Shown in pieces: positions 1 through 64,000 of a stretch of 64,000 nucleotides of DNA (within the stretch, counting starts at the first letter, position 1; every line of letters starts with the position of its first letter). A program made the translations under genes and the position numbers. Below the pieces are notes generated by a model, which saw nothing but the letters and a program-made list of their open reading frames with translations, was not told the DNA's origin and made no database searches. Origin of the DNA: Methanosarcinaceae archaeon (GTDB lineage: Archaea > Halobacteriota > Methanosarcinia > Methanosarcinales > Methanosarcinaceae); contig JAMJFS010000009.1 in NCBI GenBank assembly GCA_023544565.1, positions 1 through 64,000 on the forward strand. Direction: 5' to 3'.

Positions 1-1
1 C

Positions 2-169
2 CAATCTCAATTGTCAGTTCACACAAAGTTACTTGGAAATGGAATTAACATTGTGGAATGCCTGGATCTACGTGATGTTGACGAGGGCGTGTATGATTTC
101 ATGTGTCTGCCTCTGAAGATAATTGGTTGTGATGGTGCACCTGCACGTGCGGTTTTGTTTAAAAGTTAA
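2..169 (+). CDS. Cyclase family protein (kynurenine formamidase-like), C-terminal fragment
   Basis: The gene runs in from the left edge of the window and ends at TAA 167-169, leaving 55 residues. The visible tail contains LLGNGINIVE, then LPLKIIG and DGAPARAV. This is the usual end of the metal-dependent cyclase / arylformamidase fold (PF04199-like), where the last strand carries LPLK-x-x-G-x-DG-(S/A)-P-(A/V)-R. The catalytic HxGTHxD motif would lie upstream of the window, so the exact substrate cannot be told. The next gene is on the opposite strand and converges on it, with 64 bp between the two stop codons. Confidence 0.7.
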   Translation, partial: QSQLSVHTKLLGNGINIVECLDLRDVDEGVYDFMCLPLKIIGCDGAPARAVLFKS

Positions 170-233
170 TGGAATTATGATAATAGATTGGGTGCATAAT
201 GACATCATTTGCTTTAATTTACATGTTATGATT

Positions 234-1340
234 CTAATAATCAAATATTGATCTTGTGACATATTTTTCAGTTTTATCCTTTACTTTAATGGAATCCATG
301 TTTGATTGAAATGATGATTTAGAGTTCATGTATTCTGCATCTACATTGTTGATTTTTTCATCAATGGAATACTTGCTTAATGTAAATGAACTTTGATTAC
401 CGAGTACATCCGAATCCAATAACGCATCTTTCACATTACCCATTTTGGCCTTTACCAGATTTATGTCATTATAATTGTCATTGTCAAGTACAACATCAGC
501 TCGTTTTTCTGTAATTAATTGAGCATTACCGCGTGTATTTTCATTTTCAATTAGATTTCCCGCCCCCCTCACTACAATCAGAGCTCGATTTTGTTTCTCG
601 CAAAATCGTACAGTATGCATTGTACCACCATTAATCTTAGTTTCTATGACAAGTACACCTAATGACAGTCCACTTTGTATTCGGTTGCGAGATACGAAAA
701 AACTTCGATTGCTACTTGTGCCCCACGGATGTTCTGAAATCAGTGCCCCATTATTTTCAAGTATGTTGTCAGCAAGCTGTTTATTTTTACTGGGATAAAT
801 AGTATTCAAACCATGAGCTAAAACTGCTACAGTTAATCCATTAGAACTCAATGCTCCTTTATGTGCAGCCGAATCAACACCTTTAGCCAAACCACTTACA
901 ACCACATATCCTTCCTTTGCGAAAGATTCACCATACTTTTTTGCTTGAGATGCGCCAAAACTTGTTGGATTTCTAGTACCAACAATTGCAATACAGTCTT
1001 TATTCAAAGCATTAATATTGCCTTTGACATGCAACAATGCTGGTGGGTCTGGAATTTGTAAAAGTGGTTTCGGATAATCAGAACTATCTTTTGATATGAT
1101 CTGAATATCATGTTTCTGTGATATATCCAGTATTTCATGAGCCCTGTCCCATCCAATATTAGCAGCTTGAATGTCAGGCACAGATATCCGTCCAAATTTT
1201 GTTTTTGCTTCGTTAAGTATTTCAAGCAAATCTGATGGTGATTCAGGCTCAAAATAATTAGGCAGTAAAAGAACCTTTTTTATGGCTTCTGCACCAATTC
1301 CAGATATTTTTTGTAATGCTAATATCGACATTGCTTGCAT
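234..1340 (-). CDS. DprA/Smf-family protein, candidate ShosA-like antitoxin
   Basis: The protein has 368 residues from ATG 1340, which is preceded by AATAGGTG. An upstream in-frame start at 1394 would overlap the preceding gene. A helix-hairpin-helix-like segment (KISGIGAEAIKK) is followed by the DprA Rossmann (SLOG) domain with IAIVGTRNP, then VSGLAKGVDSAAHKGAL, then SEHPWGT and FVSRNRIQSGLS, all hallmark DprA blocks. The C-terminal ~80 residues are rich in Asn, Ser, Lys and Asp and show no DML1 winged helix that I recognise. The gene follows a phosphoribosyltransferase gene by 19 bp. Housekeeping DprA loads RecA on ssDNA, but the pairing with a PRTase matches the known ShosTA toxin-antitoxin defence arrangement, in which the DprA-like partner is the antitoxin. 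The family call is firm; the role is inferred from context. Base composition is more AT-rich than hel308 next door. Confidence 0.85.
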   Translation of the reverse strand: MQAMSILALQKISGIGAEAIKKVLLLPNYFEPESPSDLLEILNEAKTKFGRISVPDIQAANIGWDRAHEILDISQKHDIQIISKDSSDYPKPLLQIPDPPALLHVKGNINALNKDCIAIVGTRNPTSFGASQAKKYGESFAKEGYVVVSGLAKGVDSAAHKGALSSNGLTVAVLAHGLNTIYPSKNKQLADNILENNGALISEHPWGTSSNRSFFVSRNRIQSGLSLGVLVIETKINGGTMHTVRFCEKQNRALIVVRGAGNLIENENTRGNAQLITEKRADVVLDNDNYNDINLVKAKMGNVKDALLDSDVLGNQSSFTLSKYSIDEKINNVDAEYMNSKSSFQSNMDSIKVKDKTEKYVTRSIFDY

Positions 1341-1359
1341 GATAATTACACCTATTATT

Positions 1360-2109
1360 TTAAAACTGGGTCTGTCCAAGTGCGATTGCTGCAACTAAAG
1401 TAGCACCAGCGTCCGTTAATTTTTGTCTCGCCGCCTTGAATGAAATATCTCTGGTTGTGATGTCATCAAGTAATAGGACTTGTTTATATCTAATTATTTC
1501 CTCATTGTCAATTGTAAGAGAATCAAGTTCTTCTTCTAAACTACGTTTTTTAGCTGATAAATGATTTGAATTTATTGTTTTATTTCTTATTATCACATCG
1601 GTCCCATCGATGACATGAAATTGGCACAATCGCTTTGCTACCCCTCTTATCCCTGAATCAGCAAGTCCTTTTTTACTACTTGGAATTATACATATAACAT
1701 ATTTTTCATTACTATTAAGAATATCATGTAGTCGATTTGTAAAATATTCAATTGCATCTGGTTTCTGATTTTTTATATCCAAAATTTGTTTTAAGAATGA
1801 ATCGAAATTTGGATTTATTCTACTTTTCCATGAATGATATTTACCTAATGACTGATTTGACTCCAAAGACATTGTATATTTTTCAGGTTCATGAAATATT
1901 CGGCAATAAGATGATATTGGTATATCAGGCATAATAATATTGTTTGGTGAATAATGCCTACAACCATTGCATCGGTGAGGATATAATCCTAATTTATCAC
2001 GCCGCACTCCACATTCATATACACCGTCACCTTGATTTTTATCATTGTTACATTTGAAATGGTTGCCCGGCAATTTTAGATATTTACATTTATACATATT
2101 TAAAACCAT
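1360..2109 (-). CDS. Phosphoribosyltransferase-domain protein, candidate ShosT-like toxin
   Basis: The protein has 249 residues. The N-terminal ~55 residues are Cys/His-rich (CKYLKLPGNHFKC, YECG, HRCNGCRHY) and may bind zinc. The C-terminal half has IIPSSKKG followed by VLLLDDITTRD, the PRPP-binding signature of type I phosphoribosyltransferases; the usual TTG is TRD here. The product tail (GATLVAAIALGQT) is like ComF-type PRTases. The gene is directly upstream of the DprA-like gene in an apparent two-gene unit, divergent from hel308. A bacterial ComF/DprA competence pair would look similar, but the sole pairing and the odd composition favour a defence toxin of the ShosT type. Function is inferred. 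ATG 2097 is an alternative start. Confidence 0.7.
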   Translation of the reverse strand: MVLNMYKCKYLKLPGNHFKCNNDKNQGDGVYECGVRRDKLGLYPHRCNGCRHYSPNNIIMPDIPISSYCRIFHEPEKYTMSLESNQSLGKYHSWKSRINPNFDSFLKQILDIKNQKPDAIEYFTNRLHDILNSNEKYVICIIPSSKKGLADSGIRGVAKRLCQFHVIDGTDVIIRNKTINSNHLSAKKRSLEEELDSLTIDNEEIIRYKQVLLLDDITTRDISFKAARQKLTDAGATLVAAIALGQTQF

Positions 2110-2163
2110 AATCTTTCGATTTTTTATTTAATTATTATATTTATAACCAAACATATCAATGTG

Positions 2164-2186
2164 ATCCAAGCAGAGTGAAAGTATTC
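2164..2186 (+). repeat. Short repeated intergenic motif, copy 1
   Basis: The core TCCAAGCAGAGTGAAAGTA recurs almost unchanged at 21913-21935 (GCAG becomes GCGG). This copy lies 55 bp before hel308; the other lies about 75 bp upstream of the recQ start on the opposite strand. Nothing else about its role can be seen. Confidence 0.45.
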
Positions 2187-2239
2187 ATTTTAAAAAGATA
2201 CTTATTAAATCATACTGTTAAGTATGCTGTGAGTTACCA

Positions 2240-4468
2240 ATGAAGATCAAATCTCTCGACTTGCCGGAAAATATTATCCAATTCTACCTAGATTCCGGCA
2301 TCGAAGAACTCTACCCCCCACAGGCTGAAGCGATCGAGAAAGGACTCCTGTCTAACAAAAACATTCTTGCAGCAATTCCCACAGCATCCGGAAAGACGCT
2401 CCTTGCAGAACTTGCAATGTTAAGATCCATCGTAAACGATGGCAAAGCATTATACATTGTGCCGCTTCGTGCACTTGCATCTGAGAAATATGATCGGTTT
2501 AAGGAATTTGCGCCACTTGGGATTAAGGCTGGCATCTCGACAGGGGATTTTGAGTCAAGGGATGAATGGCTGGGTGTGAACGACATCATTGTTGCAACTT
2601 CCGAAAAAACCGATTCGCTTCTGCGTAATGAGACCTCATGGATGCAGGATATTACAACCATTGTGGTTGATGAGGTGCACTTGCTTGATTCTGCCAATCG
2701 TGGACCGACACTTGAAGTTACGATCGCAAAACTCATGAAACTGAATCCTGCAGCCCAGATAATCGCACTTTCTGCAACTGTCGGGAACGCACAGGAAGTG
2801 GCAGACTGGCTCGGTGCAGAACTTGTTCTTAGCGAATGGCGACCTACAGAACTGCGCGAGGGGGTGTTTTATGGAAATGTTATTAATTTCAGTAAATCAC
2901 AAAAAGGGATTGATAAATCACAAAAACCGATCGAGCAGGCAGTCAAAAATGTGGCAGTAAACCTTGTTCTTGATACACTTAAGGATGGGGGACAGTGTCT
3001 CGTATTTGAGAGCAGCCGTCGTAATTGTACAGGTTTTGCAAAGACAGCGAGCCAAAATGTTGCAAAAGTTTTAACTGATGATGAAAAAACAGTACTCGAT
3101 GAGATCGCAAACGAGATACTGGATTCGGGGGAGACCGAAACTGCCCAGGTGCTGGCAAAATGTGTAAGGGGCGGTGCAGCATTCCATCACGCAGGGTTGA
3201 ACTCAGACCACAGGAGATTAGTTGAAACCGGTTTCCGGCAGAACAAGATCAAGATCATATCCAGTACACCAACACTTGCAGCAGGCTTGAACCTGCCTGC
3301 AAGACGTGTGATTATCAAAAGTTACAAACGGTACGACCCAAACTTTGGAATGCAACCGATACCTGTCCTTGAATATAAACAAATGGCAGGCAGGGCAGGG
3401 CGACCGCATCTTGACCCTTATGGAGAATCTGTTCTCATTGCCGGTTCATACGATGAGTTTGCTGATGTTCTGGAGCATTATGTCGATGCCAGTGCAGAGG
3501 AAATCTGGTCAAAATTGGGAACTGAAAACGCACTCAGGACACATGTGCTTTCAACAATTGTGAACGGATTCGCATCGTCACGCGAGGGATTGATGGAATT
3601 CATTGGCCTGACATTCTTTGCACACCAGCAGGAAACATGGAGTTTGAAAGGTGTGGTTAATGAATGTCTTGAATTTTTGATCGAACATGACATGATAATT
3701 GATGACAATGCACTGCTTCCAACAAAACTTGGACGGGTCATTTCAATGATGTACATAGACCCGCTTTCAGGATCAACCATCATTGACGGATTGAAAAATG
3801 CAGGTGTTGTCACAGACCTTACACTGCTTCATCTGGTGTGCAGTACACCGGATATGCGGCAGTTGTATATGCGCTCATCAGATTATGAACCTATAAATGA
3901 TTTTGTCATGATGCACAGTGAAGAATTCGCTCACATACCAAGCAAGTCCAAAGAGATCGATTACGAATGGTTCTTGGGAGAGGTTAAAACCGCACTTTTA
4001 ATGCTTGACTGGATAAATGAAGTGTCAGCCGAGAAGATCACTAAGACGTTCGGAGTTGGTGAAGGCGACATACACGCATTCTCCAATACTGCCGAATGGC
4101 TCATGCACGCAACAGCACAACTTGCAAATCTCACAGGCGCACAGGGTGCCGATAAAGCCTATGAACTTGAGAAACGTATAAAATACGGTGCAAGCCCTGA
4201 ACTTGGTAAACTTGTCGGAATCCGAAATGTAGGGCGTGTTCGTGCACGTAAACTTTATGATGCAGGCTTCAAGTCCAAAGATGAACTTAAACAGGCAGAT
4301 GTTAAGGTGATATCTGGAATTGTTGGACCTAAGATCGCAGATAAGATACTTACTCAGCTTGGGGTTACAATTGAAGAAAGAGCGAAAGGAACTGTATTAG
4401 AGTCTAAAACCATGGATTCGTTATTGGATGATGGTCAGAAAACGTTTAATGATTTTTGGTATCTGTAG
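2240..4468 (+). CDS. hel308: Hel308 superfamily 2 DNA helicase
   Basis: The protein has 742 residues, close to the family's usual ~720. It is an ATP-dependent 3'-5' DNA helicase thought to act at stalled replication forks. Motifs in order: Q-motif region LYPPQAEAI, Walker [12 protein letters not shown] (about residue 46), DEVH box VVDEVHLLD (about 145), LSAT (about 178), AAFHHAGL, and motif [11 protein letters not shown] (about 385). The C-terminal third has the winged-helix/ratchet region and a helix-hairpin-helix-like [17 protein letters not shown]. The extreme C-terminus [11 protein letters not shown] resembles a PCNA-interacting peptide. The start ATG follows GTGAGTTACCA. The gene stands alone and is divergent from the PRTase/DprA pair. 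Confidence 0.95.
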
Positions 4469-4522
4469 ATCTAATATGAACTGCATAAATGTTCTTTTTT
4501 TAATCTGACTGAAAACAACGTA

Positions 4523-4545
4523 GCCACCGCAGGCGGCACATTTCC
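4523..4545 (-). repeat. GC-rich dispersed hairpin, copy 1
   Basis: On the minus strand this reads GGAAATGTGCCGCCTGCGG followed by TGGCT. It resembles the elements at 4700, 19336 and 33568, whose shared pattern is GGAA-n-GCCG-n-CGGC-RR. It lies in the 416-bp gap between hel308 and hisD, which holds no convincing gene. Confidence 0.4.
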
Positions 4546-4699
4546 ATAACATAGGCCATATAAATATACACTTAAGTTTATCAATTAAATGTGAAATAAT
4601 GAGAAAATATTGACTGCCGTTCATATCAACTTACACTATATATTTATAAAGTATATTTTATGAAAAACTGAATGTGTGCATTTGTTAATAAGTTATTAT

Positions 4700-4722
4700 G
4701 GAATGCGCCGTCTACGGCGGAT
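4700..4722 (+). repeat. GC-rich dispersed hairpin, copy 2
   Basis: CGCCGTCTACGGCG forms a perfect short stem (CGCCGT/ACGGCG) inside AT-rich DNA and is flanked by GGAATG. It belongs to the same family as 4523, 19336 and 33568. It could also act as a terminator, but no T tract follows directly. Confidence 0.45.
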
Positions 4723-4736
4723 TAACTTAGTGTTAA

Positions 4737-4759
4737 ATATATATATATATATATATATA
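4737..4759. repeat. (AT)n microsatellite
   Basis: About eleven uninterrupted AT dinucleotides lie some 125 bp before hisD. The tract probably forms an easily melted or TATA-like region of the hisD upstream DNA; no specific promoter can be singled out. Confidence 0.8.
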
Positions 4760-4884
4760 AATACGTTTTTTAAGTCGGTTCCATATGTAAGTTTTAAACA
4801 TGATGTTGACATATCAGAAGCAGAAACACAAAATAAGATATAATTACATAATATCATATAATTACAAAACAAGAGACGATAATC

Positions 4885-6171
4885 ATGCTGTACAAACACT
4901 TATCTGATGTTACTGATGCAGAGATGGAAAAACTACTATGTCGCGGGGGAGAACTTGCAGATGTTACCGAGACCGTGTCATCCATACTTTCCGATGTACA
5001 AGAAGAAGGCGACAGTGCCTTGATACGATATACAGAACAATTTGATGGTGCGAAACTTCAAATTACAAACATCGAAGTTACGAAAGAGGAGATCGAGGAG
5101 GCTGTGAGCAAACTCGATGATGAACTTCTGCATCACCTTGAAGTTGCAGCAAATAACATCCGCATGTTCCATACTGCACAAATGCCGCAGAGTACCTGGT
5201 TCATTGAAGTTGCGCCGGGTATCGAACTCGGGCAGAAAGTGACACCTCTTAGCAGTATCGGTGCGTATATTCCTGGAGGTCGTGCATCCTACCCTTCAAC
5301 CGTGTTGATGACAGTGATACCTGCAAAGGTTGCAGGTGTAAAGAATGTGGTCATGTGCACACCCCCGCAACCGGATGGTAGCGTGAACCCTCTTACACTT
5401 GCGGCTGCAAAGATCACAGGTGTTGATCATGTTTACAAGATCGGTGGAGTGCAGGCTATCGGTGCTATGGCATACGGTACCGAGACTGTGATGGGAGTTG
5501 ACAAGATCGTGGGTCCTGGTAATGTATATGTAACGGCAGCCAAGATGCAGGTTCGGGAAGTGGCAGAGATCGATTTCCCTGCCGGACCCAGTGAAGTGCT
5601 TATCATTGCCGATGATTCAGCAGATGCGAAAATGGCAGCATCCGATATTATCGCACAGGCAGAACATGACCCAAATGCAGTGTCAGTATTGGTCACAACC
5701 TCCGGTTCTCTTGCAGAGAAAGTTCGAGATGAGGTCATAAGACAGGCTAAGAGTACAAAGCGGCGCGAGATCGTGGATGCTTCACTCAAAAATGCGGCAG
5801 TTCTTGTTGCAGATTCTATGAATTTGTGTATAGATTTTGCCAACGAGTTCGGAGCAGAACATCTTGAGATCATGGCCAGTGATCCAGACTCGGTCCTGGA
5901 TAGAATTGACAATGCAGGTTCCATATTTGTCGGGAATTATGCACCTGTCTCGGCAGGAGATTATGCATCAGGTACGAATCACGTACTTCCAACTGCCGGA
6001 TATGCAAAAATATATTCAGGACTCAATATAAATCACTTTGTCAAGTATTCAAGTATTCAGCGAATCGGAAAAGATGGATTGAACCGCATCAAGGACACCA
6101 TTATTGCCATTGCTGAAGAAGAAGGACTTACAGCCCACGCCGATGCTGTAAGAGCAAGATTCGAAGATTGA
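4885..6171 (+). CDS. hisD: Histidinol dehydrogenase
   Basis: The protein has 428 residues, full length for the family. It catalyses the last two steps of histidine synthesis, L-histidinol to L-histidine via histidinal, with NAD+ and Zn2+. Recognisable blocks are [39 protein letters not shown], the zinc-ligand stretch [12 protein letters not shown] with Gln and His, and [11 protein letters not shown]. The C-terminal catalytic His lies in the [12 protein letters not shown] tail. The gene stands alone rather than in a his operon. Upstream is an AT-rich region with an (AT)n tract, and a weak GAGACGATAATC precedes the ATG. Confidence 0.97.
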
Positions 6172-6275
6172 ATTGCCAATCTTCTTTTCGTCAATCGCTA
6201 ATTATTTAATAGGTGAGCACATACAATACTTTAATAAGTTCAATTTATCATATAAAATAAACTCGGGGGAATTAA

Positions 6276-6671
6276 ATGAAAATTAGAGTTGTAAGTTCAA
6301 GAGACGAGATTCCTAAACTAAACCAAAATGAAAAGGTCATACACCTTGCATTCAGACCATCTAATACAGATATTTTCACACTTGTGCAGACTTGTCCGAA
6401 AGTCGAAGTTATCCAACTGCCGGGTTCATACAGGCGCACTGTGTCAAAATCGATAGAGATGTTCATGGATATGCAAAAAATACAATTGATCGAAGGTGAC
6501 GTTTGGGGGCACAGAAAGGATATCAACGAATATTATAGCACCTCACCTGCAATCACAGAAAAGATCAAAGAATTAAAATCAGAAGGTATGTCTGATGAGA
6601 AAATTGCTGAAAATCTGTCACGCGGTGGGAAACTCAACAAGGAGATATTACTTTATATGCTAAGTAAGTAG
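6276..6671 (+). CDS. DUF1699 family protein
   Basis: The protein has 131 residues and is soluble, with no signal peptide or membrane segment. I recognise the overall pattern (MKIRVVSSRDEI, VIQLPGSYRRTVSKS, GDVWGHRKDINEYY, then a basic C-terminal helix pair) as DUF1699, a family I know only from Methanosarcinales and of unknown function. The C-terminal part, MSDEKIAENLSRGG, looks like a small helical HTH-like region, so a regulatory or nucleic-acid role is possible but unproven. GGGGGA 10 bp before the ATG supports the start. T-rich sequence at 6728-6740 could terminate it. Confidence 0.75.
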   Translation: MKIRVVSSRDEIPKLNQNEKVIHLAFRPSNTDIFTLVQTCPKVEVIQLPGSYRRTVSKSIEMFMDMQKIQLIEGDVWGHRKDINEYYSTSPAITEKIKELKSEGMSDEKIAENLSRGGKLNKEILLYMLSK

Positions 6672-6898
6672 ATCCTACTTTGATCTCGTATTAAGATTTA
6701 TGGATTGAACAATTCAATCCAATATGTCCATTTTTTTGTTGAATATATTTTTATATCATGTTTTATAAGTGCAACTTTCGTTTATTATGTATCCTGTTTG
6801 TTGCCCACTTATTCAAAATCCTGAAATTGCTACAATATACTATTTATTGTATCAAGTCATTAAACTGGCAAACCACAATTCAGAGGATTTGTGATAAC

Positions 6899-7657
6899 AT
6901 GACCAACAAATACGGAAAAGTGTATCTTGTAGGTTCAGGTCCTGGTGACCCTGAACTTTTGACAATGAAAGCCCGCAGGCTTATTGATATTGCAGATGTC
7001 GTTATATTCGACCAGTTGCCAGGTAAGGCTATTCTTGATTCAATTCCACAAAATACTGAAAAGATCGATGCCGGTAAATTTGCAGGGGACCACAGGCTAT
7101 CACAGTGGGAAACCAACGAACTTATTGTTGAAAAAGCAAAAGAAGGCAAGATGATAGTTCGCCTCAAAGGTGGCGACCCATACATGTTCGGACGCGGCGG
7201 GGAAGAAGCGGAAGTGCTTGTTGAAGCCGGTATCGAGTTTGAAGTGGTGCCAGGCATTACATCTGCGATCGCTGCACCTGCCTATGCTGGTATTCCGGTG
7301 ACACATCGTGACCATGCATCAATGGTTACATTCATAACAGGACACGAAGACCCTACAAAAGATGAGACTGCACTTGATTGGGAAACACTCGCAAAGTTCG
7401 ATGGTACGATCGTTATCTTCATGGGTGTCAAGATGCTTGGACGAAATACAGGAGAACTCCTGAAATTCGGGAAGGATCCAAAAACACCTGTTGCACTTAT
7501 CGAACGTGGAACACGCCCGGATCAGCGCGTGACGATCGGAACCCTTGAATCAATCGCAGATATTGCAAAAGAACAAGGCGTCAAAGCACCTGCTATCACA
7601 CTCATTGGCAATGTTGTCAAACTTCACGAGATACTTGGTGCTCAGATTGTACAGTAA
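6899..7657 (+). CDS. cobA: Uroporphyrinogen-III C-methyltransferase
   Basis: The protein has 252 residues from ATG 6899, where homology begins (KVYLVGSGPGDPELLTMKA); an in-frame ATG at 6758 would add a hydrophobic, non-homologous leader and is rejected. It transfers two SAM methyl groups to uroporphyrinogen III to make precorrin-2, entry to siroheme, cobamide, F430 and archaeal heme. SAM/substrate motifs GGDPYMFGRGGEEAE, VPGITSAIAAPAYAGIPVTHR and VIFMGVK are all present. hemD follows 31 bp downstream, so the two genes act on consecutive steps and are probably co-transcribed. Confidence 0.96.
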   Translation: MTNKYGKVYLVGSGPGDPELLTMKARRLIDIADVVIFDQLPGKAILDSIPQNTEKIDAGKFAGDHRLSQWETNELIVEKAKEGKMIVRLKGGDPYMFGRGGEEAEVLVEAGIEFEVVPGITSAIAAPAYAGIPVTHRDHASMVTFITGHEDPTKDETALDWETLAKFDGTIVIFMGVKMLGRNTGELLKFGKDPKTPVALIERGTRPDQRVTIGTLESIADIAKEQGVKAPAITLIGNVVKLHEILGAQIVQ

Positions 7658-7688
7658 TAACTGCACACTTTCAAAATTATAACGACAA

Positions 7689-8513
7689 ATGTTAGACCGG
7701 AATAATATATCTAAATCTAAATCTGAATATAAACCTGTTCTTGCCATCATGCGCCCTGAGAGTTACATCAAGGAGTCCGTGGAACTTGCGGAATCTCTCG
7801 GGTTTGAGACGATTGCAGTTCCGATGATCGAGATATTGGATGAGGTGGATAGCGGATTTGATGATTTTTTCAGGCGCGTCGTTGATGGTGATTCTGATTA
7901 TGTCATTTTTACAAGTGCAAATGGAATTGATCTGACGCTGCGAAAAATACCTGATGAAGAACGGGATTCGTTTATAGATTCACTCAAACGTACAAACACT
8001 ATCGCGATTGGTCCAAACACTCAAAAGGCACTTCAAAAACTTGGAATTGACGACTCCGACATGCCTGATGTTTACAGTTCAGACGGACTTGTAGAATACC
8101 TGTGCTCTGACGTCAGAGGTAAGACAATTGACATTGCACGAAGTTCTTATGGTGCACCGATCCTGATATCGGGACTTGAAAAATGTGGCGCATCGGTGTT
8201 CGAGACGCAGGTTTACACCCTTGGGATGCTGGATGGGGATGAACAGAAGGGGCTTATCGAACTTACGATTTCGGGAAAGATTACGGTCTTTGCATTTACA
8301 AGTTCCATGATGGTGCGTAATTTCTTTGCAAATGCAGATACAATGGGTGTCAGTGAGCAGATCGTAAATGTATTGAACGATTCCATCGTTGCAGCGATAG
8401 GCATTCCTACAGCAGATACATTGAATAGTTATGGAGTCGAAGTAGGGGTTATACCAGACAGATATATATTTGAAGCACTTGTCAATAAAGTAAAGGAATA
8501 TATTACAAATTGA
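7689..8513 (+). CDS. hemD: Uroporphyrinogen-III synthase
   Basis: The protein has 274 residues. It closes and inverts ring D of hydroxymethylbilane to give uroporphyrinogen III. The family is weakly conserved; visible support is the two-lobed Rossmann-like layout with FETIAVPMIEI, VIFTSANGIDLTL, IAIGPNTQKALQKLG, then VYTLGM, FAFTSSMMVRNFF and the C-terminal VAAIGIPTADTLNSYG. The position directly behind cobA strongly supports the call. The next gene, a HesB-like protein, begins 35 bp later. Confidence 0.93.
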   Translation: MLDRNNISKSKSEYKPVLAIMRPESYIKESVELAESLGFETIAVPMIEILDEVDSGFDDFFRRVVDGDSDYVIFTSANGIDLTLRKIPDEERDSFIDSLKRTNTIAIGPNTQKALQKLGIDDSDMPDVYSSDGLVEYLCSDVRGKTIDIARSSYGAPILISGLEKCGASVFETQVYTLGMLDGDEQKGLIELTISGKITVFAFTSSMMVRNFFANADTMGVSEQIVNVLNDSIVAAIGIPTADTLNSYGVEVGVIPDRYIFEALVNKVKEYITN

Positions 8514-8548
8514 CTTTTATATAAATAACATTTATTTGGTGATAAAAA

Positions 8549-8842
8549 TTGAATGATATTGACCTTAAATTTAATCTTGACCTTATAATTGATGACAAAG
8601 CGATTGCACATCTGCAGCAACGTTTGATAGATGAAAATGCCGATGCGATGCGTATATTTGTAAGCGGGGGCGGTTGCTGTTCGCGTATTGAGATAACACC
8701 TGTTGAAAAAGAACTTGCAGGTGATATCACTTATGAAAGAGGCGGTGTGACAATACATGTAGACAAAGCTTTGTTCGAAGATACATCTTCGATTGAGATC
8801 GAATTTGATGAAAAACGAGGACTACTCATGAATTTAAATTAA
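8549..8842 (+). CDS. HesB/IscA-like protein with a double-cysteine motif
   Basis: The protein has 97 residues and starts at TTG 8549, supported by a strong GGTGAT at 8538-8543 five bases before it. The fold pattern is that of HesB/IscA proteins: an N-terminal helix (IDDKAIAHLQQRL), then RIFVSGGGCCSRIEI, a central GVTIHVDKALFED and a strand before the end. Unlike canonical IscA it has adjacent cysteines in the first motif and lacks the C-terminal CxC, ending in MNLN. This resembles the HesB-related family that includes selenoproteins with a CU/UC pair. It may handle Fe-S clusters or sulfur. It lies between hemD and the radical SAM gene ahbC. Confidence 0.75.
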   Translation: MNDIDLKFNLDLIIDDKAIAHLQQRLIDENADAMRIFVSGGGCCSRIEITPVEKELAGDITYERGGVTIHVDKALFEDTSSIEIEFDEKRGLLMNLN

Positions 8843-8909
8843 CTCATATTGGTTTAGATTAATTTAAATAAACTTGAATGATATTATAAATCATAGTTGG
8901 AGAATAACG

Positions 8910-10109
8910 ATGATCGGAATTTCAAAACTTTATTGTGGAACTGTGGAACCATCAGATGCTTTGAGGTATGAGCGTGATTCCAATAAATTGCCTTCGCATC
9001 TTTTACAGTTCTCAAAAGATAAAAAACCTGTAGTGGTCTGGAATATGGGAAGACGCTGTAATCTCAAATGCGTGCACTGTTATGCCCAGTCCAAAGACAT
9101 CGAGTATACTGATGAACTGACCACAGAGCAGGGCAAAGAACTGATCGATGACCTTGCTGAATTCGGCTCACCTGTAATCCTTTTCTCTGGCGGGGAACCT
9201 ACTATGCGAAAGGATCTTCCACAACTTGCAGAATATGCAAAGTCCAGGGGAATGCGCGCTGTGATCTCAACGAACGGTACGCTGATCGATGAGAAGATGG
9301 CAAAGGTGCTGAAGAAGATCGGCTTGTCCTATGTTGGTATATCACTTGATGGTATAAAAGAGACAAATGACAAGTTCAGGGGCATGCCGGGCGCGTTCGA
9401 TGCGGCAATGGATGGGCTTCGCAACTGCAGAAAGGAAGACATCAAAGTGGGACTTCGTTTTACCATTAACAAGAAGAATGTGGCTGATATTCCGGCCATA
9501 TTCGATCTTATTGAAGAGGAAGGAATTCCTCGTGTTTGTTTCTACCATCTTGTGTACGCAGGACGCGGCATAAAACTGGTGGAAGATGACCTGACACATG
9601 AAGAGAGCCGTGCGGCGCTTGATCTTATTATGGACCGGACAAAAGCACTGCATGACAAGGGCATGCCTGTTGAGGTTTTGACCGTGGACAATCACTGCGA
9701 TGGACCATACGTCTACCTGCGTCTGTTGAAAGAGAATCCAGAACGTGCCAAGGACGTGTATGACCTGCTTATGATGAATCAGGGCAATTCTACTGGCATC
9801 GGTATTGGTTGTGTTTCATGGGACGGTTCCGTACACGCTGACCAGTTCTGGAGGCATCATTCATTTGGAAATGTAAAGGATAGGAAATTCAGTGAGATCT
9901 GGACCGATACAAGCGATGAACTGATGGCCGGTCTTAAGAACCGCAAACCGCTTATCCTGGCAAATGCAGACCGATGTGCGAAATGCAAATGGTTCGATAT
10001 TTGTAACGGAAACTTCCGTGTCCGGGCAGAAGCCATTTACGACAATGTATGGGCAGACGACCCTGCATGCTACTTGACGAAAGAAGAGATCGGATACTAC
10101 GACGAATAA
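8910..10109 (+). CDS. ahbC: 12,18-didecarboxysiroheme deacetylase (radical SAM)
   Basis: The protein has 399 residues from ATG 8910, preceded by TTGGAG at 8898-8903; homology starts at MIGISKLYCGTVEPSDALR. In the siroheme-dependent heme pathway AhbC removes the acetate side chains of didecarboxysiroheme to give Fe-coproporphyrin III. The radical SAM cluster motif RRCNLKCVHCYA is near residue 50, followed by the SAM-binding SGGEP. C-terminal SPASM-like cysteines occur in GIGCVSWDG and RCAKCKWFDICNG and a final Cys near DDPACY. The other pathway genes, ahbA, ahbB and ahbD, are at 56524-58512. Confidence 0.9.
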   Translation: MIGISKLYCGTVEPSDALRYERDSNKLPSHLLQFSKDKKPVVVWNMGRRCNLKCVHCYAQSKDIEYTDELTTEQGKELIDDLAEFGSPVILFSGGEPTMRKDLPQLAEYAKSRGMRAVISTNGTLIDEKMAKVLKKIGLSYVGISLDGIKETNDKFRGMPGAFDAAMDGLRNCRKEDIKVGLRFTINKKNVADIPAIFDLIEEEGIPRVCFYHLVYAGRGIKLVEDDLTHEESRAALDLIMDRTKALHDKGMPVEVLTVDNHCDGPYVYLRLLKENPERAKDVYDLLMMNQGNSTGIGIGCVSWDGSVHADQFWRHHSFGNVKDRKFSEIWTDTSDELMAGLKNRKPLILANADRCAKCKWFDICNGNFRVRAEAIYDNVWADDPACYLTKEEIGYYDE

Positions 10110-10124
10110 TAACTGTTAATTAGA

Positions 10125-10180
10125 TGCAAGGTGGAATTGGTATAGTTCCAGTCCTGCCTCATTATATCTATTTTTTTACA
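10125..10180 (+). terminator. Possible terminator after ahbC
   Basis: AGG-TGGAA and TTCCA-GT-CCT can pair around a nine-base loop, and a TATTTTTTTA tract follows at about 10169-10178. The site lies 16 bp beyond the ahbC stop. Archaeal termination needs mainly the T tract, so the hairpin may be incidental. Confidence 0.4.
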
Positions 10181-10234
10181 TAATTTATTTTCTATGTTAT
10201 ACAAAAACAGAATAAAATAAAAGCGTGATAAAAA

Positions 10235-10546
10235 ATGTATCCACAACTAGCCATAGCAGCATACGTGGTTGTCCTATTCCTTACCCTGCGCGACATACGT
10301 ATATTCAAGCGTACGCACCTTGCTTCATACAGGAAAGGAGCGATGAGGGGACTGGTGGCATCAACTGTGGTACTGCTTGGTACATTCATTGTAGGTGCCA
10401 ACGCAAATATTGGTCTGCTCATTGTTCTTATAGGTCTTTACATAAACCGCAAAGGCATCAGGGAGGATGTATTCAGGGATGCGGTTACAATTGACCGATT
10501 GTTTGGGAAAACGGACTACCATGGTTCAGATATAAAGCAAGATTAA
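10235..10546 (+). CDS. Small conserved membrane protein, function unknown
   Basis: The protein has 103 residues. A GTGATAAAAA site just before the ATG supports the start. It has two or three hydrophobic segments: residues ~5-19 (LAIAAYVVVLFLTL) and a longer stretch ~39-70 containing LVASTVVLLGTFIVGA and IGLLIVLIGLYINR, with basic residues on the intervening loops. The charged C-terminus (DRLFGKTDYHGSD) is probably cytosolic. No catalytic motif is visible. It sits alone between the ahbC terminator and the rps17e repeat region. The call as a real gene rests on the RBS and the membrane topology. Confidence 0.6.
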   Translation: MYPQLAIAAYVVVLFLTLRDIRIFKRTHLASYRKGAMRGLVASTVVLLGTFIVGANANIGLLIVLIGLYINRKGIREDVFRDAVTIDRLFGKTDYHGSDIKQD

Positions 10547-10653
10547 ACGTGACATCGAGCTAACAAATGATCATATAATCCAAAAGGTATAAATGGAAAG
10601 GTTATCAATTAGGCGGTTATCAATATAATCATAATTAAATTATCAGATAAATT

Positions 10654-10755
10654 TAAACTTAACTTAAACTTAACTTAAACTTAACTTAAACTTAACTTAA
10701 CTTAAACTTAACTTAAACTTAACTTAAACTTAACTTAAACTTAACTTAAACTTAA
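10654..10755. repeat. 11-bp tandem repeat upstream of rps17e
   Basis: The unit AACTTAAACTT is repeated eight times perfectly (three units from 10661, a 5-bp partial AACTT at 10694-10698, then five units to 10753), with a degenerate unit before. The period is close to one helical turn. The array ends about 20 bp before the S17e start codon, so the array occupies the place where a promoter and leader would be expected. Confidence 0.9.
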
Positions 10756-10771
10756 ATTCGGAGATCAATAC

Positions 10772-10966
10772 ATGGGAAATATTAGACAGAAAAATATCAA
10801 GAACATATCATTTCGCTTATTAGAGAAATATGAGGGTATATTCACAGGAGATTTCGATGCGAACAAGCCTCTTGTCACAAAATACACCGATATTCAAAGC
10901 AAGGTTATTAGAAATCGTGTAGCAGGCTATGTCACACGAAAGTTAACACACGTTCGCCCGGAATAA
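10772..10966 (+). CDS. rps17e: Small-subunit ribosomal protein S17e
   Basis: The protein has 64 residues, the usual archaeal length. S17e is an archaeal/eukaryotic small-subunit protein. Diagnostic stretches are [13 protein letters not shown] at the start, [19 protein letters not shown] in the middle and [12 protein letters not shown] near the end. TCGGAGATC lies eight bases before the ATG. dapA starts 20 bp downstream, so ribosomal protein and lysine genes are probably co-transcribed. The upstream 11-bp repeat array is unusual for a ribosomal protein gene. Confidence 0.95.
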
Positions 10967-10986
10967 TCCTTTAAGGAAGGGATATT

Positions 10987-11865
10987 ATGTTCGAAGGAGT
11001 TTTGCCGGCGCTTATCACTCCTTTTAGTAAAGATAACTCTATTGACAAAAACGGATTCCAGGAAAATGTCAGTTTTGTCGAGATCGGCGGCATCTCAGGC
11101 ATTGTAGCCTGTGGTACAACAGGTGAATCAGCAACTCTTTCTACAGCCGAGCATGAGCAACTGATCGATATTTCAGTTGATTGTGCAAATGTTCCTGTTT
11201 TGGTCGGCACGGGTTCAAATAATACTGCAGAAGCGATAGAGCTTACGAAATATGCAGATGATGCAGGAGTGGATGGAGCGCTTCTCATATCCCCGTATTA
11301 TAACAAGCCAAACAATGCAGGACTGATAAAGCATTTTAAAATAATTGCCGAGTCGGTAGACATTCCTATACTTTTATACAACGTCCCCACCCGCACGAGT
11401 CAGGATATGCCTCTTGAAGTTATATTAGAACTTTCAAAAGTAGACAACATCGTTGGCATCAAGGAAGCGAGTGGGAATCTCGACAAAATTACCAGGATCA
11501 TCGAGAATACGGCTGATGAGGACTTTTCTGTCATTTCAGGTGACGACGGACTAACCCTCCCAATACTCACACTTGGTGGCAGCGCCGTGATATCGGTTGT
11601 TGCTAACATTGTCCCTCAAAAGATGGTGGACCTCTATAATGCTGCAAAGAATTACGACATTAAAACAGCAAGAAATATCCATTATGAACTTGCACCGCTT
11701 ATACGTGCTCTATTCAATGAGACAAATCCTATACCTGTAAAACGTGCAGCAGAATTGATCGGGCTTGCGAGCGGACACTTAAGACTTCCACTTGCACCAA
11801 TTAGTAGTGAAAATGAACGCATACTCATAGATGCGCTAAAAAATATAGGTGCGTTAAATGATTAA
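10987..11865 (+). CDS. dapA: 4-hydroxy-tetrahydrodipicolinate synthase
   Basis: The protein has 292 residues. It condenses pyruvate with aspartate semialdehyde, the first committed step to diaminopimelate and lysine. The TIM-barrel signatures are all visible: CGTTGESATLS, VLVGTGSNNTAEAI, the YNVPTRT tyrosine loop and the Schiff-base lysine in VGIKEASGN. GGAAGGGATATT precedes the ATG. The 3' end overlaps dapB by 8 bp, which indicates translational coupling with the next enzyme. dapF is at 43370-44194. Confidence 0.97.
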   Translation: MFEGVLPALITPFSKDNSIDKNGFQENVSFVEIGGISGIVACGTTGESATLSTAEHEQLIDISVDCANVPVLVGTGSNNTAEAIELTKYADDAGVDGALLISPYYNKPNNAGLIKHFKIIAESVDIPILLYNVPTRTSQDMPLEVILELSKVDNIVGIKEASGNLDKITRIIENTADEDFSVISGDDGLTLPILTLGGSAVISVVANIVPQKMVDLYNAAKNYDIKTARNIHYELAPLIRALFNETNPIPVKRAAELIGLASGHLRLPLAPISSENERILIDALKNIGALND

Positions 11866-12661
11866 TGACAATATCAATGTGGCAGTAACAGGTGCATGCG
11901 GTCGCATGGGCGGTATGATCATCGAGAATATCGTAAAGACCGACAATATGCAACTTTCGGCTGCTTTTGATATTAACAATATCGGCAAGGATGCCGGAGA
12001 GATAGCACATGTTGGTGCACTTGGTGTTGCGATATCAGATGCAAATGACATTAAAACGGTTCTTACCAAAACAAATACGGATGTTCTTATTGATTTTACA
12101 ATTGCACCTGCGACAGTCATCAATGCACCGGCAGCAGCAGAATGTGGCGTGAACCTTATTATCGGCACAACAGGATTCACTGAGCAGCAAAGGGCTGTTA
12201 TCGACAATGCGATCTTGAACAATAATGTTGCAGCAGTTATATCACCAAATTATTCCGTTGGTGTCAGTGTGTTTTTCAACATATTGAAAGAAGCAGCAAG
12301 AGCACTTTCCGATTATGACATAGAGATTATTGAAGCCCATCACAACCAGAAAAAAGACGCTCCAAGCGGCACTGCCAAAAAAGTGGCAGATGTTATCAGC
12401 GAAGCACTTGGCGGCAAGGAATACGTGTACGGGCGAAATGGTCTTGCACCACGCGGCAAGGAGATCGGGATTCACGCAGTTCGTGGTGGCGACATCGTGG
12501 GTGACCATACTGTATTGTTCGCAGGGGACGGCGAGCGTATCGAGATCAAACACCAGGCGCACTCAAGGCAGGCATTTGCAGGCGGTGCGGTAAAAGCGGC
12601 TGCATGGGTATGCGGTAAAGAGCCTGGAATTTATACAATGGATGATATTCTGGGATTTTGA
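11858..12661 (+). CDS. dapB: 4-hydroxy-tetrahydrodipicolinate reductase
   Basis: The protein has 267 residues. It reduces the DapA product with NAD(P)H to tetrahydrodipicolinate. The nucleotide-binding loop VAVTGACGRMGGMIIE begins at residue ~6. The central STPNY-type loop here reads SPNYSVGV, and the substrate/catalytic motif is EAHHNQKKDAPSGTA with paired histidines and the lysine. Homology continues to RQAFAGGAVKAA near the end. The start overlaps dapA. It converges with pyrI across a 60-bp gap. Confidence 0.97.
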   Translation: MINDNINVAVTGACGRMGGMIIENIVKTDNMQLSAAFDINNIGKDAGEIAHVGALGVAISDANDIKTVLTKTNTDVLIDFTIAPATVINAPAAAECGVNLIIGTTGFTEQQRAVIDNAILNNNVAAVISPNYSVGVSVFFNILKEAARALSDYDIEIIEAHHNQKKDAPSGTAKKVADVISEALGGKEYVYGRNGLAPRGKEIGIHAVRGGDIVGDHTVLFAGDGERIEIKHQAHSRQAFAGGAVKAAAWVCGKEPGIYTMDDILGF

Positions 12662-12721
12662 GATAAGATCCCTTATTGCTTACTAATTTTAACATTATCT
12701 TTGACAAAAAACAGATTCGGT

Positions 12722-13207
12722 CTATAACAGACGATCAGCAATATTTTCAGTGATCACGCGCTCACAATACTTGCACTGGAGCACGATCTTCCCCTTGGCT
12801 GATGTCACCGTAAATTTCGATGTCACCGGTTCACTGCTGTTTGAGATACAATTTGGATTGATACAACGAACTACGCCTTCAATGTTTTGTGGTATCACGA
12901 CGTGCTTTTTCTCAAAAACATCAAAATGGCGTATTATGTTAATTACCGCATTTGGTGCGATTAATGTGATCTTGTCAACCTCACGCACGTTCAACTCACG
13001 GTTCTCGATCTTAACAACATCTTTCTTTCCATGTTCACCTGATGCATTTATGACAACACTGACAACATCTTCAGACGAATCTGGTATCCCAAGTATCCGC
13101 AGAACGTTGAGTGACTGGCCCGCCTTGATATGATCTATCACAGTTCCATTCTCGATCGGCCGAACCCTCAGTTCACGTTTTTGAGTTGGACTTTTGTTTG
13201 GCGTCAT
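12722..13207 (-). CDS. pyrI: Aspartate carbamoyltransferase regulatory chain
   Basis: The protein has 161 residues. It is the allosteric subunit that binds CTP/ATP and docks on the PyrB trimers. The N-terminal half has the nucleotide-binding fold with GTVIDHIKAGQSLNVLRIL; the C-terminal zinc domain shows CINPNCISN and LQCKYCE, i.e. the four zinc-ligand cysteines. The ATG overlaps the pyrB stop codon (ATGA), so the two are translated as a coupled pair, the usual archaeal pyrBI order. Confidence 0.96.
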   Translation of the reverse strand: MTPNKSPTQKRELRVRPIENGTVIDHIKAGQSLNVLRILGIPDSSEDVVSVVINASGEHGKKDVVKIENRELNVREVDKITLIAPNAVINIIRHFDVFEKKHVVIPQNIEGVVRCINPNCISNSSEPVTSKFTVTSAKGKIVLQCKYCERVITENIADRLL

Positions 13208-14130
13208 TCAAGTACCCCCATAACAAGTGCGAGCAATGCCATTCGAACAGGTACGCCGTAGAAAGACTGGTTGAAATAACAGGCATGGTCAGTATCATCC
13301 ACACGCGGGTCGATCTCATTGATCCTTGGCAATGGATGCATGATCTTAAGTTTGGGGTCAGCCTTTTCAAGAAGTTGCGGTGTGATCAGCAAATTACTTG
13401 CTACCTTGTTGTATTCTGCAGGGTCTGGAAAACGCTCTTTTTGGATCCTTGTGACATACAACACTTCTATATTGCGTATCGCTTCTTCGATCGAATCGGT
13501 TTGTGTCACTTTGATATTGCGCTTTTTGAGGTCATAAATTATCTCGTCAGGCAGACGCAATTCTTTTGGAGATACCAGTGTGATCTCTGCACCATAAAGC
13601 GACAGGGCATAACACAGTGAGTGCACCGTCCTGCCATATTTTAGGTCCCCGGCAATTGCGATCTTCACACCATCAAGATGACTTTCCTGTCTTATCGTGT
13701 ATAGATCAAGGAATGTCTGTGTCGGATGATGTCCAGCACCATCTCCGGCATTGATAATAGGTACAGATACAAGTTCTGAAGCCATTTGTGCAGAACCTTC
13801 TTTTGGATGCCTCAGGACGATTGCGTCGGAATATCCTTCGACCACACGGATCGTGTCAGCCAGTGATTCTCCTTTTGCGATAGAACTTGCCTCAACAGAA
13901 CCAAGATTCAACACTCTTCCACCAAGTCGGATCATCGCAGTCTCAAATGACATGCGTGTCCTTGTACTTGGTTCAAAGAATAGAAGTGACAATACCTTTC
14001 CATCAAGAAGATCAGATTTTTCCAAACCCCGTGCAACCGGTTCAAGTTTTTCAGCGGTGTTGAGTATATGATCGATAGTATCACGTGAAAAGTCTTTCAT
14101 TGATATGATGTTTAGGTCTTTGAACGTCAT
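13204..14130 (-). CDS. pyrB: Aspartate carbamoyltransferase catalytic chain
   Basis: The protein has 308 residues from ATG 14130; the TTG directly before it is a less likely start. It carries out the second step of pyrimidine synthesis, making carbamoyl aspartate from carbamoyl phosphate and aspartate. The carbamoyl-phosphate loop FFEPSTRTRMSFE, the KGESLADT segment, and HPTQTFLDLYTI are all intact, as is HPLPRINEID near the C-terminus. It is the first gene of the pyrBI pair. The start of pyrD is at the right edge of the window, unlinked. Confidence 0.97.
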   Translation of the reverse strand: MTFKDLNIISMKDFSRDTIDHILNTAEKLEPVARGLEKSDLLDGKVLSLLFFEPSTRTRMSFETAMIRLGGRVLNLGSVEASSIAKGESLADTIRVVEGYSDAIVLRHPKEGSAQMASELVSVPIINAGDGAGHHPTQTFLDLYTIRQESHLDGVKIAIAGDLKYGRTVHSLCYALSLYGAEITLVSPKELRLPDEIIYDLKKRNIKVTQTDSIEEAIRNIEVLYVTRIQKERFPDPAEYNKVASNLLITPQLLEKADPKLKIMHPLPRINEIDPRVDDTDHACYFNQSFYGVPVRMALLALVMGVLE

Positions 14131-14499
14131 CAAACTGATAAAAGAATTGCATGAGATATAATATTTACTAAACCATCATCCATTTGACCATAATACTATT
14201 GTTCTGAGAATTTTACCTTTTGTTAAGGCGTAATATTTTTTTTTCAAAATTACCAATGAATAAATGTATATTCTATTCAGGCGTTAGATTCACATGTTAA
14301 ATAAAGTTTTACGAGTGAATTGTGGGCTTAACCAATGACATATGAAGAGGTTGTTTATCTGAGGATAATTTGCGACAATCACCGGGCTCGCCCTACATGA
14401 TATGGAGACTGTTCAATGTAAGAATCAATATTATAATATAATATAAATATTATAAATGTCTCATACATAAAGAAGTACAAATGGGTCAAGGATGATAAT
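14131..14499. other. Divergent intergenic region pyrB / alpha-glucan phosphorylase
   Basis: I find no gene in these 369 bp. They are AT-rich, with a run of TATA-like sequence (ATATTATAATATAATATA at about 14427-14450) that could hold the promoter of the phosphorylase, and a small GGGCTCGCCC palindrome near 14383. Both neighbouring genes must be transcribed outward from here. Confidence 0.6.
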
Positions 14500-16215
14500 A
14501 TGCAGCGATACAGTAAAGAGATCAATAAAGAAGACAGGATAATTGCATACTTTTCAATGGAAATGGGTTTTGAGTCTCATCTTCCGACATACAGTGGCGG
14601 ACTTGGAATACTGGCGGGCGACACTATAAAGTCATGTGCTGATCTTGGCGTGCCGATAGTTGGAATTACGCTGCTCAATGAATATGGTTATTTTTTCCAG
14701 AAACTTGATAATGCTGGTAACCAGACAGAATGGCCTGTCCGGTGGAACAAGGACGATTTCCTGAAACTTTTGCCTGCAAAAACAAGTATACAGATAGCGG
14801 GTAGGGACGTTGTCGTGCAGGTATGGGAGTATACGGTGACAGGAATCACTGGTGGCAAGGTACCTGTTTATCTTCTTGATACGAACCTGAAAGAAAACTA
14901 CGATTATGATAGGTATATCACAAGCTACCTCTATGGCGGAGATTTGCAGTATCGCTTCGCACAGGAGATGGTGCTGGGTATAGCCGGAGCAAAAATACTA
15001 AAAGAGTTTGGGCATACAAAAATACGCAAGTATCACATGAATGAAGGACATGCAGCTCTGTTGACCCTTGAATTGATGGAAAATGATAAAGTTGAGAATA
15101 ACAAGACCAGTTATGACCTGGATGCTATTAGAAGGAGATGTGTATTCACTACACATACGCCAGTTCCGGCAGGGCATGATAAATTCACACAGGATATCGT
15201 GCACAGCATGTATGGTGATATCTCACGTTTTGGCATAGATGAGGACATATATTCAGATGGTAAGCTGAATATGACCCTGCTGGCACTGCGCATGAGTTAT
15301 TTTGTTAACGGTGTGGCAAAGAAACATTCCGAAGTCTCAAGAAGTATGTTCCCTGAATATAGCATTGATTCTATCACAAACGGCGTACATTCTCCAACCT
15401 GGGTTTCAGGTCCACTTAAAAAACTGTACGATGAGTTTATACCGGGCTGGAAAAAAGATCCATTCACGCTACGATATGCCCTCAGCATACCAAGGCGCAG
15501 GATATGGGATGCTCACATGGAAGCGAAAAAAACATTGATTGATGAGGTCAATGCCCAGACAAATGCCGGCATGGATCAACATGTATTGACAATAGGATTT
15601 GCGCGGCGTTTCACAGCATATAAACGTCCTGATCTGCTGTTTCGTGATGTAGAAAGGCTAAGAAATATCAGCCGCAATATTGGGAAGATACAAATTGTCC
15701 TTGCAGGCAAGGCGCATCCGAGTGATTGGGGAGGCAAGGATATGATTCGGCAGATCCATGAGAATATCAACGAATTAGGTGGCGATATCAAGATAGCCTA
15801 TCTTGCTAATTATGATATGGATATTGCCAAGGTAATGACCTCAGGCGTAGATATCTGGTTGAACACCCCCAGACGACCACATGAAGCATCAGGTACAAGC
15901 GGCATGAAGGCATGCCACAACGGTGTCCTCAACCTGAGCGTTTTTGATGGCTGGTGGCTGGAAGGGCACATTGCAAATGTCACTGGATGGGGGGTCGGTC
16001 CAAAACCCACAGATATAGAAACAGAGATTGAAGCAGATGATGCTGTGGATGCTGATGATTTGTACAAGAAACTTGAAAATGAGATTGTGCCGATGTTCTA
16101 TAATGACCGGCCGAAATGGATGAATATGGTGCGTAGCAGTATAGCACTGAATGCATCTTTTTTCAATACGCACAGGATGGTGCAGCAATATATCACAAAT
16201 GCATATTGTCATTAA
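14500..16215 (+). CDS. glgP: Alpha-glucan phosphorylase (GT35, short form)
   Basis: The protein has 571 residues, the short archaeal/thermophile form that lacks the N-terminal regulatory region of muscle-type enzymes. It degrades glycogen or maltodextrin to glucose 1-phosphate using PLP and phosphate. Support: AYFSMEMGFESHLPTYSGGLG at the N-terminus, HMNEGHAALL and FTTHTPVPAGHD, GFARRFTAYKRPDLL, and the PLP-site block ASGTSGMKACHNG with the lysine, then DGWWLEG. AAGGATGATAAT precedes the ATG. It stands alone. Many methanogens store glycogen, so a reserve-mobilising role is reasonable. Confidence 0.93.
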   Translation: MQRYSKEINKEDRIIAYFSMEMGFESHLPTYSGGLGILAGDTIKSCADLGVPIVGITLLNEYGYFFQKLDNAGNQTEWPVRWNKDDFLKLLPAKTSIQIAGRDVVVQVWEYTVTGITGGKVPVYLLDTNLKENYDYDRYITSYLYGGDLQYRFAQEMVLGIAGAKILKEFGHTKIRKYHMNEGHAALLTLELMENDKVENNKTSYDLDAIRRRCVFTTHTPVPAGHDKFTQDIVHSMYGDISRFGIDEDIYSDGKLNMTLLALRMSYFVNGVAKKHSEVSRSMFPEYSIDSITNGVHSPTWVSGPLKKLYDEFIPGWKKDPFTLRYALSIPRRRIWDAHMEAKKTLIDEVNAQTNAGMDQHVLTIGFARRFTAYKRPDLLFRDVERLRNISRNIGKIQIVLAGKAHPSDWGGKDMIRQIHENINELGGDIKIAYLANYDMDIAKVMTSGVDIWLNTPRRPHEASGTSGMKACHNGVLNLSVFDGWWLEGHIANVTGWGVGPKPTDIETEIEADDAVDADDLYKKLENEIVPMFYNDRPKWMNMVRSSIALNASFFNTHRMVQQYITNAYCH

Positions 16216-16368
16216 TCTTGGTGTTGAATTTACCATAGAATATTGCAGATGAAAAGTGCCACACATATTAGAATAACTGCGTGATCACACTCAGTCCGAC
16301 ACTTTCCTGCATCAAGACCATTAAATACAATCCGTTTTTCAAACGTGCGGCATTGGTCAGATCCAATT

Positions 16369-16812
16369 TTACCTGATATTGTCCAAAAACGTAACAAGCT
16401 TTTTAGCATCATCGATCTTGCGTTTTTTCACATCATCATGAAACTTTCTTGACAATTTCTTTTTCGGAGATTCCTCTAATTCTTTCAGATCCATAATTGC
16501 ACGCAGCAGTCCGGCAGTCAGATCAAACAACTTTTCGGCATCCTCACGAGTAAGATCTGATTCTTCCAGATTTTTTTCGTATTCTTTTTCCTTTTTGGAA
16601 ATGTGCGCTATACAATGGTCTATCTGTTTTTTGTCCCCATCTGAAAGACATGGTTTGTTGATCATTTCCCATATGAACTCATGTAGACGTACCTGCTCCC
16701 CGTCAATATCAACCATTTCAGGTATCTGCTCTCCCACCCAGAAAAGGTATTTGTGAAGGCTGTTTAATAATTTCTTGTGCTCGCGTTTGGTTATTAACTC
16801 ATCATCTGACAT
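16369..16812 (-). CDS. DUF5788-like hypothetical protein
   Basis: The protein has 147 residues, highly charged and predicted mostly helical, with no membrane segment. It begins MSDDELITKREHKKLLNSLH; has a conserved-looking IPEMVDIDGEQVRLHEFIW and ends in a Lys-rich region with DDVKKRKIDDAKKLV. I associate this pattern tentatively with DUF5788 of Methanosarcinales, function unknown. It stands alone, convergent with the phosphorylase. The 153 bp between the two genes hold nothing I recognise. Confidence 0.65.
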   Translation of the reverse strand: MSDDELITKREHKKLLNSLHKYLFWVGEQIPEMVDIDGEQVRLHEFIWEMINKPCLSDGDKKQIDHCIAHISKKEKEYEKNLEESDLTREDAEKLFDLTAGLLRAIMDLKELEESPKKKLSRKFHDDVKKRKIDDAKKLVTFLDNIR

Positions 16813-16864
16813 ATTTACTCTATATTGTGTTATACAGATGTGAACATATAGTTTTGCACATTGT

Positions 16865-16913
16865 ATTGGACTTGATTGGATTGGACTTGATTGGATTAGA
16901 TTAGATTAGATTA
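16865..16913. repeat. Short GATT(G/A)-type direct repeats
   Basis: TTGGACTTGATTGGA occurs twice in tandem and then decays into three TTAGA units. The tract lies between a DUF5788-like gene start and the hps-rraA gene, i.e. in the divergent promoter region. It is probably simple-sequence slippage. Confidence 0.7.
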
Positions 16914-16985
16914 AACTTATAGGTATTCAGGTGATTATATACATAAAAAACACTAAATGTACATATATCAAACTAAGGTGATCTT

Positions 16986-18266
16986 ATAAAACCCATCATT
17001 CAGGTCGCACTTGACCTTCTGGAAATTGACCGTGCCGTGCAGATAGCAAAAGAAGCTGCCATCGGCGGTGTTGACTGGATAGAGGCAGGCACACCACTGA
17101 TCAAGAGCGAAGGTATGGATGCCGTCAGGAAACTCAAGGAAGCATTCCCGGATCGTACAATACTTGCTGACATGAAAACTGTGGATACAGGTGCCATGGA
17201 AGTCGAGATGGCGGCAAAAGCTGGGGCTGATATTGTTATTCTGCTTGGAAGCGCAGATGATGCCACGATCCTTGATTCTGTGCGGGCTGCATGCAAGTAT
17301 GGTGTGAAATTAATGGCTGACCTGATATCTACAGACGAGCCAGTCACACGCGCGCAAGAACTTGAAAAATTGGGTATCGATTTTATCAATGTACATGTGG
17401 GAATCGACCAGCAGATGATGGGAAAAGACCCGATGGATATTCTCAAAGAAGTTTCCTCAAAAGTAAATATACCGGTTGCAGTTGCAGGTGGTCTGGATGC
17501 CACAAGCAGTGCGCAGGCCGTGCGATCCGGTGCAGACATTGTCATTGTTGGGGGAAACATCACCAGGTCAGATAATGTGGCCGGATCAGCACGTGAGATC
17601 CGTGAAAGTGTGGATGCGCCTTCAGGTACTGCGATATCAAAACCATCACTTGATGAAGAGATCCATCAACTCCTGATGAGTGTCTCAACACCAAATATCT
17701 CGGATGCGATGCACCGCAAAGGTGCGATGCAAAATATTCGTTCCATGGTTAAAGGAAAGAAAATGGTTGGCAAGGCGGTTACTGTGCAGACGTTTGCAGG
17801 TGACTGGGCAAAGCCTGTTGAGGCTATAGATGTTGCAGATCCGGGTGAGGTGCTTGTGATATACAATGGCAGCGACCATGTAGCACCATGGGGCGGGCTG
17901 GCAACTCTCAGTTGTCTTAATAAGGGGATCGCAGGTGTTGTGATCGACGGAGCTGTGCGCGACATTGATGAGATCGAGCAACTTGACCTTCCTGTTTTTG
18001 CAAGCAGATGTGTACCAAATGCAGGTGAGCCAAAAGGATTCGGTGAGATCAATGCGGAGATTGTCTGCGGTGCGCAGACAGTCAAACCGGGAGATTATAT
18101 TGTTGGCGATGACAACGGTGTGGTAGTAGTGCCAAAGGAGCGCGCTTATGAGATCGCACGCCGTGCTAAAGAGGTCGAAAAGACTGAAAGACGCCTTTAT
18201 GATGAGATACGAAAAGGGCGTACATTATCCGAAATTATGAAACTTGAAAAATGGGAGAAACGCTAG
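16986..18266 (+). CDS. Bifunctional 3-hexulose-6-phosphate synthase / RraA-like fusion
   Basis: The fusion has 426 residues if translation starts at ATA 16986. The N-terminal domain (~1-210) is an orotidine-phosphate-decarboxylase-like barrel: [13 protein letters not shown], then [22 protein letters not shown], then VAGGLDATS. The C-terminal domain (~225-420) is RraA/aldolase-like ([34 protein letters not shown]-type end). HPS joins formaldehyde and ribulose 5-phosphate; in methanogens it runs in reverse for ribose 5-phosphate supply. The role of the RraA part is unknown. There is no ATG, GTG or TTG in frame between the stop at 16974 and GTG 17037, which lies inside the barrel, whereas GGTGATC sits right before ATA. 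Prepilin peptidase follows directly. Confidence 0.88.
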
Positions 18267-19028
18267 ATGCTGGAATTACTTAAAGTGCTCGTATGCATGC
18301 CTTTCCTGCTGTATTCATGCTACTCTGACATAAAGACACGGCGCGTATCCAACACCGTGTGGCCTGTAATGCTTGCCGCAGGACTGCCTTTTATCATTTA
18401 TGACCTCCTGACCTGTGGTTTCCCATACTTTGTCCACATGGTACTGTCATTTGCATTCATATTTGGATTTGTTTACATCCTGTTCCAGTTAAACGCATTC
18501 GGTGGCGCAGATGCAAAGATTATGATGGTGATATCCATCATTTTCCCTGTATTTCCGGTGATCCATATTTTCGACCAGATCCTGCCGCTTCAGGGAATAC
18601 CACTGATCAACCTGTTCGCATTCAGTGTTTTTAGCAATTCCGTTCTTTTGACGATCATCGTACCAATAGGATTGTTTCTCTATAATCTGGCACACGTGCC
18701 GATCCGTGAAATGCCCAAAAAACTTGGATATATGTTTGTGGGATACAAATCCAAAGTCTTTGACCTGAAGGACAGACACATACGATTGATGGATGTGTAT
18801 GAGCGCACAGATAAAGGAGTTGTGTCGCACTTTACCAGGGGGGGCACTGAACTGGATAATGATGTTGTCCATGAACTTGAAGAATATGTGGAAAAAGGTT
18901 TCATTGATGAGAAGGTCTGGATCACACCCGGATTGCCGTTCATGATACCAATAACAGCAGGATTTATTACGGCAGTTGTTTTTGGCGATCTGATATTTTA
19001 TTTCACACTGAAGTATCTGGTCATGTAG
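18267..19028 (+). CDS. Archaeal prepilin/prearchaellin peptidase (A24, FlaK/EppA type)
   Basis: The protein has 253 residues. It is a membrane aspartic protease that trims class III signal peptides of archaellins and pilins. The first catalytic Asp is in YSDIKTRRVSN (residue ~20) and the second in FGGADAKIM, the GxGD-type motif. About six hydrophobic segments are visible, with a soluble loop of ~75 residues (residues ~150-225) before the last one, as in FlaK. The ATG abuts the stop codon of the hps-rraA gene. It is the likely processing enzyme for the pilin-like proteins at 36274-41117, although 17 kb away. Confidence 0.88.
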   Translation: MLELLKVLVCMPFLLYSCYSDIKTRRVSNTVWPVMLAAGLPFIIYDLLTCGFPYFVHMVLSFAFIFGFVYILFQLNAFGGADAKIMMVISIIFPVFPVIHIFDQILPLQGIPLINLFAFSVFSNSVLLTIIVPIGLFLYNLAHVPIREMPKKLGYMFVGYKSKVFDLKDRHIRLMDVYERTDKGVVSHFTRGGTELDNDVVHELEEYVEKGFIDEKVWITPGLPFMIPITAGFITAVVFGDLIFYFTLKYLVM

Positions 19029-19098
19029 ATTCTTTGTGTTTTAAGTAGCGGAAAGTTTAATGAAGGTATAGTGCCAACCCTAAATTAGGGGTGAGTTA

Positions 19099-19239
19099 GT
19101 GACAGATGATACTGAAAGTAGTAAAAAAACCAAAGAAGAGAAATCATCACAGGATGAAGAAGCCAAAGTTTCACCGATCAGAGTTGGAGATCAACGTGGA
19201 CGCGGCAAGAAACATCTTTTGAGTGGCACTTGCGAGTAA
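19099..19239 (+). CDS. Small charged protein, 46 residues
   Basis: The frame starts at GTG 19099, with AGGGGTGAG just upstream as a ribosome site, and ends at TAA 19239. The product is very hydrophilic: MTDDTESSKKTKEEK at the N-terminus, then SPIRVGDQRGRGKKH and a single Cys in LSGTCE. There are no hydrophobic segments. Codon use and the RBS look genuine. I do not recognise the family. It is 70 bp downstream of the peptidase and could be transcribed with it. Confidence 0.5.
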   Translation: MTDDTESSKKTKEEKSSQDEEAKVSPIRVGDQRGRGKKHLLSGTCE

Positions 19240-19537
19240 TGTTGTAGCAACATTAACTGACGTTTGAAATGTTATTGATAGTATTTTCAAACTCTAAAAT
19301 GACCGATAGGTTTGTTCAAAAACCGTAGCAACAGCCTTCGCCGTAGGCAGCGTATTCCATCATTACCAAACCAATTGCCCAAAACCATAGTTCAACCCCA
19401 TAGCTTAAATATAAAATTCTCAGAATAGCAAATACGCCTACGCTTGAAAACCGTAATGTATTTCATCTTCGTGTTGCAGGAGAGGTGCCACGCTGCGCGT
19501 GGTGGTCGCATTGTTTTCCATATATTTTTAGAATCAT
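19240..19537. other. Intergenic region with GC-rich hairpins
   Basis: I find no gene in these 298 bp. Minus-strand 19358-19336 reads GGAATACGCTGCCTACGGCG, a member of the dispersed hairpin family seen at 4700. A second hairpin, CCACGC/GCGTGG with a three-base loop, lies at about 19488-19502, just beyond the end of recQ. Confidence 0.5.
19336..19358 (-). repeat. GC-rich dispersed hairpin, copy 3
   Basis: On the minus strand this reads GGAATACGCTGCCTACGGCG followed by AAG. Compared with the copy at 4700 most positions match by eye. It lies in the gap between the small ORF and recQ. Confidence 0.4.
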
Positions 19538-21838
19538 TTACTCACACATCATTGCTGCCCTTACCAGTTTTATCTCGCCATAGGAATAATCGTCACCGAG
19601 TTTCGCTTTTATACGCGATAGGAACTTATCCCCAACATCGTTTATTGCATTCTCTATAATGCACTTTTTATCCGGATCGACCATGTGATCGATAGAATCG
19701 ATTCTTTTAGACTGAACCAGAATTTCCATGTGCTCGGCAATTGTGCTTTGGGTCAGGTTTCGTATATGTGCGATCTCTTCGACTGACATGTGCTGTTTGT
19801 AAAGCTCAAGAGTTTCTATCACAGATGAGGACAGGACATCAGGATTCACTGCACGATTTTTTAAAATCTCTGAAATCTTTGGAGGACGCTTTACCGGTTT
19901 TTCTGATTTTGGTTTGGTTTGGTCGTTCGATTGTGTTGGTTTCTCATCATTGTCACAGAAATCTGCGATCTCTGCGAGGAACGTACCCCCGTATTTTTCC
20001 AGTTTATGCTCAGCGACACCTGTTATTTCCAAAAAATCCTGCGCTGTGGTTGGGCGTTTCGCAGCCATTTGCCGCAGGCTTGTGTCTGCAAAAATTATGT
20101 AGGGGGGCAAATTTGCACGATTTGCCAGCGTTTTTCGAAGTACCCTTAGCCTTTCGAACAATTCTGAATCTGTAGCATTTATCGTTTTTGTGGCTGTTGA
20201 TTTTGACTTGGAACTTGATTTTGTCTTAGCCTTCGGCGTAGACTTTGACGCAGCCCGAGATAGTGACTTTGATTTAGATGTCTTTGTAGTAGCGGCACAG
20301 CTTCCCTTTACCGAGATTTTCACCTCATCCGCAGGTTTTGTGATCTGTACGAATTCACTGTCGCCTAAGACCGCCATGCTCTTTGGATTTAATTTCAACA
20401 ATGGATATTTTGTACCTTCAACACCCAGCACTTCAAGCCGCACCAACTCCCGCGCAATTGATTGCCACTGGGATTTAGAATATTCGCGACCCGCACTATA
20501 ACTTTTCAACATGGAATGACGGCTGTTAATGATCTTTTTGGTTTTTGCACCAACCAGCACATCGATTACGTGGGTCATTCCAAATCTCTGATCAAGATCT
20601 TCTACACACAACAGCAGTTTCTTTGCGGCTTCCGTTCCGTCGAACATCTCCTTTGGCTCAAGACATACATCGCAGTTTCCACAATTGTCTTCCTCAACTT
20701 CTTCCCCGAAATATTTGAGCAATACTTTTCGGCGGCATGAGTTTGCTTCACAGTAGTCTATCATTTCGCGCAACTGGACAAGCGCGATGTCGCGCTCCTG
20801 TTTTTTTCCCATTTTGTTTATGAAATATTCGATCTTGTAGCGGTCGCCATGACCAAAGAACAGGATGCAATCACATTCAAGACCGTCCCGGCCACCCCTG
20901 CCGGTTTCTTGGTAGTAACTCTCAAGGTTCTTTGGCAGGTCATAGTGGACGACAAAACGCACGTTGGGTTTGTCGATCCCCATCCCAAAAGCAACGGTTG
21001 CCACGATTATCTGGACATCGTCTTTTATGAACATCTCCTGATTCTTTGTGCGGACTTTATCGGTCAGCCCTGCATGGTATGGAAGAGAACTGAAACCTGC
21101 TTTTTTTAGTTTCTTTGACAGCGTATCCACAGTCTTGCGGCTCTGGCAATAGATGATGCCGCTTTTGCCTCTGGTTTCCCTCAAATATTGAAGCAAATGA
21201 CCATAAGTATCATTTTTTGGTTTTATCCGATAGAATAGGTTCTTGCGGTCAAAACTTGCCACATATGTATTATGCCCCTTGAATTTCAACTCTGAAACAA
21301 TATCATTACGTACCTTTGGTGTTGCAGTCGCAGTCAGTGCGATGATCGGTACGGATGGGAATTTGCCCCGGAGTGTCTTGAGTTTTCGATATTCAGGTCG
21401 AAAATCATGCCCCCATTCAGAGATACAATGGGCTTCGTCAATTGCAAACAAACTAACATTCACACTCTTGAGCAGACCAAGAGTCTCCGTCATCATAAGC
21501 CGCTCAGGTGCGACATAGAGTATCTTCACCCTATTGGCAACTATGGATGCCTTGATACCCTTTATCTCGCTATAACTTAACGTACTGTTGAGATATACAG
21601 CCTCAATACCATTTGCCACAAGGCTGTCAACCTGATCCTTCATCAAAGAAATGAGGGGAGAGACGACAATTGTCATTCCATCCATCAAAAGCGCAGGTAA
21701 CTGGAAACAAAGCGATTTCCCCCCGCCTGTCGGCATCAGCACAAATGTGTCCTTTCCGCTGAGGACATCATTGATGATATCCTCCTGAAGCGGACGAAAA
21801 AGCGTATAACCAAAATATTTCTGGAGTGTTTTGTGCAT
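19538..21838 (-). CDS. recQ: RecQ-family ATP-dependent DNA helicase
   Basis: The protein has 766 residues from MHKTLQKYFGY at 21838; 15 extra upstream residues are possible but not family-like. Helicase core: LFRPLQEDII, PTGGGKSLCFQLPALL, AIDEAHCISEWGHDFRPEY, and VAFGMGIDKPNVRFV to QETGRGGRDG. Then come the zinc-binding cysteines (NSCRRKVLLKYFGE to CGNCDVC), an RQC winged helix, a Ser/Lys low-complexity linker (~525-570), an HRDC domain with ANLPPYIIFADTSLRQMA, and a C-terminal HTH domain (SVEEIAHIRNLTQSTIAEH). This bacterial-like layout with HTH_40-type tail suggests ancient transfer. Role: recombination and fork repair. Confidence 0.96.
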   Translation of the reverse strand: MHKTLQKYFGYTLFRPLQEDIINDVLSGKDTFVLMPTGGGKSLCFQLPALLMDGMTIVVSPLISLMKDQVDSLVANGIEAVYLNSTLSYSEIKGIKASIVANRVKILYVAPERLMMTETLGLLKSVNVSLFAIDEAHCISEWGHDFRPEYRKLKTLRGKFPSVPIIALTATATPKVRNDIVSELKFKGHNTYVASFDRKNLFYRIKPKNDTYGHLLQYLRETRGKSGIIYCQSRKTVDTLSKKLKKAGFSSLPYHAGLTDKVRTKNQEMFIKDDVQIIVATVAFGMGIDKPNVRFVVHYDLPKNLESYYQETGRGGRDGLECDCILFFGHGDRYKIEYFINKMGKKQERDIALVQLREMIDYCEANSCRRKVLLKYFGEEVEEDNCGNCDVCLEPKEMFDGTEAAKKLLLCVEDLDQRFGMTHVIDVLVGAKTKKIINSRHSMLKSYSAGREYSKSQWQSIARELVRLEVLGVEGTKYPLLKLNPKSMAVLGDSEFVQITKPADEVKISVKGSCAATTKTSKSKSLSRAASKSTPKAKTKSSSKSKSTATKTINATDSELFERLRVLRKTLANRANLPPYIIFADTSLRQMAAKRPTTAQDFLEITGVAEHKLEKYGGTFLAEIADFCDNDEKPTQSNDQTKPKSEKPVKRPPKISEILKNRAVNPDVLSSSVIETLELYKQHMSVEEIAHIRNLTQSTIAEHMEILVQSKRIDSIDHMVDPDKKCIIENAINDVGDKFLSRIKAKLGDDYSYGEIKLVRAAMMCE

Positions 21839-21912
21839 AGTTATACCGATAGAGGTGGGTTGAAAGTCGTATTGTTGTTGCACTTAATATGATGTAATTG
21901 TATATAATCTAC

Positions 21913-21935
21913 TTCCAAGCGGAGTGAAAGTAATC
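21913..21935 (+). repeat. Short repeated intergenic motif, copy 2
   Basis: TTCCAAGCGGAGTGAAAGTA matches the element at 2164-2186 except for one or two bases. It lies about 75 bp upstream of the recQ start codon on the opposite strand. Confidence 0.45.
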
Positions 21936-22068
21936 TGGTGCTTGGTGTTGGCATTCAAAAATATATGTTACATTCTCTGAACCATTTTCAACCATATGAA
22001 TTTTGCGTACAGTTCAATTTTCAATTCTCCGATTTTTTTGGACACTTCAATGATAAAACAGATTTATA

Positions 22069-22300
22069 TTACACAAATATATACCACTCCTCATGTATAA
22101 TTTGGAATTTTTGTGTAAAAAAACTGGATAATTCTTGATGATATTCATTTAAATTATTGAAGAAACTATCAGTTGCATTGACAAATTGAATGTAATCTTC
22201 GTGATATGTATTATTTATCAGATGCTTCTTTGCAAATTTCTACAATCTTTTAATCAGATTAAGGTTTGGCGCATAAGGTGGATGGTTAAAAAAGGAGATT
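22069..22300 (-). pseudogene. IS630-family transposase C-terminal relic
   Basis: Reading the minus strand from about 22300 gives ISFFNHPPYAPNLNLIKRL, a TAG where Trp is expected, then KFAKKHLINNTYHEDYIQF and LNEYHQELSSFF before a TAA at 22069. This is the end of an IS630/Tc1-like DDE transposase, normally LPPYSPxLNxIExxW followed by two helices. The catalytic Glu is Lys here and Trp has become a stop, and no N-terminal part or inverted repeats are seen, so the element is dead. The rest of 21936-22388 contains nothing else recognisable. Confidence 0.8.
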
Positions 22301-22388
22301 TTTTGAAATGATTATTGAGATGGTTATCCGATGAATGAGTCTTGCTGCAATATGCAAAATACTCATAGAGTTAACTAAAAAGAAAAGA

Positions 22389-22461
22389 TAGTCCCGGGCG
22401 GATTCGAACCGCCGTCTCAGGCTCCAAAGGCCTGAAGGATTGACCACTACCCTACGGGACT
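22389..22461 (-). tRNA. tRNA-Gln (UUG)
   Basis: The 73-nt cloverleaf starts AGTCCCGTAGGG and ends CGGGACT plus discriminator A. The acceptor stem AGTCCCG/CGGGACT pairs fully, beginning with the A1-U72 pair typical of archaeal tRNA-Gln. The anticodon stem CAGGC/GCCTG encloses loop CTTTGGA with anticodon TTG. The T arm is GGCGG-TTCGAAT-CCGCC. No CCA is encoded. In archaea this tRNA is charged with Glu and amidated by GatDE. Confidence 0.95.
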
Positions 22462-22533
22462 GCAAGATTGAGCGAAATACAGGCATACTAATACTTATTT
22501 CTTGCTGTACACAATTTGTAAAATTATATACTC

Positions 22534-22566
22534 CGAGATAACGCGAACAAAGTGAGCGTTTTCTCG
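22534..22566. repeat. Dispersed intergenic hairpin GAACRAARTGA, copy A
   Basis: The stem CGAGATAACGC / GCGTTTTCTCG (10 of 11 pairs) encloses loop GAACAAAGTGA. The same element, with compensating changes, occurs at 35509 and 56170. This copy lies just past the DRG GTPase stop codon. Confidence 0.75.
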
Positions 22567-22581
22567 TGCAAAGCAAACCCA

Positions 22582-23673
22582 TCATTTCTGAATAATAAGC
22601 GTTAAAATATCCCTGTCATGTAAATAATGATCGAGTCCGGCTCTTTGTCCGGGGTGTTTTGCAGAAGTGCCCCAGATTTGTGAATACCTGAACTTTCTCC
22701 TGAAATCTCGATGTAGTTTATCACAGATATCACCTACAGTAGTGCCGTTCACAACGATCATAGGTTCATCCATATCAGCCGGTTCACCTTGTGGTTTCAT
22801 ATATATCCTTATGAAACTGAGCGTCTCGAATATCGCCTCTTTTACGGCACCAAGGTTCTTCTCCTTATCCGCAGATATCAAAATTGAATCCGGGAAATTT
22901 GCCATCGAGTCCTCGATAAGGATCTCATCTGCCATATCAACCTTATTGATAACCTGAATGGAATCCACATATACCCTGTTATCAAGAACAGCATCGATCA
23001 ACTGATCAACCGTAATATTCTCCCTGATAAGCACATGCGCATTGTGGATGCGGTACTCGTTCAAGACCGCTATGATCAATTTATCGGATATATCAAGTTG
23101 TAGCGTCTTGCTGATAATGATGCCTCCCCGATCCTGCCTCACAATCGTAATATCCGGTGGTTCCTGATCCACACGTATACCTGCAGAATAAAGTTCATCC
23201 AGCAGAACTTCGTAATGATTAGTCTGGAAAACATCCAGAATAAAAAGAATGAGATTGGAACTCCTGACAACCGAAATAACTTCCCTTCCGCGACCGCGCC
23301 CCGATGCTGCACCCCTGACCATCCCCGGCACATCCAGTATCTGTATGGTGGCACCTTTATATTCAAGTACACCCGGAATTACATCCAGTGTAGTGAAATC
23401 ATACGCTCCCACTTCGGAATTTGCGCCTGTTAACTTGTTAAGTAGCGTAGACTTGCCCACAGAAGGGAATCCCACAAGTGCCACTGTCGCATCGCCAGAT
23501 TTCTTGACTGAATAACCCTCGCCTCCTGATTTGGATGAAGCCTTTTTCTCGATATCGTCACGTAGACGTGCAAGTTTTGCCTTCAATTTACCGATGTGAT
23601 GTGAAGTCGCCTTATTGTAAGATGTCTTACGGATCTCATCTTCAACTTCTTTTATATCTTCCTGTACGCCCAT
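22582..23673 (-). CDS. DRG-family Obg-like GTPase
   Basis: The protein has 363 residues from ATG 23673; AAGGTG precedes it and two residues more are possible. It is a translation-associated GTPase of the archaeal/eukaryotic DRG group. After an N-terminal helical hairpin rich in Lys and Glu come G1 VGFPSVGKSTLLN, the DFTTLDVIPG switch, G3 ILDVPGMVRGAASGRGRG, G4 INKVDM and a C-terminal TGS domain (VVNGTTVGDIC to KHPGQRAGLDHYLHD). All nucleotide-binding motifs are intact. The gene is monocistronic and followed by a dispersed hairpin and the tRNA-Gln gene. Confidence 0.96.
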   Translation of the reverse strand: MGVQEDIKEVEDEIRKTSYNKATSHHIGKLKAKLARLRDDIEKKASSKSGGEGYSVKKSGDATVALVGFPSVGKSTLLNKLTGANSEVGAYDFTTLDVIPGVLEYKGATIQILDVPGMVRGAASGRGRGREVISVVRSSNLILFILDVFQTNHYEVLLDELYSAGIRVDQEPPDITIVRQDRGGIIISKTLQLDISDKLIIAVLNEYRIHNAHVLIRENITVDQLIDAVLDNRVYVDSIQVINKVDMADEILIEDSMANFPDSILISADKEKNLGAVKEAIFETLSFIRIYMKPQGEPADMDEPMIVVNGTTVGDICDKLHRDFRRKFRYSQIWGTSAKHPGQRAGLDHYLHDRDILTLIIQK

Positions 23674-23823
23674 TTGCACCTTACACTACTTTAAGTTTAA
23701 AAAGACTTTCGCGATTTATGTATTAATTGAGTTGTTACTATATATCCGTAGATATAAAAGTTGTGGCGTGAAGGAGCAGTTCCAAAATATAATAATTCCA
23801 GTGTGAATGGAATAATTTTTCAC

Positions 23824-23915
23824 CGCAGAGGACACCCATAAGGTGTGCAGGTCGCGGAGAGCGCAGAGAATATAAAATATAGAATATAGATATTGATAAC
23901 TACGCGTCCTCTGCG
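23824..23915. repeat. Inverted repeat CGCAGAGGAC ... GTCCTCTGCG upstream of lysS
   Basis: Two 10-bp perfect complementary arms at 23824-23833 and 23906-23915 flank 72 bp that include further CGCAGAG-like units. It lies in the 359-bp gap between the DRG gene and lysS, which has no gene. The CACCGCAGAGGACAC style is reminiscent of CGCAGAG-type intergenic repeats seen in many prokaryotes. Confidence 0.6.
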
Positions 23916-24032
23916 ATTAATTATTTGTATCGGGTCATGCCAACTTCGATGCTAACCAAAGGTTATAATATTGTATCAGCAATTTAAGTCCTAAAACTAA
24001 CATATTCTAATCATATAATTTTGGTGAAAACA

Positions 24033-25625
24033 ATGGCACAAATCACACACTGGGCAAATGTTGTTGCAGACGAGGCACTACAACTTGGAAACAAGCACCT
24101 TGTAGCAACCGGCATTACCCCCTCCGGTCACATTCACATAGGCAACATGCGGGAAGTCGTAACTGCCGATGCAGCCTTTCGTACACTGATTGACAAAGGC
24201 GCAGACGCTGAACTGATATACATAGCAGACACCTTTGACCCGCTTCGAAAAGTTTACCCGTTCCTGCCTGAAAGTTATGCAGAACATGTCGGAAAACCAC
24301 TTTCAGAAGTACCATGTCCTTGCGGCGAATGCAAGAACTACGCAGATCATTTCCTGAAGCCTTTCCTTGTGGCACTAGGAAAGTTAGGCATTCATCCGAA
24401 AGTCTATCTTGCCGATGAACTCTACAAGAGCGGTGCATACACAGAAGCAATAAAGACAGCCCTTATAAAACGCGACGAGATCGCCACTATCATTGATGAG
24501 GTGACCCACAAAACGACAGCAGATGATTGGAGCCCATTCAATCCGATATGCAGTGAGTGTGGTAAAATAAACACCACAAAGGTGACCGGATTCGATGCAG
24601 ATACTGAGACTGTGGATTATACCTGCTCATGTGGTAATTCAGGCACGGTATCGATGACGGGCGGCGGAAAACTCACATGGCGTGTGGACTGGCCTGCAAG
24701 ATGGGGTATTTTAGGCATTACAGTCGAGCCGTTCGGTAAAGACCATGCATCCAGAGGTGGCTCGTATGACACCGGAAAGAGGATCTCCAAAGAAATATAC
24801 GGCTACGAAGCACCCCATCCGATCGTGTACGAATGGATAATGCTCGGGAATAAAGGTGCAATGTCATCCTCTTCAGGCGTGGTGGTTTCAATATCCGATA
24901 TGCTAAAAGTAGTACCTCCTGAGGTGTTACGTTATCTCATCATCAGGACAAAGCCAGAAAAACATATCCAGTTCGACCCCGCACTCCCTCTTCTTACACT
25001 TGTTGATGAGTATGAGAGATTACACTATAAGAATGAACCTACAGAATATGATAACACTGTTGTCAGGCTTTCCCACGCAAGCGGGATCTGCCACACGGAT
25101 ATTCCGTTCAAGCACATGATCACGATCTATCAGGCTGCACGCGGGGAAATTGACAGGATCATGAAAATTGTGGCGCGTGCAGGCTATAACATCGACAACG
25201 AAAAGTGTATCCTGGAACTCATAGGGAATGTAGGCAACTGGCTTGAAATGTATGCACCTGCGATGGCAAAATTCAGCGTGCAAAATGATGTTCCTGTTCA
25301 TGCCGCCACGCTCTCGGACATACAAAAGGCATTCCTTGGTACATACTCGGATATCATTGATAAGAGTGGAGAACTTAGCGGTGAGGAGTATCACAATCTT
25401 GTGTACTCTTCAAAGGATAAGGAGAGCGATATGCATTCCATGATGGCACAGTCACTCGGGATTGGGGCAGATGAATTGGAAGTGGATCCAAAGGACATGT
25501 TCAAAGCAATTTACATCGCAGTTCTTGGGCAGCAGTCCGGTCCAAAAGCGGGTTGGTTCCTCTCATCCCTGGAAAATGATTTCCTTATCAAGCGTTTCAA
25601 GGATGCAGCAACCTATCAACCATAG
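24033..25625 (+). CDS. lysS: Lysyl-tRNA synthetase, class I
   Basis: The protein has 530 residues from ATG 24033, placed six bases after GGTGA. The archaeal class I LysRS charges tRNA-Lys and is unrelated to bacterial class II. The HIGH-type motif is [12 protein letters not shown] (about residue 30); a zinc knuckle is CPCGECKNY with a second CSECG...CSCGNSG; the KMSKS equivalent is GAMSSSSG (about residue 280). The helical anticodon-binding C-terminal domain is present. A methyltransferase gene begins 10 bp after the stop and may be co-transcribed. Confidence 0.97.
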
Positions 25626-25634
25626 CGCCCGCAA

Positions 25635-26276
25635 ATGACAACTCGCCCCAGTCTAATAACACAAGTGTCCGCATGGGAACAGGAATACAACCATGTTACA
25701 TGGGGTGGACCAAGATCGATCAAAACCATTCGCAACCACCTGCCACAAGGCAGCCGTGTACTTGATGCAGGATGCGGCAATGGTCGGCATCTTCTTCCAC
25801 TATCTCGCCTGTATCGGACAGTTGGAATTGACATCTCCAAAAAAGCACTTGTGGCTTCTAAAACATATCTTGAAAAAAGCGGGCAATATAGCGAACATCT
25901 GGTATCAAGTATCACCGAACTTCCTTTTGATAACGATTATTTTGACGGCATCATTTGTTACGGGGTCTTGCAGCATCTTTTTGCAGATAATAGGCACGCG
26001 GCAATGAGCGAATTCAAGCGAGTGCTCTCCCCGGGGGGTTTCCTGTTCTTTGAAGCGTTCGGAGTGGGGGATATGAGATACGGCGGAGAGGAGGTTGAAC
26101 CTCACACATTCCTGCGCAATAGCGGACTTATATACCATTATTTTACGGCAGAAGAAGTAGAATCTCTTCTAGAGGATTTTGAAATAATAGAACTCGAAAA
26201 TATTCGATCACAAAAAAGATTCAGGGGGAAATTATACCCCCGACATATGGTAAAAAGTGTTGCTCGATTGCGTTAG
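25635..26276 (+). CDS. Class I SAM-dependent methyltransferase
   Basis: The protein has 213 residues. The SAM-binding motif I VLDAGCGNGRHLLPLSR lies near residue 37, followed by VGIDISKKAL (motif II region), ITELPFDNDYFDGIICYGVLQHL (motif post-II) and FKRVLSPGGFLFFEAFG. This is the Methyltransf_11 pattern; the substrate cannot be inferred. It is directly downstream of lysS, and its end overlaps the convergent BofA-like gene by 4 bp. Confidence 0.85.
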   Translation: MTTRPSLITQVSAWEQEYNHVTWGGPRSIKTIRNHLPQGSRVLDAGCGNGRHLLPLSRLYRTVGIDISKKALVASKTYLEKSGQYSEHLVSSITELPFDNDYFDGIICYGVLQHLFADNRHAAMSEFKRVLSPGGFLFFEAFGVGDMRYGGEEVEPHTFLRNSGLIYHYFTAEEVESLLEDFEIIELENIRSQKRFRGKLYPRHMVKSVARLR

Positions 26277-26524
26277 AAAGCAATTCCAAGATACTTCAGT
26301 AGTATGATCAGTATCGCACCGAATGCACCCGAAAATGCACATATTAGTATCACGATCCAACTATATGCTATTCCAAGACCAAGTGCAATATTTCCTACTA
26401 CAAGGATAACAAGACCGACAACGACATTGATTATCATTTTTTTGACGGTTTTCAACAGTTTATAGAGGACTAGTGCTGCGATAATCGCAATCAAAAGGAT
26501 CCACAATTCTGGAATTTGTATCAT
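26273..26524 (-). CDS. BofA-family small membrane protein
   Basis: The protein has 83 residues, almost entirely hydrophobic: IPELWILLIAIIAALVLY, then a basic loop LKTVKKM, IINVVVGLVILVVGNIA, and WIVILICAFSGAFGAILIILL. The pattern matches the BofA / pro-sigmaK processing inhibitor family, which occurs in many archaea where there is no sigma-K, so the bacterial role does not carry over. No partner protease is adjacent. Confidence 0.7.
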   Translation of the reverse strand: MIQIPELWILLIAIIAALVLYKLLKTVKKMIINVVVGLVILVVGNIALGLGIAYSWIVILICAFSGAFGAILIILLKYLGIAF

Positions 26525-26563
26525 AGTAATCAGATTAATATTAAAATCGGTAGTATTTAACCA

Positions 26564-26992
26564 TTACTGTCTTTTTTCGACAGAACGAACGAAATCCAAA
26601 ATAATATTTTCAAGTTGCTCGTAATCAGTATATTTTTCAACACTAATGTTTTTATCAGAATTTCCAAGCAACATTGCCGAAACATCCGCCCCCTGTTTGT
26701 GAATACACAGGACAGGCAAACCGATATCAAGCCCACTGTATATCTCACAACCAACCCCTATTGAAGGAACAGTGACCTCTGCGACCAGACAATCACTCAT
26801 TTTAAGCAATTCGATGTCGAGGTCATATATCTCCTTCTCGCTCATCTTTGCTTCCTTCCCTTCAAGTTCCGGATCAGCTACATGCCAACTCAATACATCT
26901 GCCCCCGTGCTTCTCAAAAATTTACAGATATGCTGATATGTAGGAAGCATCTGCCTTCCGCCACGTATGGATCCCGATAGAAAAACTTTCAT
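26564..26992 (-). CDS. Nucleoside 2-deoxyribosyltransferase-like protein
   Basis: The protein has 142 residues from MKVFLSGSIRGG at 26992; the ATG overlaps the TGA of the U32 gene (ATGA), so translation is coupled and the longer 27046 start is unlikely. The N-terminal FLSGSIRGG, central YDLDIELLKMSDCLVAEVTVPSIGVGCEIYSGLDIG and late VLCIHK fit the N-deoxyribosyltransferase/RCL family. The catalytic Glu would be in VGCEI. It could act as a nucleoside or nucleotide hydrolase in salvage or house-cleaning. The substrate is not predictable. Confidence 0.8.
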   Translation of the reverse strand: MKVFLSGSIRGGRQMLPTYQHICKFLRSTGADVLSWHVADPELEGKEAKMSEKEIYDLDIELLKMSDCLVAEVTVPSIGVGCEIYSGLDIGLPVLCIHKQGADVSAMLLGNSDKNISVEKYTDYEQLENIILDFVRSVEKRQ

Positions 26993-29445
26993 GTTACGCC
27001 TCTGAAATAGTGACCTTTTGTGGATTCTTTGGTAAGTTCTTTGCATGTGGCAAAACTCTCCCCACCATTCTCAAAACACTCATCGATCGCATCCCTGTAA
27101 GATCGTACAATCATTTCAACATCTTCATCATCAATTGACTTTGCATCGATCCTTATGCTTGAGACACCTGCTTCAATTATCTTTGGAATATCGTCAAGCA
27201 TGCATAAAACTTTTGAATTAAAAACATGCATCCTGCAATCAGAATCTACCTTTATCGGGAATGTGTATTTTTTTTCATCCACGAGTTCAAAGTCATTATC
27301 TTTACACGGCTCAGGACAAGCACCTTCATACATTCCCCCAATAATGCAGTGTTCGGATTCCATAAGTTCCAGCCGTCCGTGTACGATACATTCAGTGTTA
27401 CCAAATGGCGCGATCTTCCAGATCTCATCAAGTGTCAATTCGGGTGAGAGCACTACCATTTTTGCACCCATTTTTGTCCAAAGGTCAAACGAACTTTTGT
27501 TGAACACATTGAAAGGGCTATCCAGAATTATCTCAAGTCCCATTTTCTTTGCATATTTAAAAGTGCCTGAATTTGATACCACAACCCCATCAGCACCAAG
27601 CATTTTTGCCATATAGAATATATCCTTGACCAGGTTCATCTTGCTATCTTTGACGATCCTTGGCGTATCAAAATATATCTTTCGTCCTGCCTTGTGCAAT
27701 TTTTCGGTTACAGTTTCAATATCCTTTTTATCTTCGTATTGGATGAATTCACTGTCAAGATATACTACATCCGCACCGCCGGAAATCGCATTATTTACAT
27801 CCCTCATTGAATCCACACTAACAGCAAGCACAGGTTTTTTATCTGCCCTATCCTCATCTGCCGGATATGACATCATTGAATTATACCCTGCATGCGGAAC
27901 ACGTCTCCATTGTGCCACACGTGTATTATCCAGACGGGACACAGCATCTTTTCTAATATCGTTTAACTGGCTGATCGGGATGAATATATCGTCATCAACA
28001 TTCACATTAATGGTAAAAATATCAAAAACAGTGTTCCCGAGTTTTGATAACTGTTGCGTTATCTGCTCTTTGGTAGTAGGACTTTTAACAGCCTTCTCTA
28101 CCATATACCTGGACTTAAGATGTACCATGTTGAAATCTATATCCTCTATATTAAGTTCAAATGGTTCTCCTGCAACAGCTTTTGCTGTGATGGTAACAGG
28201 AACTTTTCGGATCGGAACAGTGGATCTGAATGTTTTCTGTAGCGATTCCATTAGTGTTTTGTCAAGTGTTTTGTATATGGTACTGCCTGTGCGTACCTGT
28301 GTATCGGAAGGGATCTCGACAACCATGCCTGCATCAGCGTGGTTTATTTTCCTGTCATCTTCATACATGTTATAGACAACTTCTCCCGTTTCAACTTCAC
28401 CATCTTCAATACCTATCCCGTCGCCTGTGTTGAGTTCTTCGCTAAGATCCACATGTATGCGCCCGGATTGTCGGTCATATCCGATAGCAGTACCGATAGG
28501 TATTCCGCGATTGTATGGTTTCTTGCGGCTCATCAGGTCGGTGCGTGGCATTCCCAAAAAGTAAGAAGATGTAAAACCACGATTAAAAAGTTGTGCGAGA
28601 TGCATCGATTCATCCTTTGTGACGAAATATCCGGATGGGTCTTCTATATACCTGTCTATTAAGCGGCGATATATCTGGACAACACCTGCAACATATTCGG
28701 GTCGTTTCATGCGCCCTTCAATTTTGAAAGAATCAATACCTGCATCGATCAGTTGCGGCAGTATCGCAGTAGTGTTCAGGTCCTTTGGACTTAACAGGTA
28801 TTCCCCATCTGTTCTTACTATATTTCCATTTTCACGCAGTTTGTATTTTTTCCGGCAGGGTTGGGCACAATGACCACGATTCCCGCTTCGCCCTCCGATC
28901 ATGCTGCTGAGGAGACACTGCCCTGAATATGATATACAAAGGGCACCGTGTATGAAAGTCTCGATCTCAATGTCAGTATTCTTTTTTATCTCTCTTATGT
29001 CATCAAGTGACATTTCCCTTGCAAGTACGGCCCTTTTAACACCCATTTCTTCGAGAAGTTTTATTCCTCCGCGATTGTGTGTAGTTGTCTGGGTACTTGC
29101 GTGAATCGGAATATCAATAGAAAGTTCTTTTATTTTTGAAAGAAGTCCCATGTCCTGTATAACTACAGCATCAGCTCCGAACTCGCTCAGGTGATAAAGG
29201 AGATTGATGGCATTTTCCATTTCACTGTCTTTTATGAGGGTATTTACTGTTATGTATGCCTTGATTCCCCTCAGATGTGCATAATCAATGGCATTCACAA
29301 TACCATTAACCGAAAAATTGCCGGCAAACGCTCTGGCACTGAATATATTTGCTCCAAGATATACTGCATCGGCACCGTTCTCTACAGCTGCTATCAATGA
29401 CTCCATATCTCCTGCAGGAGCAAGTAATTCAGGCTTTACACTCAT
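26989..29445 (-). CDS. U32 family peptidase-like protein with two U32 modules
   Basis: The protein has 818 residues. The N-terminal module has PELLAPAGDMESL, GADAVYLGANIFSAR and the U32 signature around residue ~165-205, with cysteines in HGALCISYSGQCLLSS and GHCAQPCRKKY. A middle region (~330-520) fits a DUF3656-like domain, and a second U32-like barrel (~545-790) carries its own cysteines (TECIVHG, SEHCIIGG, ACPEPCKDN). Despite the peptidase name, characterised relatives (RlhA, TrhP) take part in RNA hydroxylation; that role is inferred here. It overlaps the deoxyribosyltransferase-like gene by 4 bp. Confidence 0.9.
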   Translation of the reverse strand: MSVKPELLAPAGDMESLIAAVENGADAVYLGANIFSARAFAGNFSVNGIVNAIDYAHLRGIKAYITVNTLIKDSEMENAINLLYHLSEFGADAVVIQDMGLLSKIKELSIDIPIHASTQTTTHNRGGIKLLEEMGVKRAVLAREMSLDDIREIKKNTDIEIETFIHGALCISYSGQCLLSSMIGGRSGNRGHCAQPCRKKYKLRENGNIVRTDGEYLLSPKDLNTTAILPQLIDAGIDSFKIEGRMKRPEYVAGVVQIYRRLIDRYIEDPSGYFVTKDESMHLAQLFNRGFTSSYFLGMPRTDLMSRKKPYNRGIPIGTAIGYDRQSGRIHVDLSEELNTGDGIGIEDGEVETGEVVYNMYEDDRKINHADAGMVVEIPSDTQVRTGSTIYKTLDKTLMESLQKTFRSTVPIRKVPVTITAKAVAGEPFELNIEDIDFNMVHLKSRYMVEKAVKSPTTKEQITQQLSKLGNTVFDIFTINVNVDDDIFIPISQLNDIRKDAVSRLDNTRVAQWRRVPHAGYNSMMSYPADEDRADKKPVLAVSVDSMRDVNNAISGGADVVYLDSEFIQYEDKKDIETVTEKLHKAGRKIYFDTPRIVKDSKMNLVKDIFYMAKMLGADGVVVSNSGTFKYAKKMGLEIILDSPFNVFNKSSFDLWTKMGAKMVVLSPELTLDEIWKIAPFGNTECIVHGRLELMESEHCIIGGMYEGACPEPCKDNDFELVDEKKYTFPIKVDSDCRMHVFNSKVLCMLDDIPKIIEAGVSSIRIDAKSIDDEDVEMIVRSYRDAIDECFENGGESFATCKELTKESTKGHYFRGVT

Positions 29446-29576
29446 GTTCTGAATAATAAAATGCTCTGGATGATATATAAAACTGTATATTCGGATTGCA
29501 GTTGCTGATTGGCCGATTTCAAATCATGCATAAATTATATAATATTAAAAAAGAAAATGATAGGAGTCAAAGACTC

Positions 29577-29810
29577 CTATTTTTTAACAATATAGAGTTT
29601 GATCAAGTAAACACAGATCAACAGTACTCCAAGATTGTAGAATGCCTTAAAAATTGAGATGTATTCATACTCAAGCCATGTTCTGATTATATCTTCCATT
29701 GAAAAGTAAAGTTGAAAGGTGGCTACGAATAACAGTAGCATGGCAATGATGAACACTCCTCTTTTGAAATATTCATCAAGTGTAGGTTTTGTAGCGGTTG
29801 TATCGTTCAT
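29577..29810 (-). CDS. Small two-helix membrane protein, function unknown
   Basis: The protein has 77 residues. A polar N-terminus (MNDTTATKPTLDEYFKRG) is followed by hydrophobic FIIAMLLLFVATFQLYF, an acidic loop with EDIIRTWLEYEY, and a second helix LGVLLICVYLIKLYIV. The start overlaps the stop of the upstream PGF-CTERM gene by 4 bp, which makes co-translation likely. I do not recognise the family. It may be a partner of that surface protein. Confidence 0.65.
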   Translation of the reverse strand: MNDTTATKPTLDEYFKRGVFIIAMLLLFVATFQLYFSMEDIIRTWLEYEYISIFKAFYNLGVLLICVYLIKLYIVKK

Positions 29811-30778
29811 TTCTCTCTCCTCCTTTGAATAAGTACTACTGATAATATCGCGACAAGGCCTAACAATATCCCAAATCCAGGTTCTTCTTCCACCGGCATA
29901 CCATCATACCAACCGGATTCGTCCATTACCTCCTGTGGTACGACGAAATCACTGGTCTCAATGTGTTTCGTATCAATTTGCGTTCCTGCAGCAATCGTCA
30001 TTTGAGGCTTAAGTTGCACGTAATCTTCCCCGCGTTTGACAATGGTGTCATTGTTCCAGATCAACACTTCAACAATGTAGTTATATTGATTTGGAACTGT
30101 CAGGTTCAAACTTCTTATCACTGTGGTTTCGGGCTTGATCGTACCTGTCTGCATCCATTCCTTATCAGCGAGCAGGCGTGCATCCATTTCCCGTGCCTTG
30201 ATGAGCATCTGGTAATCACCACTTGTATCGGCACCTTCATTTGTAAGATAGATGTCACTTTGTATCACTACTCTATTGCCATCGACTTCGCGCACAAGGA
30301 AATCCATGCCTGCGACCTCAATACCAATATCCTGAACATCAGCCGGCAGGTTTTCTAAACTATAGATCGTTATTTCTCCGGTGTTCTTTCTTTTGTCTTC
30401 TTCAAACAGTACAGCACTGATCCTGTATCCGCCTTCTTTTGGTAATTTAAGCGTTTGAGTAATAGTTACAGTGTCACCTTTGCCAATAATGCCGATATCA
30501 TCCTCTGCCTGCACCTCAAGCAAACCGGTTTTTGTACTGAATGCTTTCAGCAGTAGCGATGTGTTCTTGCTCGGATCTCCGTAATAGTTCTCAGCATAGG
30601 TTGTGACATTAATATCTACAAAAGCACTTTTTACTTCTTTTGTAGAAATATCCATGTTCGTAATTCTTATCTGACTTTCTTCTTCAAAACTTCGAAGACA
30701 TCCGCTTGATAAAGTGGCTGCAAGTAAAATAGATGTTAATATTAAAATTCGAATTATGTTTGATTTATACCTGGTCAA
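29807..30778 (-). CDS. Surface protein with lipobox-like N-terminus and PGF-CTERM anchor
   Basis: The protein has 323 residues. The N-terminus has basic residues, a hydrophobic stretch ILILTSILLAATLSSGC ending in a lipobox-like Cys, then a polar ectodomain with two repeated beta-rich halves (~35-140 and ~150-255). Near the C-terminus EEPGFGILLGLVAILSVV and a basic RRREK tail form a PGF-CTERM signal, the archaeosortase A substrate mark. Function of the ectodomain is unknown (DUF7490-like at best). Start codon context is not distinctive. It forms an overlapping pair with the small membrane protein downstream. Confidence 0.75.
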   Translation of the reverse strand: MTRYKSNIIRILILTSILLAATLSSGCLRSFEEESQIRITNMDISTKEVKSAFVDINVTTYAENYYGDPSKNTSLLLKAFSTKTGLLEVQAEDDIGIIGKGDTVTITQTLKLPKEGGYRISAVLFEEDKRKNTGEITIYSLENLPADVQDIGIEVAGMDFLVREVDGNRVVIQSDIYLTNEGADTSGDYQMLIKAREMDARLLADKEWMQTGTIKPETTVIRSLNLTVPNQYNYIVEVLIWNNDTIVKRGEDYVQLKPQMTIAAGTQIDTKHIETSDFVVPQEVMDESGWYDGMPVEEEPGFGILLGLVAILSVVLIQRRREK

Positions 30779-30967
30779 AGTATCACCCTTGTTTTTTTAT
30801 GAGGTGAGGCGGTATTTAATACTATTGATAAGAATTTATTGTAGCAGTTCCACACATATTTTTATATTAATCAATATCAACGTCCTTTAGATAGGAGTTA
30901 GTAATCGCCATATATCCGAAATCGATTAATAACAACTTTAATTAATATTGGAACTATACACAATTGT

Positions 30968-32002
30968 ATGAGTAATATGACAATTATAAACGTAGGAATT
31001 ATTGGCGGTTCAGGGTACACAGGCGGGGAACTGATGCGCCTGCTTCTTGGGCATCCTTATGTCAACATCGAGGCAGCGACATCAAGGCGTCTGGCAGGTA
31101 AGGATGTGTGCGATACGCATACACACCTGCGTGGATTTTTGGATATGGATTTCGAGGACCTTAGTCCTGACGAGATAAAGGAACGCTGCGATGTTGTGTT
31201 CATTGCTGTCCCGCACGGGACTTCGATGAATATTGTGCCGCAGTTACTTGATGGCAATAATAAGGTTAAGGTCATTGACCTGAGTGCAGATTATCGGCTT
31301 AAGACAAGCGTGTTTGAGCAGGTGTACGGAATGAAGCACACAAATCCGATCGATGCGGTATTTGGTCTTGTTGAACTGCACCCCGATGTTGCGGATGAGA
31401 TGTTCGTCTCAAATCCGGGCTGCTACCCCACAGGTGCGACCCTCTCGGCAGCACCGCTTGTGGCTGCGGGTCTGGTCGATGCTGCGATATTTGATTCGAA
31501 GTCCGGTATTTCAGGTGCGGGTGTCAACCCAAGCGTTACTTCACATTATCCGAATATGGCCGAGAACATTCAACCTTACAAGTTAACAACACACCGCCAC
31601 CGCGCTGAGATATTCCAGGAACTAAACCGCCTGGACAATTCACTTACGAATATCAGTTTCACACCACATGTGATACCATCGGTTCGCGGAATACTAACTA
31701 CAGCGCATATTTTTACAAGATCCACGCTTTCGACAGATGAGGTTAAGCGCATATACACAGATTTCTACAAGGATAAGCCGTTCATTCGTGTGATAGATGG
31801 GATCCCAACTCTTAGCGCGGTCAGGGGCTCGAATTTCTGTGACATAGGTTTTGAGGTGGATGAGCATAGCAGACGTGTTGTTGTAATATCTGCGATCGAC
31901 AATCTGGTCAAAGGCGCATCCGGGCAGGCGATTCAGAATATGAATTTGATGTGCGGCTTTGATGAAACCGAGGGTTTGTGGGTGGCTGGGGTTGCACCTT
32001 GA
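30968..32002 (+). CDS. argC: N-acetyl-gamma-glutamyl-phosphate reductase
   Basis: The protein has 344 residues. The third step of arginine synthesis: NADPH reduction of N-acetylglutamyl phosphate. NADP loop VGIIGGSGYTGGELMRLL at the start; the catalytic Cys in FVSNPGCYPTGATL (~150); HRHRAEI and HVIPSVRGILTTAH later. ATG 30968 or the in-frame ATG 30977 could be used. No other arg genes are in the window. The upstream region 30779-30967 is AT-rich and shared with the divergent surface protein gene. Confidence 0.96.
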   Translation: MSNMTIINVGIIGGSGYTGGELMRLLLGHPYVNIEAATSRRLAGKDVCDTHTHLRGFLDMDFEDLSPDEIKERCDVVFIAVPHGTSMNIVPQLLDGNNKVKVIDLSADYRLKTSVFEQVYGMKHTNPIDAVFGLVELHPDVADEMFVSNPGCYPTGATLSAAPLVAAGLVDAAIFDSKSGISGAGVNPSVTSHYPNMAENIQPYKLTTHRHRAEIFQELNRLDNSLTNISFTPHVIPSVRGILTTAHIFTRSTLSTDEVKRIYTDFYKDKPFIRVIDGIPTLSAVRGSNFCDIGFEVDEHSRRVVVISAIDNLVKGASGQAIQNMNLMCGFDETEGLWVAGVAP

Positions 32003-32105
32003 TGTTTTTGGATATAATTAGATGTTTTTTTGATTGTTCTTGAATGAGCAAGAGTATAAATACAAATAAATTGTAATTACTGAAAAACAGTTAACTTATT
32101 AAAAA

Positions 32106-32137
32106 CACATGTCGAACGAGGATAACTCGTTTATGTG
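32106..32137 (+). promoter_or_regulatory. Hairpin in the argC - RGG protein gap
   Basis: CACAT-gtcg-AACGAG-gataa-CTCGTT-t-ATGTG forms two stacked stems. The 419-bp gap 32003-32421 holds no convincing gene. The structure may end argC transcription or belong to a long 5' leader of the RGG/zinc-finger protein gene that begins 285 bp later. No T tract follows closely. Confidence 0.4.
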
Positions 32138-32421
32138 CGCTTATTTTAGGTTAATTGAATTAATAATCAGGGAAATTTATTGTATAGACAACAAGATCAA
32201 AATGCTTCGGCCTCCGATAGGTGCGTTTCACGATTTTACGATCGAGGACATTACCATAAAAGAGATTTAATTGCCCATATCCAGGGTTTGTGTTTTTTTA
32301 AGCCAGATCGAGAGTTGGAGATAGGTTAATAATATAATAAGATTGAAAAGTCATGCGTAAATTCGCTATTGCAACCTTGGTTTAAATTTGCATAACAGAA
32401 CAAAATAAAGGAGATACAAAT

Positions 32422-32643
32422 ATGAGTGACGATAGAAGAGGTGGCGGTGGTGGATTCCGTGGCGGCAGCAGTGGCGGAAGAGGCGGCGGTAGTGGCGGTT
32501 TTAGACCAAGCGGTCCACGAGATATGCATAAAGCAAAATGTGCAGACTGTGGTGAGGAAACTGAAGTACCATTCAAACCAGATCCTGAAAGACCAGTGTA
32601 CTGCAGAGAATGCTACCCCAAACATAAACCAAAAAGATATTAA
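32422..32643 (+). CDS. RGG-rich CxxC-x17-CxxC zinc-ribbon protein
   Basis: The protein has 73 residues. The N-terminal ~32 residues are Gly/Arg/Ser-rich (RRGGGGGFRGG, GGRGGGSGGF), like RGG boxes that bind RNA. The C-terminal part holds KCADCGEET and YCRECYP with exactly 17 residues between the cysteine pairs, the CxxC-x17-CxxC zinc-binding family. AAAGGAGATACAAAT precedes the ATG. Similar small proteins in archaea are thought to be RNA-binding or chaperone-like, often cold-responsive; that is inference. A T-rich terminator follows. Confidence 0.85.
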   Translation: MSDDRRGGGGGFRGGSSGGRGGGSGGFRPSGPRDMHKAKCADCGEETEVPFKPDPERPVYCRECYPKHKPKRY

Positions 32644-32722
32644 TCCCAATAGGACACACTTAAGATATTAAAAGTGTGTTGGATGACACATATACTAACA
32701 AAAATAAAACAAAGCGGGTTAG

Positions 32723-32764
32723 AATGGATTTTTTTATTTTAACCAGCAATGTTTTTTTTTTTAA
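32723..32764 (+). terminator. T-rich terminator after the RGG protein
   Basis: Two oligo-T tracts (TTTTTTTATTTT at about 32729 and a run of about 13 T at 32751) lie 80-120 bp past the stop codon. Poly-T is the main archaeal termination signal. Confidence 0.55.
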
Positions 32765-32952
32765 ATTCATTGTTCATTAAATAAATTACACTGTTCTTTT
32801 TTTCAAATATTGGAATTTGAAGCGACAAGACATGTTGACTTGATACAATATCAATTGAAAATTTATCACATAGGGGCGCAATATTTTTAAAATACTATCA
32901 GTAATTACATTTAAGTAGTAGAGTATACAATTTATATATTGAGTTGATAAAT

Positions 32953-33312
32953 ATGTATGAAAATACAACAACTTTTATTTCTGGAATTACAGCCGTTTTT
33001 GGTATATTCGGAGTATTTTTTTTCATAAAATTATTCGTATCATTGAAAAATATGAATTTGGACATATTGAAAGCACGCGTATTTCTTTCAAATGATTTTG
33101 TAATAAATAATGTTGTGATAATATTTATTGTAGGATTATTAATCGCAATCCACAATTTCATTGAATATTTGGGTTTAGGACAGCCTGAATTTTATTATGG
33201 ATCTCTTGTACCAATCTTCCCTGTACGACTATTTGCGGTTACAGAACTGTTTGTTGCTATCTTAATGGTAGAATGGCTTATGTATCGGTGGATAAAGATA
33301 ATTAAAATATAA
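32953..33312 (+). CDS. Membrane protein, function unknown
   Basis: The protein has 119 residues from ATG 32953, with GTTGATAAAT before it; a TTG nine bases upstream is less likely. Four hydrophobic segments are visible: TTFISGITAVFGIFGVFFFIKLF, VINNVVIIFIVGLLIAIHNF, the region LVPIFPVRLFAVTELF and FVAILMVEWLMY. It is rich in Ile, Phe and Asn, matching AT-rich local DNA. No family recognised; the overall plan recalls small archaeal multi-pass proteins. Confidence 0.55.
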   Translation: MYENTTTFISGITAVFGIFGVFFFIKLFVSLKNMNLDILKARVFLSNDFVINNVVIIFIVGLLIAIHNFIEYLGLGQPEFYYGSLVPIFPVRLFAVTELFVAILMVEWLMYRWIKIIKI

Positions 33313-33665
33313 TTTATAAACACTTACTTTGCTTTTTCCACTTCATTCTTTGTATTTGTTTAACGGGTTTAAAGTTGTGTTGTAGCGTTGCGGATTAATG
33401 AGTTGGAAATAAAAACGACGCTACGACATGCGCATAGTGCGGCACCGTTCTTCACTACCACCCTGAATACATATCGAAGTTTCAATCGCTGTCAACACAT
33501 TTGTTTTTGTATGGATTGCCCTACATAGAAACTGCGTATTTTGCGAATGCAAAAGGATGGCAGGTATGGAACATGCCGCATGCGGCAGGTTTGATACAGG
33601 GGTTTTAGATATTTTAAATGTGCACCGACATTTCATCAGATAAACAAATGTTCATTTATTTTTAT
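33313..33665. other. Intergenic region, possible degraded coding DNA
   Basis: No intact gene. A 57-codon stretch after TAG 33435 to TAG 33607 on the plus strand stays open (with HPEYISKFQ and FLYGLPYIE) but matches no family I know, and part of it coincides with the hairpin repeat at 33568. It is more GC-rich than its surroundings, which could mean a gene relic. Confidence 0.35.
33568..33590 (+). repeat. GC-rich dispersed hairpin, copy 4
   Basis: GGAACATGCCGCATGCGGCA plus GGT contains the perfect palindrome TGCCGCATGCGGCA. It shares the GGAA-n-GCCG-n-CGGC layout of the elements at 4523, 4700 and 19336. Confidence 0.4.
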
Positions 33666-33917
33666 TTATTTCAGTTCATTATCATCCGCGAACTTTAACA
33701 GGGCATTACCCAAGATCCGTGCATACTTTGGATTAAGGTTGAATCGACTACGTTTGACTCCGCTGCGTTCCTTTGCGATCTCAATATACTCATTATCGTA
33801 TTTCTCGCTTTTTGCAAGCGTGATAGTAAGATACCAACCTGCACCCATTTTTATTTCTGAATATCCATCGCCTTCGGACTCTGCAATTTCATTTTCAGTA
33901 ACTTCATTTTCTGCCAT
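33666..33917 (-). CDS. Conserved small protein, possibly PC4-like
   Basis: The protein has 83 residues from ATG 33917, six bases after AGGTGA, the same context as lysS. An acidic N-terminus (MAENEVTENEIAESEGDG) is followed by a compact beta-like core: KMGAGWYLTITLAKSEKYDNEY, then RSRFNLNPKYARILGNALLKFA. The core resembles PC4/PUR-type nucleic-acid binding folds (strands then a helix), but that is a weak impression. Monocistronic. Confidence 0.6.
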   Translation of the reverse strand: MAENEVTENEIAESEGDGYSEIKMGAGWYLTITLAKSEKYDNEYIEIAKERSGVKRSRFNLNPKYARILGNALLKFADDNELK

Positions 33918-34000
33918 TGTTTTCACCTGTGAATATAATTAGAATTATACTTTGTTTAAGTTTCAGTCAAATGTTAAGTCGATGAACGACCATCATTGTA

Positions 34001-34708
34001 TCATTGGACCATTGTGAGTGGTATTTTGCCGTTGTGCAGGGCAGTTGCCACAAGTGCGCCTTTTAGTCCGATATCCTTCAGTGTTTCGATATCGCTCATA
34101 TCTTTGACCCCGCCGCCAAGCAACACATCATGCTTGGAAGTGGTGGCAATCTTACTTAAGAATTGTGAATCTACACCGCTTGATGTGCCAACCCTATCCA
34201 TATCCAGAATTATAATGTCGCGGACATCCATGTCATTTAATATATCAATAAGCTCTATAGGATAATTCGGCATATCTGGATCGCGGGTCAGTATCCTGCT
34301 GTTCTTGATATCAATGCTTACATTCACGCGCCCGGGAAACTCTGATGCAGCATTCGATATCATATCCAATGACGCGGTTTCAGTACCAAGAATTACACTG
34401 TTTGCAAGGAAAAGTGCCTCTTCGACGTCTGGCAGAGATGATATGCCCGGATCGAGCATTGTCTTGACCTTTTGCGAAACCGAACGGATGTCAGTAAAAT
34501 TTGTGTCACGCTCACCAATCCCTTGCAGGATATTCAGGTCGGCGATGTACACTTCTTTTGGTTTGACGGCACCTATCACTTCCAGTGGCCTGGAAGTATT
34601 GCAAAGCAAGCTGGACTTGTGAATAGGTTGGTAATTCTGTCGATTTCCACCCCGGGCATGTACAACAGTATAATTATATATATCTAACACGAAGATGATT
34701 CGAAACAT
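34001..34708 (-). CDS. HisA-like (beta/alpha)8 protein linked to C1 cofactor synthesis
   Basis: The protein has 235 residues from MFRIIFVLDIYN at 34708. It has the HisA/HisF half-barrel plan: VLDIYNYTVVHARGGNR, VYIADLNIL, VNVSIDIKNSR, IIILDMDRVGTSSG and VLLGGGVKDMSDI, but lacks the exact Asp/His set of histidine-pathway HisA. Similar HisA-like genes occur with methanofuran/methanopterin genes in methanogens and methylotrophs. Here it is divergent from mfnB with 50 bp between starts, so a role in methanofuran or H4MPT synthesis is inferred. Confidence 0.8.
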   Translation of the reverse strand: MFRIIFVLDIYNYTVVHARGGNRQNYQPIHKSSLLCNTSRPLEVIGAVKPKEVYIADLNILQGIGERDTNFTDIRSVSQKVKTMLDPGISSLPDVEEALFLANSVILGTETASLDMISNAASEFPGRVNVSIDIKNSRILTRDPDMPNYPIELIDILNDMDVRDIIILDMDRVGTSSGVDSQFLSKIATTSKHDVLLGGGVKDMSDIETLKDIGLKGALVATALHNGKIPLTMVQ

Positions 34709-34758
34709 ATTTAATAAATACATAGATATTCAAACCCATATAAATATGAGGCCGTTCC

Positions 34759-35457
34759 ATGAAACTACTTGTCAGTCCAATAAATGAAGAAGAAGCAATC
34801 GCTGCCTCTAATGGTGGTGCGGATATTATTGATGTCAAAAACCCGAAGGAAGGTTCACTGGGTGCAAATTTCCCATGGATCATCAGATCTGTGAAGGATG
34901 CCATCAATTCAAAACAGCCAGTCAGTGCGACCATCGGAGATTTCAACTTCAAGCCTGGGACAGCATCACTTGCTGCATTGGGCGCAGCAGTTGCTGGTGC
35001 ACAATATGTCAAGGTCGGATTGTACGATGTACAGACTGAAGACCAGGCACTTGAGATGCTGACTAATATCGTGCGCTCTGTAAAGGATTACGATCCCTCT
35101 AAGATCGTCGTTGCATCCGGTTATTCAGATTATGAGCGCATTAATTCTATCCCACTCATGTTGCTCCCTGCAATCGGTGCAAAGGCAGGTGTCGATGTTG
35201 TTATGATGGATACAGGGATCAAGGACGGGCGTTCAACTTTCGAGTTTATGTCCGAGGAAGAACTTACCGAATTTACAAAACTTGTACGCGATGCCGGACT
35301 TGAATCTGCAATAGCGGGTACTATCAAGTTCGAAGACCTGCCTGCGCTGAAGCGCATCCGGCCAGACATTATTGGTGTACGTGGCGTGGTTTGTGGCGGC
35401 AACCGTAATGACGGTATTCAGCAGGAACTTGTCGAGAAGTTGAAGAGCGAGATGTGA
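34759..35457 (+). CDS. mfnB: (5-formylfuran-3-yl)methyl phosphate synthase (methanofuran biosynthesis)
   Basis: The protein has 232 residues. MfnB converts two glyceraldehyde 3-phosphate to the furan precursor of methanofuran, the first C1 carrier of methanogenesis. The N-terminus MKLLVSPINEEEAIAA, the Schiff-base lysine block IIDVKNPKEGSLGANFPWII, ATIGDFNFKPGT, VKVGLYDV and VVMMDTGIKDGRSTF are classic DUF556/MfnB features. GAGG lies seven bases before the ATG. The dispersed hairpin copy B lies 52 bp after the stop. Confidence 0.95.
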   Translation: MKLLVSPINEEEAIAASNGGADIIDVKNPKEGSLGANFPWIIRSVKDAINSKQPVSATIGDFNFKPGTASLAALGAAVAGAQYVKVGLYDVQTEDQALEMLTNIVRSVKDYDPSKIVVASGYSDYERINSIPLMLLPAIGAKAGVDVVMMDTGIKDGRSTFEFMSEEELTEFTKLVRDAGLESAIAGTIKFEDLPALKRIRPDIIGVRGVVCGGNRNDGIQQELVEKLKSEM

Positions 35458-35508
35458 GTGTTTCTCGCTTTGTTATTTTTATAGTATAATTTATGAAATT
35501 ATATAGTC

Positions 35509-35541
35509 CAAGTTAATGCGAACGAAGTGAGCATTTTCTTG
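35509..35541. repeat. Dispersed intergenic hairpin, copy B
   Basis: Stem CAAGTTAATGC / GCATTTTCTTG with loop GAACGAAGTGA. Relative to copy A, CGC/GCG has become TGC/GCA and CGAG/CTCG has become CAAG/CTTG, so pairing is kept by compensating changes. Confidence 0.75.
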
Positions 35542-35662
35542 TTGTATATATCTAGAAAACAAGGGTCTTGTAGTAGCATCAATAAAAAAACATTAAATCC
35601 AACCATATTGTAAAAGAATTAATATATGTTGACCACTTTCAAATAAAATGAGGTGACATTTC

Positions 35663-36229
35663 ATGCAAATTGAAACCATAATGACAGATTCGTGGAACAT
35701 ATTCAAGAACAATATCGTAGCCTTCATCATAGGCACTTTGATAGTAGTTATAGGATCAATATTTATAATCACCATTGCCCCATTGGTTTATGGCTTGACC
35801 TATATGGCAGTAAGAGGAATGAAAGGTGAAACTGTAGAGATAAATGACGTATTTGAAGGATTCAACAACTTCGTACGAAGCTGGGTATTTGTTATAGCAG
35901 CTGTTATACTCATAACTATAGGTTATATATTTTTAATAATCCCTGGAATAATATTAACAATTTTGATGATATATGCGCTCCCACTTCTGGTCTTGAGAGA
36001 CTACGGTGGAATAGATGCAATAAAAGAAAGCATTAACATAGGTAAAGAGAATTTTACGGACACACTTATCCTGTTCGTGATAATTGTCGTATTAAATGCG
36101 ATCGGAGGCTCAATACCTTTTGCTTTTGTATTGATACTGCCATATACCACAATATGCTACACACTGGCGACTTCCAACCTGATAAAAGAAGCACCAATTG
36201 CAACTACAATTGCCGGTGAGATCGAATAA
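35663..36229 (+). CDS. Multi-pass membrane protein (DUF975/DUF4013-like)
   Basis: The protein has 188 residues. Hydrophobic segments include NNIVAFIIGTLIVVIGSIFII, IAPLVYGLTYMAV, WVFVIAAVILITIGYIFLII, GIILTILMIYALPLLVL and TLILFVIIVVLNAIGG. The YGL...VRGMKGE and LRDYGGIDAIKES stretches recall DUF975/DUF4013 membrane proteins. Function unknown. AATGAGGTGACATTTC precedes the ATG. It converges on the pilin-like locus with 44 bp between stops. Confidence 0.7.
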   Translation: MQIETIMTDSWNIFKNNIVAFIIGTLIVVIGSIFIITIAPLVYGLTYMAVRGMKGETVEINDVFEGFNNFVRSWVFVIAAVILITIGYIFLIIPGIILTILMIYALPLLVLRDYGGIDAIKESINIGKENFTDTLILFVIIVVLNAIGGSIPFAFVLILPYTTICYTLATSNLIKEAPIATTIAGEIE

Positions 36230-36273
36230 ACCGGAATTTTTTCTGTAAAAATATGATGCCGGCTGCAAACTGA

Positions 36274-37752
36274 TCAAACAGTTACAGCCGCATCAAGTTC
36301 ATTTTTTGTAATATGCAAGTATGTAATAGCTCCGGGCATACCATCATAATACAGAGTTAGCGTTGATTCTTCATAATTTACAGGGTCCTGCGGCCCCCCA
36401 TCAATACCGAATATTACAGAACCATCCATCGTAAGAAGTTTCATGTAGTGTTGAGTAAGGTTGTTTAATGATAGGGATGAATTAGGATTACTTTCAATTA
36501 TCAAAAGGTCAGGCAGCGTACTCATTTCACCGATCTGACCCCAAGAGAAATCAGGTTCAGCATAAGCATCATTAGAATTACCGTCCTTATATTCCATAGT
36601 ATAATTATCAGACAAAAAATCAACCGTCGCTGTTTCAGGACTCGTTCCTGTTAATGGAATTGCAGCAATATTTGACCAGCGTTCTATATATTCAGAACCA
36701 GCAGCAGTGTCCTGATATTCAACATCAAGTCTCAATCCTGCAGTTTTATCTAATGTATAAGTTAATGTTTTAGTTCCTGATGATGCAGATATATCATAAT
36801 TTGAAGGATTCAGTCCTTGAGCACCACCAGCAACAAAATTAAAGGAAAAGTTGTAGATTGGTGAAGACATTGTAGAATTGAGCGAACCAACCTTAAATGC
36901 ATCCGTTAGCGTGGATTCTCCCATTGGTGGAATTACATCCAGTTCAATAATAGCAGTATTATTTGCAACATCCACAGTTGCACTGGTATATGTCTGACTA
37001 TTTGCATAATTGGCCCATGCATCATAATATTCGCTCTTTATGTAGATAATGACTTTATCAGCTTCAAGTGGATTGACCCTGTTACCTGCCATTGTAGTAT
37101 TTGGGAATAACACAAGAGGCATATTGCTCGAACTGATAGAAACACCCACATCACCAGTACCGCTCACACCTGACCGTCCATTAATCTTCATAAGGGGAAG
37201 AGTGAGCGTTTCACCATTGTAATGGAATTCAGGAGGTGAGATCATAATTGTGCTGCCTGTTGGATATTTTGACCACACACCGCCACCTTCGTATGCGATA
37301 ATACGATCATCAAGACTATATTCTATACTTCCAAGTGAACAATTAAATTCATTAAAACCGCTTCCACCCACATAAGGTTCCCAACTTCCCCATCTATATC
37401 GGTTATTCATAAAAACGGAATTGGCGGGATTACTAATATCAACAGTGACAATAACTATCTTACTCTCATTATATGCATCCTGATCACCATTAACATTGAC
37501 AGTACCTCCCATAAGTGAAACATACGTGGTCTGGATAGGAGATTCACCAAGAGCCACCTTACTTGTTCGTGAGTCAAAAACCGTAAAAGCCTGCTCAACT
37601 TTTTGTGCCTTTGCCATATCTTCCAATCCATCAAGTGTGGGTACACTGTAAATTAGGAGAGTACTGATAGATAGTATAGTCAAACCTAATATGAGTATAA
37701 TTCCAATAACAGGCGAAACTGCACTTTCTGACCTAAGCATTTTCCAGTTCAC
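36274..37752 (-). CDS. Pilin-like surface protein (DUF7289-like), large
   Basis: The protein has 492 residues from GTG 37752, eight bases after AAGGTG; GTG 37761 and ATG 37740 are alternatives. The N-terminus LRSESAVSPVIGIILILGL is a classic archaeal pilin/archaellin-type start followed by one hydrophobic helix, then a long Thr/Ser/Asn-rich beta ectodomain with several N-glycosylation sites (NNT, NST, NFS, NLT). It is last in a seven-gene minus-strand locus. Its first ~210 residues align in plan with the next gene upstream (VALGESPIQT vs IVFGATPSQS; ISGxGxV blocks), so the two are paralogues. Not a major archaellin by size. Confidence 0.8.
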   Translation of the reverse strand: MNWKMLRSESAVSPVIGIILILGLTILSISTLLIYSVPTLDGLEDMAKAQKVEQAFTVFDSRTSKVALGESPIQTTYVSLMGGTVNVNGDQDAYNESKIVIVTVDISNPANSVFMNNRYRWGSWEPYVGGSGFNEFNCSLGSIEYSLDDRIIAYEGGGVWSKYPTGSTIMISPPEFHYNGETLTLPLMKINGRSGVSGTGDVGVSISSSNMPLVLFPNTTMAGNRVNPLEADKVIIYIKSEYYDAWANYANSQTYTSATVDVANNTAIIELDVIPPMGESTLTDAFKVGSLNSTMSSPIYNFSFNFVAGGAQGLNPSNYDISASSGTKTLTYTLDKTAGLRLDVEYQDTAAGSEYIERWSNIAAIPLTGTSPETATVDFLSDNYTMEYKDGNSNDAYAEPDFSWGQIGEMSTLPDLLIIESNPNSSLSLNNLTQHYMKLLTMDGSVIFGIDGGPQDPVNYEESTLTLYYDGMPGAITYLHITKNELDAAVTV

Positions 37753-37790
37753 TTTTAACACACCTTGTTTCCTTTTTTTCGATCAGACAC

Positions 37791-38573
37791 TTAGTCGACC
37801 GTAACGCTCATCGGAGAATAAATGACATGCACATCAATATTATCAGGAGAATATATCTTTTGCAAATGCACGGTTGTATTTGTATGATCGAAACTCACAA
37901 AATTCATTCCCAGATCATCTGTGTCATTGAGATATCTCTCCCACGCCTTGTAATACTTGCTTTTAATTGTAATATCCACCTGCGATACATTATAATAACT
38001 ATACACAGAAGCCACACCACCATCAGACGTCACGCGTACAAGCCCTACTCCAGATATGCCTGTTGAACCGGATATCATCACCGCAGGTATTGTGAGTACA
38101 TCATCATGCAATACAAAACGAGGTCGCGACACCATAACTGCATCGCCTAATGGATACTGTGCCCATGTACCGGTATCCTCATAACATATATACCGATCTT
38201 CATACTCATTCTGGATCATTCGCATCTGCCTCTCGAACGTATAGGATTCAATAGTCGAATTTAATCCATTCCATGCCTGTACAGTCACATTGATAGCACT
38301 ATCCCCGGTTACTGAAACAAGACCACCATATAACTTCAATTCAACAGACTGTGAAGGAGTAGCACCAAACACTATTTTGTTGATGTTCGCCGTAAGAACT
38401 ATGAAACTCTGCCTGACATTCTCTGCATGGCCTGATTCCTGCATGTGTTCTACAAGCGGAAAACCTGCAACACCGATCACAGCAACCGCTAAGAGCATTA
38501 TTCCAAGTATAATGCTAAAATCAACAACCTCTGAAACTGCATCTTCCGATCTTAGAATTCTTGTCAATTTCAT
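37791..38573 (-). CDS. Pilin-like surface protein (DUF7289-like), small paralogue
   Basis: The protein has 260 residues. N-terminal MKLTRILRSEDAVSEVVDF is followed by helix SIILGIMLLAVAVIGVAG. The ectodomain matches the first half of the 492-residue neighbour: KIVFGATPSQSVELKLYGG, DRYICYEDTGTWAQYPLGD, MISGSTGISGVGLV and IKSKYYKAWERY. It looks like the parent form to which the larger neighbour added a C-terminal domain. It is expected to be cleaved by a FlaK-type peptidase such as that at 18267, but the SED-AVS context is less canonical than KG-Q. Confidence 0.8.
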   Translation of the reverse strand: MKLTRILRSEDAVSEVVDFSIILGIMLLAVAVIGVAGFPLVEHMQESGHAENVRQSFIVLTANINKIVFGATPSQSVELKLYGGLVSVTGDSAINVTVQAWNGLNSTIESYTFERQMRMIQNEYEDRYICYEDTGTWAQYPLGDAVMVSRPRFVLHDDVLTIPAVMISGSTGISGVGLVRVTSDGGVASVYSYYNVSQVDITIKSKYYKAWERYLNDTDDLGMNFVSFDHTNTTVHLQKIYSPDNIDVHVIYSPMSVTVD

Positions 38574-38626
38574 GCGTCTGGATCATTTCCTGTTTTTATA
38601 TATCGTCTATACCTATCAGTAACATC

Positions 38627-39103
38627 TTAATAAACTTCAATTAAATTAGTAGATGGATTGTATAATAAATAATGCTCACCTGCAGCACTGTATATCTTCG
38701 TTGATGAAACTGTGGTTGTCTGTGTAACATAAGGAATCTTGGCTATAGTCTCCAGACGGTCATCCGATCCAAATATGATCTCACTGGTCAGGTTTGAGAA
38801 CTCAACCGAATAATAACTGCCTGCTATCTTATCAGGCAAAGATACTTCATAACGTATTTCACCGATGCTACCTCCCGAACTTAGAGAGACATTAACGATA
38901 GTATCAATGTTCGTGAGCTGAACCGCAATATCGTTACCATGTATTTCAAACTCCGCCCGTAACACCGTATGTTCAGCCTGGTAAAGCATGCCATAGAATG
39001 TCTGCATTATCATTAAAAAAGCGATGACAGTTATTGTAAATGTCAATATGAATCCAATTGATATGGATACTGCATTATCATCGTTTAAGATATCTCTTTT
39101 CAT
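38627..39103 (-). CDS. Minor pilin-like protein (DUF7266-like)
   Basis: The protein has 158 residues. MKRDILNDDNAVSISIGF leads into a helix with TFTITVIAFLMIM and a beta-rich outer part containing YEVSLPDKIAGSYYSVEF. The N-terminal DNAVS motif and hydrophobic helix match the other locus members. The gap to the upstream gene is 8 bp, so it is in the same transcript. Likely a minor subunit of a type IV pilus-like filament; that is inferred from the locus. Confidence 0.75.
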   Translation of the reverse strand: MKRDILNDDNAVSISIGFILTFTITVIAFLMIMQTFYGMLYQAEHTVLRAEFEIHGNDIAVQLTNIDTIVNVSLSSGGSIGEIRYEVSLPDKIAGSYYSVEFSNLTSEIIFGSDDRLETIAKIPYVTQTTTVSSTKIYSAAGEHYLLYNPSTNLIEVY

Positions 39104-39111
39104 GATAACTC

Positions 39112-39972
39112 CTATGGAATGGAAATCGGTGTCGATATATTAATTATTGTCTTTCCTGAAGATGTACTGACGGTAGCATTTGTCATCTTGTACCTGACAC
39201 GTGAAAATGGCGTACTACCAGTTCGGTTTCCTGATATTGTAAAATATCCGAGAGCATTGGTGCCATTCAGGAACTTTAACTTATATGTCTCATTTGCGGT
39301 ATATTCCCCAAGATGGAAATCGAAATTAGCACCATTATCAATTGAATTATTTGTTATGTTCAAAGAGTAAAAGGATGTTGTCCTTTCTTCAATTATCGCC
39401 ATTGATTGGTTTAAAACAGTAATATTTACATTTGTACTATCGTCATACACTTTTACTGACCACAACGAAATATCTGAAACGTTTATTGCTTGGATCGTAA
39501 ACGCATTAGTAGCATTTCCAAGAACGGTTGTATCATATATCTCTATTGAGAATGAATCCGTTGAATTAACATCTGCTATAACAATCCAATCGGATTCGCC
39601 ATCCGAAAGTCCGTCATCTGTAAAATAACCATCATAAAAAGTACTGTTTTGAACATTAAATGATACGCCTGAAAGTGCATACATAGATGCAGCCTTTTTG
39701 TTATAACTGGACATGTACTGATTGAAAAGTGTTTCATTGAATGGTGTTTGGTTCTGTATTGCATAACCATATGCACCACTAAATGCATCGGATGACATCT
39801 GTTTGGCATTTGAGATGTGATAACGATTTGAATCAATACTCGATTCTGATGCCATGTTGCTTGCAAAGATGATATTGTTTAGCATGATAGTTGAAACTAC
39901 AATAGCAAGCCCTATTGTGAATCCGGCTATTAGGATCAGTTGTGCAGAATCATCCATTTTTCTCATTGCCAT
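39112..39972 (-). CDS. Pilin-like protein (DUF7261-like)
   Basis: The protein has 286 residues. AAAAAGGATGT before ATG 39972 supports the start. KMDDSAQLILIAGFTIGLA begins the hydrophobic helix (to about residue 32); the remainder is a Ser/Thr/Asn-rich ectodomain with many Asn-X-Ser/Thr sites. The DDSAQLIL start resembles the larger minor pilins (PilX/PilV type) of haloarchaeal type IV pilus clusters. It is separated from the next gene upstream by 25 bp. Confidence 0.75.
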   Translation of the reverse strand: MAMRKMDDSAQLILIAGFTIGLAIVVSTIMLNNIIFASNMASESSIDSNRYHISNAKQMSSDAFSGAYGYAIQNQTPFNETLFNQYMSSYNKKAASMYALSGVSFNVQNSTFYDGYFTDDGLSDGESDWIVIADVNSTDSFSIEIYDTTVLGNATNAFTIQAINVSDISLWSVKVYDDSTNVNITVLNQSMAIIEERTTSFYSLNITNNSIDNGANFDFHLGEYTANETYKLKFLNGTNALGYFTISGNRTGSTPFSRVRYKMTNATVSTSSGKTIINISTPISIP

Positions 39973-39997
39973 ACATCCTTTTTATCGATCTCATATC

Positions 39998-40618
39998 TCA
40001 CATTCGCCAAAGTATAAGTTTCACATTAATAATATTGTAAAGATCCGTAGTATCATCTATATCAACTATGCCCGTATTTGCCTGAAATGTGGAGGTATTC
40101 CCAATATCAGGATTTGACAATACTACTTTTCTTGAGATGATAACTGCATTGTCAGACGGATCGCCATTATATATGTAAAATATTGATGAGAATCTTCCGG
40201 TATCACTCATATGAGTGAATTGGACATTATGCGCAATTCCGCGCGGAATTGCAATATATGTAAGCATGTCTGTTATGGAACTATTAAGAGTGGAGCTTGC
40301 ATTTGGAGTGTCTGAATAATATGAGGTGCCGTTCCACACATATTCATTACCATTCCAGTTCAATATATCATTTTTCAGGTCTGATCTTTGATCATACTGT
40401 GAATAATCAAGTGCACTTAGCATATCCTGCCCGATTACCTGAAGCTGTGCTTCAATGTGAGCATTTGCGGTCGATGATGTAAGCGGAGTAAGTGATGTTG
40501 CCTGAACTGCAAAAACAATGATCATAACCATAATTGTTGAAGCCATGATCGCTTCAAGGGTGTGCATCTGTGCCAACTGGTCATTTTCTAATCCTAATAA
40601 TATGTCATTGCGGTTCAA
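39998..40618 (-). CDS. Pilin-like protein (DUF7288-like)
   Basis: The protein has 206 residues. The N-terminus NDQLAQMHTLEAIMAST is followed by the hydrophobic MVMIIVFAVQATSL. The Glu at +5 relative to the presumed cleavage site is the assembly residue seen in type IV pilins. The outer part has Asn-X-Ser/Thr sites (NGTS, NASS, NSS). The stop of the upstream gene lies 1 bp away, so the two are tightly coupled. Confidence 0.78.
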   Translation of the reverse strand: MNRNDILLGLENDQLAQMHTLEAIMASTIMVMIIVFAVQATSLTPLTSSTANAHIEAQLQVIGQDMLSALDYSQYDQRSDLKNDILNWNGNEYVWNGTSYYSDTPNASSTLNSSITDMLTYIAIPRGIAHNVQFTHMSDTGRFSSIFYIYNGDPSDNAVIISRKVVLSNPDIGNTSTFQANTGIVDIDDTTDLYNIINVKLILWRM

Positions 40619-40619
40619 A

Positions 40620-41117
40620 CTACCACACCCTTATCGATACGATCCTTTTTTCTGTTACGCCTGTATCAGCATTCATGAAAAGTACGATCCTTTTTGTCTG
40701 TCCAACATTTCCAACAGATGGCAGCACTGCACCAGCCGATTTTATAATACCAGATGATTCATTTTCCATAGTGACATTTACGTCGTAGTCAACATATGTG
40801 CCATCTAACCCTAATGATGTACGAGTACCCCCATAATCTACATTGAGTAATGTGAAGAATGCATCCGTCTCTGTTGAAGTTACAAGATTTGGTACTGCCA
40901 CGTCCCCTGCACTCATGATATTCTCAACAACCAGCGTGGACACCCTATCAGCCAGCAATGTAACTTCATCCGAATTTGATTCGAAAGGAGTGAACAATCC
41001 TGAAATATACTGGAATACAAAAAACATTGCAAATAAGAAAATGGTTATACTGATCAAATAATCGATCGTGACCTGACCTTTGTCATTGGTCTTGTATTTT
41101 TTATATTTCAAACCCAT
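40620..41117 (-). CDS. Pilin-like protein with canonical class III signal (DUF7287-like)
   Basis: The protein has 165 residues from ATG 41117. Signal: TNDKG / QVTIDYLISITIFLFAMF. Cleavage after Gly with Gln at +1 is the textbook archaeal class III signal peptide, with Asp at +5. The ectodomain includes DRVSTLVVENIMSAGDVAVP. First of the pilin-like series behind the FlaD/E-like gene, separated from it by 79 bp. Confidence 0.82.
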   Translation of the reverse strand: MGLKYKKYKTNDKGQVTIDYLISITIFLFAMFFVFQYISGLFTPFESNSDEVTLLADRVSTLVVENIMSAGDVAVPNLVTSTETDAFFTLLNVDYGGTRTSLGLDGTYVDYDVNVTMENESSGIIKSAGAVLPSVGNVGQTKRIVLFMNADTGVTEKRIVSIRVW

Positions 41118-41196
41118 CGTCAAACCCTTGTGAATTAGTTAGTAGATCACATGTGATGCCCTTATGAAAAAACTAACACCTGCGTAGTAAAGCGGA

Positions 41197-43293
41197 TTAT
41201 ATACCATAGATTTCCGTACCTTTCTTTACCCTCTCTATATCTCTTTCAATTATTGATAATTTGTTTTTATCAACCTTGACGCCTGCGAGTTTTTCAATGA
41301 ACCAGATTGATTTCACATGTTCATCCGGATTCAATTTCCAGTCCGGTTTTTCAGCATAATAATTAATGCCTTCTGCATACTGCATAAATTCCAGACGTAC
41401 ATCATCACTTATCCAACCTAATTCTTCATAATAAGATAATATATCAGGCAGGTTATTGCGCCCAACAAGTTCCATTAAAAATTCAAGCCATTCCATGCAA
41501 AGTTTCATGGTCGATGAATTCTTTTCAATATGAGCCAAATGGACATCTTCCCCGAATGATTTATAACTTCCAGCACCTGCTTTTTTGAGTCCTTTTTCCA
41601 CATACTCCGTGACCAATGCCATCTCTTCGAGAAGGGCTGCATTTTCAGACTTAGTTTCATCTTTCAAAAACTTATTTGCTTCATGCGCCTGTGCAATGTC
41701 TTCCATAAGTACAGAGGCAATATTCTCAAACTCTGTAATTCTTTTGGCTGCAATTACCTGATTATTCTCGATTTGAGATGTCTTTGATTCAATGATATTG
41801 ATCCGATCAACTTTTGCATATATATCTTCAAATCTTGCATCATTGCTTTGTGTAGTTTCGTACATCTGCGACAAAAGAGCACCATATGAACTGACCAGCT
41901 CAGAAATATTCTGCTCAATGTTGGACAATCCCTTTTTTAATTCTGTATTGTCGGATTGTATCAATGTCAGAGTATTTTCAAACCCATCCATCCTGTTTTC
42001 AATTGAAGATATCTTTTCCTTTGCAGAATCAAATCCAATCGTTACATCAGAATTAAAATCATCAGCATTTTTATTGATCTCTTTAATTGACTCGTTGGAA
42101 CTTTTCACAGCATTTGAAATATCCTTAATATCATTTACAATCTCATCAAGGAGTGACTTTGAACCTGCGATCTCATCTCTCAGATCATCTACATCTTTTG
42201 CTCTGGCGGGAATCTCAGCAAGAGTTTTAGGTTCTATAGGTTTATCTGAAACCCCTTCAATCGGTTTCTCAATAAGCGACAGAATATCTTTCTTGTTAAA
42301 TTCATCAAATTGTTCTAAAAGTACCTCTTCAGACTCCGGTTCTTTTACTTTCAACACTTCCATTTCTTGCTGTGGAAACGGCATTGGTTTTTCCATTTCC
42401 GGCAGTCCCAGAATTTCAGGAGCTGCATCAAATCTTGGTGCTGTAATAATTGATTTACTGGCTTCTTCATCCCTCAACCGCACTTCCTCAGCAACTTCCA
42501 CTTCCTCGCGCAATTCTTCCATCCTGTCAATCAAACTACCGCCTCGCATGAGGCTTTTAAATATTGTCTTGAATGATCTTGCAATGCCATCCATCATTTT
42601 TTTAGGAATACCATCCTGGAAGGAAGATCTTATAAACGGCTGTGGATGGGAATCAGGAGTGAGAGGAAAAAGTGATGCACCAGAGTCAGGAGTGGGAGGA
42701 AAAAGTGATGCACCAGAGTCAGGAGTGGGAGGAAAAGGTGATACATCAGAGTCCAGAATAGGTGGGAACTGTGATACACCAGAGTCAGGGGTGGGAGGAA
42801 AAGGTGATACATCGGAGTCAGGAGTGGGAGGAAAAGGTGATACATCGGAGTCAGGAGTGGGGGGAAAAGGTGATGCATCAGACTCAGGAGTGGGAGGAAA
42901 ATATGATACATCGGAGTCATTACCCTTTTGATTCGTTTCTTCCGGTTCCTGCCCATAAATTTCAAATGCAGGAGATGTTTTTGGTTCAAATAATGGACGA
43001 GGAGAAGATTTTGAAATGTCACCTTTGTAGGAATCAATCTTTTCAGGCCCGAATATATCATCAGATAATGGAATATCCGCCCCATCATCATCAGCCTCGT
43101 TTTCTTGTATATTTTTAGATAAAGCGTTTATTACCGGGATCTCAGGTGGTTTTTTCAGGTCTATTTTATGAACATGGGTCATCTCTTCTATGGGATTTTT
43201 AACAAGGCCATCATTTAAAACGTCAGAAAATGGGATACCCTCAGACGACTCTTTATCAAAATCCTTCTTTTTATCCCAGGGAATATTACTCAT
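41197..43293 (-). CDS. FlaD/E-domain protein with proline-rich repeat
   Basis: The protein has 698 residues and no signal peptide, so it is cytosolic. Residues ~128-218 hold eight 11-residue units of type SPFPPTPDSDV. The middle (~385-560) is a long predicted coiled coil (SLLDEIVNDIKDISNAVKS, then ENRMDGFENTLTLIQ). The last ~105 residues (MKLCMEWLEFLMELVG, LSYYEELGWISDDVR, SIWFIEKLAGV) match the FlaD/FlaE domain of archaellum motors. It heads the operon of pilin-like genes. It may act as a scaffold at a pilus motor, but the ATPase and platform genes are not in this window. Confidence 0.82.
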   Translation of the reverse strand: MSNIPWDKKKDFDKESSEGIPFSDVLNDGLVKNPIEEMTHVHKIDLKKPPEIPVINALSKNIQENEADDDGADIPLSDDIFGPEKIDSYKGDISKSSPRPLFEPKTSPAFEIYGQEPEETNQKGNDSDVSYFPPTPESDASPFPPTPDSDVSPFPPTPDSDVSPFPPTPDSGVSQFPPILDSDVSPFPPTPDSGASLFPPTPDSGASLFPLTPDSHPQPFIRSSFQDGIPKKMMDGIARSFKTIFKSLMRGGSLIDRMEELREEVEVAEEVRLRDEEASKSIITAPRFDAAPEILGLPEMEKPMPFPQQEMEVLKVKEPESEEVLLEQFDEFNKKDILSLIEKPIEGVSDKPIEPKTLAEIPARAKDVDDLRDEIAGSKSLLDEIVNDIKDISNAVKSSNESIKEINKNADDFNSDVTIGFDSAKEKISSIENRMDGFENTLTLIQSDNTELKKGLSNIEQNISELVSSYGALLSQMYETTQSNDARFEDIYAKVDRINIIESKTSQIENNQVIAAKRITEFENIASVLMEDIAQAHEANKFLKDETKSENAALLEEMALVTEYVEKGLKKAGAGSYKSFGEDVHLAHIEKNSSTMKLCMEWLEFLMELVGRNNLPDILSYYEELGWISDDVRLEFMQYAEGINYYAEKPDWKLNPDEHVKSIWFIEKLAGVKVDKNKLSIIERDIERVKKGTEIYGI
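42640..42912 (-). repeat. 33-bp coding tandem repeat (FPPTPDS units)
   Basis: Eight near-perfect 33-bp units encode the consensus DS(D/G)(V/A)SPFPPTP. Variation is limited to a few positions, implying recent expansion. Length polymorphism between strains is likely. Confidence 0.9.
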
Positions 43294-43369
43294 ATGACAT
43301 CAACTTCATAATTAGAAATGTTAGCATATATAAGAATTATACTCTATTTTATTATATGTTTAATATTTA

Positions 43370-44194
43370 TTAAATGATTGCTCCTTTGTACACAGTCACA
43401 GCAGGCCCTTCCATGAAAACAATATCATTCACTATAGAAATGTTCAGATCTCCGCCTTTTGTGTGAACCCGGATATCACCATCCATACCCTTATGCATGT
43501 GTGCAAGATAAGCGCTAGCTACCGAACCTGTACCACAACTCAGAGTCTCATCCTCAACCCCTCGCTCATAGGTTCTGATAGTTACCTCGCCTTCAGAATC
43601 CACTTTTACAAAATTCACATTCGTACCATTTGGGAATATAGGGTCAAACCTGATCTTTGGTGCAATCCCCAAAATATCAAGATCAAGGTCTTCAACAAAG
43701 ATTACAGCATGTGGAACACCAGTGTTTACCACAGAAACATTATGACCATGCATTACCACATCAATGAACTCATCAGCAGCATCACCTTTTGCAGGAATTT
43801 GTGCACGGGTCTTAAGTGGCTGCCCCATGTTGACCTTTACCCAGAATCCCATATCATCCTTTCGTGTTTGGGCAGAAAGTACACCCGCCATAGTCTCGAC
43901 TGTGGCAGTCCCTACGTCGATGTGACCACTATCAAAAGCATACTTAACAAGACATCGAATACCATTCCCGCACATCTCGGCTTCTGATGCATCAGGTTGG
44001 AACAGACGCATTTTCATGTCTGCCTTGTCTGATCTTGATATAAAAAGAACACCGTCAGCACCAATGCCAAATCGACGGTCGCAATATTTGACTGCAAATT
44101 CCGCCTTGTCGTTATCAGAAACTATTTTATCCATAAACTCATCGATCACAATAAAATCGTTACCATTACCATGAAGTTTTGTAAATTCGATCAT
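43370..44194 (-). CDS. dapF: Diaminopimelate epimerase
   Basis: The protein has 274 residues. It inverts LL- to meso-diaminopimelate in lysine synthesis. Both catalytic cysteines are present: EMCGNGIRC (~75) and LSCGTGSVASA (~218). FTKLHGNGNDFIVID at the start is diagnostic. It is isolated from dapAB (10987-12661), and directly downstream of the hypF relic in reading direction. Confidence 0.97.
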   Translation of the reverse strand: MIEFTKLHGNGNDFIVIDEFMDKIVSDNDKAEFAVKYCDRRFGIGADGVLFISRSDKADMKMRLFQPDASEAEMCGNGIRCLVKYAFDSGHIDVGTATVETMAGVLSAQTRKDDMGFWVKVNMGQPLKTRAQIPAKGDAADEFIDVVMHGHNVSVVNTGVPHAVIFVEDLDLDILGIAPKIRFDPIFPNGTNVNFVKVDSEGEVTIRTYERGVEDETLSCGTGSVASAYLAHMHKGMDGDIRVHTKGGDLNISIVNDIVFMEGPAVTVYKGAII

Positions 44195-44215
44195 ATGAAC
44201 ATGTATTATTCATGT

Positions 44216-44806
44216 TTATATAAGTAGTTCGCGTAAACGCACGCCTGCTGCTACAGCCTGTCTAAAAGATATGCCACCCCACTACTAAGCCCGATAATAT
44301 CGATCCTGCTTTTTTTGGCAGCCTATACGGCAAGTTTGCCACACCCTTTGCAATCGCATCCTCTACAGCATAAGCCAGATTTTACTTAAAATGCGTGCCA
44401 AGTAATTCGTAAACCCCCATACAGGCTGCGCATGGTATCTTCTATCCGATGATTCGGCATATTCGCAATCGCATTCCGGATATATCGCAGTATCCGGCGG
44501 AATGATGGAATTTGAAAAACTGCCCTTTTCACTACCAAGTATCGAAAAATCGGCGAAACCACAATCTTGTGATACGGTAGTTTTGATACCCCCAATGCTT
44601 GATAAGGGAGGGTTTCTAGCAGTCAGATCGCGTAGAAATCTATCAATATCTACCCTGCGCCTTTCAACAACGATTTCTACATTGTTGCCGAGATTTTTTA
44701 CACAACCGTACAGATCGTACTATTTTGCAAGACGGTAGACGAAGGGGTGGAATCTAACACCCTGCACGATTCCGGTTATGTTGATCTTTTTGCATTGAGG
44801 TTGCAT
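44216..44806 (-). pseudogene. hypF: hypF pseudogene (hydrogenase maturation carbamoyltransferase), heavily decayed
   Basis: From ATG 44806 the minus strand encodes INITGIVQGVRFHPFVYRLA, a TAG at 44720-44722, then YDLYGCVKNLGNNVEIVVE and IDRFLRDLTARNPPLSS: the HypF acylphosphatase domain. After a frameshift come ECDCEYAESSDRRYHAQP (the edge of the HypF zinc-finger region), and later fragments in other frames, YAVEDAIAKGVANL, IDIIGLSSGVAYLL and GGISFRQAVAAGVRLRE, which match the HypF C-terminus (SGGVAYN, GGISLGQAVAA). HypF is normally ~750 residues, so most of the middle is deleted. HypF makes the CN ligands of [NiFe] hydrogenases. Confidence 0.85.
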
Positions 44807-44881
44807 CGTAAAAAGGAATAAGACGTTAAATCATTTAAAGATGTTATATTAAGTTAAACAAATCTAAAAAAACAGATTACA

Positions 44882-45058
44882 TTAAGTTAAATACGGCGAA
44901 ATCTCAGAAAAAATAATAAGATAACCCAAAACCAGCATCGCAAGTGAGATCAGCCACGCCCACCTGAGTATTCGTGCAAGATTTTCGGGTTTCGATATAT
45001 TTAGTATGAATCTCTCAGCCAGATTTGGGGCTGGCTGATCATTGGATTCAGGCTGCAT
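44882..45058 (-). CDS. ahaG: AhaG-like small subunit of the A1AO ATP synthase operon
   Basis: The protein has 58 residues and is not overlapped by any larger gene. MQPESNDQPAPNLAERF is polar; the second half has a single hydrophobic helix WAWLISLAMLVLGYLIIF. It starts 20 bp after ahaD, at the end of the operon, where Methanosarcina carries ahaG, a small hydrophobic protein of unknown role not always found in purified enzyme. A T7 tract at 44865-44871 (minus strand) just beyond could end the operon transcript. I recognise it by position, size and topology, not by a known motif. Confidence 0.7.
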   Translation of the reverse strand: MQPESNDQPAPNLAERFILNISKPENLARILRWAWLISLAMLVLGYLIIFSEISPYLT

Positions 45059-45078
45059 AAGATTGTTCTGCGTTATAC

Positions 45079-45699
45079 TTATGATTTTTTGATTCTCTTG
45101 AGCCTAAACGTGTTCTCACGTTCCATCTCTTCAAGACGCAGTCGAATAAAGACCATCGCCTCAGTAAGTTCAGGAATTACCTTGAACTCAAGAGCATTGA
45201 CCCGTCTTTTTGTCTTCTCGATATCATCAAGAAGTCTCTTCATTGTCGTCTCGATCTCTGCTGCAAGAATGATCTTCTCAACAAGGATCTCATACGAATC
45301 TGCTGCCTCATCGATATAGGAACTTGTCCCAAGTACACCATATCCACGCTTGTTCATGGGTTTGCGCACGCTGGATGACTCGATCTTTGGAACGACAACA
45401 CCCATAATATTATGGCTCTCAACCTGGATATGTGGTGCGTCCTTCAATGCGAACGCAGTGGATTTTACAGTAATGGTACCTTCCACTGACTTTGCAATGC
45501 CAATCTTCTCCGAAGCTTCCTTAAAGGAAGCATCCAACTCAGCCCGAACATTCTTCGCTTTGCCCAGAATCTCAAAGAACTCCAGGATCAGACCATCTCG
45601 CTTCATTTTGAGCAGTTTATGACCACTCTCAGAAAGCTTGATCTTTTTCTTGAGCTCAATAAGCTCAGATCGTGTTGGTTTTACTTCATTTACGGCCAT
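45079..45699 (-). CDS. ahaD: A-type ATP synthase subunit D
   Basis: The protein has 206 residues. It forms the central rotor stalk of A1. VKPTRSELIELKKKIKLSESGHKLLKMKRDGLI at the start is a typical V/A-type D subunit opening, and the C-terminal ALEFKVIPELTEAM helix pair completes the coiled-coil rotor. Its start lies 22 bp past ahaB. Confidence 0.96.
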   Translation of the reverse strand: MAVNEVKPTRSELIELKKKIKLSESGHKLLKMKRDGLILEFFEILGKAKNVRAELDASFKEASEKIGIAKSVEGTITVKSTAFALKDAPHIQVESHNIMGVVVPKIESSSVRKPMNKRGYGVLGTSSYIDEAADSYEILVEKIILAAEIETTMKRLLDDIEKTKRRVNALEFKVIPELTEAMVFIRLRLEEMERENTFRLKRIKKS

Positions 45700-45721
45700 T
45701 GTGAATCACTCATGTTTAACC

Positions 45722-47110
45722 TTATTCGCTTTTGGCTTTATGCGCAGGGTGATATACATCAATGAATTTATTGTCAATTCTGGTAAGTTGTGTTTCCGGA
45801 AGTTCAGACAATATTTCCCATGCAATTCTCAGGGTATCATCCACGATATGACGGTTCTCATCCCGGCCCTGACGTACGAAACGATCTTCAAACAGATCAG
45901 CAAACTCAAGGATCTTCTGATCTCTCTCAGACAATGCATCCTTACCGACAATTGCCACAAGACCTCTCATGTCACGACCTTCCGCATACATTGCATACAT
46001 CTGATCGGAAACAGCCTTGTGATCATCTCTTGTCTTACCTTCACCAATACCCGAATTCATAAGACGGGACAATGATGGCAATACGTTGATCGGTGGGTAG
46101 ATACCTTTTCTGTGAAGTTCCCTTGAAACCACGATCTGTCCTTCGGTAATGTATCCCGACAGGTCAGGGATCGGGTGAGTGATATCGTCACCAGGCATTG
46201 TAAGGATAGAGAATTGTGTAACTGATCCTTTCTTACCTTTGATAACTCCTGCTCTCTCATACAATGATGCAAGATCAGTGTACATGTATCCGGGATAACC
46301 ACGTCTACCTGGCACCTCTTCACGGGCTGCACCCATCTGGCGCAATGCCTCACAGTAGTTGGTGATATCAGTCATGATAACAAGAACGTGCATATCATGC
46401 TCATATGCAAGATATTCAGCAGCTGTAAGCGCCATTCTTGGAGTGATCAAACGTTCGACCGCAGGGTCGTCTGCAAGGTTAAGGAAAACAACAGCCCGCT
46501 CAAGCGCACCTGTTTTCTCGAAATCCTGCATGAAATACTGGGCTTCCTCGTTGGTGATACCCATTGCAGCAAATACTACTGCAAACGGTTCATCGGAACC
46601 CAGCACCTTTGCCTGACGTGCTATCTGAAGTGCAATCTCGTTATGTGGAAGACCTGCACCTGAGAAAATTGGAAGTTTCTGCCCTCTTACAAGGGTGTTT
46701 GTACCGTCGATCGTTGAGATACCTGTCTGAATGAAATCCTCGGGTGGCATCCTTGAATATGGATTCATTGATGCACCGTTCACATCGATCCTGTCATCAG
46801 GAACAATTCTTGGTCCGCCATCGAGTGGTTCGCCTGCACCTGAGAGGATCCTGCCGAGCATATCCTTTGACACAGATAATTTGATTGTCTCGCCTGTGAA
46901 CACCACACCGGATTCGCTATTGAGTCCCCCAGTACCTTCGAAGACCTGAACTACAACAGTCTCTGCGGATGTATCAAGGACCTGTCCTCTTTTTGTTGTC
47001 CCGTCTGGAAGGTTGATATTAACAAGTTCACCAAATCCAACAGGTTCTGTTTTTTCGAGGAAGATCAGTGGTCCTGAAACTTCCGTTATCGTCTTGTATT
47101 CTTTGGTCAT
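45722..47110 (-). CDS. ahaB: A-type ATP synthase subunit B (non-catalytic)
   Basis: The protein has 462 residues. This subunit alternates with A in the A3B3 head and binds nucleotide without catalysis. It lacks a Walker A loop: at that place it has [19 protein letters not shown], as expected. Further support: [37 protein letters not shown], and [13 protein letters not shown]. Two bases separate it from ahaA. Confidence 0.97.
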
Positions 47111-47112
47111 GT

Positions 47113-48849
47113 TTATTTGCCTCCGAGTTTTGCAAATTCTTCATCCATCTTGGTCAAGACGACATTAAGCGCTGGTTCGAAATCCTCTTCGAACTTGACT
47201 TTTGCAAGGTCATCCTTTGATTCAACAGACATAATGTCACTCATCGGGACACCGGATTCAAGTGCTGCGTTTGCCATTTCACCATACTTGGAAATCGCTT
47301 TTAGCAACTTGTACTGTTTGTCAAATGGACAGAAAGTGTCAACCGGATGGAATGCATTCTGCTGCAGGAAGTATTCACGTATCATACGTGTTATCTCAAG
47401 TGTCAACTGCTGGTCTTCCGGAAGTGCGTCTGAACCAACAAGTTGTACGATCTCCTGAAGTTCGGATTCCTGCTGTAAAAGATCCATTGCATTGTCACGA
47501 ATATATATCCAGTCAGGTGCAACATTCTCTGTGAACCAATCCGCAAGTCCATTGGTGTATAAACTGTAACTTGAAAGCCAGTTGATAGACGGGAAATGTC
47601 TCCTCTGTGAAAGTTTTGCATCCAATGCCCAGAACACTTTCACAATACGAAGTGTATTCTGTGTAACGGGTTCTGAGAAGTCACCACCAGGCGGTGAAAC
47701 TGCACCGATAACTGTGATCGAACCATCAAAACCGGCAAGTGAATGTACAGCTCCTGCCCGCTCATAGAATTCAGATAATCTTGCTGAAAGATATGCAGGA
47801 TAACCTTCCTCACCAGGCATCTCTTCAAGTCTGGATGAGATCTCCCTCATTGATTCTGCCCATCTTGAAGTCGAGTCTGCCATCAAGGATACATCGTATC
47901 CCATGTCACGGTAATATTCCGCAATTGTGATTCCTGTATAAACAGATGCTTCACGTGCAGCAACAGGCATGTTGGATGTGTTTGCAATAAGAACAGTTCG
48001 CTCCATCAATGGACGTCCTGTCTTTGGATCCTCAAGCTCGGGGAACTCGTTTAGCACATCGGCCATCTCGTTACCACGTTCTCCGCATCCAATGTAAACT
48101 ACAATATCAGTGTCACTCCACTTTGCAAGCTGCTGCTGTGTAACAGTCTTTCCTGAACCGAATGGTCCCGGGATTGCAGCTGTTCCGCCTTTTGCCACAG
48201 GGAACAATCCATCAAGGATTCGCTGTCCTGTGATAAGTGGTTTAGTTGGCATGAGTTTTTTAGATACAGGTCTTGGTTCTCTTACTGACCATTTCTGCAT
48301 CATTTGCAACTCTGTACCGTCTGAAAGTACACAAACAGTTTCATCGACTGTGAATTTTCCTTTTTTAATTTCGTTCACAGTTCCAGATACAGTTGGAGGC
48401 ACCATTATCTTGTGCTCAATGTTGGTAGTTTCCTGCACAACACCGATCACGTCACCGCCTTTAACTGAATCGCCGCCACTGACAGTAGGTTTGAAATCCC
48501 ACTTCCTGTCACGGTCAAGTCCGTTTGCAGTAACACCTCTCTGAATGAAATCTCCCATTTGTTCCTGGAGTACCTTGAGAGGCCTCTGAATACCATCATA
48601 GATACTTTCTAAAAGTCCCGGACCAAGTTCTACGGACAGAGACATACCTGTGTTCACCACAGGCTCTCCCGGCTTAATTCCTGATGTATCTTCATATACC
48701 TGGACCGTGGCTTTGTCACCTACGATCCTAATAACTTCGCCCATCAATCCTTCATGACCGACCTTAACCACATCATACATTTTTGGTTTAATGCCGGTAA
48801 TTGTGACAACAGGCCCTGCTACACGATAAATTTCACCTTTTACTTCCAC
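47113..48849 (-). CDS. ahaA: A-type ATP synthase subunit A (catalytic)
   Basis: The protein has 578 residues. Catalytic subunit: Walker [13 protein letters not shown] (about residue 234), catalytic Glu in [19 protein letters not shown], and the A-specific ~90-residue insertion (about 115-205) near [12 protein letters not shown]. It uses the ion gradient built by methanogenesis to make ATP. Its 5' end overlaps ahaF by 10 bp. Confidence 0.97.
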
Positions 48850-49139
48850 AGATCAACACCTACTGATTGTTTTATTTTGTCCCTTAAATTCGAACTTTCG
48901 CCCGTGCCGCCAAGAGTCACAATTGTCGGCTCAACAGAATCGTTGAGCGTGCCTCTCAAAATTTCCGGCAATTTGTTAATATCATCATCATGCATCACAA
49001 GGATTCCTATCTCAGAATCTTTGAGTGTTCCATTAACAGTAGATTCCAGATTATCATCATTGACCTCGAATATCTTTTTAATACCCGCCAGCCTGAATCC
49101 CGTTATAAACTCACTGTCTCCAACTACTGCCAATTCCAT
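48840..49139 (-). CDS. ahaF: A-type ATP synthase subunit F
   Basis: The protein has 99 residues, a CheY-like small rotor subunit that sits on the D stalk. [20 protein letters not shown] is the canonical start, and [15 protein letters not shown] with [11 protein letters not shown] follow. It overlaps the ahaC stop by a single base and ahaA by 10 bp, so translation is closely coupled. Confidence 0.95.
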
Positions 49140-50212
49140 CAGATCACCAACTGGTTCCTAATTACATCATCACTGAGGTTTGCTGCTTTACCTCTTGTGA
49201 TTATCCGCAAATTGTTTACTTCATTCCTTTTACTGATAATATAGTCCATTATTGGCACAATTGAAAGTGGATAAACGTGTGAAAAGCTTGATGCAGATTT
49301 TAAACTGTGCTTTGTCAATTGTGTTTCCACATTAATCAATGAATCCGTATCAGAACTGACAATTTCTGAGATTGTATCCCAATATGAATATTTACTAAGT
49401 GCCTGTACGAAATCGTCATAGGAAAGTGATAATAATTTCTTAATATTCTTAACATTTAATTCAAGACCGCCATCAATGATCAGATCAAGTATTTCATCAG
49501 GATCGACTTCTGCTTTCTTCAACCTAAACAATGTTTTCACATTTTTAATATCGATCTCAGTTTTTATGAACGTCGCAAATAATTTACGATCTTTTGATTT
49601 TGATCCACCTATTACATTGAAAAGACCATCGTAATACATTTTATCCAATCTGTTCTCAATGTCAGAAAGGTTAGTTTCATCATATTCCTTTAATATTGGA
49701 TAATATTCAGTGCTCTCAAGCGCTGAGATGACTTCACTATACGATTGTTTGCCTGCAAGTTCCGACAAAAACGTGTAACTTAACTGACCTGCTGAAACAA
49801 ATGCTTCCTTTATCTCATCTGTGGATGCATTGTAATATTTGCCTCGAAGAAGTGTTTTGATGTTCCAGACATCATAATTCCTCAAGTATTCGGTGATCAG
49901 ATAATTTGGTTCACCTTCTGAGATTTCAATCAATTTTGTAAATGTTTCTGCAAGATTTTGATTAAGTCCATGCTCGATCAGATCCACACCGCTATACGTT
50001 CTTGCCAACTCATCGATATCCCGCTTGTATTCAGTTTCCTGAATTAGTCGGGTAATTTCACTTATTCCCATATTCATAAGTCTTGGATATGTTTCTGTTG
50101 GAACAAGATTACTTTTCATTGCACGAACACGTGTAGCTAAATACGCATAGTTGGAGCTACCTTTATATTGCGATGACTTACCTTTATTCTTGAATTTCTG
50201 CAAAAGCCGCAT
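49139..50212 (-). CDS. ahaC: A-type ATP synthase subunit C
   Basis: The protein has 357 residues from ATG 50212, six bases after GGTGATGTC within the end of ahaE. It is the funnel-shaped subunit linking rotor stalk and c ring. The sequence is poorly conserved and rich in Asp, Lys and Leu; [18 protein letters not shown] at the start and [15 protein letters not shown] are family-like. Position between E and F is the standard aha order. Confidence 0.94.
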
Positions 50213-50219
50213 TTTGACA

Positions 50220-50771
50220 TCACCCAAATAAAATGTCAGATATTTGCTTCATAGACTTATCATTTACACTATCAAGAATGATGTCATATGTATAATCCAG
50301 TCTAATTGTACTATCTTCGTTCTCTATTACTACGCCACCGATACAATCAATATTACCGGCATAAGTAAGTGATGAAAGTTTTTCAACGAGTTTTTTAGAA
50401 TCCTTATTTGAGTATATCTTAGCACCATTGACTTGATGTTTATCGATGATTGCTTTTAATAATTCCTCGTTTTTTGATGCTGGTAAATTTGCTATTTGAA
50501 CAGCACTCTGGCTATAGACTTCATCAAGTACTTCTTTGCGTGCATTGAGCATTGTGCGTTTAACTTCCAGATTTGCACTGGAAATCTCCTGCTGCCTCAA
50601 TTTCTTGATATCATCTTCAGATTTTGCAAGCCTGTTATCCATAATCTTTTTTGCTTCATGCCTTGCTTCATCCAATATTTTGGATACTTCAGCATCAGCT
50701 TGTGCATTGATCCTGGATACTTCAGCTTGTGCAACATCAGTGATATCTTTTACAACTGTTTCAAGTCCCAT
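50220..50771 (-). CDS. ahaE: A-type ATP synthase subunit E (peripheral stalk)
   Basis: The protein has 183 residues. The N-terminal half is a long charged helix (DAEVSKILDEARHEAKKIMD) that pairs with AhaH to form the stator; the C-terminal half is a small globular domain. It follows ahaK by 50 bp. Confidence 0.93.
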   Translation of the reverse strand: MGLETVVKDITDVAQAEVSRINAQADAEVSKILDEARHEAKKIMDNRLAKSEDDIKKLRQQEISSANLEVKRTMLNARKEVLDEVYSQSAVQIANLPASKNEELLKAIIDKHQVNGAKIYSNKDSKKLVEKLSSLTYAGNIDCIGGVVIENEDSTIRLDYTYDIILDSVNDKSMKQISDILFG

Positions 50772-50821
50772 GGCCTTACACCTTTAATAAATTTAAGAGC
50801 AACAAATGCTCTCAAATGAAT

Positions 50822-51058
50822 TTATTTGATAAGCAATGCGACAACAAGACCAAAGATAACAATGGTTTCTGGAATTACAGTAAGGATCAATCCTTTACCA
50901 AACAGTCCTTCGTTCTCAGCCATTGCACCAATTGCTGCACTGCCGATATCTTTTTCTGCAATACCTGATGCGATTCCGGTTAAACCGACTGCAATTCCTG
51001 CACCTATTGCTTTTAACCCTGCTGGGTCCATTGCTGCTACTACTCCTTCTACTGCCAT
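50822..51058 (-). CDS. ahaK: A-type ATP synthase subunit K (rotor c subunit)
   Basis: The protein has 78 residues from ATG 51058, preceded by GGAGGAATAATAAT. One helical hairpin: GLKAIGAGIAVGLTGIASGIAE and GLILTVIPETIVIFGLVVALLI, with the ion-binding Glu in VIPETIV. A single-hairpin c subunit like that of Methanosarcina, not the duplicated or triplicated forms in other methanogens. ahaI ends 4 bp upstream. Confidence 0.95.
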   Translation of the reverse strand: MAVEGVVAAMDPAGLKAIGAGIAVGLTGIASGIAEKDIGSAAIGAMAENEGLFGKGLILTVIPETIVIFGLVVALLIK

Positions 51059-51062
51059 ATTA

Positions 51063-53000
51063 TTATTCCTCCGTGTATTTTCTAATATATCCAAATGGGT
51101 TATATTTTATGCCCCCGCCTTCATAGAATTTTGTAAAGAATTCGACATACTGCAACCTGAGTGCGTGTAATCCGGGGGCAATGATACTCAGGACTGTGTT
51201 TAAAGCATGTCCGAATAAAAATATAAGTATTGCAAATATCGTCATCAAACCAAATGATTTTGGCATTACCATTTCAAATGCGATCTGATTGACAGTCGAT
51301 GCAATATAAATTGAAGATAGGCCTACTGCTATGATACGGGTGTATGAAAGTGAATTGCTCAAAAGTGCCGGTAATTCGATCGGACCTTTGATTCCTTCTC
51401 CTTTAAGAAGCATTACAAATCCTATCAGAAACACTGCAATTCCAACGGCTGATGGAATATATCCTGCATATCCGAGAGCTAACAACAGAATGCCAAGTTC
51501 TATTACAAGCCAGCTGCCTTTTTCAAGCATAGCTGCAACAATACCGTGTTTTCTCCTCTCATTAACGAATCCCAGCAGATAGCCGATATTGATATGAACC
51601 ACCCCAATAAGAGCAGTTACAACGATCATTGTCATAACTAAATGAGTCCTGTGAACAGGATATGTGATCATTTCAGTAGCAAATGGGGATGCAAACAAAT
51701 TAATTGTTTCAAATCCGGGAATCAATCCTGCAACAATTCCATGCTCTGTATGAAGACTTGCAAGCGGGAATCCGAGGAACTCGCCATAAAGTACACCAAA
51801 TATCAATGTTGATATCTGACAGTAGATCAAGATGTTCATAAGAGGCTTTACAGCATCTGATTTCACCAATTTTTTGATTCCAAGTGCGAGTCCCATTAAT
51901 ATCACAGCATATCCGATATCACCAAGGATCATACCATAAAAGAGTGGGAACGTGATGAATATAAGTGAAGTCGGATCGATCTCCGAATATCTTGGACGTG
52001 AATAGAGATTCATAATCTCCTCAAATGGTCTTGATATCTTTGGATTATCATATTTGATAGGAACGATCGAATCCTCTTCTCTTGTCACAGCTGTCCTTGA
52101 AATGAAAGCACGTCCGTTAGTTGCATTTTCAACAGTACTTACCAGCATATCGTAATCTTCATTTGGCACCCATCCATCCATCATAAATGTATGTTCAGAT
52201 GTAGCAACCCTCAAAGGCACTTCAGACTTCTGTGCTTCAATGGAAAGCAATTCATCACTTGCCAATATGAAATCAGAATATTTTAATCTGAGTGACTCGA
52301 TCTCCGCATTAAGAGATTGAATATCATTTTGTGAATTTACAATATCTTCCCTTATCTTTTTCAGAAGATCTGCAGGTAAACCGCTGATTTCCGGCACCCG
52401 TAGTTCCTTGAAAGCAAACTCCGGCAAAATGTCTGAAACTGCATCTGCGTGCTCTTTTAAAACAAACAGTACTATCGTTCCAGATCTTGCATCCGAGAAC
52501 AATTCGTATGATTTTGTGATGCTTGAAAGTTTGAATTCAATATCACCTTTCACGACACCTGAAAAAACAGCCAGATTCTCATAACCACTATATTGGTCAA
52601 GATCGAGAGGTATTGTAATAAATGGCTGCAATTCCTTATTAAGAGCATCAAGTTCCTTCAGATGGTTCTCAATTTCGTTCTTTCTGTCAGTTCTCTTTGA
52701 AACCTCGTCATCCAGTTCTACTAATTTCGTATCAAGTTCCTTAAAGAGGGATTCAACATTCTGTTTTCCAACATCTGTTTTCTTTATACCCAAAAAACTT
52801 GAGATCGACCTGATCTTGATGAGTTTACTTGACACATCATCTGCATTTTCAAATGATTTACCTATTTTCAAACCCAATTCTTCATCATTATAATCTTCTA
52901 TATGAAATGAATTGATGCCGTGCAGAGCATTCACTGTTTGCTCCATTATGGTTTTGTGACCAACAATTGTCACACGGCTCATCTGTTTAGGGCTAAGCAT
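51063..53000 (-). CDS. ahaI: A-type ATP synthase subunit I (membrane a subunit)
   Basis: The protein has 645 residues from ATG 53000, which overlaps ahaH by 8 bp. Cytosolic N-terminal half (~340 residues, coiled-coil type: [18 protein letters not shown]) and a membrane half with about eight helices beginning [21 protein letters not shown]. The essential Arg is probably in [12 protein letters not shown] (helix 7). Carries the ion half-channels. Confidence 0.95.
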
Positions 53001-53319
53001 GCACTGCCCTCTCAAATTCAGAAACCAGGTAATCTACAGCCTTGCCCACATTCGTTTGTGATTTTTTAACAATAGCCTTAGCTTCGGCCCCACTTTCATC
53101 TATGATCTTTAATTTTTCTTCTTTGATGATCGCTTCCGCAGACTTCAAAGATTTCTGAGCAGACTCGTGCGCATCAACTTCGGCCTGTTTAACGATTTCT
53201 CTTGCCTCAGATCTAGCACTAGTAATGCGTTCACCTTTATTTTTAGCAGCAGCATTCACAATATTCCTTGCGTTTTCCTCTGCTTTTTTGATTTCAGATA
53301 AGATCTCATTTTTAGCCAT
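52993..53319 (-). CDS. ahaH: A-type ATP synthase subunit H (peripheral stalk)
   Basis: The protein has 108 residues, all helical and highly charged ([19 protein letters not shown] and [19 protein letters not shown]), with ~11-residue heptad-like periodicity for the right-handed stator coil with AhaE. First gene of the operon; GAGGATTTTC precedes the ATG. Confidence 0.93.
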
Positions 53320-53387
53320 GAAAATCCTCGTTGTATAATGTTAACTGAATGTAATCTATTGATTTAATCCATCCCTAATGCGAAGTT

Positions 53388-53404
53388 AGATATAAGTTCT
53401 TCGG
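53388..53404 (-). promoter_or_regulatory. Putative TATA box of the aha operon
   Basis: On the minus strand CCGAAGAACTTATATCT reads as a BRE-like purine stretch plus TTATAT, about 70-80 nt upstream of ahaH. The whole gap 53320-53559 otherwise contains nothing recognisable. Confidence 0.4.
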
Positions 53405-53559
53405 TTTTAGCGGTGCTGTATGTGGTATTGTTAATGATTTATCATTCCAAAAACCGTTTTTTAGACAACAATTTCAATGGGGAATGAAAACATCTCTGAT
53501 ACAAAATATTAACCATCACTATCTTGTAAAATTTAAAGCCAGAACACATAATATCGGGC

Positions 53560-54750
53560 CTATCGATCAACTATATCAAGCCTGAATGGCAACTGAGCAC
53601 TATCGGGAATTGTATGAATATACTTATTCCTAAACTCAGGATTCCGCATCATACAATAATCGGCTGATGACTTGTATGCACTATTCTTGCCCATACGTTT
53701 CCAGATATTCGATAAATTATCTTCCCTTACATTTCCAAACGACAATGGAGTGTATGCACACGGCAAAACATCGCCCGCAGACGTAACATGGATCCAGCGC
53801 CTCCCTGCAAAACAGCCGAACTGGTCAGGTCCCATGAAGTATGGAAACGCAGTGACCCTCGGACCTTCGGGATTTGTATTCTTCTCCTTTTGGAATTTCT
53901 CAAGACGTGAAACATCTGCAGGACCGATGACCTCGTCTTCGTGATCGAGCCAGCGTCCAACCGCGATGATCTCATAGATCGACATCTCCTGCATATCCAT
54001 CTCTACAGCAAGATTATAAAAATCTTCAAGATCATTTATATTATCAGGCGACACCACCACGAACATATCGGTCAATATGCCGGCAGCGCGTGCATTCTTG
54101 ATGCCATTTATCGCATCATGATATGCACCATCACGCCCTCGCACACGGTCATGCTCTTTTTCAAATGGACTGTCAATGCTCACGCGAATCGCATACAATC
54201 CTGCAGCCTTCAGATCCTGTGCCCTCTGCGCAGTCAAACCAAAACCGGATGTGAAACAGGTAGCGATCGCACGCGTTTTATCCACATGCGCAACCATGTC
54301 CACAAGATCTTTTCGAAGCATGGTCTCACCACCATCAAATGATATGAGATATGAACCAAGGTCAATCGCCTGATCCACCGTACGATTTATCTCATCAAGA
54401 GTAAGTTCAGGGTTTGCAATTATATCTGCTGCACCACAATGAATACACTTGTTAGGACAATGCATTGTGATTCCTATAGACAATTGATCAGGAATACGTT
54501 TTCTTAGAATCGAACCTATTTCTGCAGTGATTACTCTATCAAAAACCTCGCCCGGAATTGGCGGGACCCATGTTGAGAATATGATCTTATCATCATCCAC
54601 TGAGATTGGTTTTTCTTCCTGGAATATCTTATTGATACGTTTTATTATCGGTTTCGCAACCGGTGCAACAACACCCTCTGCATCAAGCACAACCTTGCCA
54701 TTCACTGCACTGGCATTTATTTTGATCACTGACTTATCATATACACGCAT
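53560..54750 (-). CDS. Radical SAM / SPASM-like protein, function unknown
   Basis: The protein has 396 residues. Radical SAM cluster motif MHCPNKCIHCGAAD lies about residue 97-110, with SFDGGETML as the SAM glycine block. The C-terminal cysteines (FGCFAGRRWIH, VLPCAYTPLSFGNV, DYCMM) suggest an auxiliary cluster. The N-terminal ~90 residues form an extra domain with no match I know. It follows the long-chain prenyl synthase gene by 87 bp on the same strand. A role in methanophenazine or another prenylated lipid is plausible, and inferred only from that pairing. Confidence 0.82.
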   Translation of the reverse strand: MRVYDKSVIKINASAVNGKVVLDAEGVVAPVAKPIIKRINKIFQEEKPISVDDDKIIFSTWVPPIPGEVFDRVITAEIGSILRKRIPDQLSIGITMHCPNKCIHCGAADIIANPELTLDEINRTVDQAIDLGSYLISFDGGETMLRKDLVDMVAHVDKTRAIATCFTSGFGLTAQRAQDLKAAGLYAIRVSIDSPFEKEHDRVRGRDGAYHDAINGIKNARAAGILTDMFVVVSPDNINDLEDFYNLAVEMDMQEMSIYEIIAVGRWLDHEDEVIGPADVSRLEKFQKEKNTNPEGPRVTAFPYFMGPDQFGCFAGRRWIHVTSAGDVLPCAYTPLSFGNVREDNLSNIWKRMGKNSAYKSSADYCMMRNPEFRNKYIHTIPDSAQLPFRLDIVDR

Positions 54751-54837
54751 GGATTCACCTGTAATTTTTAAATTTGGAAATTAAAATTTAAAATCTTAAA
54801 CTAAAACTCATCTCGGAAATTAACATAGAAACGGTTT

Positions 54838-55692
54838 TTATGGAAGCATATCAATTGTTATGTGGTTTGTGATCTGCACTAACTTATCTGTTGAACCACA
54901 TGGATCAAAAGTTCCGAGTATATCGTTTGCATACCGCACCTGTTTTTCAACTTCTTCAATCGATCTTTTCACTGCATCCTCATGTGACATGTGTTTAAGA
55001 TATATTTGCGGCAGTGTCATCGATTCATGTGTGGACTTCTTGTCATCTTGTACATGCATGTATTCAAGCAGGTCATCCACAATCTGATATGCCGTACCCA
55101 CGTGTTCACCATACAACCGGCACTTACCCGCAACTTCATCATCCGCGCCACCAATATATGCGCCAATAGATGCACTCGCTGCAAAAAGGGATGCTGTCTT
55201 TTTACGGATACACTCGTAATAGTTACCCTCATCAAACGTTCCCTCAACACTTTTCACATCACAAGTCTCACCCTCTGCCATGCACATACCCGCACGCCCA
55301 AAATCACGTATAGCATTTGTGCCAAAAGGAGATATGAGTTCGATCGACTTTGAAATCAAAAAATCTCCGCATAGCATTGCTGCAGCATAACCAAACTTTT
55401 CATGCGCGGAAGGAATACCCCTTCGGATTAGGCCACCATCAAGAAGGTCATCATGTATCAATGATGCAGAATGTATCAGCTCGATTGCCAGAGCCGCATC
55501 AACACTCTTTTTTGAATCTCCGCCACAAATTTCGGACGATAGCATCAGCATGATCGGACGTATCTTTTTTCCACCTGAATTGCAAACATGACTAATCATT
55601 TTTGTCATCTGAGATGATTTGTCCATAGACTCGATCATATCGGACATAGCAGACATAATTAGTTTATGTTCACCCCATTGCTCAATGTTCAT
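54838..55692 (-). CDS. Long-chain polyprenyl diphosphate synthase
   Basis: The protein has 284 residues from ATG 55692; a TTG 12 bases upstream is less likely. First Asp-rich motif IHDDLLDGG (DDxxD); the second is VDDLLEYMH with Glu at the end instead of Asp. The residue five before the first Asp is Ala rather than an aromatic, which in this family opens the pocket and gives products longer than C20, such as geranylfarnesyl or hexaprenyl diphosphate. Such chains form the side chain of methanophenazine. GGKKIRPIML is the first conserved block. Confidence 0.9.
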   Translation of the reverse strand: MNIEQWGEHKLIMSAMSDMIESMDKSSQMTKMISHVCNSGGKKIRPIMLMLSSEICGGDSKKSVDAALAIELIHSASLIHDDLLDGGLIRRGIPSAHEKFGYAAAMLCGDFLISKSIELISPFGTNAIRDFGRAGMCMAEGETCDVKSVEGTFDEGNYYECIRKKTASLFAASASIGAYIGGADDEVAGKCRLYGEHVGTAYQIVDDLLEYMHVQDDKKSTHESMTLPQIYLKHMSHEDAVKRSIEEVEKQVRYANDILGTFDPCGSTDKLVQITNHITIDMLP

Positions 55693-55744
55693 CCAGTGCC
55701 CCAATTATCTAATTGTATAATTAATATTCGATATTGTATGTGTA

Positions 55745-56125
55745 TCATTCAGTATATTTTGATGAACACCCAACCACTATCTGTGTAGCTTCTATCTTAT
55801 TAGCAGATACCATTGTACCACTCATACTGATCTCTTTTCCTTCATCAAGTGTCGCTGGCAAATCTCCCGTATATTCCACATCGATCTCAATAGTTGAATC
55901 CTTTTTGTCAACCAAGACAAATGAAATGAGATCTGGAGTTACAATAAGTGTGCCGTTCTTGATAACACCCGTTGTGCTTATCTTTTCCCCCGTATAATTG
56001 CCGGGGTTTGAAGTTAATTCTGAAACCATAATGGACTGTTTGGAAAAATCAACACCCCAGAGTCCAATAATTGCAACAGCAACAATAACTCCAATTGCAA
56101 CAAAAGTCTTTTGTTTCTTATCCAT
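55745..56125 (-). CDS. ccmE: CcmE-like cytochrome c maturation heme chaperone, Cys type
   Basis: The protein has 126 residues. A single N-terminal membrane anchor (TFVAIGVIVAVAIIGLWG) precedes an OB-fold domain (YTGEKISTTGVI, FVLVDKKDST, SMSGTMVSANKIEA). The heme-binding end reads VGCSSKYTE: CxxxY in place of bacterial HxxxY, the known archaeal type. It delivers heme for c-type cytochromes outside the membrane. ccmD is 91 bp upstream, with a dispersed hairpin between them. Confidence 0.88.
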   Translation of the reverse strand: MDKKQKTFVAIGVIVAVAIIGLWGVDFSKQSIMVSELTSNPGNYTGEKISTTGVIKNGTLIVTPDLISFVLVDKKDSTIEIDVEYTGDLPATLDEGKEISMSGTMVSANKIEATQIVVGCSSKYTE

Positions 56126-56169
56126 TTTTTAAACACCGATTTGTAGTAGCATATATTTTACAGATAGTC

Positions 56170-56201
56170 CGAATAACGCGAACAAAATGAGCGTTTTCTC
56201 G
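56170..56201. repeat. Dispersed intergenic hairpin, copy C
   Basis: CGAATAACGC and GCGTTTTCTCG pair around GAACAAAATGA. Same element as 22534 and 35509. This copy is between ccmD and ccmE, so it would be inside a ccmDE transcript. Confidence 0.7.
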
Positions 56202-56216
56202 TAGTAGTTTTCGTAC

Positions 56217-56339
56217 CTATTGTAACTTATCTAACCTTGCCAGTTCCCTGTTCAATTGTAAACGGGTTCGTATCATGTATAATATGTATGAGATTACTGC
56301 AATCCATGTAATTGTAAATGCAGTATATAATGGTTCCAT
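56217..56339 (-). CDS. ccmD: CcmD-like small heme-exporter protein
   Basis: The protein has 40 residues. AAGGTGAATTA lies directly before the ATG. A single helix (YTAFTITWIAVISYILYM) is followed by basic IRTRLQLNRELARLDKLQ. The hydrophobic-then-basic layout with a RELARL-type end is typical of CcmD, which helps release holo-CcmE. The neighbouring ccmE strongly supports the call. ccmA, B, C and F are not in this window. Confidence 0.75.
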   Translation of the reverse strand: MEPLYTAFTITWIAVISYILYMIRTRLQLNRELARLDKLQ

Positions 56340-56523
56340 TAATTCACCTTTTATTTGCGCTTTTATGTAATAATTCTGCAATAATTATTATTGTATTTAG
56401 TATATTTAAGCCTAAAGTATTATCGTTTTTTGACAATATCACATATATTAATAAGGATGCATGTAGTATAATCACATCATATTTAAGCAAATTGAACTAA
56501 TTTATTAAAAGAAATAAACTCAA

Positions 56524-57585
56524 ATGATCACCATGGCAACACCACCAAGACTTATCGCATGGGAATTGACAGCAGGCTGCAACCTCTCTTGTGTACACTG
56601 CAGAGGCGCATCAACCTTTCAGATTCCAAAAGGAGAGCTCACAACAGATGAAGCAAAGCATTTCATAGATGAAATTGTGGAGATGGGAAATCCAATACTT
56701 ATAATGAGCGGTGGAGAACCTCTTGTCCGAAAAGACGTGTTCGAAATTGCACAATATGGAACTGACAAAGGGCTTCGTGTAGTAATGGCGACAAACGGCA
56801 CTCTTGTCACACCCGAGATTGCAAAAAAGATGAAAGAGGTCGGGATCCAGAGGGTAAGTATCAGTATTGACGGCTCAAATGCAAAATCCCATGATGATTT
56901 CCGTGGCGAACCTGGTGCATTTGATGGGGCGCTAAGGGGAATTGATTATATCAAGAAAGCGGGCATCGGTTTCCAGATAAACACCACTATCACAAAGCGT
57001 AATATTGACGAAATTCCAAAAATACTTAAATTTGCAACAGAACTTGGTGCAGAAGCACTCCATATTTTCCTCCTGGTACCAACCGGTAGGGGCAAGGAGA
57101 TCGAAGCGGATGAGATCGCACCTGTCGAATACGAGCGCGTATTGAATTGGTTCTATGACCAGCAAAAGACAGCAAAGATCCAGTTGAAAGCCACATGTGC
57201 ACCGCATTATTTCAGGATAATGCGCCAGCGTGCAAAGAAAGAAGGTATTGAAATCTCCGTTAAGACACACGGATATGAAGCCATGACAAAAGGATGTCTT
57301 GGAGGCACAGGATTTTGTTTTGTTTCCAGCATCGGAGAAGTGTACCCATGCGGATACTTGCCAGCACTTGCAGGCAGTATAAAGGAGCAGAGTTTCAAGG
57401 ATATATGGGACAACGCAAAGGTATTCAATGATATCCGCGATACAAGTAAACTCAAAGGTAAATGCGGCGATTGCGGATACAAGGAAGTATGCAGCGGTTG
57501 TCGTGCACGCGCGTATGCAGCGACCGGAGATTACATGGCAGAAGAACCATATTGCATTTATACACCACCAAAGGTAAAGGAATAA
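56524..57585 (+). CDS. ahbD: Fe-coproporphyrin III decarboxylase / heme b synthase (radical SAM)
   Basis: The protein has 353 residues. AhbD oxidatively decarboxylates two propionates to vinyls, the last step of heme b synthesis in the siroheme route. Radical SAM motif [16 protein letters not shown] at about residue 15; SGGEPLV, then [13 protein letters not shown]-type cysteines in [24 protein letters not shown] and [22 protein letters not shown] 56533 is an alternative start. It heads the ahb-hem cluster, divergent from ccmDE. Confidence 0.92.
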
Positions 57586-57587
57586 AA

Positions 57588-58043
57588 ATGGTACAACTCG
57601 ATCAAATTGACAAGGATATCCTGAATAGCATTCAGTTGGATTTTCCGATTGAAACACATCCATTCGAAAAACTCGGCGAGCAGTTTGGCATTCCGGAAGA
57701 TGAAGTGATAGAACGTCTTGAGCGATTAAACAATGCAGGTGCCATCCGGCGCATTGGTCCGATCATCAATACAAAAAAGACTGGCGGAATAAGCACACTT
57801 GTTGCGGCTAAAGTACCGGAGAATAGGATCGATGAAGTGGCAGAAAACATAAACCGATATACTGAAGTGTCACATAATTATCTGCGCCCTGCAAAGTATA
57901 ATATATGGTTCACGATGTCCGCCCCAAATGAAACGAGACTTATACAGATACTTGATGAAATAAAGGCTGAAACCGGATGCGATCTTATCAACTTGCCTAC
58001 AAAACGGTTGTTCAAGATCGGAGTTAAATTCGATATAAGATAA
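57588..58043 (+). CDS. ahbA: Siroheme decarboxylase, alpha-type subunit (Lrp/AsnC-like)
   Basis: The protein has 151 residues from [14 protein letters not shown] at 57588, the true start given spacing and homology; the open frame runs further upstream inside ahbD. N-terminal HTH ([25 protein letters not shown]) and a C-terminal AsnC-like domain with [17 protein letters not shown]. It partners with AhbB to decarboxylate siroheme acetates at C12 and C18. A and B names could be swapped. Confidence 0.87.
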
Positions 58044-58053
58044 GGTGAGAAAA

Positions 58054-58512
58054 ATGGACGAAATAGATACCCGACTTATCAAACTTACACAGGATGGCAT
58101 ACCGCTTATTCATGCACCCTTTGCGAATATCTCCAAAGAACTTGGCATAAGTGAAGATGAGATCGTCACCAGATTTGAAAATCTCCAACAGGATGGAGTC
58201 ATCCGAAGATTTGGCGCATCAATTGGCCATCGGGCGATCGGCATCACAGCCAATGCAATGTGTACATGGAACGTACCTGAAGATAAAGTCGAAGAGGTCG
58301 GAGCGATAATGGCAGGTTTTTCCGAAGTAACACATTGTTACGAACGACCGCGTTATCCGGACTGGCCATACAACCTGTTCACAATGGTCCACTCATACAC
58401 AAGAGAGGATTGTGAAAAAGTGGCTCGTGAGATATCAAAAGCCACAGGTATTTCGGATTACAGCCTTCTGTTCAGCGAGCGGGAATTCAAGAAAACGGGT
58501 GCCAAGTTATAG
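58054..58512 (+). CDS. ahbB: Siroheme decarboxylase, beta-type subunit (Lrp/AsnC-like)
   Basis: The protein has 152 residues from ATG 58054, five bases after GGTGAG; an upstream GTG at 58045 is weaker. Same fold as AhbA, with EVTHCYERPRYPDWPYNLF, the conserved HCYxRP-x-WPYNLF block of this subunit. It separates from ahbA by 10 bp. Homologous to the NirDLGH proteins of heme d1 synthesis. Confidence 0.87.
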   Translation: MDEIDTRLIKLTQDGIPLIHAPFANISKELGISEDEIVTRFENLQQDGVIRRFGASIGHRAIGITANAMCTWNVPEDKVEEVGAIMAGFSEVTHCYERPRYPDWPYNLFTMVHSYTREDCEKVAREISKATGISDYSLLFSEREFKKTGAKL

Positions 58513-58556
58513 TTATAGTTTATAGTTATAGTTATAATTATAGTATAGTTATATTA
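58510..58556. repeat. TATAGTT simple repeat
   Basis: Four to five imperfect TATAGTT units directly after the ahbB stop codon, AT-only apart from the G. Likely slippage; it could supply a promoter TATA for the following gene. Confidence 0.7.
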
Positions 58557-58587
58557 AATTTGATTTCTAATCATAGGATGCGCCATA

Positions 58588-59253
58588 ATGACCAATGAAC
58601 GAAACTTAATCCCTTTGATGATCGATCTTAGTGGAAGGAATGTTGTGATCATTGGTGGCGGTTCAGTGGGGGAGCGCAAGGCGGCTCTCTTTTCAAGATA
58701 TGCAGATACTACTGTTGTGAGTGTAAGATTTACCACAAAACTTGAAAAAATGAAGGATGCGGGTAAATTGAATTTAGTACAGGCTGACCTTAGTTCGTTG
58801 CCAGATGACAAGATTACGGAACTGATATCCAATGCTTTTTTAGTGATTCCTGCGACAAACAATATACAACTGAACGATCGAATCGTTGATATCGCACGAA
58901 AAAGCGATATTTTAATTAATAAGGTTGATTCTGTAGGGGACGTCGTGGTTCCTTCCGTAATTACAAGAGGAAAACTTACTATCGGGATCTCAACACTTGG
59001 GTCAAGTCCCGCCCTTTCAAAATATGCCAGAAAGAAAATAGAACAGATAATAACTCCACAATATGCCGATATGATACGACTTCAGGATGAGATGCGAACG
59101 TACCTGAAACAGCATGTTCCGGATCAGGAAGATCGAAAAGATATCCTGTGGAAAATACTTGAAAATGAGGATGTATGGAACGCACTTTCGGAATCTTATG
59201 AAAAAGCGTATAATATAGCACACGATATAATATTAAAACAGATGACAGATTGA
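58588..59253 (+). CDS. Precorrin-2 dehydrogenase / sirohydrochlorin ferrochelatase family
   Basis: The protein has 221 residues. NAD-binding VVIIGGGSVGERKAALF at the N-terminus, NAFLVIPATNNIQLN and the STLGSSPALSKYARKKIE substrate block are those of CysG-N/Met8p/SirC proteins. It oxidises precorrin-2 to sirohydrochlorin; whether it also inserts iron cannot be decided. It links CobA (6899) to AhbAB. A 72-bp gap follows before hemA. Confidence 0.92.
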   Translation: MTNERNLIPLMIDLSGRNVVIIGGGSVGERKAALFSRYADTTVVSVRFTTKLEKMKDAGKLNLVQADLSSLPDDKITELISNAFLVIPATNNIQLNDRIVDIARKSDILINKVDSVGDVVVPSVITRGKLTIGISTLGSSPALSKYARKKIEQIITPQYADMIRLQDEMRTYLKQHVPDQEDRKDILWKILENEDVWNALSESYEKAYNIAHDIILKQMTD

Positions 59254-59325
59254 AAACAGTGATCTTTCAAATACAAATTTAATACATAAATTATCATTAC
59301 ATCAATTTATATATGGAGAATATAA

Positions 59326-60579
59326 TTGACTGAAATATCAAGCATGGTTATAACGCATGCAAAGGCCAGTGTCGGGGAGATGGAAGGAGCATGGCACGGC
59401 GATCTTGAAGGTATGCTTAAACACCTTTTTTCACATGAACTTATTCATGAATGTGCAGTGCTCAAAACATGCAACCGCGTTGAGATATATGTTGTTTCAT
59501 CGAAAGGAAGTCAGGTACTGTTCCATTTTGCAAAAAAAATGGGTGTATCTTCCAGAATTGTTGAATTTTATGACCACGATGAGACACTGACACATCTTTT
59601 AAGGCTGGCATCCGGTCTTGAATCTATGATCGTTGGGGAAGACCAGATACTTGGACAGATCAAAGAACTATATGCTGTCGCAAAAAATGCAGGTACAACC
59701 GGCAATACGCTTGATACCGCATTTGGTAAAGCGATACAGGTCGGTAAAAGAGTACGTACAGAAACAGGTATTAACAAGGGTTCAGTCTCGATCGGTTCTG
59801 CAGCAGTCGATCTTGCTGACGAGATACTTGATGGTTTGATCGGCAAGACAATTCTTGTAATTGGTGCCGGAGAAATGGGCACACTTGTCGCACGCGCCCT
59901 TGCTCATAAGAACATTGAGGTAATATACATTGCAAACCGGACATTCGAAAGAGCAGAGATGCTTGCTGACGAATTATGTGGACTGGCTGTATCTTACAGT
60001 GAAATCGAGGACTACATCAAAATTGCTGATGTGGTTATCAGTGCTACATCGGCACCGCATTATGTGCTTACAAAAGAGATAATGTCAAAAGCGATGGAAA
60101 ACCGGGATCGTGAGCTCCTTTTGATCGATATCGCAAACCCACGTGATATAGAGGACGAGGTCACAGAGGTTCCAAATGTTACACTCCATAATATCGACGG
60201 ACTGCGTATCATCAATGAGAAGAATATGCATATGAGGCGTGAAGAAGCGAAAAAAGCAGAGGTGCTGATAGAAGAGGAATTAGTACTGCTCAATGCTCAG
60301 TTCAAACGCCAAAAAGCAGACGGATTGATCTCTGAGTTATATGCAAGGCTCTATGATGTGCGTGAGCAGGAGAAAGAGCATGCCATCAATCGGTTGAAGG
60401 CATATCATTCATTCGCTGATGTTGAAATAAAGGTGATTGATGATCTGACACATTCACTTGTCAATAAAATATTGGCAGAACCGACAAAGGTTCTCAGGAA
60501 TGCGGCAGAGCACGATGATGAAAAGATGTTAGATACAGTGTCTAAATTGTTCAAACTAAACGGTGCACAAAAGGAGTGA
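59326..60579 (+). CDS. hemA: Glutamyl-tRNA reductase
   Basis: The protein has 417 residues. It reduces glutamyl-tRNA(Glu) to glutamate 1-semialdehyde, the entry to all tetrapyrroles. The catalytic Cys is in [11 protein letters not shown] (~50), followed by [44 protein letters not shown] and the NADPH loop [15 protein letters not shown]. The start is TTG 59326, seven bases after GGAG; ATG 59344 would cut into the conserved start. Confidence 0.97.
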
Positions 60580-60583
60580 TATT

Positions 60584-61564
60584 ATGTTTCCACAGGTTCG
60601 AATGCGAAGATTAAGAAGCGGCAAGATACGTGATCTTGTGCGTGAGACCACACTTACCACAGATGATCTGATCTATCCTATGTTCGTTGATGAGACTATT
60701 GATTCTAAGGTAGAGGTTTCGTCCATGCCGGGCGTATACAGACTTCCCCCTGGCAGTGTTGCTGATGATGCAAAGGAAGCCGCAGACCTCGGGATCCCCG
60801 CAGTCATTCTTTTCGGCATCCCAAAAAACAAGGATGAGACGGGAACAACCGCCTATGGTGATGATGATGTGGTTCAGCAGGCTGTTCGCGAGATCAAGGG
60901 CGAACTTGGAAAGGACATGGTTGTTATCACTGACGTGTGCCTGTGCGAATATACGAGCCACGGTCACTGCGGCATGGTTGATCACGATACCGAGGAGATA
61001 CTTAATGATCCGACACTGTCACTGCTTGGCAAGACCGCGATAAGCCATGTAAAAGCAGGTGCGGATATTGTTGCACCTTCGGGAATGATGGACGGAATGA
61101 TCGGTGCGATACGGTCTGCCCTTGATGATAACAATTTCAGCAATATCTCCATAATGTCGTATGCAGCGAAATATTCCTCTGCATTCTACGGGCCATTCAG
61201 GGATGCAGCAGAATCCGGTTATTCGTTTGGGGACCGTTCGAGTTACCAGATGGACCCTGCAAACTCCAATGAGGCAATGCGTGAGGTTGAACTTGATATT
61301 GCAGAAGGTGCGGACATCATAATGGTAAAGCCTGCGCTTCCGTATCTTGATATAATATACCGTGTCAAGAAGGAGTTTGAGATGCCAACGGCTGCGTACA
61401 ATGTAAGCGGTGAATATTCTATGTTAAAAGCCGCAGCACAAAATGGCTGGCTGGATGAGAAAGCGGTTATGTACGAGTCACTTCTTTCGATCAAACGCGC
61501 GGGTGCGGATATGATATTGACATATTTCGCAAAGGACATGGCACGGATGCTGAATTCAGAATGA
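60584..61564 (+). CDS. hemB: Porphobilinogen synthase (5-aminolevulinate dehydratase)
   Basis: The protein has 326 residues from ATG 60584 with AAGGAGTGAT before it. It joins two aminolevulinates to porphobilinogen. Metal-binding cysteines in [13 protein letters not shown] mark the zinc-type enzyme; the Schiff-base lysine is in [11 protein letters not shown], and the other active-site Lys in [19 protein letters not shown]. Four bases separate it from hemA. Confidence 0.97.
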
Positions 61565-61601
61565 TGTTGATATAATTACCAATTAATTCCATGGTGTTCA
61601 C

Positions 61602-62867
61602 ATGACTTTAGAAAAATCAAAACAATTATACGAAAAAGCCAAAAAACTCCTCCCCGGCGGAGTTAGCAGTCCGGTTCGGGCAATCAAGCCATATCCATTT
61701 TACACGGCATCTGCAATCGGTTCAAAAATAACAGATGTTGACGGGAATGAATACATTGATTACTGTATGGCTTATGGTCCTAAAATTCTCGGGCACGCCC
61801 ATCCGCGCATCAAGCAGGCAATTGTAGAACAACTTGACAAAGGATGGCTGTATGGCACACCTACAGACCTTGAGGTGACACTTGCCGAGAAGATCGTATC
61901 ACTCTACCCAAGCATCGACATGCTTCGTTTTGTGACCACAGGTACGGAAGCAACAATGAGCGCACTCAGGGCCGCGCGCGGGTTCACAGGTAAGAACAAG
62001 TTCATCAAGATGGAAGGTGGATTCCACGGCGCGCACGATGCTGTGCTTGTAAAAGCAGGCTCCGGTGCAACCACACACGGCAAACCCGATTCACTTGGAA
62101 TTCCGGAGGATTTTACAAGGAATACACTTCAGGTTCCGTACAATGATATCGAGGCACTGACAGACACTATCGAGTCCAACAAGGATGACATGGCAGCAGT
62201 GATAATGGAGCCAGTCATGGGAAATATCGGTCCGATCTTGCCTGATGTGGATTACCTGAAAGATGTGCGAAAGGTCACAGAGGAGAACGATGTTGTCCTG
62301 ATATTCGATGAGGTTATTACAGGATTCAGGCTCGCCATGGGTGGCGCTCAGGAATACTACGGTGTTACGCCTGATATGACTACACTCGGGAAGATCGTTG
62401 GCGGAGGAATGCCGATCGGTGTGTTTGGCGGAAAGCGCGAGATCATTGAGATGATATCACCATCAGGTAGTGTTTATCAGGCAGGCACGTTCAGCGGCAG
62501 TCCTACTTCTGTAGCAGCAGGTATTGCGATGCTGGATGTTCTTGAGAAAGAGAATGTTCACAAGACATTGAATGCTACGGGCGACATGATGCGTGCACGG
62601 TTGTCTGATATTGTTTCGGACCTGGGGCTTGACTATAATGTATCTGGAATTGCATCAATGTTCAAGATCTTCTTTGGTGACATACCACATGACTATCAGG
62701 GAGTGCTTAAGTGTGACAAGGAAGGTTATTTCGAGTTCTTCCACAGGATGTTGAAAAGCGGAGTGTTCATCCCACCATCGCAGTTCGAGACGAATTTCGT
62801 ATCAACAGCACACAGTGAATCTGATCTTGAAATTACTTTTGAAGTCTACGAGGCTAACCTGAAATAG
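61602..62867 (+). CDS. hemL: Glutamate-1-semialdehyde 2,1-aminomutase
   Basis: The protein has 421 residues. It turns glutamate 1-semialdehyde into 5-aminolevulinate. PLP lysine in [13 protein letters not shown]; the gating and substrate loops [32 protein letters not shown], and [16 protein letters not shown] are intact. A full C5 pathway (hemA, L, B, C) is thus contiguous. Confidence 0.97.
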
Positions 62868-62877
62868 GTGTTTAAAA

Positions 62878-63819
62878 ATGATAATAGGAACTCGCGGCAG
62901 TGGTCTTGCTCTTGCACAGGCGAACCTTGTGGCACGTCTGCTTAAGGAGAACGGTGTCGCGACCACACAGCAGATTATAACGACAAGTGGAGATACGTTC
63001 ACAGACCGTCCGCTGCATGAAGTTGCAGGTGTGGGTGTTTTTGTGAGAGAGCTCGATGACCGTATGCTTGCAGGTGAGATCGATATCGCAGTACATTCGA
63101 TGAAAGACCTGCCAACAGTACGCCCGGAGGAGTTAGCAATTGCAGCGGTCATGAAACGTGACTCACCATTGGATGTGCTTTTGACAATTGACGGCTCGAC
63201 ACTTGATGAGTTGCCGGATGGTGCGGTCATAGGCACGACATCAATGCGCAGGCGGGCACAGTTACTCAGATATCGACCAGACCTTAATATCCAGGACCTT
63301 CGTGGGAATATCGATACACGGATCAGAAAACTCAAGGATGGGCTGTATGATGGAATACTGCTCGCAGAAGCCGGACTCCAGCGCATGGGCTGGGAGATGG
63401 ATGTGGAGCAGTTGAGTCCTGATGGATTCTGTCCATCTGCAAACCAGGGTACGATAGTCATTGTTACAAGAGCGGGTAGTGAAGCCGAAAAGGCAGTCGC
63501 TTTTCTTGACCATCCGCAGTCGCGCATTGAGACAGAGATCGAGCGCCTTGTGATCACAGAAGTTGAAGGTGGATGTATCGTTCCTATTGGTGCGTTTGCA
63601 AAAGAGGTTGAAAAAGGCGTTATTCATGTGCGTGCAGAAGTGCTTGCACTGGATGGAACGTATGAGGTCCGCGTTGATGAACTGATCCTGACCGAAGATT
63701 ACAAGGCTGAAGGTCAAAGACTTGGTCATGAACTTGTTAAACTCGGTGGCAAGGAACTTGTACAGGATGCAATCTGCCAGTTATCAGATTTTGATTCAGA
63801 GCAGAGTCAATTTAACTAA
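62878..63819 (+). CDS. hemC: Hydroxymethylbilane synthase
   Basis: The protein has 313 residues. It links four porphobilinogens to hydroxymethylbilane. IIGTRGSGLALAQA at the start, HSMKDLPTV, GTTSMRRRAQL, DLRGNIDTRIRKL, and the dipyrromethane cofactor Cys in VEGGCIVPIGAFA. It lies 10 bp from hemL. Its product goes to HemD, encoded far away at 7689. Confidence 0.97.
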   Translation: MIIGTRGSGLALAQANLVARLLKENGVATTQQIITTSGDTFTDRPLHEVAGVGVFVRELDDRMLAGEIDIAVHSMKDLPTVRPEELAIAAVMKRDSPLDVLLTIDGSTLDELPDGAVIGTTSMRRRAQLLRYRPDLNIQDLRGNIDTRIRKLKDGLYDGILLAEAGLQRMGWEMDVEQLSPDGFCPSANQGTIVIVTRAGSEAEKAVAFLDHPQSRIETEIERLVITEVEGGCIVPIGAFAKEVEKGVIHVRAEVLALDGTYEVRVDELILTEDYKAEGQRLGHELVKLGGKELVQDAICQLSDFDSEQSQFN

Positions 63820-63855
63820 CATTTTGAATGCAACATTCTAACTAAAACTACGTGA

Positions 63856-64000
63856 ATGAACATGGTTACACTCACAGGACTAAAACTTAAGAATCCTACA
63901 ATATTAGCCGCAGGTATTATGGGTACGACCGGCGCATCCCTTGTGCGAATGGCAAAGAAAGGCGTGGGTGCTGTTGTTACAAAATCTATCGGACCTGAGC
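63856..64000 (+). CDS. pyrD: Dihydroorotate dehydrogenase, N-terminal fragment
   Basis: Only 48 residues before the right edge. NMVTLTGLKLKNPTILAAG, then GIMGTTGASLVRMAKKGVGAVVTKSI matches the FMN-barrel start of class 1 dihydroorotate dehydrogenases. ATG 63856 or ATG 63862 may be the start. Pyrimidine synthesis, as pyrBI at 12722-14130. Confidence 0.85.
   Translation, partial: MNMVTLTGLKLKNPTILAAGIMGTTGASLVRMAKKGVGAVVTKSIGPE

Follow-up and report, generated by a model that had tools for sequence, protein, structure and literature searches.

The locus studied here raises the question of whether a FlaD/E gene and the six pilin-like genes downstream of it encode one machine or parts of two. 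It lies on contig C72 of a Methanosarcinaceae genome (1.78 Mb, 72 contigs, 92.5% complete), within the 64,000-nucleotide stretch of DNA that was analysed as a whole and is referred to below as the window. The nearest named relatives of this genome are the MAGs CSMAG_2493 and HMMV2. The abbreviation HMMV stands for the Haakon Mosby mud volcano, where ANME-3 lives, and because HMMV2 is among the nearest relatives, we take the window organism to be probably an ANME-3 relative. The initial annotation had described a run of seven genes at 36274-43293 and read it as one pilus-like system scaffolded by the FlaD/E protein. The ORF list contains this run, in the order described, as seven minus-strand ORFs (43293-36274).

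The first gene (41197..43293, minus strand) encodes a protein of 698 residues. It had rightly been described as cytosolic, with a FlaD/E domain at the C-terminus as well as a coiled coil and a proline-rich repeat. It is without a transmembrane segment, and the Arch_fla_DE domain (PF04659) covers residues 582-671 (E 5e-28, 97 bits versus a cut-off of 21). The FlaC profile scored 24.6 bits on this protein, below its cut-off of 27.8, and gave no match in the other long FlaDs scanned. These long FlaDs measure 446-1056 aa in all, with a disordered N-terminal half, which is Pro-rich in the window protein. No relevant sequence match to the DE domain was found among solved structures, and a fold search with a model of the domain (pLDDT 78) returned nothing with an E-value below 1. 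Likewise, an NCBIfam search with all seven proteins of the run gave no useful match.

FlaH and FlaI had been suggested as partners encoded elsewhere, and the genome indeed has an archaellum locus on C55, with the genes FlaC-DE, F, G, H, I and J. Its single DE protein (414 aa) carries a FlaC domain (1.5e-17, 64 bits). In a tree of DE domains, the long FlaDs formed one clade (97/93) apart from the clade of FlaC-DE proteins from archaellum loci. Two order-level relatives (L148, L149) joined the long-FlaD clade (99/98), and the haloarchaeal DE proteins formed a clade of their own. In Methanosalsum, a second long FlaD was found inside an archaellin-gene locus (L081, L141).

Displaced flaD genes have been described for several archaea. 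In Methanococcoides burtonii, a further flaD is located apart from the fla1 cluster (Desmond et al., 2007, PMC1914349). The window FlaD resembles this gene in having Arch_fla_DE without FlaC and in lying outside the cluster that holds the FlaC-DE fusion, and in a Methanococcoides genome of our survey (G253), the same site, linked to AtpD, is occupied by a long FlaD (L147). Compared with the known FlaD/ArlD of the fla1-type archaellum, however, the window family has a much longer disordered N-terminal half and, in most genera, an adjoining pilin cassette. A further parallel is provided by Haloferax volcanii, in which ArlCE and ArlD bind each other and, via ArlH, the motor (PMC8978795). As in that pair, each archaellum would have two proteins with a DE domain, of which one carries FlaC and the other does not. 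The window FlaD is nevertheless distant in sequence from H. volcanii ArlD and falls outside the haloarchaeal DE clade, so that one-to-one orthology is an assumption only. Altogether, the sequences strongly suggest that the window FlaD is a displaced second scaffold/switch subunit of the archaellum, corresponding to ArlD of the ArlCE/ArlD pair.

The six downstream genes, all on the minus strand, encode proteins 2 to 7. Protein 2 (40620..41123, 167 aa, possible ATG start at 41117), protein 3 (39998..40618, 206 aa) and protein 5 (38627..39103, 158 aa) occupy conserved positions and matched DUF7287 (PF23958, E 2e-32), DUF7288 (PF23959, E 1e-44) and DUF7266 (PF23928, E 4e-8), respectively. Protein 6 (37791..38573, 260 aa) matched DUF7289 (PF23960, E 3e-27). 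Its paralogue with a long outer part, protein 7 (36274..37761, 495 aa), matched DUF7289 (PF23960, E 3e-24) and DUF7308 (PF23985, E 1e-14), and also Pilin_N just under the Pfam cut-off (E 1e-4). Protein 4 (39112..39972, 286 aa) is considered DUF7261-like from its position and from the family HMM in relatives. As judged from these searches, the likeness of genes 2, 3 and 5-7 to pilin DUF families is beyond chance; the match of gene 4 is below the Pfam cut-off (PF23922, E 0.018).

The description of all six proteins as pilin-like agrees with these matches, with the position in the cassette and with the presence of exactly one hydrophobic segment in each protein, located near the N-terminus (6/6). 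A DNAVS- or GQVT-like motif had been reported for all six. A clear archaeal prepilin motif was present in four, namely KG/QVTIDY in protein 2, NA/VSISIG in protein 5, DA/VSEVVD in protein 6 and SA/VSPVIG in protein 7, but the N-termini of protein 3 (...LAQMHTLEAIMAST) and protein 4 (DDSAQLILIAGF) are less canonical. The latter two are taken as pilins because of their position in the cassette and, for protein 3, also because of the DUF7288 match. The outer domains are for the most part as rich in Thr, Ser and Asn as had been stated. The Ser+Thr+Asn content of proteins 2-7 was 0.21-0.33, mostly well above that of the 40 other ORFs of the window (mean 0.16, sd 0.03, maximum 0.22), but protein 6 (0.21) was inside this background range. 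The AlphaFold model of protein 6 (pLDDT 89) consists of a single N-terminal helix of 58 residues and a beta-rich domain, and the predicted layout of this DUF7289 protein is that of a pilin. A fold search with the model gave only low-probability matches, and no solved pilin was matched. The six pilins would be cut by prepilin peptidase. A candidate processor is encoded at 18267..19028 on the plus strand, where a peptidase had already been noted. The protein is a homologue of archaeal prepilin/pre-archaellin peptidases (Peptidase_A24, E 5e-16; Arc_PepC_II, E 9e-32).

The six genes have the order DUF7287-DUF7288-DUF7261-like-DUF7266-DUF7289-DUF7289/DUF7308. All six recur in this order in haloarchaea and Methanoperedens and in the loci that were read from Methanosarcinaceae. 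In haloarchaea, the cassette lies directly behind genes for a PilB ATPase and a TadC protein of ~670 aa (L092-L097, L099, L104). The PilB4-type system has been described with a signature minor pilin, arCOG02911, which is duplicated and about 250-550 aa long (Makarova et al., 2016, PMC4858521, Fig. 4B). The short and long copies of the DUF7289 pilin (260 and 495 aa) fit this description, being likened to arCOG02911 by size, duplication and context. Further points of agreement with the PilB4-type set (PMC4858521) are the several distinct pilins within one operon and the haloarchaeal homologues of the entire cassette behind PilB/TadC. The window locus differs in having a FlaD gene ahead of the cassette and in lacking an engine. 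The sequences thus provide good support for assigning genes 2-7 to a type IV pilus of the euryarchaeal PilB4 type (clade 2), as its pilin set.

A search of the contigs of the genome identified no homologues of FlaH/I/J or of PilB/PilC on the window contig, in agreement with the initial annotation, which had found no such ATPase-platform genes in the locus. Matches were obtained on C25, C26, C55 and C66, and weaker ones on C22 and C15. They represent three non-archaellum PilB loci (C25, C26, C66) in addition to the archaellum locus. In euryarchaea, it is normal for pilins and their engine to be encoded apart (PMC4858521). The cassette engine is most likely encoded in trans, and the best candidate for the assembly of the pilins would be the pair of PilB (794 aa) and TadC (728 aa) on C25. 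C25 is the likeliest partner because of its domains and its co-occurrence with the cassette. The PilB3_N and PilB3_C domains (3.5e-11, 9.5e-8) are common to the C25 PilB and a cassette-linked haloarchaeal ATPase and are absent from C26 and C66, and the C25 type was the sole non-archaellum PilB type in all five cassette-bearing Methanosarcinaceae sampled. We relied on domain content and co-occurrence because the ATPase tree, in which the cassette-linked haloarchaeal PilBs formed a clade of their own, leaves the branching order inside clade 2 unsettled.

The neighborhood of the two parts was compared across the family. The arrangement AtpD-(DapF)-FlaD-cassette-membrane protein is kept, whole or partly, in six genera (g1, g3, g5, g6, g8, g12), suggesting that it is probably old. 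In six genera, FlaD is located directly upstream of the cassette on the same strand, with a spacing of about -11 to 73 bp by first possible start, and co-regulation of swimming and attachment through this adjacency is therefore possible. In the window, the gap between FlaD and pilin 2 is 73 bp and contains a T-run and TATA-like stretches, so that co-transcription of FlaD and the cassette is not certain. The membrane protein on the side of the cassette away from FlaD (35663..36229, plus strand, convergent) is small and has a glycerophosphodiesterase-type membrane domain (PF10110, E 1e-8). It adjoins the cassette or the long FlaD in most loci read.

The pattern of gene presence and loss indicates which machine FlaD follows. 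We surveyed 112 genomes of the family and derived a presence/absence table from the match lists, excluding one genome (G356) in which both FlaDs were present and FlaJ was not found, possibly due to a contig break. An intact long FlaD was present in 46 of 49 genomes with an archaellum versus 1 of 6 without (Fisher p 9e-5, relatedness ignored). The presence of the cassette was uncorrelated with that of FlaD (p 1.0, relatedness again ignored). The archaellum was lost in six cassette-bearing genomes, where at most short FlaJ fragments remain, and five of the six archaellum-less genomes have kept the canonical cassette while intact FlaD is gone. Degraded FlaD pieces are still found beside the cassette in four of them (L134, L091, L138, L135), and no FlaD remnant was found in another with a retained cassette (G343). 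Conversely, two Methanococcoides genomes (G342, G253) have lost the canonical cassette and kept the archaellum as well as FlaD, which is at the same site (L136, L147). In a tree-aware test with three resolved independent pairs, an average of 2.7 out of the 3 agreed with the association and none ran against it; with only about three independent losses resolved, this test cannot reach significance. Across the genomes surveyed, FlaD is kept or lost with the archaellum and not with the pilins.

Some genomes do not conform to this pattern and speak against two separate modules. In G212 (L133), FlaD is intact, only a divergent cassette is present and FlaJ is reduced to a fragment, and three genomes have an archaellum without the long FlaD (G018, G354, G355). 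In one f3 genome (L149), a relative from the FlaD clade and a C25-type PilB are separated by about 4 kb. The adjacency of FlaD and cassette in six genera is also much for a coincidence, although the block has retained AtpD and DapF as well.

The conserved block and the position of FlaD directly ahead of the cassette would be expected for a single seven-gene machine, namely a type IV pilus whose own PilB/TadC is surrounded by a scaffold ring of recruited archaellum-type FlaD. The gene-neighbor comparison in Methanosarcinales and haloarchaea, which had been proposed as a check, does not support such a machine. The cassette is conserved, but it occurs without a FlaD/E neighbor in haloarchaea, Methanoperedens, Methanolobus and Methanomethylovorans. 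Since, in addition, FlaD is lost with the archaellum, with the reverse loss in two Methanococcoides genomes and no correlation between cassette and FlaD, we regard the single seven-gene pilus as quite improbable. A role of FlaD in tying chemotaxis to the pilus or the archaellum via CheF is suggested by the binding of haloarchaeal ArlCDE to CheF (PMC8978795). However, among 24 Methanosarcinaceae genomes searched, a CheF-family protein was missing from 22, that of the window included, and the two CheF-bearing genomes (G243, G253) both carry a second, divergent FlaJ of the other archaellum type within about 10 kb. Such a link is very unlikely, and FlaD as a CheF adaptor was rejected on account of the 22 genomes without CheF. 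The archaellin locus of Methanosalsum contains a CheF-like gene (L141:14023-14616), which was also dropped, its CheF match (E 0.002) being below the cut-off.

A different connection between the two parts would exist if the long FlaD were a coupling subunit that is deliberately made together with the minor pilins but acts on the motor of the archaellum, with the result that pilus building alters swimming. Such a genetically encoded swim-or-stick switch, specific for Methanosarcinaceae, would account for both the conserved adjacency and the archaellum-dependent retention of FlaD. It is also in line with an inhibition of motility by expression of the Haloferax pilB3 pilus locus (cited in PMC4858521). 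Nevertheless, FlaD is located away from the cassette in Methanolobus and Methanomethylovorans, and the sequence of the gap in the window makes a joint transcript uncertain. We therefore consider the switch a tentative idea and rather doubtful. Instead, the locus probably consists of two known modules side by side, a PilB4-type pilin set (genes 2-7) and a displaced long FlaD of the archaellum (gene 1). In this arrangement, FlaD would be the partner of FlaC-DE (ArlCE) from the fla1-type archaellum operon on C55. It may dock at the FlaH/FlaI motor ring via its C-terminal DE domain and oligomerise via its coiled coil, and the long disordered Pro-rich N-terminus may extend into the cytoplasm.

The extra flaD of M. 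burtonii was already known (PMC1914349); the family-wide neighborhood, the double dissociation in the loss pattern and the assignment of FlaD to the archaellum side are new. For annotation, a FlaD/E gene adjoining pilin genes in Methanosarcinaceae should not be called part of a pilus, and neighbor reading alone would merge two machines that are here kept apart. In these methanogens and in the ANME archaea related to them, the fla1 archaellum gains a likely missing second scaffold subunit. Methanohalophilus and Methanococcoides strains, in which archaella are present or absent, offer a natural test set. If the adjacency of FlaD and the pilin cassette is regulatory, it would provide a direct handle on the archaeal choice between swimming and attachment.

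The small membrane protein encoded at window 35663-36229, which has a glycerophosphodiesterase-type membrane domain, was found to be a near-constant neighbour of the pilin cassette or of the long FlaD protein, and this holds also for loci where FlaD has moved (L083, L085 and L087). The pilin cassette also occurs in a second, divergent form, which encodes a long DUF7287-like protein of about 320-330 aa but lacks the DUF7308 pilin. This form was identified at L089:9309-12423, L139:13439-16526 and L165, and at two places in L111 (8250-11319 and 17163-19998). It often stands in tandem with the canonical cassette.

The PilB/TadC genes on contig C26 of the window's genome are directly followed by a transposase-like gene (L073:12998-13777), a call based on a sub-threshold match to a DDE domain.

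A recognisable CheF, the protein bound by ArlCDE in haloarchaea, was not found in 22 of the 24 Methanosarcinaceae genomes searched, including the window's own; most of these 22 have an archaellum.

ANME-related genomes contain a two-gene unit, in which an actin/MreB-like gene precedes a gene for a divergent Arch_fla_DE protein (L128:3640-10564, L129:251-3987, L130:1902-4905, L131:1-3559 and L132:3337-6124). The first protein matches MreB_Mbl (E-values of 4e-28 and 7e-21) and also Salactin, and the second (559-1940 aa) carries its Arch_fla_DE domain N-terminally. At L130, two PilA-like pilins are encoded downstream. One possibility is that the unit provides an archaellum or pilus with a cytoskeletal anchor.
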